From: a virus | Virus record (IMG/VR): IMGVR_UViG_3300032223_000118 | Coordinates: 1-35,922 of that record | Reading direction: 5' to 3' (one strand) | DNA: 35,922 nt | In this document: piece after piece, positions 1 to 35,922 of the stretch | Layout of the letters: each line of letters begins with the position of its first letter | Numbering within the stretch: the first letter of the stretch is position 1 | Made by a program: the position numbers and the translations under genes | Notes under the pieces: model-generated | Told to the model about the DNA's origin: nothing | The model's input: only the letters and a program-made list of their open reading frames with translations | The model's database searches: none

Positions 1-516
1 AGATTTAGCAATTTTGTTTGTTGCTCTATACAAACCAGTATCTCTTTTATCGCTAGTATCATTAGACTTTAGATTTTTATTAACATAAGATTTTAAAGTT
101 TTTGTATCTAACTCAGCAATCTGATCAACTTCTTCTTTGGCCATTACTTTTTTCTTAATTGAACCAGCAATTTTACCAGCTACTTCTTTACCATATTTTG
201 GTGTAAGTTTATCAACAAGAGGTTTAAATCCTGTTGTTGCGTTATTATGTTTACCAATATCTTCTTCGTTTGTTTGAGATGCTTTTAGCGCAGCAGCAGT
301 TGGAGCACCTTTGCTTCCAGGTTTACGCATATGTTCACCAGAACCAGCTTTGATTCGTTTTTGTTTAGCATGGATGTTATCCCACAAACCACGTTCACCT
401 TCTTTGATACATGAACCAGACTCACATGGATCAGTTCCAGGTTTACGTTTGTAACCTGTCCAGCAAGTACATCCAGTACGTTTACCTTCTTCGATTAATT
501 CTTTAAATGAAAACAT
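1..516 (-). CDS. Conserved phage protein, probably virion-associated (C-terminus outside window)
   Basis: The frame is open from the ATG at 516 to the window edge, giving 172 residues without a stop, so the C-terminal part is missing. The N-terminus has a Cys-rich segment (CTCWTGYKRKPGTDPCESGSC region, residues about 16-36) that could bind a metal. A basic Gly/Lys-rich stretch follows, and then a segment with IAELDTKTLKSYVNK (about residues 133-147). This last motif resembles the short ELxxxTLxxYVxKA unit that I recall from structural proteins of marine T4-like phages. It starts one base after the Dps stop and should share the late promoter upstream. The virion role is an inference from the motif and context; no enzymatic function is suggested. 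Confidence 0.6.
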   Translation of the reverse strand, partial: MFSFKELIEEGKRTGCTCWTGYKRKPGTDPCESGSCIKEGERGLWDNIHAKQKRIKAGSGEHMRKPGSKGAPTAAALKASQTNEEDIGKHNNATTGFKPLVDKLTPKYGKEVAGKIAGSIKKKVMAKEEVDQIAELDTKTLKSYVNKNLKSNDTSDKRDTGLYRATNKIAKS

Positions 517-517
517 T

Positions 518-964
518 TTATCCTACCTTTTTAGCGGAAGCACGTAAGAACCATGCATGTTTCTCATGCGTATCAATACGATCAGCAACAAAATTAGCAA
601 TACCTTGTTTCTTATTTTTAGTTGCAAGATCGAACACCATATTTAGGCTTGTGAGCACTTCTTGATTTGCTTTTAATAGACTATCGAGTATATCTGAAAG
701 TAAAACAACTCTAGTTGTTTCTTCTTTTATTGTTTTAAACTTAAATAGTTCATCCAAACTAACTGGTGTATATTCATCTAACTTGCGTAGCAATTCGGCT
801 GTTGGATCTATAGATTCATAGACATCAGTATATAGATCTCCAAAGAATTCGTGGTATTGAGTGAACTCTATACCCTCAACATTCCAATGGAATTGGTGTG
901 TTTTATAATACATTACTGTGGCATTGGCCAACAAAACTTTAATTGACGTCTTTAACTCATCCAT
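518..964 (-). CDS. dps: Dps-like ferritin-family DNA protection protein
   Basis: This 148-aa protein has the Dps four-helix pattern. The first ferroxidase helix carries HQFHWNVEG (residues 23-31), followed by H38, D53 and E57, spaced as in Escherichia coli Dps (H51, H63, D78, E82). The position matching E. coli D67 is Gly42, with Asp43 next to it, so iron-site geometry may differ. Dps proteins form 12-subunit cages that oxidise and store iron and shield DNA from Fenton chemistry. The gene overlaps the nucleotidyltransferase gene by 8 bases and probably belongs to the same late transcript. A role in protecting packaged or replicating phage DNA, or in sequestering host iron, is inference. Confidence 0.88.
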   Translation of the reverse strand: MDELKTSIKVLLANATVMYYKTHQFHWNVEGIEFTQYHEFFGDLYTDVYESIDPTAELLRKLDEYTPVSLDELFKFKTIKEETTRVVLLSDILDSLLKANQEVLTSLNMVFDLATKNKKQGIANFVADRIDTHEKHAWFLRASAKKVG

Positions 965-1709
965 TATTCACTCTCCATTTTTTAAATGATTTTGGCTTAA
1001 CGTCTTGTATCCACTTTGATACTAATTTACCTTTATTTTCTTTTAATAAGAGATGATTAGATCCACGCTTAACAATTTCGTATTCTTTACCATTTGATTC
1101 TACAATATCACCAACATTAAAGATTTTACCATGAAAGTAATCTTCACGTAGTGTATCTTTAACTAAATTTATTTCTTCTTTGATCGTATCTAATCCAGAA
1201 CCAAGCCTTACATCATTCATTAGACGACGACTATCTAACTCACGAATAGAAGAAGGTAATACTTTTTTAAATTCTTCATACAATCCTTTAATAGCGTATG
1301 AACGAACGACATCTAAATCATCTGGATCTTTTTCTCCAGTAGTGATAATGTCAATCCCAAGTTTGTTTAGAGATTTTGGAATATCACCACCAGCCACAAG
1401 AATAACATTCTTATAACTTTCTTTTAATTTTTTAACAGTTTCGACTAAACTATCCGAAGTCTCAACAAAGTTGGTCTTAGGAAATATCAGATTAAGATAA
1501 TGTAATTTCTTTTCTACTAATAATGGATTCTTTTTCGCATCGCTAACATTGGATGCATAGATTACGTGGTCTGCGCTACGTTGCTCAGCCAGTGCTTTGA
1601 CAGCCCTTACGATAAGTTCATGTCCGACAGTTGGAGGGTTAAACTTTCCACAGGCTAGAACTACAGTTTTTGAGGGTAGTTCTCTAATGAGTTGTTTGTA
1701 ATCTTTCAT
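957..1709 (-). CDS. Nucleotidyltransferase-domain protein (cytidylyltransferase-like)
   Basis: The N-terminal 130 residues show a Rossmann-type nucleotidylyltransferase: GKFNPPTVGH (residues 21-30) corresponds to the GxFxPxHxGH signature, with the first His replaced by Thr27 and H30 kept. The C-terminal part (about 195-245, FNVGDIVESNGKEYEIVKRG) looks like a small beta-barrel module seen at the end of other phage proteins. In T4-like marine phages such two-domain proteins are usually annotated as cytidylyltransferases and often sit among structural genes. The substrate cannot be read from the sequence. A T4-type late promoter lies 28-35 bases upstream of the ATG, so late expression is likely. 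It overlaps the dps gene by 8 bases. Confidence 0.7.
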   Translation of the reverse strand: MKDYKQLIRELPSKTVVLACGKFNPPTVGHELIVRAVKALAEQRSADHVIYASNVSDAKKNPLLVEKKLHYLNLIFPKTNFVETSDSLVETVKKLKESYKNVILVAGGDIPKSLNKLGIDIITTGEKDPDDLDVVRSYAIKGLYEEFKKVLPSSIRELDSRRLMNDVRLGSGLDTIKEEINLVKDTLREDYFHGKIFNVGDIVESNGKEYEIVKRGSNHLLLKENKGKLVSKWIQDVKPKSFKKWRVNNG

Positions 1710-1736
1710 TTAATCCATCTGTATAGTATTATATCT

Positions 1737-1744
1737 TATTTATA
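1737..1744 (-). promoter_or_regulatory. T4-type late promoter (TATAAATA)
   Basis: The minus strand reads TATAAATA, the exact T4 late-promoter consensus, in the only gap of this part of the window and about 30 bases upstream of the nucleotidyltransferase ATG. No sigma70 -35 box is evident. It would drive the nucleotidyltransferase, dps and the partial gene with the phage late sigma system (gp55/gp33/gp45). Confidence 0.65.
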
Positions 1745-1751
1745 ATCTATA

Positions 1752-3131
1752 TTATTTCATCGAGAATTTTATACCAGTATTATCAGAATCCTTGGCATTG
1801 GCTCCATATGCAAACTTAAATTCAGCATTGGAGAACAGCTTTTTATGGAAAGCCATATTATCCCCAGAAAAGTTAAGATAGACTTGTTCAGTCTTCATCT
1901 CTCTGCTAATATTATTAAGGATATCCTGATAGATTTTGTTCTTGTTCATATAATCTACGAGAGAATAACCCATTGGAGCCAGTACCAATGAATGGTATTT
2001 CTTATAAGTTGGAGTACTGAACACTACATTTAAAGAGTCTTCGCTCGCATTTTTACCAAGTTCTTCATAAATTGGTTTAAACTCAGTGTTAAACATTTTT
2101 ATTCTATTCGCTGGAGTTTTAGAAGCAGAAGCGATCTTCTGAATAGAAGTTGCAACATCAGAAACTGTAAACACTCCTCTGGCTCCAACGACCTTTTTTA
2201 ATTTATCATAAGCAGGTAATTTTAATGTTTCAAATGCTTTAAGAATTTTACTAGAAGTATTACCATCTGTACTGGCAAGTGCTTTTAATACATTAATAGC
2301 CTTCAGTTCATCTGTCTTTGGATTCTTATATACTTTGTCAATGTTATTAACGATGGCTCCAATAGATGGTGCAGCACCAGCCTCAAATTTTGCTGATACA
2401 TCTGTTTTTATTTTTTTACCACTAATCGTTTTATTAATGTAGAAGTCAACTAGTGCTTCATTGCTTATAACAGAGAAACCAAATTGTGTCCATCCCTTAG
2501 CATGCTCTTGAGTGAGATACCATCTTAATGATAAAATCTCTCCGAAGTCTTTACCTATTGCTTGTTTGTCTTGTGGTTTAACAGAAGACATTGCCTTCTT
2601 TGCTGCTGCATTAAATGCAACTGTATCAGTTTTAGATTTATTATCTGAAACTGATTTGTATAGATTTGTTAAAGCAGTCTTTATATCTGCATCTACTTTT
2701 AATTTATTGATGCCATCATAAACGTCTTTATCAAATGCAGTAAGAGAATTATATCCCTTCTCACTAGTTAGATTTAATTTTTCTGGAGCAAGATCTTTAG
2801 TCTTTAAAGATCCTTTTTCTGTATATGTGTTAAGAATGAAACAGGTTTCACCTTTCTTACATCCAGCTATTGGTGATGCTAATGTCAAAAGTTTGGCTTT
2901 GTATTTACCAGAAATTGCTTTCTCGTCTGTCGCTGTAATGTCTGATAATTTAGAAAAAATTCCTGCCTTCTTTAACATATCATCAAGAGTACCAGCATAA
3001 GCAACCTCCACAGACTTGATCTGAGTTTGATAACGTGATGTCTTAACTGAAGAAGATAAACCTTTCTTCTTCAGAAAATCTGCTATGTTTTTGGCAGTAA
3101 CTGCCATTTCTGCGTACTTGTAAGTTGCCAT
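1752..3131 (-). CDS. Hypothetical protein, 459 aa, Lys/Ser/Ala-rich
   Basis: I do not recognise this protein. It is 459 aa, rich in Lys, Ser, Ala and Thr, with no signal peptide, membrane segment or Walker motif. The start MATYKYAEMAVTAKN is the first ATG. It has no Shine-Dalgarno sequence, and the likely -10 box lies only 9 bases upstream, so translation may be leaderless; Met9 is an alternative start. The C-terminus (YLNFSGDNMAFHKKLFSNAEFKF...) is compact and mixed alpha/beta in composition. Nuclease-like and virion-associated roles are both possible, but neither is supported by a motif. Confidence 0.75.
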   Translation of the reverse strand: MATYKYAEMAVTAKNIADFLKKKGLSSSVKTSRYQTQIKSVEVAYAGTLDDMLKKAGIFSKLSDITATDEKAISGKYKAKLLTLASPIAGCKKGETCFILNTYTEKGSLKTKDLAPEKLNLTSEKGYNSLTAFDKDVYDGINKLKVDADIKTALTNLYKSVSDNKSKTDTVAFNAAAKKAMSSVKPQDKQAIGKDFGEILSLRWYLTQEHAKGWTQFGFSVISNEALVDFYINKTISGKKIKTDVSAKFEAGAAPSIGAIVNNIDKVYKNPKTDELKAINVLKALASTDGNTSSKILKAFETLKLPAYDKLKKVVGARGVFTVSDVATSIQKIASASKTPANRIKMFNTEFKPIYEELGKNASEDSLNVVFSTPTYKKYHSLVLAPMGYSLVDYMNKNKIYQDILNNISREMKTEQVYLNFSGDNMAFHKKLFSNAEFKFAYGANAKDSDNTGIKFSMK

Positions 3132-3139
3132 TTCAGTTT

Positions 3140-3169
3140 ATTATAGTAATAACAAACTATTTAGGTCAA
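3140..3169 (-). promoter_or_regulatory. Sigma70-like promoter upstream of the 459-aa gene
   Basis: Minus strand: -35 TTGACC (3164-3169), an 18-base spacer, and -10 TATAAT (3140-3145). The predicted start point, about 3133, lies only two or three bases before the ATG at 3131. The -35 overlaps the last codons of the HExxH gene. Confidence 0.5.
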
Positions 3170-3861
3170 GTCATTCGTTTGTATTTACGATCCCATTTAC
3201 CGACTTGTTGAATAATCTTCTGTGTGGCAGGGTTATTCTTTATGTCGTAATCGAATGTTTTTAGGAAGTAGTGAAGAGTAGACGAATCTCGTTTTGTTTT
3301 ATAACGATTCAACAGGTCGTTGATTTCTACTCGAGGTCTGCGCATTTTTAAGTCTAGATACACACAGTGCGCATATGCTTGTATCTCATCAAATTCAGAA
3401 AGATACTCTCGTTCAGCATCTTTCTTTCTATTACCAACTTTTTTATATGGAACAACGTATGTGCTCCATTCATCGTCTCTTCTATCGAACTGCATAAAAT
3501 GAATCATCTCATGCATTAAAGTTTGTAATAATCTAAACTTAAATTTATCCCAAGATTCAGCAGTGAAATTGAACTTATCGAAATCTAAAGTATAGATGAT
3601 AAGAATACACTGTCTTTTTTCTGGATCGTATTCTCCACCAATAGCTACATAAGTCTGGAATATTTTAGCCTTGGACTTTTGCGTTTTCCATTCTATTTTA
3701 GTTCGCCATTTTCTAAAATAGTTTGCTAGTCCTACAGGGTCGTGTATGTAGTTATCTAAGTCTTCCCACACTTTAGATGGAATAAGTTTAGCCCTAAATG
3801 GACGCTCATTAAAGTTGAGTAAGTCCACCCAGTCGAATTTTGCGTTTTCTAGGAAATTCAT
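3166..3861 (-). CDS. HExxH metallopeptidase-like protein
   Basis: The 231-aa protein has a helix TLMHEMIHFMQF with H117-E118-x-x-H121, the zinc-binding HExxH motif. A downstream acidic helix (SEFDEIQAYAH, E156 and E159) could give the third ligand. This layout resembles SprT-like or phage zinc-metalloprotease families, but no exact family is certain. It lies 20 bases downstream of the kinase gene and is probably the last gene of the helicase/modification transcript. Many basic residues in the C-terminal third suggest nucleic-acid contact. A proteolytic target (host protein, DNA-protein crosslink or virion maturation) cannot be inferred. Confidence 0.65.
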   Translation of the reverse strand: MNFLENAKFDWVDLLNFNERPFRAKLIPSKVWEDLDNYIHDPVGLANYFRKWRTKIEWKTQKSKAKIFQTYVAIGGEYDPEKRQCILIIYTLDFDKFNFTAESWDKFKFRLLQTLMHEMIHFMQFDRRDDEWSTYVVPYKKVGNRKKDAEREYLSEFDEIQAYAHCVYLDLKMRRPRVEINDLLNRYKTKRDSSTLHYFLKTFDYDIKNNPATQKIIQQVGKWDRKYKRMT

Positions 3862-3881
3862 AATTCCCAGAAAGTGCTTGC

Positions 3882-4487
3882 TTAACTAAACTGCTTTTCC
3901 AAATGTGCAAGTACTTTCCCCTGCTCCTCTAAGTTAGTGTTTGCAAACTCAGTAATATAGGGCATCAAATCAAAGTTTGATAATAGATTACTATATTTAG
4001 TCTCTCTACCCTTTAGGAAAGTTTCAGATTGGTCAGATCCACGATCTTTATAGCGTTGTTCTAGGATCTCTTTTGGTGCTTTTAAATAGACTACTTGTAA
4101 GTCTGTATTTGGGAGTCCCATACAAAATTCTAGGAATGACTGGTTAAAGACCCTATCACCTTCGAAAAGAATGTTACAATTATGAGAGGAGATCCATTCT
4201 TGTAGGTTGGGTTGGACAGCCATTGAAAGGCGATCAGTTCCAGCAAAGGTTTCACCATCTTCATACTTACCTAAAATGTATAGGTCTTTCTGGGTGTTAT
4301 ACATAGCAGAAACTAACTTTGCTGGTTCACCCTTAATCCATTCTTTATCTTCCATAAACTTACGGAATAAAGTTGTTTTACCAGTTCCAGGTTGCCCACC
4401 AACTGCTATAATCTTTCTAGTCTTAATAGTGTTCTTAATCAGTTGAACACTAATCTCATCTACCACACCAAATTTATCAAACATCAT
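3882..4487 (-). CDS. P-loop kinase, candidate 5-hydroxymethyl-pyrimidine DNA kinase
   Basis: The protein is 201 aa with Walker A GGQPGTGKTT (residues 30-39), a Walker-B-like strand NILFEGDRVFN (about 104-114) and an Arg-rich lid segment (ILEQRYKDRG), the layout of small P-loop kinases. Alone it could be a general nucleotide kinase. It sits two genes downstream of an ADDT homologue, the partner of phage 5-hmdU DNA kinases, and that suggests it phosphorylates hydroxymethyl-pyrimidines in DNA. It lacks a large extra helical domain. Two ATGs occur at the start (4487 and 4484), with AAGGA upstream, and the first overlaps the TGA of the preceding gene. The family call is moderate and the substrate is inferred from context. 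Confidence 0.7.
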   Translation of the reverse strand: MMFDKFGVVDEISVQLIKNTIKTRKIIAVGGQPGTGKTTLFRKFMEDKEWIKGEPAKLVSAMYNTQKDLYILGKYEDGETFAGTDRLSMAVQPNLQEWISSHNCNILFEGDRVFNQSFLEFCMGLPNTDLQVVYLKAPKEILEQRYKDRGSDQSETFLKGRETKYSNLLSNFDLMPYITEFANTNLEEQGKVLAHLEKQFS

Positions 4488-4927
4488 ACTCTTCCTTTAA
4501 GATCTTCAATCATATTCACTAACTCTTCTTTAGTGAATACCCAAACACGTCCACGATAAGAATGTGAATCCATGTCTACATCATGTTTCTTAGTGAAAGA
4601 CATCTTACGCACAAGTTCTTTCGAACACTCAAGTGTTAGTTTTTCTTTAATGTGCTGCATAAAATCTGGATCAGTATCTTTCAATGAAAGTAATTCTTGA
4701 GAAGAAACTCTATGTTCAACATAAAGTTGATTCAATTCATATTTTTCCAATAATGCATCCGTATTGTAACGAGTATTATTAATAGCACCCATGTTCGTAT
4801 TAGTACTAGTTTGAGTTATAACAGAAGGATTTGACATTATTGTATTAGGAGTTAATGTATTAGGTGATGTTGTAGTAGTCCAAATAGAAGGATTCTGCAT
4901 AGTACCCATTAATATATTATCGTTCAT
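4484..4927 (-). CDS. Hypothetical protein of the modification cluster, Thr/Asn-rich N-terminus
   Basis: The 147-aa protein is unrecognised. Residues 1-50 are low complexity, rich in Thr, Asn, Ser and Pro (TTTTSPNTLTPNT; TQTSTNTN) and probably disordered. The remaining 95 residues look folded and basic, ending in RGRVWVFTKEELVNMIEDLKGRV. It overlaps the ADDT gene and the kinase gene by ATGA junctions, so it is translationally coupled to both. An adaptor or DNA-binding subunit of the modification machinery is an idea only. Confidence 0.7.
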   Translation of the reverse strand: MNDNILMGTMQNPSIWTTTTSPNTLTPNTIMSNPSVITQTSTNTNMGAINNTRYNTDALLEKYELNQLYVEHRVSSQELLSLKDTDPDFMQHIKEKLTLECSKELVRKMSFTKKHDVDMDSHSYRGRVWVFTKEELVNMIEDLKGRV

Positions 4928-5943
4928 AAAAAATTCTCCAAGCCAGTTAAAATAATTTCTTCATCATCAAATATCCATTCAAGATTTTCTAACTTACCTG
5001 TATTTAAAAATCTTGAAAATCTTTCTTTGCTAATACCACGTTTATGGTCTAGTCTAAAATCAATTGTTTCTTCACGTGCTTGCCAAAGAACATCCCAGTC
5101 AATACCATACCAACTATCACTTTCTGCTTTAATAATCTCTTCAGCCTGACGATCTAGGTAGTAACCAAGGTAACGTCCATGGTGTTCTCTGAATAGTTTC
5201 TTAAACGAACACAAACAGGTTTCCATAGTAAAGAAGTCAATCTGTCCTGCTAAGTCAGGGAATCGTCTTTTACTTTCTTCCAGAATTTCCTTTGCATGTA
5301 CTTCGAGGTTTGAATACTCCACATCACTGAGTCTTCGATCACAATCGGATTCTTGTCCAAGGGCATAAAGAAGTCCATTGCGATGACTACGGGAACCATC
5401 ATAATCGTCCAACATGAGAGAAGTAGGATTAACAGAGATGCCAGCAGTATGTTTAAGATGCTGTAAGTAAAACCAAGTGGAATAACGACCAAATTTATGA
5501 AGGCTAGACTTAATCCCCTCCCACAGTCTATCAAAAGTGTCTTCCTCTGATGATGCATAAAAACTTTCCATCCTATCACGTTGTGTTCCGTTTCCTATAA
5601 ATTTTTGGTAAGACTCGAACATGGCTGGAAGATGACCTTTGTTCCACTTCGTGTCAGTTTGATATCGTAGTCTCTTATAGTTAGATGTATTCCATTGAGT
5701 GATTCTATCAACTGTTGCTAATTCATAATCAGGAAACTCATTCATGAGCACCCATGCAGTTTGCAATTGATATGTATTACCATAAAGCCATGCAAACCAA
5801 AGACGCTGTTCGTCATTGTGTTCATATCTCTTATTAAGATAATTAGTGCACCAAACAGCTGGATCACAGTCATCATACTTCAGTGACCATGCGTACCAGC
5901 GAATGAATGCTTCTCTACGATTTTCTTGTAAACGATAATCCAT
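4924..5943 (-). CDS. Amino:DNA transferase (ADDT) homologue
   Basis: The 339-aa N-terminus, LQENRREAFIRWYAWSLKY followed by EQRLWFAWLYGNTYQ and AWVLMNEFPD, matches the pattern I recall for the amino:DNA transferase domain of T4-like phages (xENRREVFLxFYxFHLKY, QKxWxxFxNGNTQ, FxEFPD). In thymine-hypermodifying phages this all-helical, glycosylase-related family displaces a phosphate or pyrophosphate from 5-hydroxymethyl-dU in DNA with an amine such as an amino acid or polyamine. The gene overlaps the GNAT gene by TAATG and the next gene by ATGA. The C-terminus LTGLENFL resembles the gp43 clamp-binding tail. The family call is fairly firm; the amine donor is unknown. Confidence 0.78.
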   Translation of the reverse strand: MDYRLQENRREAFIRWYAWSLKYDDCDPAVWCTNYLNKRYEHNDEQRLWFAWLYGNTYQLQTAWVLMNEFPDYELATVDRITQWNTSNYKRLRYQTDTKWNKGHLPAMFESYQKFIGNGTQRDRMESFYASSEEDTFDRLWEGIKSSLHKFGRYSTWFYLQHLKHTAGISVNPTSLMLDDYDGSRSHRNGLLYALGQESDCDRRLSDVEYSNLEVHAKEILEESKRRFPDLAGQIDFFTMETCLCSFKKLFREHHGRYLGYYLDRQAEEIIKAESDSWYGIDWDVLWQAREETIDFRLDHKRGISKERFSRFLNTGKLENLEWIFDDEEIILTGLENFL

Positions 5944-6581
5944 TATAAAAATTCTTCAAGTGATGGTTGGTTCATCAATGCATCACGTAACCAAGATTTA
6001 CCAACAGCATCAATTGCGGTTTGTGTCTTGGCTTTTTTCTTTTCACCCCACTTATATGACTCCAATCCTTCAGCCAAGAATTGAGTTCTTGCTTTATATG
6101 GTGGTAGTGCCTGAAGTGGATTCACGATTGCATTATTACGATAGGCTATTTGTTCCATTCTCGTAGGAAATAATGGTTGGTCAGATCTGAGAGAGCCAGT
6201 TGGATCGACTGCCCAGAAAATGAGACCATTTTTATTGTGCCACGTAACGGAAGATGGAGTGCATGATATTTTGAGTCTTTGGATGTTTCGTTCTTCAACT
6301 GCGTATTTAATCCAAGCATCCCAGCATTTACTTGCATATCCATTCCCTTCTTTACCTTCAAGTGTAACAATCTCATATAGATTCGCATAACCATCACGAT
6401 TGAATGTAGCGAATATTAAAGAAACAACCTCACCATTAACTTCATATGCCAGTGGTAAAGATTTTTCATAATTATGAAAACGATACCATAATGAATGTGC
6501 AGCCGATAAGAATTTTGTATTCTTACCAGCTGGACTGTCTTTAATAAGTTGTTCTACTTTTGTTGAATTAACGAATAACAT
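5943..6581 (-). CDS. GNAT-family acyltransferase of the modification cluster
   Basis: The 212-aa protein carries a GNAT core. The strand LYEIVTLEGKEGNGYASKCW (residues 68-87) includes the acyl-CoA pyrophosphate-binding loop EGKEGNGYA, and the helix and strand after it (WIKYAVEERNIQRLKISC) fit motif A. A basic C-terminal region (WGEKKKAKTQT) could contact DNA. The protein ends in NQPSLEEFL, almost the gp43 tail SLEDFFG. GNAT proteins recur in predicted phage base-hypermodification clusters, where they may acylate the amine added to the base. It overlaps the amidotransferase by 14 bases and ADDT by one. DNA as substrate is inference. Confidence 0.75.
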   Translation of the reverse strand: MLFVNSTKVEQLIKDSPAGKNTKFLSAAHSLWYRFHNYEKSLPLAYEVNGEVVSLIFATFNRDGYANLYEIVTLEGKEGNGYASKCWDAWIKYAVEERNIQRLKISCTPSSVTWHNKNGLIFWAVDPTGSLRSDQPLFPTRMEQIAYRNNAIVNPLQALPPYKARTQFLAEGLESYKWGEKKKAKTQTAIDAVGKSWLRDALMNQPSLEEFL

Positions 6582-7275
6582 CTGATTGATAATCTATTGC
6601 GTTTGGTATGTCTACTCTTTCAATTGTCAGTGCAAGGTCTCCATCAAATGTATTATAATGATTCATAAAAACATTGATGGGGAATCCTGCAACTTCAGCA
6701 CGTTTTGGAACATCTGCTGTAGAAGTAATTATACTACCACATTCGATATTTGTCAAGTATAATGGACGTTTACCATTACGATAGAAACGCAACTTACGAT
6801 CTGCATAGAGTTCGCAAACAGCCATTGATGCATCTGGGAATTCTCTCAGAGGATCATCTGAATGCAAAACTAATTCAGAGTCATTCTTAGTTTCAAATTT
6901 ATATGGATACAAGTTACTCCAATTCTCTGGAAGTTCTTGAGTAATCACACCATTGTGAACAATGGATTTTGTTTCGTTTGCTATTGGTTGATTATAAGAT
7001 AGATCGCTAGTGCTATATCTACAGTGACCAATAAGGTAAAGAGTACCATCTCCATTAACCATCTCCTTCATGTTATCAATATGCATATGTATATCAACAA
7101 ACTTATCCGCAGAAATTGCGTCTTTGATTGTTACCACTTTATCACTCCAACTTGGTAGGAAGGAGATTCCTGTCGCATGCATTCCACGAATCTTAGATTC
7201 CAAGAACACTCTGCGAAGCATTTCAAAATCCTCTTTACGAGGATTTTTTAGAACAGCACCTATAATTGCGCACAT
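6568..7275 (-). CDS. Stand-alone class II glutamine amidotransferase (Ntn hydrolase)
   Basis: The protein begins MCAIIGAV, so removal of Met exposes Cys2 as the Ntn nucleophile. The class II glutaminase signatures are all present: RGMHATG (30-36), GHCRYST (83-89), HNG (107-109) and NDSE (131-134). At 235 aa it is only the glutaminase domain; the isomerase, synthase or PRPP domain of GlmS, AsnB and PurF is missing. It should release ammonia from glutamine for a partner protein. It overlaps the TET/JBP gene by TAATG and GNAT by 14 bases. Amidation of a carboxyl group on a hypermodified base, or ammonia supply to ADDT, is a hypothesis from context. Confidence 0.9.
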   Translation of the reverse strand: MCAIIGAVLKNPRKEDFEMLRRVFLESKIRGMHATGISFLPSWSDKVVTIKDAISADKFVDIHMHIDNMKEMVNGDGTLYLIGHCRYSTSDLSYNQPIANETKSIVHNGVITQELPENWSNLYPYKFETKNDSELVLHSDDPLREFPDASMAVCELYADRKLRFYRNGKRPLYLTNIECGSIITSTADVPKRAEVAGFPINVFMNHYNTFDGDLALTIERVDIPNAIDYQSDVIR

Positions 7276-8591
7276 TATGCAAAAAACTCCTCTAGCGCAT
7301 TCTTAGTTGTAGGATGATACTTGGCAAGCATTTCCTCTCCATTCTTTTTATTACGTAAGAAGTCATACCATTCTTGTTCATCCCACATACCTGATGTTAC
7401 ACCATTCCAAAGGTGACGATCTTTATGCTCTGGATGTTCTTTATTAAGTCTACGACCTTCGACATATTCATATCTAGCATCTTCGTATTCTTTGCTACCC
7501 AACTCAAGCATTTTCTCACGGAAATAAACAACCAAAGAAATTCGTTCAGAACCTTCTGGACAAACAATTGGTGTATTGCCATGCATAACTTCGTGGTTGT
7601 TGATCAAGAGCAAGTCACCTGGACGTGGATTAACAGCAACACGATACTCTGGTGCAATCAAATACCCACCAGTATACTTACCATCGTTAGATAGTGTCAA
7701 TAGATTAGACAAACCAGCATTCAAATCACCTGCGTCATAATGTGCTGCAGTCCTGAATGTATTGTTAACAGTAACAGTTGTGAATGGAGTTTCTGGAACT
7801 AAGAATGCTGGATCAAGTTGCCTTGCAGCTTTCATCTGTGCTTCATATCGTTCTGGCAAAAACTGTTTGAATCCTTTCGCCAACTGTTGTAAGAATGGAT
7901 ATGACATTTTAAACTTATCAAAGTTGTTTGCAGTATAAGAAGTGGCACGACCATAAGGGATACGTGGGTAACGATCGAACCAACCAGCGATACCAGAAAG
8001 AACACCATTAGCATAGGTAGTTGGACAAACATACTTCTTCTGAACACGTAAAGATTCTGCATGCATTTCTACAGGAGAAAGTTTTCGTGTTGCTTCAACC
8101 CAGTCTTCAAAAACAAAATTGTCTTTCTTTACTGCTTGAATGCCCCATACATTATTTCTTGTGGATGGTTTATCTAGTTTACATTTATATTTCTCTCGAA
8201 TTGCTTCGATTGGATCTTCTCCAAGCATAGCCTTTGCTTCTTCAAAGTATTCTAGAATGGCATACTCATATTCAGTAACCCACTCACGATTACCTAATTT
8301 GTCACCACGTGGACCAGCTGCTTTACCTCTGTTCTGGGTTTCAGTTGCTGCTTCACGTAGACCAGTATATGCTTGATCCTGTTGCTCTTTAGAGAAGTAG
8401 TTCTTACGAAACTTTAAAACAATTCTCTGTTCACTATAAGGATCTCCACCATCAATTGGTGCAGGCATATAAACATCACAATCTTCTTCAATTAGAAAAT
8501 CATAGTGTGACTCATCAACGAATTTACCTTCAAGATTCAATCCATCTGGACCACAGTCAATCTTTTCTTTTGCAACGATTACTTTAACCAT
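7275..8591 (-). CDS. TET/JBP-family 2OG-Fe(II) DNA base dioxygenase
   Basis: This 438-aa protein has a C-terminal double-stranded beta-helix with all Fe(II)/2-oxoglutarate residues: H284-Y-D286 in TAAHYDAGDLNAGLSNLL, H337 in NNHEVMHGNTPI, and R350 in SERISLVVYF. The segment GGYLIAPEYRVAVNPRPGDLLL is typical of the TET/JBP group, which oxidises 5-methylcytosine or thymine in DNA to the hydroxymethyl base. The N-terminal 260 residues are basic and helical, with no recognised domain. The start has an AGGAGA Shine-Dalgarno. The gene lies 8 bases after gp41 and overlaps the amidotransferase. The C-terminus NALEEFFA resembles the polymerase tail. Thymine versus 5mC as substrate cannot be decided. 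Confidence 0.87.
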   Translation of the reverse strand: MVKVIVAKEKIDCGPDGLNLEGKFVDESHYDFLIEEDCDVYMPAPIDGGDPYSEQRIVLKFRKNYFSKEQQDQAYTGLREAATETQNRGKAAGPRGDKLGNREWVTEYEYAILEYFEEAKAMLGEDPIEAIREKYKCKLDKPSTRNNVWGIQAVKKDNFVFEDWVEATRKLSPVEMHAESLRVQKKYVCPTTYANGVLSGIAGWFDRYPRIPYGRATSYTANNFDKFKMSYPFLQQLAKGFKQFLPERYEAQMKAARQLDPAFLVPETPFTTVTVNNTFRTAAHYDAGDLNAGLSNLLTLSNDGKYTGGYLIAPEYRVAVNPRPGDLLLINNHEVMHGNTPIVCPEGSERISLVVYFREKMLELGSKEYEDARYEYVEGRRLNKEHPEHKDRHLWNGVTSGMWDEQEWYDFLRNKKNGEEMLAKYHPTTKNALEEFFA

Positions 8592-8599
8592 ATTTTCTC

Positions 8600-9994
8600 C
8601 TAAAACTTAAATCCGCTAAATTTTTCTTCTGAGTTCATTCGTTTACCAAAATTGCCTTTATCAAATACTGGTCCATCATCTTCCTGTCCAGAGTCAGATA
8701 ATCCAACTTGCGCAGATGCCTCAACATCATATAATCTCATCTTTGATCTATCAATTCCAATAACAAATCTTTTGAAGTAACTAGGATCATTATATCTGTT
8801 CTTTAATTGCTTGACAATTATTTGATTCAATGCTTCTAGTTCTTCATTACTAATCAATGCAAACATAAAGTCTGCAGTGGCTGGCAATCCAAACGATTCA
8901 GAAGTATCTTCGAGTCCAGGATCGGAGTTTGTGAAACCTGATCGAGTAGTTTGTGTAGCCGATACAATCGGAACATTATACTCGACTGCAAGACCTCTCA
9001 ACTCTTCTGCAATGGACTTAATATATGTATAAGAGTTAATACTTCCACCTTGCTTCATACGTTGGCTGGCGCAGATATTAAGATAGTCGATAAAGATAAT
9101 GTCAGGAACATAATCTCTTTTTAACTTTAATTCTTCCAACAGTGCTCGAAAATGACCAGAATGAGCACCTGCTGTTGGATATTCTTTAATGATTAGTTTA
9201 CCTTTAGTTTTCTTGGCAATTTTATCAATGCGTGTTTCGTAAATATCTCTATCGATAACTTTCAACTCATCCATTGTAAGGTTCAATAGGTTGGCATCAA
9301 TACGTTCAGCGATTCGTTCTTCTGCCATCTCCATTGTTATGTATAATACATTTTTACCCTGCGTTAGACAACCAGCAGACATATGACACATAAACAAAGA
9401 CTTACCAACACCAGTACCAGCCAATGCAATGTTCAATGTTTTCTTTGATAGTCCACCTTTAGTGATTTTATTAAACATATCAAGGTCGAAAGCAATTTTC
9501 TCTTCCACCCTATGGTAATAATCATAGCGGTCTGTATGATCATCGATGTAATCATGACCAATATGGTTATCGAAAGACACAGCAAGAGCATCACTGAGAA
9601 TAGAGGGAAGAGAATCAGTTGTGTGAGTTTTGTCTCTACCATCAATAATTTGAATTGATTTAAGAATTGCATTATATACTGCCCTATCTTTACAAAACTT
9701 CTCAGTGTTCTCCATTAACCAATCTTCATTGGTTGGTTCAATACTAAGACTATTTAAATACTCATTTATTTCTACTAGTTCTTTATCGTTAAGATCTTTT
9801 CTATTGCTGACTTCAATTGAAAGAATTTCTTTGGATGCTGGTTTGTTATACGTTGTGAAAAACTTAACAACCTCATTAGCGATGACAGATTCTTTTCTCT
9901 CTGAGAAATATTCTTTCTTTATGAAAGGAATTACTTTTCTACAATATTGTTCATCATTTATCAGATTGCTCAGGATCTTCGTTTCTATTCTCAT
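8600..9994 (-). CDS. 41: Replicative DNA helicase gp41 (DnaB-like)
   Basis: I take the ATG at 9994 (464 aa, MRIETKILSNLINDEQY) as the start. It has AGGCGG upstream and matches the T4 gp41 N-terminus; an in-frame extension to 10063 has no support. The N-terminal domain (1-150) is followed by the RecA-like motor with Walker A LAGTGVGKSLF (191-201), Walker B DIIFIDYLN and the ATQTTRS sensor. T4 gp41 is the hexameric helicase that moves 5'-3' on the lagging strand and recruits primase gp61. The start overlaps the upstream small gene by 41 bases. The downstream dioxygenase starts 8 bases later, so helicase and modification genes share one transcript. Confidence 0.93.
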   Translation of the reverse strand: MRIETKILSNLINDEQYCRKVIPFIKKEYFSERKESVIANEVVKFFTTYNKPASKEILSIEVSNRKDLNDKELVEINEYLNSLSIEPTNEDWLMENTEKFCKDRAVYNAILKSIQIIDGRDKTHTTDSLPSILSDALAVSFDNHIGHDYIDDHTDRYDYYHRVEEKIAFDLDMFNKITKGGLSKKTLNIALAGTGVGKSLFMCHMSAGCLTQGKNVLYITMEMAEERIAERIDANLLNLTMDELKVIDRDIYETRIDKIAKKTKGKLIIKEYPTAGAHSGHFRALLEELKLKRDYVPDIIFIDYLNICASQRMKQGGSINSYTYIKSIAEELRGLAVEYNVPIVSATQTTRSGFTNSDPGLEDTSESFGLPATADFMFALISNEELEALNQIIVKQLKNRYNDPSYFKRFVIGIDRSKMRLYDVEASAQVGLSDSGQEDDGPVFDKGNFGKRMNSEEKFSGFKF

Positions 9995-10286
9995 CAATAC
10001 CGCCTGTGTATGAAATACTATTTTCTTGTAATTGTTTAACAATAAGATATGATAAAATATCACCGATATAAGTTACAAAATCATCTGGATCGTACTCCAT
10101 ACCAATATCGTCAATAATATCATATTCAAAGTTCATATGGCAATGTTCACCTTCTTCTTCGAAAGAAACTTTACCATATGAATATATTATACCTTTGTAT
10201 GGTCCATCTGTCAACCGCAATGCTTCCACACCGCTCTTGCGATTTTCTACAACTGTAATAGGTGGATCTGATAGAAGATTACTCAT
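9954..10286 (-). CDS. Hypothetical acidic protein between uvsX and gp41
   Basis: The 110-aa protein starts at the ATG at 10286 and overlaps uvsX by 8 bases. It is strongly acidic (FEEEGEH, IIDDIGMEYDPDDF, ENRNEDPEQSDK). There is no catalytic motif. T4-like phages often carry a small gene in this position (T4 has gene 40), but no homology to gp40 is visible. The central part, SNLLSDPPITVVE onward then HMNFEYDIID, suggests a small alpha/beta fold. A role as an accessory factor for UvsX or gp41 is only positional inference. Confidence 0.7.
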   Translation of the reverse strand: MSNLLSDPPITVVENRKSGVEALRLTDGPYKGIIYSYGKVSFEEEGEHCHMNFEYDIIDDIGMEYDPDDFVTYIGDILSYLIVKQLQENSISYTGGIDENRNEDPEQSDK

Positions 10287-11346
10287 CAAATTCTAGTTCT
10301 TCCAATGCTTTATCAATAGCATCAGATTGAACCATATCTCCCTGTCCAATTGAATACTTGTTCTTAATGTATTCATAGAAAGTTTTGTTGGTAAGAATAG
10401 GCATCCAGAAATCTTTCGATTCGGTTTCCTTCAAACGATATTTCTTATCTTCAACAACACCATCTTCATCTACCTTTGCATACCAACCATTGCTAGGCTT
10501 GACAACATGTCCTGACTCGAGTGCAACATCCAATAGACCGCTCCACTTGCTAATACCACCATCAAAAGATACGCTAACAGGTATCTTAGATTTTTCTTTA
10601 ACATATCTACTTTTCTCTACATTGATAATAAAATTGTAACCAGTGACTTCGGTTCCATCTTTCTCTTGCTGGCGACCAAGAATGAAGATGTTGTCAGCAG
10701 AGTAGTATGAACCAGTGCCACCACCAACGATATCCTTAGGATATAAACCAATCTCTTTATATGTATGGTTCACTACAACCATCGGAATGTCTTTCAAAGA
10801 CAAGTGAGGTGTAACCATACGGAACAATGACTTCATCTGCTTCGCACGAGACATATCGGCAACAGATTTACCATCAAGCGCATCTTCAACTTCTTTCTTA
10901 GAAGCCAAGTTGCCGATGGAGTCAATAACAATCATCAAACGCTCGCCACGTTCGAGTCCTTGCAGTTGCTGCATGATGTCGAATTTGAGTTGTTCAACAT
11001 CTGTAACAGGAGTATGGAGCACCCTGTCTTTGTCAATACCAAAGCTGTCAAAGTAAGACTGCGGAGTACCAAACTCAGAGTCGTAAAAGAGAAGTGCTGC
11101 ATCTTCATACTTATCCAAATAAGATTTTGCCATTAGCAAACTGAATGCTGTTTTGAAGTGTTTACTTGGACCAGCCCACATTGTAAGTCCTGGAGTAAGA
11201 CCACCATCAAGACGACCAGAAAGAGCCACGTTGATGATTGGGATTGAAGTAGGAATCATATCCTTCTTCGTAAAGAATTTTGAGTTCGCAAGAATAGCAG
11301 AATCTTTGATTGTACTATTCTTTTTAATCTTATCAAGAATGCTCAT
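10279..11346 (-). CDS. uvsX: RecA-like recombinase UvsX
   Basis: The 355-aa protein matches T4 UvsX: Walker A GPSKHFKT (59-66, GPSKSFKS in T4), Walker B RLMIVIDSIGNL, and the characteristic MSRAKQMKSLFRMVTPHLS and GGGTGSYYSADNIFILGRQQ segments. UvsX forms filaments on single-stranded DNA and carries out strand exchange for recombination-dependent replication. The C-terminus is acidic (ALEELEFDE), as in RecA proteins, where it tunes DNA binding. The gene starts one base after the thioredoxin stop and overlaps the next gene by 8 bases. Expression is expected from the promoter at 11886-11914. Confidence 0.95.
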   Translation of the reverse strand: MSILDKIKKNSTIKDSAILANSKFFTKKDMIPTSIPIINVALSGRLDGGLTPGLTMWAGPSKHFKTAFSLLMAKSYLDKYEDAALLFYDSEFGTPQSYFDSFGIDKDRVLHTPVTDVEQLKFDIMQQLQGLERGERLMIVIDSIGNLASKKEVEDALDGKSVADMSRAKQMKSLFRMVTPHLSLKDIPMVVVNHTYKEIGLYPKDIVGGGTGSYYSADNIFILGRQQEKDGTEVTGYNFIINVEKSRYVKEKSKIPVSVSFDGGISKWSGLLDVALESGHVVKPSNGWYAKVDEDGVVEDKKYRLKETESKDFWMPILTNKTFYEYIKNKYSIGQGDMVQSDAIDKALEELEFDE

Positions 11347-11347
11347 A

Positions 11348-11599
11348 TTAACCTTTCAAAAATTCTAACAATGCCTCTTCATTTACATAGCCGAGTTGAC
11401 GCTTGATTTCTTTTTCTTCATTATCTACAATAACCATTGTTGGAACAGATCGAACATTAAACATCTGTGCCATCATAATGTTTTGATCGATATCAACTTC
11501 TTCAATTGGAATCGAAATCTTATCTTTAGCATCTGTGATAACTTTCGTCAACATCTTGCATGGTGCACACCACTCAGCATAAAATTTTAATACTTTCAT
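11348..11599 (-). CDS. Thioredoxin
   Basis: This is a minimal 83-aa thioredoxin with the WCAPC active site (Cys11 and Cys14) after the first strand, a cis-Pro region SVPT (about 53-56) and the C-terminal GYVNEEALLEFL helix. It would reduce disulfides, for example of ribonucleotide reductase, in the host cytoplasm. Short phage thioredoxins or glutaredoxins (T4 NrdC) serve this role. The gene lies between groES and uvsX with one-base spacers, so expression is early with replication proteins. A structural role as a processivity factor, as for host thioredoxin in T7, is not suggested here. Confidence 0.92.
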   Translation of the reverse strand: MKVLKFYAEWCAPCKMLTKVITDAKDKISIPIEEVDIDQNIMMAQMFNVRSVPTMVIVDNEEKEIKRQLGYVNEEALLEFLKG

Positions 11600-11600
11600 A

Positions 11601-11867
11601 TCATTCTCCTACAACAGCAACAATATTATCCTCATCGATGATGACTCGCTGTGCGTCACCAATTTTAACGACTTGGGCTTTATTCCATTCGATATAAACT
11701 TTATCTCCAATTGAGACCATTGTTACATCTGGACCAATCGCAAGAACAGTTCCCTGCTTAGAATCTCTATTAGAGGTTGCGCCTTCTACAATGATGCCTG
11801 ATTCAGTAGTGGTTGCAGCCTTGTTCTCAGCAATAAGAACTTTTTTCTTCAATGGTTTAACTAACAT
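11601..11867 (-). CDS. groES: GroES-like co-chaperonin
   Basis: The 88-aa protein has the Cpn10 layout: an N-terminal strand MLVKPLKKKVLIAE, a short loop with TESGIIVEG (mobile-loop position, about residues 20-29), GTVLAIGPD, IGDKVYIEW and the C-terminal strand EDNIVAVVGE. It should cap host GroEL, as T4 gp31 does for capsid protein folding. It is the first gene of the promoter at 11886-11914 and has a good AGGAG site. Being cotranscribed with replication genes, it would be made early, before the capsid proteins need it. No similarity to gp31 beyond the fold is claimed. Confidence 0.88.
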   Translation of the reverse strand: MLVKPLKKKVLIAENKAATTTESGIIVEGATSNRDSKQGTVLAIGPDVTMVSIGDKVYIEWNKAQVVKIGDAQRVIIDEDNIVAVVGE

Positions 11868-11885
11868 TTATTCTCCTAAAATTAT

Positions 11886-11914
11886 ATTATACACTATGTA
11901 TAATTACAAGACAA
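11886..11914 (-). promoter_or_regulatory. Sigma70-like promoter for the groES-uvsX-gp41-modification transcript
   Basis: Minus strand: -35 TTGTCT (11909-11914), a 17-base spacer, and perfect -10 TATAAT (11886-11891), 19 bases upstream of the groES ATG. It is the only promoter I see before the HExxH gene about 8 kb downstream, so the whole series of nearly abutting genes may be read from here or by read-through. Confidence 0.75.
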
Positions 11915-12466
11915 TTATGGATTGTTCTTTGAATGTGGAACATCAAATACAAATGTAATTCTTACACAATCCCCAACATTTTTGGTTCCATGCGGTAGTT
12001 TATTATTAAACCACAACAGTGTTCCAGGTTCAACTCTTACAGTTTCATCTCCAACTGAGTAATCATATGTTCCTTGTATAGAAAGATGATAACGATCTCT
12101 TGTTTGATAGTAACTACCAATGTCAATATGTTTTCCAACTTCTCCAGCAACTGGTAATGATAAGAATCCACAACGATCAAATTTCTTGAAGTTTCTTTTT
12201 AAGAATGCAATAACTTCAGTATGATGTTTAATCATTGGAGTTGGTGTAGAAATTTCACTGTCACCAACATATTGTTCTATAGATTCTACACTACCCATCA
12301 CAAGTTGCAATACACCAGCATCAACTTCTGGAAATCCATGTGCATCAATAACATTTTTAGCACCATCTAATTGACGAACAGCACCCCAATCTTCTGGATG
12401 TTGTTTAAGTTGTTTCATTATTTTTGAAACATTGATACCAGTTTTAATTACACGAATGTTATTCAT
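11915..12466 (-). CDS. Aspartyl/asparaginyl beta-hydroxylase-like 2OG-Fe(II) oxygenase
   Basis: From the ATG at 12466, which overlaps the previous TGA (ATGA), the protein is 183 aa; an upstream in-frame ATG at 12487 has no ribosome site. The C-terminal half has GKHIDIGSYY (H-x-D), RDRYHLSIQG, EPGTLLWFNNKLPHGTKN (distal His) and VRITFVFDV (Arg). This is the order of the Asp/Asn beta-hydroxylase cupin family (2OG and Fe(II) dependent). Small 2OG oxygenases are frequent in T4-like aquatic phages, but their substrates are mostly unknown. It directly follows another 2OG oxygenase. A protein or small-molecule target seems likelier than DNA given the fold. Confidence 0.8.
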   Translation of the reverse strand: MNNIRVIKTGINVSKIMKQLKQHPEDWGAVRQLDGAKNVIDAHGFPEVDAGVLQLVMGSVESIEQYVGDSEISTPTPMIKHHTEVIAFLKRNFKKFDRCGFLSLPVAGEVGKHIDIGSYYQTRDRYHLSIQGTYDYSVGDETVRVEPGTLLWFNNKLPHGTKNVGDCVRITFVFDVPHSKNNP

Positions 12467-13080
12467 ACTCTTGGTCCAAGAACCCATCCAACTAAACTTT
12501 TTCTAAACCCAGTTATCACTGGAGTTACCTCATGGATCATTCCTGCAGGAAAGAAAGTTATTGATCCAAACTTTTTATTTGCAGTATATGTAGCACCATC
12601 GCTATAAATTAATAAATCTCCACCTGTATAATTTTCTTCTGGAGTTAACTGAACAGAAAATGATAATGATCTGGTTAATGCTTCATCAGACAATCTGCTG
12701 TCGCAATGTTTACCATAAAAACCATTATACTCAGAGTCATATTCTCCGTATTGAAGCACTTCCATACCATATAGAACTTTATTATAGTTAGTTAAATTAA
12801 CATGAACAATACTCTTACACAATATATCATATACCCAATTATATTCCTCTGAGTATAAAAATGAAATCTGAGATTTTCTAACTTTAGAAGATTCTTCTAT
12901 TCTTTCCTGTAGTTTATGTTCATCAATAAATTCTGGACCAGTTAATGCTGGATGAGTTTTCTCATTAGACAACTTTAACAATAATTCGTTCAATTGTTCT
13001 ATAGAAAAAGAATCTTCTACAGATATAACTGGTTTTCTATCTGTTATTTTTATTAATGGGTAATAAGAATGATTAACCAA
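12463..13080 (-). CDS. Prolyl-hydroxylase-type (PKHD) 2OG-Fe(II) oxygenase, TTG start
   Basis: The 205-aa protein has the PKHD/P4H core: H125-C-D127 in YGKHCDSRL, GGDLLIYSDG, FFPAGMIHEVTPV with H183, and R193 in GFRKSLVGWV. These give the Fe(II) facial triad and the 2OG-binding basic residue. No ATG is available before the domain; the start is TTG at 13080, preceded by GGAGGA at good spacing, which decides it. The gene overlaps gp43 by 8 bases and the next oxygenase by 4. The substrate is unknown: a protein prolyl or lysyl residue by family, or a small metabolite. Confidence 0.82.
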   Translation of the reverse strand: MVNHSYYPLIKITDRKPVISVEDSFSIEQLNELLLKLSNEKTHPALTGPEFIDEHKLQERIEESSKVRKSQISFLYSEEYNWVYDILCKSIVHVNLTNYNKVLYGMEVLQYGEYDSEYNGFYGKHCDSRLSDEALTRSLSFSVQLTPEENYTGGDLLIYSDGATYTANKKFGSITFFPAGMIHEVTPVITGFRKSLVGWVLGPRV

Positions 13081-15556
13081 AGAAATCCTCCAATGAACTT
13101 TCTTCTTGAGTCTTCCAGCCCAATGGTTGGATTACAATCTGTAATGCATCAAGAAATACTTTTTCAAACTGTTTGTCATAATCTATGTATGCTTCCAGTC
13201 CAAGTTCTTTTGGTAATTGCTGAGGGAATGCTATAACATCTTCCTGTAGAGGATTCGGTGTTTGAACATAAACAAATTTAATTTTGTCACCATCACGAAT
13301 TGGTTGATACTTCTTATCTAGTCCTAACTTTTTGGTGTAATGATTATACAATAAAGAACCACGAACATGAATTGGAGTGCCCTTTGCATAGATTGGAGAA
13401 CCAGCATATTGTTTAATTCCATTCACCCCACGTGGAAATGCTATGTCTTCAATCGGCAGATTAACAAACTGCGTTTTAAAATCTGTTACATATTTGTGTA
13501 ACTTCTTCTGATCACCAGAAAGAATAACTTCCAATGAATCTTTTAGTTTGTCTCGAATAACAGCAGGTGTACTGGACTTAACCATTTCCAAACCCATAAC
13601 TTTGATTTTGGGTTTCGCATATTGTACACCTTCTGAGTTGTGAACATTAATAACATATCGTTTCTTTGCAGTCCAGATTGCTTTATCAGCTAGGACTTCT
13701 CGTTTCATCTGCATTTTCTGAGCATACGCATTCATATACGTAGCAAGTTCTTGATAACCAGTATCAATGAATGGCTGGAAAACATCTTCGCAGATTTTAT
13801 CCATAAACTTAATTTTCTGTTCATCAGTTTTACCTACACAGGTACGCTCAACTAAATCTTCCAACGAAAGATAGATTGAATCTGTGTCGATGGCAATAAC
13901 AAAATCTTTACCTTCGGTCTTAAGAGTTTTATTGAGGAATGCATTCAACTTGTTCGCCATCCAACGAATGGATAGTTGTCCAGAAGTGGTAATACCTTCA
14001 GCCATACGAATATCAAAGTATCGGAAATATTGATTACCCATGGCTCCATAGGCAGAGTTCAATGCAATCTTCATGGCCATTTGCAGGTTGTTGAGACGAG
14101 AAATATCTTTGAGAAGATGTTTCTGAGTTTTATCTTTCTCGTATTCTTGTTGGACCTTCAGCATCTGTTTCTTAAACTTACTGCGGTTAGCATACATCTG
14201 TTCCATCAACTCAGGCATGAATCCTTTAGTTTCTTTAGTGTAAGTCCATCCATTGGCTGTCACAGAAAGATCCCTATGTTTTGCATATGAAAGATCAACT
14301 TCTTGATTCAATAACTTATCCACATTGACAGATATCTTTTCAGATGTTAATGTCTCAGGGCTAATATTATATTGCATAATCAAGTGAGGATATAGACTAT
14401 TCAAGTCAAAAGAAGCAACCCATTTATGCATACCAATGAGTGGATCCTTAACATAAGCACCCTCAAACTGAGCATCCTTACCTGAGTGAGACTTGGCAGG
14501 AATAACAATATGTTTGGAACGAAGATGATTATAGATGATAGTATCCCACATACGAACCTGAGAGTAAACATCTTCTGGATTAATCTTTGCAGCATATGCC
14601 ATAGTCAAATGCAACTCCAATAGTCGCATTTTATCTTCGAGTTTATCAACCAACTCTACGTCATGGACGTTATACTCAACAAACTTCTGCCAGTGGTATG
14701 TATAAAAATCTTTGAAGTTATCTTCTGGATTCTCTTTCTTTTTATCACCAAGTTCTTGTTCAGCAATATAATCTAAACGATATGATTCTTGTTTAGTATA
14801 TGTATACTTTTTATAGAGTTCCAGATAATCCAACTGAGAGATACCAATAATATCGTAGTGAAGTTCTTCATTACCTTTAATGAATGTTTTTCTCTCATTG
14901 ATCATACCCCATGGAGATATTTTATTAGAGAAAGATTCACCAAGTTCTCTATCAATCCTACGAATAAGATATGGCACGTCAAAGAAGTCAGTGTTCCAAC
15001 CAGTAATAACATCTGGATAGTTATCCTGCCAGAATATCATAAACTCTTTTAATAGATGTTGTTCATCACGGCATGTAATATAAACCAAATCATCACGATT
15101 GTGCACAAATGGTTTCGAACCAAATGTAATGATACGCTTAGACTGAAGATCTTTGATAGTAATTAGAAGGACTTCTTCGTTGGCAAGTCGTATGTCTGGG
15201 AATCCATTCTCTGTGGCAGTCTCAATATCAATAGTGAATACTTTAATCTGTTCCATATCCCAGTTAACAGTATCATAATTATCACTGATATATTGATAAG
15301 CATAGTTAGTATTACCATAGACTGCGAAACCCTGCACCTCATCATAGCGTTTCACAAAGTCTCTTGTGTCACGGATAGTTCCAGGTTTCACTTCATCAAC
15401 GAATGTTCCCTCCAGTGTCTTCCACTTGGAGGGTTTGTTTGATGTCACATAAAGTGTTGGTTGAAAATCTAGTTTACGTTTGTATGGTTTACCCTTTTCA
15501 TAACCTCGAATAAAGATCTTATCACCAATCGGATGGACGCTTGTATAAAATTCCAT
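13073..15556 (-). CDS. 43: DNA polymerase gp43 (family B)
   Basis: The 827-aa protein (T4: 898) contains the 3'-5' exonuclease motifs FTIDIETA (D110, E112), WNTDFFD (187-193) and YNVHDVELV (295-303), and polymerase motifs DLNSLYPH (A, D384), KIALNSAYG (B, 496-504) and IDTDS (C, 556-560). All catalytic acidic residues are present, so it should be a proofreading replicative polymerase. The C-terminus EESSLEDFFG matches the clamp-binding tail of T4-type gp43 proteins. The gene overlaps the exonuclease by TAATG and the downstream oxygenase by 8 bases. It is distant from regA and gp62, unlike in T4, where these genes are adjacent. Confidence 0.97.
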   Translation of the reverse strand: MEFYTSVHPIGDKIFIRGYEKGKPYKRKLDFQPTLYVTSNKPSKWKTLEGTFVDEVKPGTIRDTRDFVKRYDEVQGFAVYGNTNYAYQYISDNYDTVNWDMEQIKVFTIDIETATENGFPDIRLANEEVLLITIKDLQSKRIITFGSKPFVHNRDDLVYITCRDEQHLLKEFMIFWQDNYPDVITGWNTDFFDVPYLIRRIDRELGESFSNKISPWGMINERKTFIKGNEELHYDIIGISQLDYLELYKKYTYTKQESYRLDYIAEQELGDKKKENPEDNFKDFYTYHWQKFVEYNVHDVELVDKLEDKMRLLELHLTMAYAAKINPEDVYSQVRMWDTIIYNHLRSKHIVIPAKSHSGKDAQFEGAYVKDPLIGMHKWVASFDLNSLYPHLIMQYNISPETLTSEKISVNVDKLLNQEVDLSYAKHRDLSVTANGWTYTKETKGFMPELMEQMYANRSKFKKQMLKVQQEYEKDKTQKHLLKDISRLNNLQMAMKIALNSAYGAMGNQYFRYFDIRMAEGITTSGQLSIRWMANKLNAFLNKTLKTEGKDFVIAIDTDSIYLSLEDLVERTCVGKTDEQKIKFMDKICEDVFQPFIDTGYQELATYMNAYAQKMQMKREVLADKAIWTAKKRYVINVHNSEGVQYAKPKIKVMGLEMVKSSTPAVIRDKLKDSLEVILSGDQKKLHKYVTDFKTQFVNLPIEDIAFPRGVNGIKQYAGSPIYAKGTPIHVRGSLLYNHYTKKLGLDKKYQPIRDGDKIKFVYVQTPNPLQEDVIAFPQQLPKELGLEAYIDYDKQFEKVFLDALQIVIQPLGWKTQEESSLEDFFG

Positions 15557-16125
15557 TAACTCTTTCCATACATTAACATCATAGCATCAAGCGCACAATC
15601 ATGCACAGGATGGTGTTTGATTACATTAGTTCGATTGAACAAAGGATGATCAATCTCGCAGTATCCATTCGTGGTTCCATAAAGAATATCTACAGCAGTT
15701 CGAACATCTCTCCACATAGCATATCCTGTAAGCACTTGCATATCAAGTTTGGTTGCCAATGAATCAATCGCCATTTGATCAAGAGATCCACGTGCCCACA
15801 TAGTTTGATTCTGAGCATTTGGAACCTTGTTCATATAGTTATGTAGTGTTTCAATCGCATCTTCAGCAAACATATCTTGGCTGGATGGTTTGAACGAAAC
15901 GCTATGAACATATTCGTGTTGCTTCTTCCACCACTCTAGTGTCCCAGCATCAATGGATCGTTTTAATCTTTCGATTTGATCCTTAGCATTTAACTTGACA
16001 AAGCAAGCATCGTCTAACAAGTCTTGATATGTTGGACGTTTCTCTGGATCGAAATGAATCAATGCTGCGCTAAGAACAACGCAGGTTGATTCTACACCAA
16101 GGGTTTCTACATCAAAAATAAACAT
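15556..16125 (-). CDS. dexA: DexA-like DEDDh 3'-5' exonuclease
   Basis: The 189-aa protein has the DEDDh set: FDVETLG (D5, E7), ARGSLDQMAID (D116) and HHPVHDCALDA (H175, D180). The fold and size fit the T4 DexA / RNase-T-like family, which degrades single-stranded nucleic acid 3'-5'. It overlaps both the radical SAM gene and gp43 by single-base junctions. A trimming role on DNA ends or host nucleic-acid salvage is expected from the family. The name DexA is by motif and context; overall identity cannot be judged by eye. Confidence 0.85.
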   Translation of the reverse strand: MFIFDVETLGVESTCVVLSAALIHFDPEKRPTYQDLLDDACFVKLNAKDQIERLKRSIDAGTLEWWKKQHEYVHSVSFKPSSQDMFAEDAIETLHNYMNKVPNAQNQTMWARGSLDQMAIDSLATKLDMQVLTGYAMWRDVRTAVDILYGTTNGYCEIDHPLFNRTNVIKHHPVHDCALDAMMLMYGKS

Positions 16126-17630
16126 TATATTGCTCCAACCATAGTTTTATATTGTAAAATCTTCTCAGCATTTAGTTTTGGAATATCATAATGCTTCATC
16201 AGATCAAATTGATTATACCTCAGAATATCTTCCAAGGCAACTCCAAGACTCAAGTATGAAATCATTTGAAAGTCTGCAATGTAAGTTGTAGGCAACATGG
16301 ATCTATTGAAAGAGTTTGCAATGTCAGTGCAAATTCTGTAATCTAAATTTTGTTCTTTATGAACCCATCCATACTCATCGAAAGAGTACCCATAGATTTC
16401 TGGATTCAATGAGAACTCAGATTGATATGGGTTTGCAGACTTGTTCTTGTCTGTCATAAAGAGAGCATTGAATGAAGTATTCTGTGCAGGATAATCTGGA
16501 CTGTGGACATAGTCCCAAAGTTCTTGGAAATACTTTTCATCGTCGTATGGTAATCCAAAGATGAATGCAGTTCCAATGTTAACTTTATTTTTCCATTTAT
16601 CTCTAACCCACTTCAGTCTTTCTTTAACTCTCTCTGGATGTAATCCTTTGCCGATAGCCTTACCACTTTTATGGTTTAATGTTTCTATACCAAAGAAGTT
16701 ACCAACCAATCCTGCTTCAAGAAGCAAGTCTGCCTGATGTGGAAACCTATCGATTAAATCTAAACGAAGGAAGCAAGAGAATTTTGGTTTGAAAGGTAGT
16801 GATGTAAACAGTTTATGGAATTCTTCCATCTTGTCATTGTCATCATTGAATGTATCATCAGTGATATAAAAATGCTCAGTGCCTCTAGTTTCCCAGAGTT
16901 TTAACATTTCATCACGGACTTCTTCCATGTCTCTGATGTAAGTACCCTTTTTCTTTCCCAGCAGTGGATAAGAACAAAACTTACATTTAAAGATACAACC
17001 ACGAGCAAACTCTAATGGAACACCTTCTCCTGGAAGTAGGTTCACATTATCGTCATACCAAAATGTTTGAAGAGTATCCATTGCTGGCTCTGGATATTTA
17101 CCAGAGTCGATAACAATAGTCTTTGAACCATTGATATATTTTTCTTCACAGTGTTCTATTTTATCTTTCTTACCTGCCAGATAGTGCGTTAGGTCTACTG
17201 TTGACACATCGCCATAACCAACTATGTAATAATCTACTTCTGGATCTGCTTGAGAAATTAAAGAGAACGCACCACCAAAAACAATCTTGGCTTTACTGTT
17301 TGCTCTAACATAATCATAGATTGTAGTTATCTGTCTGTATGGTGTAGACTGATACAACTTTTCTACAGGAGACAGAGGCGATCCATCATTCTTTCTCAAA
17401 ATAAAAAATGATGATGAATACCCTAGCCATAGGGTATCCTTAGTTAAGACTTTTGAGATTGCGTTGATGATCTCTTCAGTACTCATGTACTGAATGTAGT
17501 CAATAACAACGGCATCATATCCCTGCTTCTTTAGTTCTGAAGCAACTCTATATGCACCGAGTCCTCGCTGGACTCTGGCTAGGTGGTCTGGGCGATATTC
17601 TGTTCCACTTAGAATTATAACATCAGCCAA
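16125..17630 (-). CDS. Radical SAM protein with N-terminal B12-binding-like domain, TTG start
   Basis: The 501-aa protein has an N-terminal Rossmann-like half (DVIILSGTEYRPDHLARVQRGLGAYRVA, then KIVFGGAFS and DYYIVGYGD, about 110-142) typical of B12-binding-like domains. The radical SAM cluster motif C212-IFK-C216-KF-C219 follows and FYITDDTF-type strands of the TIM barrel come next. It would cleave S-adenosylmethionine reductively with a 4Fe-4S cluster. The start is TTG at 17630, immediately after the upstream TAA, with only a weak GAGAGA site. It is coupled to dexA and gp43. The substrate is unknown; radical SAM enzymes recur in predicted base-modification clusters, and DNA is possible. Confidence 0.87.
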   Translation of the reverse strand: MADVIILSGTEYRPDHLARVQRGLGAYRVASELKKQGYDAVVIDYIQYMSTEEIINAISKVLTKDTLWLGYSSSFFILRKNDGSPLSPVEKLYQSTPYRQITTIYDYVRANSKAKIVFGGAFSLISQADPEVDYYIVGYGDVSTVDLTHYLAGKKDKIEHCEEKYINGSKTIVIDSGKYPEPAMDTLQTFWYDDNVNLLPGEGVPLEFARGCIFKCKFCSYPLLGKKKGTYIRDMEEVRDEMLKLWETRGTEHFYITDDTFNDDNDKMEEFHKLFTSLPFKPKFSCFLRLDLIDRFPHQADLLLEAGLVGNFFGIETLNHKSGKAIGKGLHPERVKERLKWVRDKWKNKVNIGTAFIFGLPYDDEKYFQELWDYVHSPDYPAQNTSFNALFMTDKNKSANPYQSEFSLNPEIYGYSFDEYGWVHKEQNLDYRICTDIANSFNRSMLPTTYIADFQMISYLSLGVALEDILRYNQFDLMKHYDIPKLNAEKILQYKTMVGAI

Positions 17631-17942
17631 TTACCAGTCTCTCTTGTAACCGATCTTGGTGACAAAGGCATTCATCTTTTGTTCCTCATTCCAAGTTTTA
17701 CAATAGTCATTATCTATGTCGCATAATGAAATAATTTCTTCTTTGGAAATCTCACGAGAGCTAAGAATAGTTTCACCAAGCCAATGTTGAGAAAACTCTG
17801 TCATCTCTTCCATTGTAACAGTATCCTCTGCCCACTGTTCAGCAGTACAAGGATATTCTTTTTCATTATGATCATCAGGCACTTCAATAACATAACGCTC
17901 ACGAAATTGAGAGATTGTCTCAACCAAAACATATTTACTCAT
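17631..17942 (-). CDS. Hypothetical acidic protein, 103 aa
   Basis: The ATG at 17942 has a perfect AAGGAG site seven bases upstream and is preferred over an in-frame TTG at 17957. The 103-aa product begins MSKYVLVETISQFRERYVIEVPDD, the pattern of small phage proteins with an N-terminal beta sheet, and is acidic with several Trp residues (AEQWAEDTV, HWLGET). It overlaps the upstream gene by 8 bases and its stop directly precedes the radical SAM start codon. No function is assigned. Confidence 0.72.
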   Translation of the reverse strand: MSKYVLVETISQFRERYVIEVPDDHNEKEYPCTAEQWAEDTVTMEEMTEFSQHWLGETILSSREISKEEIISLCDIDNDYCKTWNEEQKMNAFVTKIGYKRDW

Positions 17943-18300
17943 CGGTATCTCCTTCAATTGCTAATGCTTTGTTTAAAGATTTCTGCGCATGACGCAGACC
18001 AAATTCCATCTGATTCTTTTGTGCTCTCAATACATCTATATCACGATAGTTTTTTTGACACTGGTCATATAACTCCGTGGTATCTTTCTTAAGTTTCTCA
18101 ACCCAGTCGTTTACTTTATGAATTGTTACCCATGTTCCATCTGCTAGTTTAGTGTGTCCATCACGAATACGAAATTCATCAGTCCATCGTTCACCAGTTT
18201 TATAACTTGGCATTGGTTCAAACAAAAACAATTCTTGTTGCTGTAGTTTCTGTAGGAGAACATCAAAGTTCTTTTCCATATTTTCTTTACCGTAAAACAT
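17935..18300 (-). CDS. Hypothetical protein, 121 aa, coiled-coil-like
   Basis: The start at 18300 has AAGGAG at seven bases and overlaps the upstream TAA by one base. The protein is 121 aa. The first 60 residues contain two Trp-rich patches (GERWTDEFRI, GTWVTIHKVNDW), and residues about 65-112 are a long charged helix (WVEKLKKDTTELYDQCQKN... MEFGLRHAQKSLNKAL) likely to form a coiled coil. No family is recognised. It is translationally coupled to its neighbours in a run of small conserved phage genes before gp43. Confidence 0.7.
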   Translation of the reverse strand: MFYGKENMEKNFDVLLQKLQQQELFLFEPMPSYKTGERWTDEFRIRDGHTKLADGTWVTIHKVNDWVEKLKKDTTELYDQCQKNYRDIDVLRAQKNQMEFGLRHAQKSLNKALAIEGDTDE

Positions 18301-18833
18301 TATTCATCTCCTTCATCAGAATCGTGCTCTTCAGTCTTACCAGCCATCTCTGCATGAATATCGCAAAGAGTTTGATGCCAACCACTGGTGTATCGTTTTC
18401 CTGGAGCACCACATTGTTCACAAGTACGATAACTCATAGACTCTGCGAAAGAAATATACTGATAGTGTTTATCAGTAGCAGCCTGAACATAGAATCGAAG
18501 TCCACCAAACTTTTCTTTTACTTGAACAGCAACTGGAACCTTGCTGGCTTCTTCTTCCATAATTTGTTTACGGAGATCAATCTCACCCTGTGTGATAATA
18601 TCACCAGAGCCACCATACATCTTCTGTCCGACTTTATCTTTAATGAATTCATAGCGACTCTTTGCTGCATAGTATTCACTACACAATTTACCACAAAGAA
18701 CATCGATGATATTATACCAACCATCACCAGTTTCAAAACCCCAACACATCGCTGTGTGTTGCATATTCCCATTACGATCTTTAAAGATCAGCGGATATTT
18801 TGCACACAGTGCTTCGTCTAATTCTTTTCTCAT
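18300..18833 (-). CDS. Conserved phage protein with C-terminal zinc-binding module
   Basis: I chose the ATG at 18833 (177 aa), which overlaps the previous TGA and has AGGA seven bases upstream; the ATG at 18839 is too close to that site. Near the N-terminus is the MCWGFETGDGWYNIIDVLCG block, which I recall as common in hypothetical proteins of many phages. The C-terminal CEQCGAPGKRYTSGWHQTLC segment, with CxxC and a later C-x2-H, looks like a small zinc knuckle. VKEKFGGLRFYV lies between them. The protein probably binds zinc, but its molecular role is unknown. Confidence 0.78.
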   Translation of the reverse strand: MRKELDEALCAKYPLIFKDRNGNMQHTAMCWGFETGDGWYNIIDVLCGKLCSEYYAAKSRYEFIKDKVGQKMYGGSGDIITQGEIDLRKQIMEEEASKVPVAVQVKEKFGGLRFYVQAATDKHYQYISFAESMSYRTCEQCGAPGKRYTSGWHQTLCDIHAEMAGKTEEHDSDEGDE

Positions 18834-19261
18834 GACCATGTCCTATGTGATTCGGCAATATGTTCCATACCATCGTATTCTTCAACAGTGTAATCAATTC
18901 CATCTGGAATTTCTACTATCCTCAATTCAGCACAACGACCAGCAGCAACTTGGCCAAGTTGCTCAACAACCTGAACCAACAGTGGGTCATTACGTTCTGT
19001 GTCTCGATAATACCAAGTCTGCTCTGAGCGTTTGTTATTATATTCTATTCGTTCATCCATGCTCATTGAGTAGAATGCGTCACCTTCTTTTGATTCAAGA
19101 CGTTCTTCTGGTGGAACAAGCCACACAGTGAACAAGCCCATTGACGCAAATTTAGTGTCGTCCTCGATCCAAACTTTAACACCTTTCAAATCCCAATAGC
19201 GTTGACATGCCTCTTTGGAAAGACCAAAACCACCATAACAAGAATTGATTACTACTTTCAT
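18830..19261 (-). CDS. Conserved phage protein (MKVVINxCYGGFGLS family)
   Basis: The 143-aa protein starts with MKVVINSCYGGFGLSKEA, a signature I recognise from hypothetical proteins in many tailed phages. The rest is mixed: RSEQTWYYRDTERNDPLLVQVVEQLG and a C-terminal RIVEIPDGIDYTVEEYDG strand-helix region. The family often begins with this strand and the Gly-rich turn, and ends with a segment that describes one half of a dimer in the absence of any catalytic motif. It is joined to ligase and the zinc protein by ATGA overlaps. Function unknown. Confidence 0.78.
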   Translation of the reverse strand: MKVVINSCYGGFGLSKEACQRYWDLKGVKVWIEDDTKFASMGLFTVWLVPPEERLESKEGDAFYSMSMDERIEYNNKRSEQTWYYRDTERNDPLLVQVVEQLGQVAAGRCAELRIVEIPDGIDYTVEEYDGMEHIAESHRTWS

Positions 19262-20559
19262 TTTATATCCTTTGCAGAATCTGCAGTATCTTTATCATCA
19301 CGAATTTCAATGAACACTGGGAGGAATAAAGACTCTTCACCAGTTTTATTTTTTATACGACTATTATACTTCACAGCGACAATTTTGTCAACTAAGTTTT
19401 CTTTCCAGTATTGTTTGCGATGTGCATCTGTAAATCCTGAGCCAACAGAAACCTTTACAATACCATCTGCTGATTCACAGATAATTGCACCTAACATTCC
19501 TACAGCCTTACCTTTACCTTCTTCGACTGCAACAATCTTAAGATCGCATTCAAGTTCTCCCTTGAATTTGATCTGAGTTTTGCTACGCTTATCTTCCCAA
19601 ACACCTGCACCATCTTTAAGAATGATACCTTCATATCCATCTGCAAGATAACCTTGGAAGATCTCTTGTGCTTCTTCTAAAGTTTGCACAATAGTTGAAG
19701 TCACATTCCAAATCTTTTTATCTTTTGATTTTTGTTTCTCTACAATTGCTTGCAAAGTAGCATATCGTTTTGCATATGGAGTTGGACAATATCCATCAAT
19801 GAATTGAACATAAGGAATTAAATCCCAAACAGTGGCATGAACCATTGCTGCTTCTTCTACTGAGATTGTTCCCTTATTGGCTTTGTTTAAGATTCCATTA
19901 CCAGTCTGGCGATCAGCAAACTGATAATCACCATCAAGCATAACCAATAACTCACCATCGAACACGCAATCCACAGAGCCAGCAAGAGCAATAAATTCTT
20001 GCTCAAGGTTACCAAGCAATAAAATTTCTTTTCCGTTTCTACTCCTAAATTCACATTTACCATCTCTGACGATTGCGTTGAACCTCATACCGTCCATTTT
20101 CATTTGGGCGTATGCTGGAAAGTTTATTTTGTCTACGAGTTTCTGCTCGAATTGGCTGCACAACATTACTGGATATTCGCTCACCAAACCAGTCCACACT
20201 GCGTTTGCGGTTGACACTTGTACTCCACATTTTAGATCCTTCTGAATGATTCGTTCAATGACTTTAGCATTACAAGAATCCAGTCCACTTAGAATCTCAG
20301 TCAATCGCTGGATTGCTGCATTCCCTGTAACTTCTCTGCTAGAAAGATCATACAAATCTTCCATGGCTTGGACTAGACATCCACCACCATTAGCAGTATA
20401 TTCTGGAATCTTACGTTGATAAAATTGAGTGAAGGGATCTAGTGCCAAACGAATCACCTCACGCAAGACTTCGTTATTGATGTTTGCTTTTAGTTGATCG
20501 ATTTTAAAGTTGCGTGAGGGATTCGCTGCTAACTCATTCAGAAAAACATTAATGTTCAT
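19258..20559 (-). CDS. 30: ATP-dependent DNA ligase (gp30-like)
   Basis: The 433-aa protein (T4 gp30: 487) has the nucleotidyltransferase motif AQMKMDGMRF with adenylated Lys154, then CEFRSRNGKE (motif III area), CVFDGELL, YEGIILKD (motif IV) and KTQIKFKGEL (motif V). It seals nicks with ATP, joining Okazaki fragments and recombination intermediates. The N-terminal 140 residues correspond to the helical DNA-binding domain of ATP ligases. It overlaps the neighbouring genes by ATGA junctions on both sides. Confidence 0.93.
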   Translation of the reverse strand: MNINVFLNELAANPSRNFKIDQLKANINNEVLREVIRLALDPFTQFYQRKIPEYTANGGGCLVQAMEDLYDLSSREVTGNAAIQRLTEILSGLDSCNAKVIERIIQKDLKCGVQVSTANAVWTGLVSEYPVMLCSQFEQKLVDKINFPAYAQMKMDGMRFNAIVRDGKCEFRSRNGKEILLLGNLEQEFIALAGSVDCVFDGELLVMLDGDYQFADRQTGNGILNKANKGTISVEEAAMVHATVWDLIPYVQFIDGYCPTPYAKRYATLQAIVEKQKSKDKKIWNVTSTIVQTLEEAQEIFQGYLADGYEGIILKDGAGVWEDKRSKTQIKFKGELECDLKIVAVEEGKGKAVGMLGAIICESADGIVKVSVGSGFTDAHRKQYWKENLVDKIVAVKYNSRIKNKTGEESLFLPVFIEIRDDKDTADSAKDIK

Positions 20560-20744
20560 TTGCGTTTCAATTCCTTAAAAGTACGATAGCGTGGATCAAA
20601 TCCAATTGGCTTACTAAACTTCTTCACCAGCCCACTGTCAATATTATAGAATGCATACAGTTTGCGTTTGTCATCAGAAAGGTAGTAGATGTGATTGCTC
20701 ACATTTCCTACCCAGTCCTTAGTTGTTTCTTGGAATGCTTTCAT
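20556..20744 (-). CDS. Small conserved phage protein, 62 aa
   Basis: I take the ATG at 20744, which overlaps the previous TAA by one base (TAATG), as the start rather than an in-frame extension to 20774. The 62-aa product MKAFQETTKDWVGNVSNHIYYLSDD... ending in GFDPRYRTFKELKRK fits a family of small phage proteins that begin MKxFxETT and have NHxYYL and a Phe/Lys-rich end. It is probably a small beta-rich protein. Function unknown. Confidence 0.75.
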   Translation of the reverse strand: MKAFQETTKDWVGNVSNHIYYLSDDKRKLYAFYNIDSGLVKKFSKPIGFDPRYRTFKELKRK

Positions 20745-21208
20745 TACCAGCTCGACTGATAGTAAAAATCGCACCGAGTGAATGCGGTATCGGCTAGGAT
20801 CTTTTTGATTCGATCAGCAGTATGTTGAATATCTTGCATATACCAGTCATCGTACTCAGTTGATCCAAAGAAGAAACCACTTGCAGTTGGCATAAGGGTT
20901 TTGGCTTTCTTGGGCTCAGCGATAATCGCTTCGCAAAGAGTCATCAATTCTTCGAGTTTCTCTCGAGTTACTCCATATTCACCACAGTCATCAGTGCCAT
21001 TCTGCACGTTATCAACAAACCACTGGTGGATGGCATTGGCTTTGCGCCAGTAGGCTACACGAAAGATTACTTCTTGCGCACCATAGTCACCATCTTCGTC
21101 ACCTTCAATACCAAACACTTCGTTGATAGTTTTAATCTTTTCAGAATCAGCTGGATCGAAATAACGACTCATATATTTCTTAGCTGACAAATACATATCC
21201 AAACCCAT
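20744..21208 (-). CDS. Conserved phage protein (MGLDMYL family), 154 aa
   Basis: The protein starts MGLDMYLSAKKY and contains VAYWRKANAIHQWFVDNVQNGTDDCGEYGV (about residues 51-80), a well-conserved block of a widespread hypothetical family in tailed phages. The C-terminal half has an SGFFFGSTEYDDWYMQDI segment. The start has AGGAG at good spacing. The conserved Trp/His/Asp residues suggest a binding site, but no activity is known to me for the family. It is coupled to the 62-aa gene by TAATG. Confidence 0.8.
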   Translation of the reverse strand: MGLDMYLSAKKYMSRYFDPADSEKIKTINEVFGIEGDEDGDYGAQEVIFRVAYWRKANAIHQWFVDNVQNGTDDCGEYGVTREKLEELMTLCEAIIAEPKKAKTLMPTASGFFFGSTEYDDWYMQDIQHTADRIKKILADTAFTRCDFYYQSSW

Positions 21209-21224
21209 AACAAACTCCTAAAAA

Positions 21225-21581
21225 TTATTTACTCAAATAACCATACGGCAGACCCATCAAGAAGCAAGCATACTCCTTGTCGCCATCTGCACCCTCAGCA
21301 TCCATCAACCATGCGATCACTCGCTCACGATTAGTGCCAGTGTGCATAAGATTGAGAACACGATCTTCAAACTTAGCAATGGCTTGCGCTTCAGCTTCCT
21401 TGCGAGCAATTTCTTCTCGCTCAATCGTTTCACCAAGCAATTTGAATTCTGCTTCAAATTGCTCCAGCGTCCAATCAGAAGTATCAATACCACGAGGACG
21501 CACACCATACGCATCCTTATACATATCCCAGTGGATACATTGGGCTTGCTCAAGAGGGGACATTTCGTTCCAAGATTGCAT
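21225..21581 (-). CDS. Conserved phage protein (RPRGxDTS family), 118 aa
   Basis: The ATG at 21581 with GGAG six bases upstream is preferred over an ATG at 21593 that lacks a ribosome site. The product MQSWNEMSPLEQAQCIHWDMYKDAYG... contains VRPRGIDTSDWTLEQFE, a long charged helix (EREEIARKEAEAQAIAKFEDRV) and the end FLMGLPYGYLSK. This arrangement matches a hypothetical family found in many phages. Function unknown; the helix may mediate oligomerisation. Confidence 0.78.
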   Translation of the reverse strand: MQSWNEMSPLEQAQCIHWDMYKDAYGVRPRGIDTSDWTLEQFEAEFKLLGETIEREEIARKEAEAQAIAKFEDRVLNLMHTGTNRERVIAWLMDAEGADGDKEYACFLMGLPYGYLSK

Positions 21582-21595
21582 AATGTGCTCCATAG

Positions 21596-21799
21596 TTAAA
21601 CAGTTGTCTTACGTGGAAAACCAGTGGCAAAGCCAGAAGTTCCAGAAACGAATCCACGAGAGTTCTTGGCACGCATTAACATCTTAGGTGCTTTACGTGC
21701 TTTAACAGTTTCAATCGCTCCACCAGACTTTAAGAATTTCTTCAATGCTTTTTCAGTCTCTTTACGGAGTTGATCTTTGCTTTTGTAAACTACAGACAT
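21596..21799 (-). CDS. Small basic conserved phage protein, 67 aa
   Basis: The start at 21799 is chosen because AAAGGAA precedes it at seven bases; an ATG-rich upstream extension has no site. The 67-aa product MSVVYKSKDQLRKETEKALKKFLKSGG... is strongly basic, with a KARKAPKMLMRAKNSRG segment and a Gly/Ser-rich tail. Small Lys-rich proteins of this form are found next to MGLDMYL-type genes in other phages. It is the first gene after the promoter at 21831-21859. Nucleic-acid binding is plausible from charge. Confidence 0.7.
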   Translation of the reverse strand: MSVVYKSKDQLRKETEKALKKFLKSGGAIETVKARKAPKMLMRAKNSRGFVSGTSGFATGFPRKTTV

Positions 21800-21830
21800 T
21801 TCAGTTCCTTTCCGATTCATCATAAGATAT

Positions 21831-21859
21831 ATTATCGCTCAGGGCTGAATTAAAGGCAA
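21831..21859 (-). promoter_or_regulatory. Sigma70-like promoter at the start of the small-gene/ligase/polymerase transcript
   Basis: Minus strand: -35 TTGCCT (21854-21859), 17-base spacer, -10 GATAAT (21831-21836), about 32 bases upstream of the ATG at 21799. The box match is weaker than in the gp45 and groES promoters, but the spacing and position are right. Confidence 0.55.
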
Positions 21860-21873
21860 CAAGTATTTTGCAA

Positions 21874-21924
21874 AACCCTACTGGGAATAGGGTTATTAAA
21901 AGTAATCCTAAAGGGTTACTTTTC
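21874..21924. terminator. Two adjacent hairpins, the second terminator-like in both directions
   Basis: The first hairpin pairs AACCCTA (21874-21880) with TAGGGTT (21888-21894) around a 7-base loop. The second (21898-21924) pairs AAAAGTAATCC with GGGTTACTTTT around TAAA, with one G-T pair, and its A/T flanks would work as a bidirectional terminator. They lie between the leftward terminator at 22014 and the leftward promoter at 21831, so they insulate the two transcripts. Confidence 0.5.
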
Positions 21925-21946
21925 GTAAGTTGTTGATTTATAAGGG
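21925..21946 (+). repeat. Intergenic repeat, copy A (GTAAGTTGTTGATTT core)
   Basis: This 22-base element starts with the 15-base core GTAAGTTGTTGATTT on the plus strand. Two copies on the minus strand at 30850-30871 and 33207-33228 are identical to each other over 22 bases and differ from this one only in the second half. All three lie in intergenic regions near sigma70-like promoters and GGGG/CCCC hairpins. Confidence 0.7.
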
Positions 21947-21958
21947 AATTTTGAACCC

Positions 21959-21990
21959 CTAGGAAGGGCTAGAAGGGTCTAGGACGCTAG
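21959..21990. repeat. 10-bp phased CTAG array
   Basis: CTAG occurs at 21959, 21969, 21979 and 21987, in near-tandem 10-base units (AGGAAGGGCT, AGAAGGGTCT, AGGACGCTAG). The first spacings equal one helical turn. CTAG is usually rare in bacterial and phage DNA. No gene covers this region. Confidence 0.55.
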
Positions 21991-22013
21991 GGAATGGCAT
22001 AGCCCCTATAGGT

Positions 22014-22040
22014 GAAAAAAACAGCCTAGAGGCTGTTTTA
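22014..22040 (-). terminator. Rho-independent terminator after the 92-aa gene
   Basis: On the minus strand AAAACAGCC, TCTA loop, GGCTGTTTTTTT: a perfect stem followed by seven T. It lies just after the stop of the 92-aa gene and ends the hsp20/small-gene transcript. The A-tract on the other side means it may also work rightward. Confidence 0.85.
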
Positions 22041-22046
22041 AGGGGA

Positions 22047-22325
22047 TCAGAATGCGGATACGACTTGAATGCCTGAGCCAAAAATCCGATTGTATTCGTT
22101 CTCCATTTTTACGTCTGGTGTTCCCTCTGACGCAATGGCTGATGCATATAAAGTCACGTCACCTGTAGCATATGGCATGTATGGAGCAATTCCAACGCCA
22201 ACACCAGTTTCTGTTTGTTGCATCATAATAACAGCAGGAGAATCTAATACGTAACCAACATCAGTTCTATCAGTCACTTTACTAATAAGTTCTTCACCAC
22301 TAATCATTTTAAAAACTTTGATCAT
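22047..22325 (-). CDS. Conserved phage protein, possible LSm-like fold, 92 aa
   Basis: The ATG at 22325 with AAGGA upstream gives MIKVFKMISGEELISKVTD, 92 aa. The pattern GEELISKV, YVLDSPAVIMMQQTETGVGVGIAPYMPYA and NEYNRIFGSGIQVV fits a hypothetical family in T4-like marine phages. The early strands with Gly/Asp turns resemble an Sm-like small barrel. It overlaps the upstream gene by 17 bases and is closed by a strong terminator. The fold assignment is tentative. Confidence 0.7.
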   Translation of the reverse strand: MIKVFKMISGEELISKVTDRTDVGYVLDSPAVIMMQQTETGVGVGIAPYMPYATGDVTLYASAIASEGTPDVKMENEYNRIFGSGIQVVSAF

Positions 22326-22530
22326 CATTATCCTTCGCAAGTTGGTCAATAAATTGTGCAGCATCATCTTGATTGTTGAAAGCACGGATCAAAGTATGAT
22401 CCGTATCCCATATAAATGGATGAGCCACTACTAGTATCTGTTTGTTCTTAAACACAGACACTTTAAATACCCAATCCCCTCTGCGCACAAGCACAAATGA
22501 GATTAGATTGGCTGAGAGTTTTGCTTTCAT
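22309..22530 (-). CDS. Conserved phage protein, 73 aa
   Basis: MKAKLSANLISFVLVRRGDWVFKVSVFKNKQILVVAHPF... is a basic, beta-rich 73-aa protein whose block RGDWVFxxSVFKNKQILVVA recurs, as I recall, in hypothetical proteins of T4-like aquatic phages. The start codon is at the very edge of a strong inverted repeat (22530-22573) and has no Shine-Dalgarno sequence. An upstream in-frame ATG (22533) is inside the repeat. Translation may therefore depend on structure. Function unknown. Confidence 0.68.
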   Translation of the reverse strand: MKAKLSANLISFVLVRRGDWVFKVSVFKNKQILVVAHPFIWDTDHTLIRAFNNQDDAAQFIDQLAKDNDDQSF

Positions 22531-22573
22531 CATACAAGTATTTAGGGGAACACGAAGTTCCCCTACTTGTATG
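22530..22573. repeat. Nested inverted repeat at the start of the 73-aa gene
   Basis: An outer arm CATACAAGT/ACTTGTATG (9 bp) encloses an ATTT bulge and an inner 8-bp stem AGGGGAAC/GTTCCCCT with a 5-base loop (ACGAA on plus, TTCGT on minus). The structure begins at the ATG of the 73-aa gene and lies next to the stop of a 26-aa ORF. A terminator lacks a T-run here. A translational or RNA-processing element is more likely. Confidence 0.6.
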
Positions 22574-22574
22574 A

Positions 22575-22655
22575 TCACTTTTTATTTGGATTTGGTGGTA
22601 CTTTACCGTTTACCCAATCCCAATCATCATCTGTCATTGGGATCCAATTAAGCAT
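22575..22655 (-). CDS. Micro-ORF, 26 aa
   Basis: MLNWIPMTDDDWDWVNGKVPPNPNKK begins at an ATG that overlaps the previous TAA by one base (TAATG), with AGGGGA upstream. It is acidic and Trp/Pro-rich. The coupled start, good site and use of otherwise empty DNA support it; the length is too short for a firm claim. Confidence 0.45.
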   Translation of the reverse strand: MLNWIPMTDDDWDWVNGKVPPNPNKK

Positions 22656-22801
22656 TATAATCCCCTATACTGAGAGTGGTTGAATACTCTAGTCCAGTGT
22701 TCTACATCACCTGCGTTCATTGGATTTTTAGAAAGAATAAATTCTTCCAATGCTGATTTTGATTTAAAAATGCTAGACAATTTTTGGAGGATCGTTTTCA
22801 T
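22655..22801 (-). CDS. Small phage protein, 48 aa
   Basis: The frame gives MKTILQKLSSIFKSKSALEEFILSKNPMNAGDVEHWTRVF..., 48 aa, fitting a type of short phage protein with an LExFIxxxNPxxxxDVEHW centre. It overlaps the preceding micro-ORF by ATGA and the following one by TAATG, so it is part of a coupled chain. A helix-turn-helix-like or small helical bundle is possible. Function unknown. Confidence 0.62.
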   Translation of the reverse strand: MKTILQKLSSIFKSKSALEEFILSKNPMNAGDVEHWTRVFNHSQYRGL

Positions 22802-22872
22802 CTGCCGATACCTCTTGTGATTGCTTCTGCTCTTGCTTTGCGTGCTTCAACTAGGGCTTCAAACATTGACAT
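22798..22872 (-). CDS. Micro-ORF, 24 aa
   Basis: MSMFEALVEARKARAEAITRGIGR is a basic, probably helical 24-aa peptide. Its TGA overlaps the ATG of the 48-aa gene (ATGA). The ribosome site is weak (AAAAAGA), and the Met at codon 3 is another start. It is the first ORF after hsp20 in this chain. Support comes mainly from the overlap. Confidence 0.4.
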   Translation of the reverse strand: MSMFEALVEARKARAEAITRGIGR

Positions 22873-22901
22873 AACAAATCTTTTTAAAGATTTAATTAAT
22901 A

Positions 22902-23387
22902 TCATAGATCTTCCTCAGTTAGATACTGTTTACCATTACCAGACTTAACTGGTACTTTCTTTGGTTTTTGTTCTTCTGGAACTAAACGCTCCAAGAAAAT
23001 CTTTAACATACCATTGAAAAGTTCTGCGTTCTTTACTTCGATGTGATCATCGATAGCAAATGCACGAGTGAATGCACGAGTAGCGATACCTTTGAACAAG
23101 TAGTCATTTGACTCATCTGTTTCAGCAGCAACATTACCCTTAACAACTAATTTACCACCATCAATCTCGATGTCAATTTCTGACTCACCGAAACCAGCCA
23201 CAGCCAATTCAATGGTGTAGTTGTTATCATCATTCTTGCGAATGTTATATGGTGGATAGTTGGGGATGTTTTTCGTCAGATCAGCATGCAAAGTTTGAAG
23301 TTGTTTTGCAGTGTCTTCGAAACCGACAAAGAATTTGTCGAAGTCCTTAAAGCCTGGACCAAATAGCAATGGTAAATTATTACCCAT
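22902..23387 (-). CDS. Small heat-shock protein Hsp20
   Basis: The 161-aa protein has an alpha-crystallin domain, about residues 45-140: YPPYNIRKNDDNNYTIELAVAGF, EIDIEIDGGKLVVKG, and the FARAFxI-like end TRAFTRAFAIDDHIEVKNAEL with NGMLKIFLERL. The N-terminal arm FGPGFKDFDKFFVGF is that of IbpA/B-like holdases. It binds unfolded proteins without ATP and is common in T4-like aquatic phages. The start has AGGAGA. It follows a structured 140-base gap, possibly with its own late promoter. Confidence 0.92.
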   Translation of the reverse strand: MGNNLPLLFGPGFKDFDKFFVGFEDTAKQLQTLHADLTKNIPNYPPYNIRKNDDNNYTIELAVAGFGESEIDIEIDGGKLVVKGNVAAETDESNDYLFKGIATRAFTRAFAIDDHIEVKNAELFNGMLKIFLERLVPEEQKPKKVPVKSGNGKQYLTEEDL

Positions 23388-23530
23388 AGTTTTCTCCTAT
23401 TAAGCGAGTTTATAAAATTACTCTACCCCAAATGGGCATAGAGGTTTGCTGGTTACTGGTTCCAGCGACAGCTTAACGTACTGACAGCTTTACCAACGAT
23501 TCGTAACTTAGTGGTCCTAAGGTGAATTCT
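23388..23530 (-). other. Structured non-coding gap upstream of hsp20
   Basis: No ORF with a ribosome site is seen. On the minus strand the hairpin 23421-23443 (CTCTA with TAGAG around CCC/GGG) is followed by TAATTTT and could end the RegA transcript. TATAAACT at 23407-23414 is close to the late consensus TATAAATA and could serve hsp20. Upstream are a direct repeat GACAGCTT (23467-23474 and 23483-23490, period 16) and GCTGG/CCAGC pairings. No tRNA is recognised. Confidence 0.4.
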
Positions 23531-23698
23531 TTATTCAGCAGTTGCTTCTGCAGTCGCTTCAGCAGTTGCTACAGTTGCTTGTGGGTCACCTTGTTGTTTA
23601 ATCTTTACGATTAAGTTCGCAACTTCCTCGAAAGGGTGTTTACCCAAGCATGCAAGAATAGTGTTTACTTCATTAATTTCAAGTTCAAGTTTAATCAT
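23531..23698 (-). CDS. Small conserved phage protein, 55 aa, with Ala/Thr/Glu tail repeats
   Basis: The 55-aa frame MIKLELEINEVNTILACLGKHPFEEVANLIVKIKQQ resembles short phage proteins with the pattern LxEVNxILxxLGxxPFxEVxxLIxKI. The C-terminus is a tandem ATAEATAE repeat encoded by GCTTCAGCAGTTGC-like DNA (plus strand). The ATG overlaps the TGA of regA (ATGA). The DNA repeat may vary by slippage. Function unknown. Confidence 0.72.
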   Translation of the reverse strand: MIKLELEINEVNTILACLGKHPFEEVANLIVKIKQQGDPQATVATAEATAEATAE

Positions 23699-24114
23699 TT
23701 TGATTTTTTTCCTATGTTATATTTCGGTACTAGTTCCCATTGATCTTTCTCTTTAAAAGAGACGACCTTAATTTGCGACAAAGATGCTTTTTGCTCTGCC
23801 TGCGTATTATTTAGTATCTTTAATAGATCCCAATCTTGAAGCAAACCAGCAATAGCATTTCTGCGCTCGATATCACCACTAGTGATATTCGATTCTTTAC
23901 CATCCAAAGCAAATAGCTCTTTAAAATGGACAATAAAATATCTACCCTGCTTATGTAAGATGTGGCAGGATTGATATAATTTTTGTTCTTTTCTGGACGC
24001 AATACCAATGCGAGTTAGAGTTTCACGAACCTTTAGGAAGTTATCTGGTTCATGCAATGTCACCTCAAGCATCGACTCTGGTTTCCAGTCATAATAAATC
24101 ATTTCGACTGTCAT
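23695..24114 (-). CDS. regA: Translational repressor RegA
   Basis: The sequence MLEVTLHEPDNFLKVRETLTRIGIA (from Met15), LYQSCHILHKQGRYFIVHFKEL and KEKDQWELVPKYNIG is close to T4 RegA in every block. T4 RegA binds start regions of many early mRNAs (including those of gp44, gp45 and its own) and blocks translation. The ATG at 24114 overlaps the gp62 TGA and has an AAGGTGG site, giving 139 aa with 14 residues more than T4 at the N-terminus; Met15 (24072) is an alternative. The order gp44-gp62-regA is as in T4, but gp43 is elsewhere. Confidence 0.93.
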   Translation of the reverse strand: MTVEMIYYDWKPESMLEVTLHEPDNFLKVRETLTRIGIASRKEQKLYQSCHILHKQGRYFIVHFKELFALDGKESNITSGDIERRNAIAGLLQDWDLLKILNNTQAEQKASLSQIKVVSFKEKDQWELVPKYNIGKKSK

Positions 24115-24491
24115 GGTTTTCCACCTTTGTATAATTTTTCTTTTATCATAGTCAAGTCTTGTTCGCTTAAGATGCTTAATGCTTCTTTAGCCTTCTCACT
24201 TGAATACCCATAATACTCTTTAACGAGTTCGATAGATGCAGTATCTGCGTCTTTTTTAGACCATTTACTGAATCGTTTCTTCTTCGAAATAATATTTAGG
24301 AAATAAGAAAATTGCTGGTCTTTATCTAAATCGGGATGTTTATTCATCTCGTTAGCGTAAAGAACAGTATCTGGAAAATACGAAAGTCCTCTATTTACAA
24401 TGAATGGTTTATAATCTTTAGTAGCCTGTGGATCCTCAAATAAATTCTTCTTTGTGTCGTTTATTGCATTTATGAAATCAAACGGACTCAT
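24111..24491 (-). CDS. 62: Clamp loader small subunit gp62
   Basis: The 126-aa protein is shorter than T4 gp62 (187 aa) but keeps its blocks: DFINAINDTKKN, KPFIVNRGLSYFPDTVLYANEMN, FSYFLNIISKKKRFSKWSKK and ELVKEYY. These match the T4 pattern with NxxLSxFPE-type, YLM-type and RxxKWxK segments. With gp44 it opens and loads the gp45 clamp. The position between the membrane-protein gene and regA supports it. The reduced length is in the N- and C-terminal parts. Confidence 0.85.
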   Translation of the reverse strand: MSPFDFINAINDTKKNLFEDPQATKDYKPFIVNRGLSYFPDTVLYANEMNKHPDLDKDQQFSYFLNIISKKKRFSKWSKKDADTASIELVKEYYGYSSEKAKEALSILSEQDLTMIKEKLYKGGKP

Positions 24492-24816
24492 GTTTAAAAC
24501 CCCAACCTATATCCTTTAGATTTTCGGTCTTTGCAATGAATCGTTTTCCAGGAAATCTATTTGCAAGAGATTGTTCTAATTCTAGCCTGTCGTTTCCTTG
24601 ACCCATAAATTCGTTATCGTTACCGTATACATAAAACACATTGTTGTGTTTTTCTATGACAATGTTAATATATGAGTCATCATGCGGTTGTTTCAGTTCA
24701 GACTCTAGATCCGTAAGAATGTCTTCAACATGTTTCTTGGCAGATCTCTCTCTGGCACCCCATCCATAGACAGCACCTAATATAAAAACTAATGTTATCC
24801 AAATAAAATGTTCCAT
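24478..24816 (-). CDS. Small membrane-anchored protein inserted between gp44 and gp62
   Basis: The ATG at 24816 with GAGG five bases upstream gives 112 aa; an extension to 24843 would overlap gp44. MEHFIWITLVFILGAVYGWG (residues 1-20) is one N-terminal membrane segment, followed by a charged soluble part (RERSAKKHVEDILTDLESELKQ) and a small domain (INIVIEKHNNVFYVYGNDNEFMGQG). It probably faces the cytoplasm. No family is recognised. T4 has no gene at this place. It may link the clamp loader mRNA or the fork to the membrane, but this is a guess. Confidence 0.7.
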   Translation of the reverse strand: MEHFIWITLVFILGAVYGWGARERSAKKHVEDILTDLESELKQPHDDSYINIVIEKHNNVFYVYGNDNEFMGQGNDRLELEQSLANRFPGKRFIAKTENLKDIGWGFKHESV

Positions 24817-24823
24817 AGCATCC

Positions 24824-25777
24824 TCATTTAAATTTACACTCAACCATAATTTCGGTGAGTGCTGCCATTATATTTAGTTCGTGATCAGCTACAAATGCTC
24901 CCTGATACTGATACTTAGCCAAAATTAAAACGAGTGCTGGAATGCTATCTTGAACCATGAATGAAACAGAATTATCATAAAGTTCTCTAAACAATCCAGT
25001 TGTATCTGAATCAGAATTCTTACCAACCCACTTACGTGCATTAGTGAAGTCCTTTTCTTTAAGAAATTTGATTAGATCTTTATATGATTCTTGGCTGACA
25101 TTAACTAAGATACCAGAATCAATCTTACCAGAAACGGAGTATCGTTGGAGTTCATTTAACATCCTACGATAATCTGGGAAGTGTTTTGTGATAAGTTCTG
25201 CAACTACCTTAGGATCAAACTCGATGTTCTCTTTCTTAAGAATCTGAGTTGCACGTTTAAAGAAAGTTGCTGCAAGTTCTTGTTTATCTTTAGGATCAAT
25301 TTTAAAGTCGATAACTGAACAACGACTATGAAGTGGTTCAATGATACGATTTTTATAATTACACGTGAAGATGAAACGACAGTTGTTACTAAATTCCTCA
25401 ATGAATGAACGCAGTGCTGGTTGAACAGTATCTGCTTTCATATAGTCTGCTTCATCGATAATGACTACCTTCTTCGCATTAGTCAGCGAAACAGTAGTTG
25501 CAAAACCAGTGATGGCAACTCTGAGAGTTTCCAATAAACGACCCTCATCGGATCCATTGATCATTAGATATTCAGCACCAACTTCGTTACAAAGTGCTTT
25601 TGCTACAGTAGTTTTACCTACACCTGCAGTTCCAGAGAACAAAAATGTAGGAAGTTCGCCTTTAGAAATATACTCTTTAAAAGTATTTTTTAGTGACTCA
25701 GGAAGTACACATTCATCAATAGTCTGTGGGCGATACTTTTCTACCCAGAGAAACTGGTCATCACGAGATTCAATCAT
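24824..25777 (-). CDS. 44: Clamp loader large subunit gp44 (AAA+)
   Basis: The 317-aa protein (T4: 319) has WVEKYRPQTIDECVLP at the N-terminus, Walker A SGTAGVGKTT (48-57), Walker B VVIIDEADYM (about 105-114), the sensor 1 FTCNYKNRII and the arginine-finger block LHSRCSVIDF. Four gp44 subunits plus one gp62 form the ATP-driven clamp loader. The start MIESRDDQFLWVEKYRPQ follows the 108-aa gene by one base. RegA probably represses its translation, as in T4. Confidence 0.95.
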   Translation of the reverse strand: MIESRDDQFLWVEKYRPQTIDECVLPESLKNTFKEYISKGELPTFLFSGTAGVGKTTVAKALCNEVGAEYLMINGSDEGRLLETLRVAITGFATTVSLTNAKKVVIIDEADYMKADTVQPALRSFIEEFSNNCRFIFTCNYKNRIIEPLHSRCSVIDFKIDPKDKQELAATFFKRATQILKKENIEFDPKVVAELITKHFPDYRRMLNELQRYSVSGKIDSGILVNVSQESYKDLIKFLKEKDFTNARKWVGKNSDSDTTGLFRELYDNSVSFMVQDSIPALVLILAKYQYQGAFVADHELNIMAALTEIMVECKFK

Positions 25778-25778
25778 A

Positions 25779-26105
25779 TCAAAGTTCCGCTGTAAAGTTA
25801 TGGAGGTTTGCTCTAGTCAAAAGGTCAGTCAATTCGTAGTTCGAAACGAATCTTCCATGAAGTTTATTATTCTTTTCTTTTTGGATATAAAGACGTGTAG
25901 TCATATTGCGAAAGTCACTATCTTTTAGAAGATGTGATGCGATATGTTGTCGTTCAGATTTAACATAACAGTCATTTCGAAGCACGTGTCTCCAGACAGT
26001 CTTTGCATCTGGTTCGTCATCGCTGACTAAGTCTTCTACCCAAAGTGTTTGATACATCCACTCATTGTTTAGCGTGGGTGTTAAATCAGTTCCTTCATGT
26101 TTCAT
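25779..26105 (-). CDS. Hypothetical protein between halogenase and gp44, 108 aa
   Basis: The 108-aa protein starts at 26105 with GAAGGAA upstream. It is unrecognised: MKHEGTDLTPTLNNEWMYQTLWVEDLVSDD is acidic, then a helical basic part follows (RQHIASHLLKDSDFRNMTTRLYIQKEKNNKLHGRF) and LTDLLTRANLHNF ends it. No catalytic motif. It is separated by one base from gp44 and 20 bases from the halogenase, so they are probably cotranscribed. It could be a helix-rich adaptor; function unknown. Confidence 0.68.
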   Translation of the reverse strand: MKHEGTDLTPTLNNEWMYQTLWVEDLVSDDEPDAKTVWRHVLRNDCYVKSERQHIASHLLKDSDFRNMTTRLYIQKEKNNKLHGRFVSNYELTDLLTRANLHNFTAEL

Positions 26106-26125
26106 AATATATTTCCTTCAAGTTA

Positions 26126-27604
26126 TTACCTATCAAGTTTCACTACAATCCTATTTTGTTCTAATAAAACCTTATGCTCCATATAAGATCCTCTTTGAAC
26201 ATTATCTAGATATTCATTATACATTGACTGCATAATGTTATAACAATTATCACCAGTAGTTTCAGCTAATGTTTTTCTAATATAATCTTCATCATAAAGT
26301 TTTAGTCCGTGCATTACTTGTGCCCAGTTAGCTGCTTGGAACATATTAGAGTCACTAACGAAATACATTTGCAATGGTAATGTTTTCTTAAAATTTTCTA
26401 GATGCTGTTCTATGAAATCTGTTTTAACCATCATGGTTGGAAGTTCTTTCCAAAATGGTGAATCATTACGTTTTGTTATGTAATGCAATTGCACAAAGTC
26501 TACGATGTTATCGAAACATTTAATAAATTTAGTGTTGTATGCATCTTCTGCTTTTTTCTTATCAAGATCCCAAAGTGGAATCAATTTAACCAAACCGAAT
26601 GCTTGCAATATTGTATTACCAATACTAGATGCTTCTAATGGTTCTACAAAAGATGCAGATAGTCCCACAGAGATACAATTGTTAACCCAGAATTTGTCGA
26701 CACGTCCAGCATCAAATTTAATATCTTTTGCTACCTGAACTTTTTCCGAATATACTGACTGAATTTCATCATGGGCTTTAGTAGAATCAATAAAGTCATC
26801 ACAGAACACATAACCATTACCATACCTTTCTTGTGTAGAAATTCTCCAGTTCCAACCAGATGATAGTGCACGTGAAAGAGTATAAGGTTTTAGATCAGAT
26901 ACATCATCTGTTGGGAATGCCAATGCATGATTCATTGGAAGATATTTTTTATATGATACCCATTTAACATCTTGTTTAGATGAAAGGACTCTTTTGAAGC
27001 CAGTACTATCAATAAAAATATCTGCAAAATGTTTATTACCAGTATCATCTAAAACAGATTCTATATCTCCATTTTCTTTTAAAGACAAATCAACGATAGT
27101 TGCATCAATAACAGAAATGTTCTTTTCAGAACAAATTGTTTTAAGGAAATTATTTAATTTGAATGTATTAAAATGATATTGATTTGTTGCCATCAACCCA
27201 TCACGTTGAGAAACTAAATTAGTGTCTACTAAAACATCTTGGGTTTTTATACCACTCACAACTAATGACTTAATGAAAAGCATTCGTTGTGTTGGGTCAG
27301 ATTGGTACTCAGTCCAGAATGGGTCAGATAAAGAATGGAAATAAGATTCTCCATCTCCATTCCAGTTCTCAAACTTAATACCTTTTTTCATAGCACCATC
27401 TGTTTCTCTAACTGCTCTTAGAGAATTAATGCCACAATAATCTACAAACATTTTCCAATGTTCAGTTGAACCTTCACCAACACCGATTATTCCTATCTTA
27501 CCAGATTGAATAACCTCAATGTTATATTCAGGGTATCCCTGTTTTAGAATTAGAGCAGTAACTAACCCAGCTGTACCTGCACCAACAATTTTAATCGTTC
27601 TCAT
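26126..27604 (-). CDS. FAD-dependent tryptophan-halogenase-like protein
   Basis: The ATG at 27604 with AAGGA upstream gives 492 aa. The N-terminal Rossmann motif is VGAGTAG (7-13), followed by GVGEGST (41-47, the flavin halogenase GxGEAT-type loop), GAMKKGIKFENW with Lys73 at the place of PrnA Lys79, GWNWRISTQERYG (250-262, GWxWxIP-like, with Ser for Pro) and FVEPLEASSIG (319-329, catalytic Glu). All key halogenase residues appear kept. The family chlorinates, brominates or iodinates indoles and related aromatics using FADH2. Such genes exist in marine T4-like phages. It lies between gp45 and gp44 and its stop-start region overlaps nothing. The substrate is unknown. Confidence 0.85.
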   Translation of the reverse strand: MRTIKIVGAGTAGLVTALILKQGYPEYNIEVIQSGKIGIIGVGEGSTEHWKMFVDYCGINSLRAVRETDGAMKKGIKFENWNGDGESYFHSLSDPFWTEYQSDPTQRMLFIKSLVVSGIKTQDVLVDTNLVSQRDGLMATNQYHFNTFKLNNFLKTICSEKNISVIDATIVDLSLKENGDIESVLDDTGNKHFADIFIDSTGFKRVLSSKQDVKWVSYKKYLPMNHALAFPTDDVSDLKPYTLSRALSSGWNWRISTQERYGNGYVFCDDFIDSTKAHDEIQSVYSEKVQVAKDIKFDAGRVDKFWVNNCISVGLSASFVEPLEASSIGNTILQAFGLVKLIPLWDLDKKKAEDAYNTKFIKCFDNIVDFVQLHYITKRNDSPFWKELPTMMVKTDFIEQHLENFKKTLPLQMYFVSDSNMFQAANWAQVMHGLKLYDEDYIRKTLAETTGDNCYNIMQSMYNEYLDNVQRGSYMEHKVLLEQNRIVVKLDR

Positions 27605-27611
27605 CGTATCC

Positions 27612-28268
27612 TTAGAAATCGAATGAAGAATCTGCCTCAACTGCTACATAATAAACCAAGTCACCTGTACCTTTAAAACGAGAGATTTTTTTACTAGAAA
27701 TACTGACAGTGTAATCTCCTGGAAGCATTTTTAGATTCTCTACTTTCAAATTAACTTTGAATGTTTTATCTGTAGTTCCTACATTAGAACTATAAGAATT
27801 TCCTGTGGCATTCTTCTTGTCACCAACAACAACTGTAATGTTAGAGCCATCACCAACGATTGAGACATCGGCTGAACGTAAAACAGAAGCAGTCTTCTGA
27901 ATCATATTTAGCATGCCTGCAGACATCGTGAATTCAATCTCATGTGTTGGGAATGTAATTTCCTTGGAAGGTGCAGTAAGGACACTTGCTTCTGCAGCAA
28001 AATACTTAATGCTGTTTCCACCTTCTTTGATGGTCACATACTTATCAGTAAATGTCAATTCAGGATCTTCGAACAAAGACATCGCACCTAGAAACTCATT
28101 GAGATCATAGATTCCAAAGTCAGGGAATGATTCAGTAACAACTGCATCAGCCATTACATTCTTTTGAGCCGAAATAGTGGCTAATTTATTACCAGACTTC
28201 AAAAGCAAATTGCTGTTAATACCAGCAAAGTTCTTAATCAATCCTACTGTTTCTTTAGATAATTTCAT
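27612..28268 (-). CDS. 45: Sliding clamp gp45
   Basis: The 218-aa protein (T4: 228) begins MKLSKETVGLIKNFAGINSNLLLKSG, matching T4 gp45, and ends VYYVAVEADSSFDF, again T4-like. The middle has IYDLNEFLGAMSL. It forms a trimeric ring that holds gp43, and in T4 it also activates late transcription with gp55 and gp33. It is the first gene after a perfect sigma70 promoter. The gene is followed after 7 bases by the halogenase, not directly by gp44 as in T4. It is the natural partner of the C-terminal LExF[FL] tails in gp43 and in three modification enzymes. Confidence 0.95.
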   Translation of the reverse strand: MKLSKETVGLIKNFAGINSNLLLKSGNKLATISAQKNVMADAVVTESFPDFGIYDLNEFLGAMSLFEDPELTFTDKYVTIKEGGNSIKYFAAEASVLTAPSKEITFPTHEIEFTMSAGMLNMIQKTASVLRSADVSIVGDGSNITVVVGDKKNATGNSYSSNVGTTDKTFKVNLKVENLKMLPGDYTVSISSKKISRFKGTGDLVYYVAVEADSSFDF

Positions 28269-28296
28269 TTAAATTTCCTTTTTCAATTAACATAAT

Positions 28297-28325
28297 ATTA
28301 TAATTCAAAACGACCTATTTGTCAA
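28297..28325 (-). promoter_or_regulatory. Consensus sigma70 promoter for gp45
   Basis: Minus strand: -35 TTGACA (28320-28325), 17-base spacer, -10 TATAAT (28297-28302), both perfect matches, 29 bases upstream of the gp45 ATG. The -35 overlaps the stop codon region of the pyrophosphohydrolase gene. It should be the strongest early promoter of the window. Confidence 0.8.
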
Positions 28326-28680
28326 ATTTATTTTTCTCAACAGAATAGTATACATCATGTTCATAAAGAAACATCAGGCAACACATTGCATGTGCCAAAT
28401 GATTCTTGCCAGTTTCGGGATCATTCTGTTCTCCCTCTTTCCATGCCCAAAGATGTCTTTGCATTGCGTCAAAGTATCTGCGTTTTGAGTCAGGAACATT
28501 CTTCCAATTATCTGGCTCATATTTCTCTGCGCCAAAAGTAAGTATCTCTACTGTCGCCTTTAAAGCGAGTGGTGGTAGCAAACCATATTGCAGTTTGCCA
28601 CCATCAAATTTACGACCACCAGTAGTTGCTGTCTGAGATGCTTTAATCTCATCAATCTGTTTTTTTCTATCGCTGGTCAT
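28315..28680 (-). CDS. MazG-like dNTP pyrophosphohydrolase (dATP/dGTP diphosphohydrolase family)
   Basis: The 121-aa protein has the family order GGRKFDGGKLQYGLLPPLALKATVEIL, FGAEKYEPDNWK, RRYFDAMQRHLWAWKEGEQNDPETGKNHLAHAMCCLMFLYE. The charged helices carry the E(x)nE and H/D residues of all-alpha NTP-pyrophosphatases. This group, including phage MazZ, hydrolyses dNTPs, mainly dGTP, to dNMP and pyrophosphate. Two of three metal-binding helices are clear. The likely role is to adjust the dNTP pool in favour of phage DNA; with modified DNA it could also remove unmodified precursors. GAGGG precedes the start. Confidence 0.85.
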   Translation of the reverse strand: MTSDRKKQIDEIKASQTATTGGRKFDGGKLQYGLLPPLALKATVEILTFGAEKYEPDNWKNVPDSKRRYFDAMQRHLWAWKEGEQNDPETGKNHLAHAMCCLMFLYEHDVYYSVEKNKFDK

Positions 28681-28691
28681 AATCCCTCGAC

Positions 28692-28958
28692 TTAACTACG
28701 TTGTGCTGTGAAAACAGAAGCACCCATAATAGCATTAGCGATACGAACCATACGCTTGCTTGGTTGGCCAAGACGATACTTAGTTGTTACTGTACCATCG
28801 TGCAATTTTGCGGTGTTGCTGTAAACAGCATAACCTTGCTCACGTAAATTACGAATTGCAGATGCTGGATGTGCAATATGGAAAGAACCTTTGATCTGCT
28901 TAGCAGTAAATTCTTTTCCAGCCTTTAGATTATCCAACAATTTTTCTTGCTTCGACAT
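28692..28958 (-). CDS. Small winged-helix DNA-binding protein
   Basis: The 88-aa protein contains a helix-turn-helix, KEFTAKQIKGSFHIAHPASAIRNLREQG (about 15-42), followed by a wing (YAVYSNTAKLHDGTVTTKYRLG). This matches the small HTH_39-type phage domain. It could regulate early genes or bind phage DNA. The start has GGAG. It follows the terminator at 28994-29036, so it may be transcribed by readthrough or from a weak promoter that I cannot identify. Confidence 0.75.
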   Translation of the reverse strand: MSKQEKLLDNLKAGKEFTAKQIKGSFHIAHPASAIRNLREQGYAVYSNTAKLHDGTVTTKYRLGQPSKRMVRIANAIMGASVFTAQRS

Positions 28959-28993
28959 ATAATAATATCTCCATAATTATCACCATCTTTAAA

Positions 28994-29036
28994 ATAAAAA
29001 AAGTCGGAGGGGCGATGGCATTACCCCAACCGACTT
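28994..29036 (-). terminator. Strong rho-independent terminator after the 159-aa gene
   Basis: Minus strand: AAGTCGG then GGGG pairs with CCCC and CCGACTT around an 11-base loop, followed by seven T and ATTTT. It is 10 bases after the stop of the 159-aa gene. Confidence 0.88.
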
Positions 29037-29046
29037 GAGAAAACTA

Positions 29047-29526
29047 TTAAACTTGGATACCATTCTCACGAAGGATCTGGTTGAAGTCTTCTGTATCAGA
29101 ATCAATCTCAACTGAATCGTTGATAATGTTTTGGAGACGATTAATCTCCATATTACTTTCTTTCGCAACAACTGCTTTCTTGGCAGGTGCTTTAGCCTTT
29201 GCAACTTTAGCCTTAACTACCTTGGCAGATTTTACTTTTGCAACTTTAGCGACTGGAGCAGAATCCTTGGAATACTGAGACAACTCAGCCTCAGTGGGAA
29301 CAGGGAGTTGATACACTCCACGCTCAACCTTGTTCTTATTGAACAACCAGTTAGGATAACCAATCTTTTCACCCTTAGTACCAGTGCGCTGATCACGCAT
29401 CGTGTAATAGATGGAAGCACACTCTTTCAAAGTAATGTGTGGTTCAGCGACATACTGAGGATGACTCTCAATAACAGCGACCACAAATTTCTTTTGGGAC
29501 ATAGACAAATTAGCGAATTTCAACAT
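29047..29526 (-). CDS. Basic Ala/Lys-rich protein sharing a domain with the MoxR-like ATPase
   Basis: The 159-aa protein has an N-terminal domain of about 75 residues that ends in GYPNWLFNKNKVERGVYQLP. A closely similar block (KYPLWLMKNKVGRGLYAID) is in the N-terminus of the MoxR-like ATPase encoded just upstream. Residues 92-122 form a histone-H1-like tail of Ala, Lys, Val and Pro (SAKVVKAKVAKAKAPAKKA) likely to bind DNA. A helical acidic end follows (INDSVEIDSDTEDF). It has its own consensus promoter and a strong terminator, so it can be expressed highly and alone. Function unknown. Confidence 0.75.
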   Translation of the reverse strand: MLKFANLSMSQKKFVVAVIESHPQYVAEPHITLKECASIYYTMRDQRTGTKGEKIGYPNWLFNKNKVERGVYQLPVPTEAELSQYSKDSAPVAKVAKVKSAKVVKAKVAKAKAPAKKAVVAKESNMEINRLQNIINDSVEIDSDTEDFNQILRENGIQV

Positions 29527-29558
29527 AACAAATTTCCTTTTTCAAAGTTCAAGATACA

Positions 29559-29587
29559 ATTATACAGCAAGATTTTTTGCAAGACAA
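29559..29587 (-). promoter_or_regulatory. Sigma70-like promoter for the 159-aa gene
   Basis: Minus strand: -35 TTGTCT (29582-29587), 17-base spacer, perfect -10 TATAAT (29559-29564), 33 bases upstream of the ATG. The -35 is three bases from the stop of the broken ATPase gene. Confidence 0.75.
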
Positions 29588-29589
29588 GT

Positions 29590-30738
29590 TTAAAATGGAA
29601 CCTCATCTGACACAGGCACTTCTGGTGTTATAACCTGTGCTTCAGTTGCAGGATTAGAAACCTTGTCGAACAAGTCCAAGAATGCAGTCTTCGTTGCAGC
29701 GTCAAAACGATTGCAGCAAAGTTCTACTGCTTTCTCACGCTTCTTAAAGATTGCAAACGCACGCACAATGTGGATCATACGACGAGTAGTGATCGTCTCA
29801 TCCACACCACCATCAGCAAAGGTACGACGGATTGCATCAGCCCACTTCACCAATGTCTCTGCGAATTCTACATCTTTGCATGAGTAGAAGTCCATCAGAT
29901 TCTCAATAATCTTTTGCTCAGTCTTAGCATTAGGATAATCCTGTTCAAATGTAACAGCAAATCTCTCCAAGAATGCTTCGTTCAAGACGTTAGTACCAAT
30001 TTAACGACCATCGTCTGAACCTTTACCCTTAGTGTTTGCAGTGGCAAGCACATTGAAACCTTCTTTTGGAACAATCATCTCATTCTTCAATTTGAAGTAA
30101 TAAGGTTTACCCTCAAGAATCGGTTGCAAACACAACAGAGTATTTGCAGAGCCAGCATCAATTTCGTCAAGCAACAAAGTTGTACCATTGCGCATAGCGA
30201 TAAGCACTGGACCTTCGACAATCTGGACGTTACCATCTTCAAGAGTCTTAGTGCCGATGAGTTGTTCTTCATCAGTCATCATGTTGAGGTTAACACGAAT
30301 CAAAGGACGTTTGTACTTCGCACAAATTTGTTCAACCATCGTTGACTTGCCATTCCCAGTTGGACCAGAAATAAATGCAGGGTAGAAAATACCAGCTTTG
30401 ATAATCGTTTCCACATCAGAATAATTACCAAATGGAACAAAGTTTGGATCCTTCTTGGGGATCAATGAGTCAGTATTAGTGTAATCCACCTTAAATGATT
30501 CCTCAACAACAGGTTTCAGTGCGGTGTTTCCATCAACTGATGTACCACCATCAATTGCATACAAACCACGACCAACTTTATTCTTCATAAGCCAGAGTGG
30601 ATACTTCTCAGTACCGATTGCATCCATCACAGAGATCAACTCAGGACGACTTACTTGCCCACGAGTTGCAACATCAGGATACATTTCCAGTAGTTTAGTT
30701 TCAAAAGACTCACGAAAAGCCACATCAGATTTTGCCAT
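29590..30738 (-). pseudogene. MoxR/CobS-like AAA+ ATPase interrupted by an in-frame TAA
   Basis: From the ATG at 30738 (GGAG upstream) the frame runs 245 codons, through the YPLWLMKNKVGRGLY block (46-60), Walker A SGPTGNGKST (124-133), Walker B TLLLDEIDAG and sensor 1 ATANTKGKGSDDGR, to TAA at 30001-30003. The same frame stays open for 137 more codons: IGTNVLNEAFLERF (arginine finger region) and the helical lid. Related CobS-like phage proteins read GRF/YIGTNVLNEAF without a break. No ATG or ribosome site exists after the stop; the TTG at 29985 is a poor start. The C-terminal part keeps its sequence, so the change is recent, suppressed by readthrough, or a sequencing error. Confidence 0.75.
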
Positions 30739-30777
30739 CACATTCTCCATAATAAAAACAACCAATCAATATAATGA

Positions 30778-30806
30778 ATTATTCCCTAAACTGCAATAAA
30801 AGTCAA
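30778..30806 (-). promoter_or_regulatory. Sigma70-like promoter for the MoxR-like gene
   Basis: Minus strand: -35 TTGACT (30801-30806), 17-base spacer, -10 AATAAT (30778-30783), 40 bases upstream of the ATG at 30738. Confidence 0.65.
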
Positions 30807-30821
30807 CACCTTTCTGCAATT

Positions 30822-30840
30822 CCCCTACAAGTTACAGGGG
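30822..30840. repeat. GGGG/CCCC hairpin after the vWA gene
   Basis: CCCCTACAAGTTACAGGGG forms a 5-bp stem (7 with G-U pairs in the leftward RNA). A T-run follows only on the plus strand (ATTATTTTT), so it is a weak leftward terminator at best. A related CCCC...GGGG element adjoins the repeat at 33207. Confidence 0.45.
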
Positions 30841-30849
30841 ATTATTTTT

Positions 30850-30871
30850 CCCTGTAAAATCAACAACTTAC
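30850..30871 (-). repeat. Intergenic repeat, copy B
   Basis: This 22-base element is identical to copy C at 33207-33228 and shares the core GTAAGTTGTTGATTT with copy A. The TAA stop codon of the vWA gene is part of it, and a sigma70-like promoter begins 44 bases downstream. Confidence 0.75.
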
Positions 30872-32979
30872 GCAACGTAGCCCACAAACCTATTGAGTAG
30901 GACTCGGCTAGTCTTCTTCGTGTTCAAAAATTTGGTAAAGTTCTTTGCAATAGACTTAGCGTTAGCATCAGCCTTAACATTCAACTCACCCTCTTCAATT
31001 TTTGTAGCAGTCTGTGGGATCAAGAACAGATCATCACGACCAGTATTTTTCAATGAAGAGAAACCATTGTCACGAAACTCTTTTCTCCAAGATTCAATCT
31101 GAGAATAAACATCACCAGTGAACGATGGAAGATTAGATTTTATTGCACACTCAAGATTACGTCTTGTGTTATGGCAGATATAAAATCCAACAGACATAAT
31201 ACCATAACGATCTTTAATCATACGCAAAATCGTTTCTGTTTGTTGAGGTGCTTCACTGGTCAACTCATAAGTTTTTTGCGTTTGATCATCACGAATAAAA
31301 TGTTTTTGTTTTACATGTTGATATCCAAATTGATTATTATCAGTATGAATATATGCAGTTGGTTTCATTGCATGTATCTGTGAAGAGTACAATGCACCAC
31401 CATCACCATCAGTCAAAGTAATAAGAGTCATTTTCTCGATAGAATTATTTTTAATATATTCTCCGAGATTCAAGTACACCCATACTAATGCTTCGTTCAA
31501 TGGTGTGCCACCCATACCATATCCTGCGTTCCATTGGAATTTATGGTTAATGACACGACGAGCCATTGTATTAAATTCTGTGGAAGTCATTTTATTAGAA
31601 AACAACTCCAACATGTGGAAGTTAGAACCAATATTGGAAAGAACATTACTAGTACTATGTTTAGCACGTCTCTCAGAAGTCCATTTGTTATATGTGTCAC
31701 CATATTGTGTGGGTTCATCGTATTGAGTAGTGAATGCAAGAACACGATATGGAATCTGGATACGATTACAGAACATAGCCAAGTTAATAACTTGTTTCAA
31801 TGTATCCTGAATCACGCCATCCATAGAGCCAGACCAGTCTAGCAAAAACAACATACCATGGTTTTTACCCTGTGGTAAAACAGTAACACGTTTGAACAAA
31901 TCATCTTGAAGTTTGTAAGACCAGATACGCTTCATATCTAGTGATCCAGACTTTGAAATTTGAGCACGTTTATACATCTGTGCAGACTTACGCATCTCAA
32001 ATTCTTTGACAAGATAATTCACTGCACGCATTGTTTCATCTTTAAATGAATCGTATGCCTTACGTTCTTTCATGGTTTCTTCAGGTGAATCACCCCAAGA
32101 ATCTTTGGTCTCGTTCAAAATGTTTTTGTAGCCAACAATAGGAGACTTGAGATAATTAGTATCAAACTCATGATAGTGATATTCTGTATCAGAGTCAGCC
32201 AGTTCTTCCAACTTCTTAGCAAAGTTGCGTTCTGTTTTTGATTCTAATTCTTCATCAGAAACTTGGTTGGATTTTCTACCACTAGATGTATCTTTACCGA
32301 ATTCTTCATGATCATCTTCTTGTTCATTTTCTTCGTCAAGATCATCCCAGTCGATATCCATATCATCAAAATCTTCTTCTTCATCTTCTTCAAGGTCTTC
32401 AGCCATTAGACGTTCTTTTTTCTCTTGCATTTGCTGTTTGGAAAATTCAAAAATTTCTTTGGCAAGAGTAATAACTTCGTCAGGTGTTTCTGTTTTCTCA
32501 GCACGAATAACAAATGGCTTTTCCAAAGATGTGAATGTCACACCACACTGGAAACCAGCCTTATAGTATAGATTGATTTTGTCGATAAGAAGAAGATCAT
32601 CGAATGCCTGAACCTGTTTAACTCCAAAGAAGTCACGATCGTTCAGTTGTTTATATCCTTCGTTCATGCGTTTACGCAGTCCTGGATACTTACGTTTGAT
32701 AAGTTTCTCAATGCGCACATCTTCGAGCACATTCATGTAACCCATCATTTTTCGATCTTCTTTAATAGGATCGAAATACTCTTCAGTTGTATAAAGTGCA
32801 TGACCAACTTCATGACCGACAAGCATGTCTTCAATCTCAGGGGTCATGTCTTTCCACATTGGAAGTGTCAGCACACGATTCTTTACATCAAAAGATGCAG
32901 TGCTACGCTTAGCACGAACAACAGAAAGGTTTTCTGTTGCAAGAAGTTTTGCTGAAAGATCAGATGATTTATTTTCCAT
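30868..32979 (-). CDS. CobT/ViaA-like vWA-domain protein with HExxH motif
   Basis: The ATG at 32979 with GGAG seven bases upstream gives 703 aa; a TTG extension to 32991 is not needed. The N-terminal part has H56-E-V-G-H60 in MLVGHEVGHALYTTEEYF and a following NVLEDVRIEKL (83-93), as in peptidase-like CobT-type proteins. A very acidic linker lies at about 194-226. The C-terminal vWA domain has the MIDAS DWSGS (381-385), GGTPLNEAL and TLTDGDG. MoxR ATPase and vWA protein pairs work as metal-chelatase-like or remodelling machines. Here the ATPase is the next gene downstream but is interrupted, so the pair may be impaired. Confidence 0.85.
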   Translation of the reverse strand: MENKSSDLSAKLLATENLSVVRAKRSTASFDVKNRVLTLPMWKDMTPEIEDMLVGHEVGHALYTTEEYFDPIKEDRKMMGYMNVLEDVRIEKLIKRKYPGLRKRMNEGYKQLNDRDFFGVKQVQAFDDLLLIDKINLYYKAGFQCGVTFTSLEKPFVIRAEKTETPDEVITLAKEIFEFSKQQMQEKKERLMAEDLEEDEEEDFDDMDIDWDDLDEENEQEDDHEEFGKDTSSGRKSNQVSDEELESKTERNFAKKLEELADSDTEYHYHEFDTNYLKSPIVGYKNILNETKDSWGDSPEETMKERKAYDSFKDETMRAVNYLVKEFEMRKSAQMYKRAQISKSGSLDMKRIWSYKLQDDLFKRVTVLPQGKNHGMLFLLDWSGSMDGVIQDTLKQVINLAMFCNRIQIPYRVLAFTTQYDEPTQYGDTYNKWTSERRAKHSTSNVLSNIGSNFHMLELFSNKMTSTEFNTMARRVINHKFQWNAGYGMGGTPLNEALVWVYLNLGEYIKNNSIEKMTLITLTDGDGGALYSSQIHAMKPTAYIHTDNNQFGYQHVKQKHFIRDDQTQKTYELTSEAPQQTETILRMIKDRYGIMSVGFYICHNTRRNLECAIKSNLPSFTGDVYSQIESWRKEFRDNGFSSLKNTGRDDLFLIPQTATKIEEGELNVKADANAKSIAKNFTKFLNTKKTSRVLLNRFVGYVA

Positions 32980-32980
32980 A

Positions 32981-33139
32981 TTATTCTCCAAATGCTTCTG
33001 CCATTTCGTACTCAGTCAAAAACTTTTCGACCTCATCACGATTCGCTAGGGAAAGGTCACCAGTGAACACTAACAAGTCTTCAAGACCATAAGTTCCAGC
33101 TAACTCAGCCAATTCAAAATCACTAAAGTCATTCCACAT
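32981..33139 (-). CDS. Small acidic phage protein, 52 aa
   Basis: The frame MWNDFSDFELAELAGTYGLEDLLVF... ending in EYEMAEAFGE is 52 aa, with GGAGA upstream. Its end (GGAGAATAA) provides the Shine-Dalgarno for the vWA gene two bases later. It is acidic and helical, of a type found as small conserved proteins in T4-like aquatic phages (xDFxDxELxELxxxYGLED). It is the first gene after the promoter at 33165-33193. Function unknown. Confidence 0.72.
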   Translation of the reverse strand: MWNDFSDFELAELAGTYGLEDLLVFTGDLSLANRDEVEKFLTEYEMAEAFGE

Positions 33140-33164
33140 AATTTTCTCCGATTCAATAGAGTGA

Positions 33165-33193
33165 ATTATGCATCAGTTTAGGATTAAAGACAA
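33165..33193 (-). promoter_or_regulatory. Sigma70-like promoter for the 52-aa/vWA transcript
   Basis: Minus strand: -35 TTGTCT (33188-33193), 17-base spacer, -10 CATAAT (33165-33170), 26 bases upstream of the 52-aa gene. The -35 box equals those at 11909 and 29582. Confidence 0.65.
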
Positions 33194-33206
33194 GCCCTAG
33201 AAAAAT

Positions 33207-33228
33207 CCCTGTAAAATCAACAACTTAC
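33207..33228 (-). repeat. Intergenic repeat, copy C, with adjacent CCCC/GGGG hairpin
   Basis: It is identical over 22 bases to copy B. On the minus strand it follows a small hairpin (CCCCTACAGCTAGTGGGG on plus, 33232-33249) and precedes the -35 box of the next promoter by 13 bases. The 130-base gap after gp46 contains only these elements. Confidence 0.75.
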
Positions 33229-33269
33229 AATCCCCTACAGCTAGTGGGGAATTAAGTAATACTTAGGTT

Positions 33270-34985
33270 TTAGGGTTGGGCTATGACAGAAAAGTCGTTG
33301 CGTTTTTCAAACTTAACCACGCTACGGAATTTATCAAAGAGTTGATCACCTTTGTGGCTGATTACAAAGATGTTGGTATCACCAAACTGATTCATCAGGT
33401 TTAAGAAGTAATCAGTTCCAGCTGTATCCAAACTTGAATCAAAAATCTCGTCAAGTAATAGAAGATTAGTGTTGACTGAGTTCTTCATCTTAGCAATCTG
33501 ACGCCAAGTGAATAGGATGGCTAAGTCAATACGCATCTTCTCACCCTCAGAAAAACTTGCATATGTAAAATCATCTCGAAAACGAGATTTAACAGATTCA
33601 TTGAATGCTTCATCCAACTCAAAGTGAATGTACGCATCCATTGATTGAAGATACTTATTGATGAGTTTGTTCATCGCAGGTAGGTACTCACGAATGATAG
33701 CAGTCTTGATACCAGTATCTTTTAAAAGAATAGATGCTACTTCTTCGATGTTGCGTTGTTCAAGTAGTATATTCTTTTGTTTTATCTGATCCAATGCCTG
33801 TTGAGCAAGTTCTTTTAACTTACCCTTCTCTTCATCGATATTTGTTGTATCAGTTTTTGCGCTTTCGATTTCAGCCTGCATCTCTTTAATTTGTTTATTG
33901 AGTAAGGTGATTGTAGAGTTTCGTGTAGATAGTTCAATGTTTCTATTGGTAATTTCTGATTGTGTTTTAGTAATTTCAGATAGTTTCTCATTAAGATTGG
34001 ACAAGATCTTTTCGAGTTCACTGACTTTACCATTCTGTTCCAACAGTTGATCATTGAGACCTTTGATAATTGTCTCTTTGTATTGTTCTCCAATATCTTG
34101 CGAACACGAAGGACAAACTGCATGTTCACTAAAGAACTCTGTGTTGTGTTCACAAGTTTCGATTTTTTGGAGTAACTTACTTTTAATTGATTTGGCTCTT
34201 TCAATGTCTTCAGTAACATTTTCTTTACCATCGATGCTTGCTTTAAGAGTGCTGATCTCCGAAACGATAGATTCGATCTCGCCCTCTGTCTGTAAAATTT
34301 CAGCATTGTTAGTAGATATCTTTGATAAGATATTGTTGATGCTTTCATTCTTCGCTTCGGTAATCGTTTTGATAATAGTTTGCTGGTTTTCAACCTTGTC
34401 CTTTGCGCTTTTGATTTCGCTCTCAGTGCGTAGTATTGCATCTTTAGTCTCCTGCACTTTTTCTTTTAATAATGAATTCATTGTAGAGAAAATACGAATA
34501 TCAAGAATGTCTTCAATAACTTCTCTGCGTTGTAGTGGCGTTAACTGCATGAATGGAACAAATGATGCAGAACCGAGAATAACAACTTGTGTAAATGTCT
34601 TATAATTTAATTTTAAGATTTGTTGTTCTAAAACCTTTTGATAGTCACGTGTTGCAGCGTCTTGGTTAAGAAGTTCACCATCTTGCCAGATTTCAAAAAT
34701 GTTTGGTTTTATACCACGCACAATTTTATATTCTTTTGATCCTATAGAAAGTTCTATTTCTACAACACAACCTTTACCATTAATTGAGTTAACAAGTTGT
34801 CCCTTATTAATATTTCTAAATGGTTTTCCAAATAACGAAAAGCACAATGCATCTAAGATTGTGCTTTTACCTTCACCATTCTTACCAATGATTAAAGTTG
34901 TTGGGGATTTATTTAATAGGATTTTGTTCGGAGAATTTCCAGTGGATAGAAAGTTCTTCCACTGAACGGATTTAAAAACGATCAT
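33270..34985 (-). CDS. 46: Recombination endonuclease subunit gp46 (SbcC/Rad50-like)
   Basis: The 571-aa ABC-type ATPase has Walker A IIGKNGEGKST (32-42), a long heptad-rich coiled coil (about 165-430), a zinc hook C291-PS-C294, the signature SFSEGEKMRIDLA and Walker B NLLLLDEIFDSSLD. The size is close to T4 gp46 (560). With gp47 it resects DNA ends for recombination-dependent replication. Its ATG overlaps the gp47 stop (TAATG). A repeat and weak hairpin follow it. Confidence 0.95.
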   Translation of the reverse strand: MIVFKSVQWKNFLSTGNSPNKILLNKSPTTLIIGKNGEGKSTILDALCFSLFGKPFRNINKGQLVNSINGKGCVVEIELSIGSKEYKIVRGIKPNIFEIWQDGELLNQDAATRDYQKVLEQQILKLNYKTFTQVVILGSASFVPFMQLTPLQRREVIEDILDIRIFSTMNSLLKEKVQETKDAILRTESEIKSAKDKVENQQTIIKTITEAKNESINNILSKISTNNAEILQTEGEIESIVSEISTLKASIDGKENVTEDIERAKSIKSKLLQKIETCEHNTEFFSEHAVCPSCSQDIGEQYKETIIKGLNDQLLEQNGKVSELEKILSNLNEKLSEITKTQSEITNRNIELSTRNSTITLLNKQIKEMQAEIESAKTDTTNIDEEKGKLKELAQQALDQIKQKNILLEQRNIEEVASILLKDTGIKTAIIREYLPAMNKLINKYLQSMDAYIHFELDEAFNESVKSRFRDDFTYASFSEGEKMRIDLAILFTWRQIAKMKNSVNTNLLLLDEIFDSSLDTAGTDYFLNLMNQFGDTNIFVISHKGDQLFDKFRSVVKFEKRNDFSVIAQP

Positions 34986-35922
34986 TAAACAACCTCTATG
35001 TTTACAGCTTCAGTGTATAAACCTCGCATGTAATTTTTGATTCTTTCTTTATCGACATCAGTCTCAACAGAATCAATAAAATTGGAGAGAACAGATACTG
35101 TATCTTCAAGATTAATTTCATCATCTATCTCGCCTTCTTCAAACTCAGATAGATCTTCAATAATCTTAATGTCAGCGCATCCTTTATTATACAACTTCTG
35201 AGTGAACTTGTCAAATTTATAGTAGTCAGTTTTATTTAAAACTACAAGTTTGACATACTTATCTTTTAAGTCGAGGGAGTCGAGATCGATGGGATCTTTT
35301 TCTCTATCATCGTATTCGATTCTTGAAAACATTGTATAAGGATTCTGTATGAATTCGAGGACTCGTCGCTCAAGATCAAACAAATGGAACCCTCTGGGAT
35401 CATTAAAATCTTGCCAAGTAAGTTCGTAGGGATTACCGAGATAATGAATGTGCTTATCACTACTGCGGTGATGATAGTGCCCACTAAAAACGAGATCAAA
35501 CTTATCAAACAATTCTTTGCTGAGACCATCATGTGACTCCATTCCTTTATACATTGAAAACCCTGCGATCTCAAAATGTCCCATGCAAATTTCTGCTTGG
35601 GTTGTGTTGATCATATCTAGACTTTCTGTATAATTTTCTGGGCATATCCAAGGCATCATACAAATTTTAGTACCATCAATAACAATTTCTTCTGGATTAT
35701 CAATAACTTTAATGTTAGTGTATTCAGATAACAAAAGGTCTGGAGAGTTTACTTCATTAGTGTTTTTATAGTAAGTGTCGTGATTACCAGCCAACATATA
35801 AACACTAATACCCATACTCTCCAATTTATCGAAGAACATTTCTTTGGCTCTTTGGAGCGAGTAGAAGTTGACATACTTGCGTCTATCAAAGGTGTCACCA
35901 AGAATAAGAACAGTATCAATCC
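34985..35922 (-). CDS. 47: Recombination endonuclease subunit gp47 (Mre11/SbcD-like), N-terminus outside window
   Basis: The frame continues to the window edge (IDTVLILGDTFDRRKYVNFYSL...), so the true start is upstream. The visible 311 residues have metallophosphoesterase motifs LGDTFDRR, AGNHDTYYKN, MGHFEI and SGHYHHRS, which bind two metal ions and give the nuclease activity. The order gp47-gp46 with overlapping codons is as in T4. The C-terminal acidic region (SEFEEGEIDDEINLED) precedes the gp46-binding end. Only the first motif (D-x-H) is missing by truncation. Confidence 0.93.
   Translation of the reverse strand, partial: IDTVLILGDTFDRRKYVNFYSLQRAKEMFFDKLESMGISVYMLAGNHDTYYKNTNEVNSPDLLLSEYTNIKVIDNPEEIVIDGTKICMMPWICPENYTESLDMINTTQAEICMGHFEIAGFSMYKGMESHDGLSKELFDKFDLVFSGHYHHRSSDKHIHYLGNPYELTWQDFNDPRGFHLFDLERRVLEFIQNPYTMFSRIEYDDREKDPIDLDSLDLKDKYVKLVVLNKTDYYKFDKFTQKLYNKGCADIKIIEDLSEFEEGEIDDEINLEDTVSVLSNFIDSVETDVDKERIKNYMRGLYTEAVNIEVV

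Follow-up and report, generated by a model that had tools for sequence, protein, structure and literature searches.

What is a halogenase gene doing inside the replication operon of a T4-like phage, and on which kind of molecule would its product act? Enzymes of this kind put chlorine, bromine, or iodine on ring-shaped molecules, and the gene looks complete. It lies in the window, by which we mean the whole stretch of 35,922 nt analysed here (IMG/VR record IMGVR_UViG_3300032223_000118, from a T4-like virus of bacteria). We consider it reasonably probable that the gene encodes an active halogenase, made early from the gp45 operon, that acts on a small indole-type or phenolic substrate rather than free tryptophan and serves as optional auxiliary cargo. 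The operon comprises the following features:

28297..28325, minus strand: promoter-like TTGACA-N17-TATAAT upstream of gp45, 12/12 consensus match
27612..28268, minus strand: gp45 sliding clamp, 218 aa (PF09116, E 2.5e-10; phrog_223, E 1.5e-70)
26126..27604, minus strand: flavin-dependent halogenase (FDH), 492 aa (PF04820, E 3.7e-95; PrnA alignment; model and fold match)
25779..26105, minus strand: 108-aa ORF, the second insert between gp45 and gp44, without a Pfam or PHROG match
24824..25777, minus strand: gp44 clamp-loader large subunit, 317 aa (Gp44_lid, AAA; phrog_168, E 1.2e-125)
24478..24843, minus strand: 121-aa ORF between gp44 and gp62, without a family match but conserved in the lineage
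24111..24491, minus strand: gp62 clamp-loader small subunit, 126 aa (PF16790, phrog_225)
23695..24114, minus strand: RegA translational repressor, 139 aa (PF01818, phrog_242)

The preliminary description of this DNA had placed a halogenase at 26126-27604, between the sliding clamp and its loader, and the exact coordinates, the Pfam and PHROG matches, and the flanking gp45 and gp44 bear this out. It had also stated that the halogenase breaks the gp45-gp44 order; this is correct, but the 108-aa ORF, which went unmentioned, also lies between the two genes. This ORF was kept in the same place, at 77-83% identity, in contigs L027, L028, L029, and L040. A PADLOC defence search with the halogenase and the 108-aa and 121-aa ORFs gave no match. 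The halogenase is the second cistron, with 7 nt between the gp45 stop and its own ATG at 27604; the reading frame ends at 26126. A mechanical ORF list gave an earlier start, TTG at 27640, but we took the ATG because it is preceded by a TAAGGA ribosome site, which overlaps the gp45 stop codon.

Several lines of evidence identified the gene product as a member of the halogenase family. The Pfam Trp_halogenase match covered residues 4-441 and was far past the cut-off, the PHROGs match was to phrog_2928, "tryptophan halogenase" (E 1.1e-100), and sequence search matched 30 halogenase sequences of known structure, with PrnA as the best. The AlphaFold model (pLDDT 90.8) matched FDH crystal structures across ~465 residues with Z scores of 35.8-43.5 (VIA; SttH 43.5, BrvH 41.2, PrnA 40.9, MibH 38.5, VirX1 35.8). 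Within the lineage, the gene is under purifying selection, with dN/dS of 0.06-0.17 (0.066 for L028-L029 and 0.109 for L031-L036; the remaining pairs are less reliable because of high dS). Because homology is full length, the model agrees with crystal structures, and dN/dS is low, the assignment goes far beyond chance, and the window gene is a real phage halogenase that is probably active.

The GxGxxG dinucleotide motif was present as GAGTAG at residues 8-13, and Lys73 and Glu324 aligned with PrnA Lys79 and Glu346, in agreement with the earlier statement that the catalytic Lys and Glu are kept. Across the alignment, the Lys was found in 168/168 rows and the Glu in 161/168. In FVEPLEASSIG, the F, P, S, and G occur in the order of the Fx.Px.Sx.G tunnel motif, with a fit of spacing that varies with the reading of the motif. 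The WxWxIP motif is thought to hold the substrate away from the flavin. In its place, the window halogenase has GWNWRIS at residues 250-256 (GWNWRIST with the residue that follows), in which W, W, and I are retained and P is replaced by S, as previously described. The idea that this IS pair is a special variation of the active site was weakened, however, since IS is present in 12 of the 14 lineage sequences and IP in the remaining two, and the pair reads SP, IN, or AP in other phage paralogues. Outside the lineage, IP was the most frequent pair (82/154), followed by IN and SP (27/154 each). We therefore rejected IS as a unique active-site change and regard it as a lineage-level trait, with other variants common elsewhere.

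Motifs associated with tryptophan binding were missing. In groups A and B, the Trp4 motif (YYxxF..EF..NFW or YYHG..PYS) holds tryptophan, and the Trp1 motif reads AT[IVF][PS].. (PMC8269204). In the alignment, the window halogenase lacks the Trp4 motif, with SDSNMFQAANWAQVMHGLKLY at 417-437, and also lacks the AT[IVF][PS] of Trp1, where STEHW stands. Among group C enzymes, MHal2 to MHal4, which are without Trp4, halogenated indole and not tryptophan; of those tested, three out of four were active on indole and none out of four on tryptophan, and the lanthipeptide Trp halogenase MibH is assigned to the same group (PMC8269204). By these criteria, the window halogenase resembles group C, a motif-only likeness in which the substrate group is extrapolated from bacterial enzymes of about 23-28% identity. 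Because Trp4 is absent, "tryptophan halogenase" is a poor name for this enzyme, and because its motifs place it with non-tryptophan enzymes, our first guess is a small molecule of indole or phenolic type. The likeliest substrate would be an indole-type compound or some other small, electron-rich aromatic.

The position of the gene was fixed within the lineage and variable beyond it. Scanning IMG/VR with the window protein alone returned two relatives, and a profile returned more than 500. Each of the 16 IMG/VR contigs that encode an enzyme of 58-70% identity had the gp45-halogenase-gp44 order, and the lineage halogenases formed one well-supported clade in the tree (100/100). We then considered contigs anchored on RegA at an identity of at least 88% that show both gp45 and gp44 (n = 18 among the matches listed); among these listed matches, three carried the halogenase, 12 had a gap no longer than 130 bases, and three had other inserts. 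In other phages, known as isolates, halogenase homologues stood in diverse places. P-SSM2 has one adjoining an NAD synthetase gene, and HTVC008M has one that separates the small terminase from the large. The S-H38 homologue lies near endonuclease V, and those of Syn1 and S-PM2 are accompanied by tRNAs and hli genes. In S-B64 the homologue follows a recombination endonuclease, and in S-SRM01 it stands among tail fibre genes. The gp45-gp44 slot itself was occupied by other cargo in S-SCSM1, Bellamy, and P-HM1, and it was empty or nearly so in HTVC008M and S-SZBM1. Contig L033 carried the halogenase and a further ORF that resembles, at its start, the only insert of L139; this likeness points to a modular slot. 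Outside the window lineage, the clamp-slot halogenase is, judging from these gene orders, optional cargo. The preliminary description had held that a cargo gene of variable position in a related lineage would speak against its reading; we found variability between lineages but a fixed place within the lineage of the window. Photo_RC (psbA/psbD) was absent from lineage contigs and from relatives up to 174 kb and present in P-SSM2, Syn1, and G014; a cyanobacterium as host is thus unsupported.

Upstream sequence suggests that expression of the halogenase accompanies that of the clamp. The gp45 promoter, of sigma-70-type consensus, lies ~30 bases ahead of the gp45 ATG, and nearly all lineage contigs have a copy with at least 10/12 matches at a similar distance from gp45. 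The minus strand of the window contains five perfect copies of TTGACA-N17-TATAAT (6728, 10186, 19363, 28297, 35186) plus a near copy, with none on the plus strand; the chance expectation is 0.72 matches, and none of the shuffles gave as many as six. No hairpin was found in halogenase carriers between gp45 and the halogenase, nor between the halogenase and the next gene. In empty-slot near relatives, 9 out of 11 had, in the gp45-gp44 interval, a compact inverted repeat that ends in a T-rich tail (L137, L140, L142-L145, L147, L148, L181; stem of 7-9 bp, loop often TATAAT), with shuffle z-scores of -0.8 to -3.4 for five of these repeats. Since carriers are without the hairpin and most of these empty slots have the repeat, it seems that a terminator-like element gave way to the insert, which became part of the clamp transcript. 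Early synthesis from a replication transcript, as proposed from gene position in the preliminary description, fits the consensus promoter kept in most of the lineage and stands as a sequence-based expectation; halogenase expression is probably tied to the clamp by this strong promoter.

Taken together, we propose that the gp45 operon would supply the halogenase at an early stage of infection. Reduced FAD, which we assume comes from a host reductase, would react with O2 and a halide; the hypohalous acid so formed would reach Lys73 and, with the help of Glu324, halogenate an electron-rich aromatic molecule. Rather than free tryptophan, this substrate may be a small molecule of indole or phenolic type, and the site in the clamp operon may provide shared expression, with the gene standing outside the replisome and the DNA-modification pathway; these last two steps are less certain.

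Other readings of the enzyme were weighed against this one. The serine in WxWxIP, which we count against our own explanation, might allow a flavoprotein without halogenation, either a monooxygenase or an inactive relic, and its presence in most lineage sequences is in keeping with such a function. WxWxIP is generally conserved in FDHs and suggested to prevent monooxygenation, but FDHs without it exist (PMC8407142). With the catalytic Lys and Glu kept under strong purifying selection, and two lineage members having IP and otherwise unchanged motifs, we regard a non-halogenating flavoprotein as distinctly unlikely. Halogenation of free tryptophan in the manner of PrnA, with a product directed against rival microbes or phages, is favored by the database names, by PrnA being the top sequence match, and by a suggestion cited in PMC2984593 and PMC9964418. 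The absence of Trp4 and the STEHW segment at the Trp1 position make it very unlikely. The same missing free-tryptophan motif would accommodate a Trp or Tyr residue in a host or virion peptide or protein, the function of which would be changed by halogenation, as would the fold match to MibH, a group C enzyme, and the proximity of halogenase arrays in other phages to tail sheath stabiliser and 2OG-Fe(II) oxygenase-like genes. However, no partner peptide was identified and virion genes do not adjoin the halogenase in the lineage, so we consider such a target unlikely.

A base or base side chain of DNA, halogenated as a hypermodification step, had also been put forward as a target, and it was worth testing because the window codes for a probable DNA-hypermodification set (3882-8591 and 16125-17630), which includes a GATase (glutamine amidotransferase), a GNAT (acetyltransferase), and the following:

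3882-4487: P-loop nucleotide kinase
4924-5943: ADDT amino acid:DNA transferase
7275-8591: Tet_JBP
16125-17630: radical SAM protein

In the light of established phage pyrimidine hypermodification, this set suggests a modified base. Those lineage contigs that extend sufficiently far downstream have Tet_JBP (the window, G002, G005, G006, G007, and G010), and ADDT was found in four further lineage contigs. However, the halogenase block lies ~17 kb from the hypermodification genes, and the two did not keep constant company. Trp_halogenase was unmatched in G020 (174 kb, RegA 95%), G025, and G028, contigs that are perhaps incomplete and that all have Tet_JBP; Caulobacter phage Cr30 has Tet_JBP and ADDT kin and was not among the halogenase matches listed. 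Conversely, P-SSM2, S-H38, HTVC008M, Syn10, and others have a halogenase but no ADDT and no Tet_JBP above the cut-off. As each occurs without the other, though some of the records are perhaps incomplete, we ruled out that the halogenase is required for hypermodification, and the case for a base side chain is weakened to the point of being highly improbable. Co-occurrence in the lineage is explained by shared descent. A literature search linking halogenases with phage DNA modification returned nothing relevant. We find scarcely credible a reading in which hypermodified DNA of the phage itself is the target, so that virions would contain halogenated nucleobases, with the halogenase as an optional last step that is absent in some relatives of the lineage.

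Compared with known systems, the window halogenase is ordinary in kind, as viral halogenases, including phage FDHs and VirX1, are already known. The family has been reported in cyanophage genomes since at least 2010 (PMC2984593; PMC3037559), and a halogenase was found in 20 out of 153 cyanophages (PMC10452541). The PrnA family of T4-like cyanophages (T4-GC 212, phrog_2928; S-SCSM2R, S-H38, P-SSM2) is the same family at 38-42% identity, with the same catalytic residues and a similar GSTEH segment, but it differs in genome position and in having IP where the window enzyme has IS, and its phages are without ADDT and without Tet_JBP above the cut-off, both of which the window has. VirX1 (cyanophage Syn10, PDB 6qgm), an iodinating viral halogenase, matched in fold (Z 35.8) at 24% identity; a Syn10 halogenase, either VirX1 or one from the other of two Syn10 halogenase places, fell on a different branch of the tree from the window enzyme. 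VirX1 is a viral FDH with a broad aromatic scope (PMC8407142). Among bacterial enzymes, the indole-type group C members BrvH and Xcc4156 share the lack of Trp4 and the fold (Z 41-42) at about 25% identity, but their Trp1 reads ATIPTI or ATIPSL rather than STEHW. PrnA, a tryptophan 7-halogenase, shares the fold, GxGxxG, and the Lys79 and Glu346 equivalents at 28% identity, but has the Trp4 motif and IP.

The new detail, which we did not find described, is the fixed place in the lineage behind a strong early-type clamp promoter. VirX1 has been studied in vitro, and for the question of what phage halogenases do, this lineage offers a clean test, with near relatives that have or are without the halogenase at one site and with expression that is probably tied to the clamp. 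It also calls for caution with the name "tryptophan halogenase" and with linking the gene to DNA modification.

We note some further observations. A CobS-like gene of the window (29590-30765, minus strand) has one in-frame stop (DDGR*IGTN), either a sequencing error or real, and is a single open frame in the relative L009. Contig L145, which is without a gp45-gp44 halogenase, encodes a different 400-aa Trp_halogenase-like protein between gp62 and RegA (L145:6776-7900), and halogenase homologues follow gp43 in L049 and L081. Among the viral contigs L041-L105, 55 out of 65 had two to four head-to-tail halogenase paralogues of distinct classes (for example, L044:8505-14514, L099:7301-13962, and L091:8448-13031), and G011 and G013 had five paralogues each. 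Neighbours of the L091 array were 2OG-Fe(II) oxygenase-like genes, DUF6445, and the gp15 tail sheath stabiliser.
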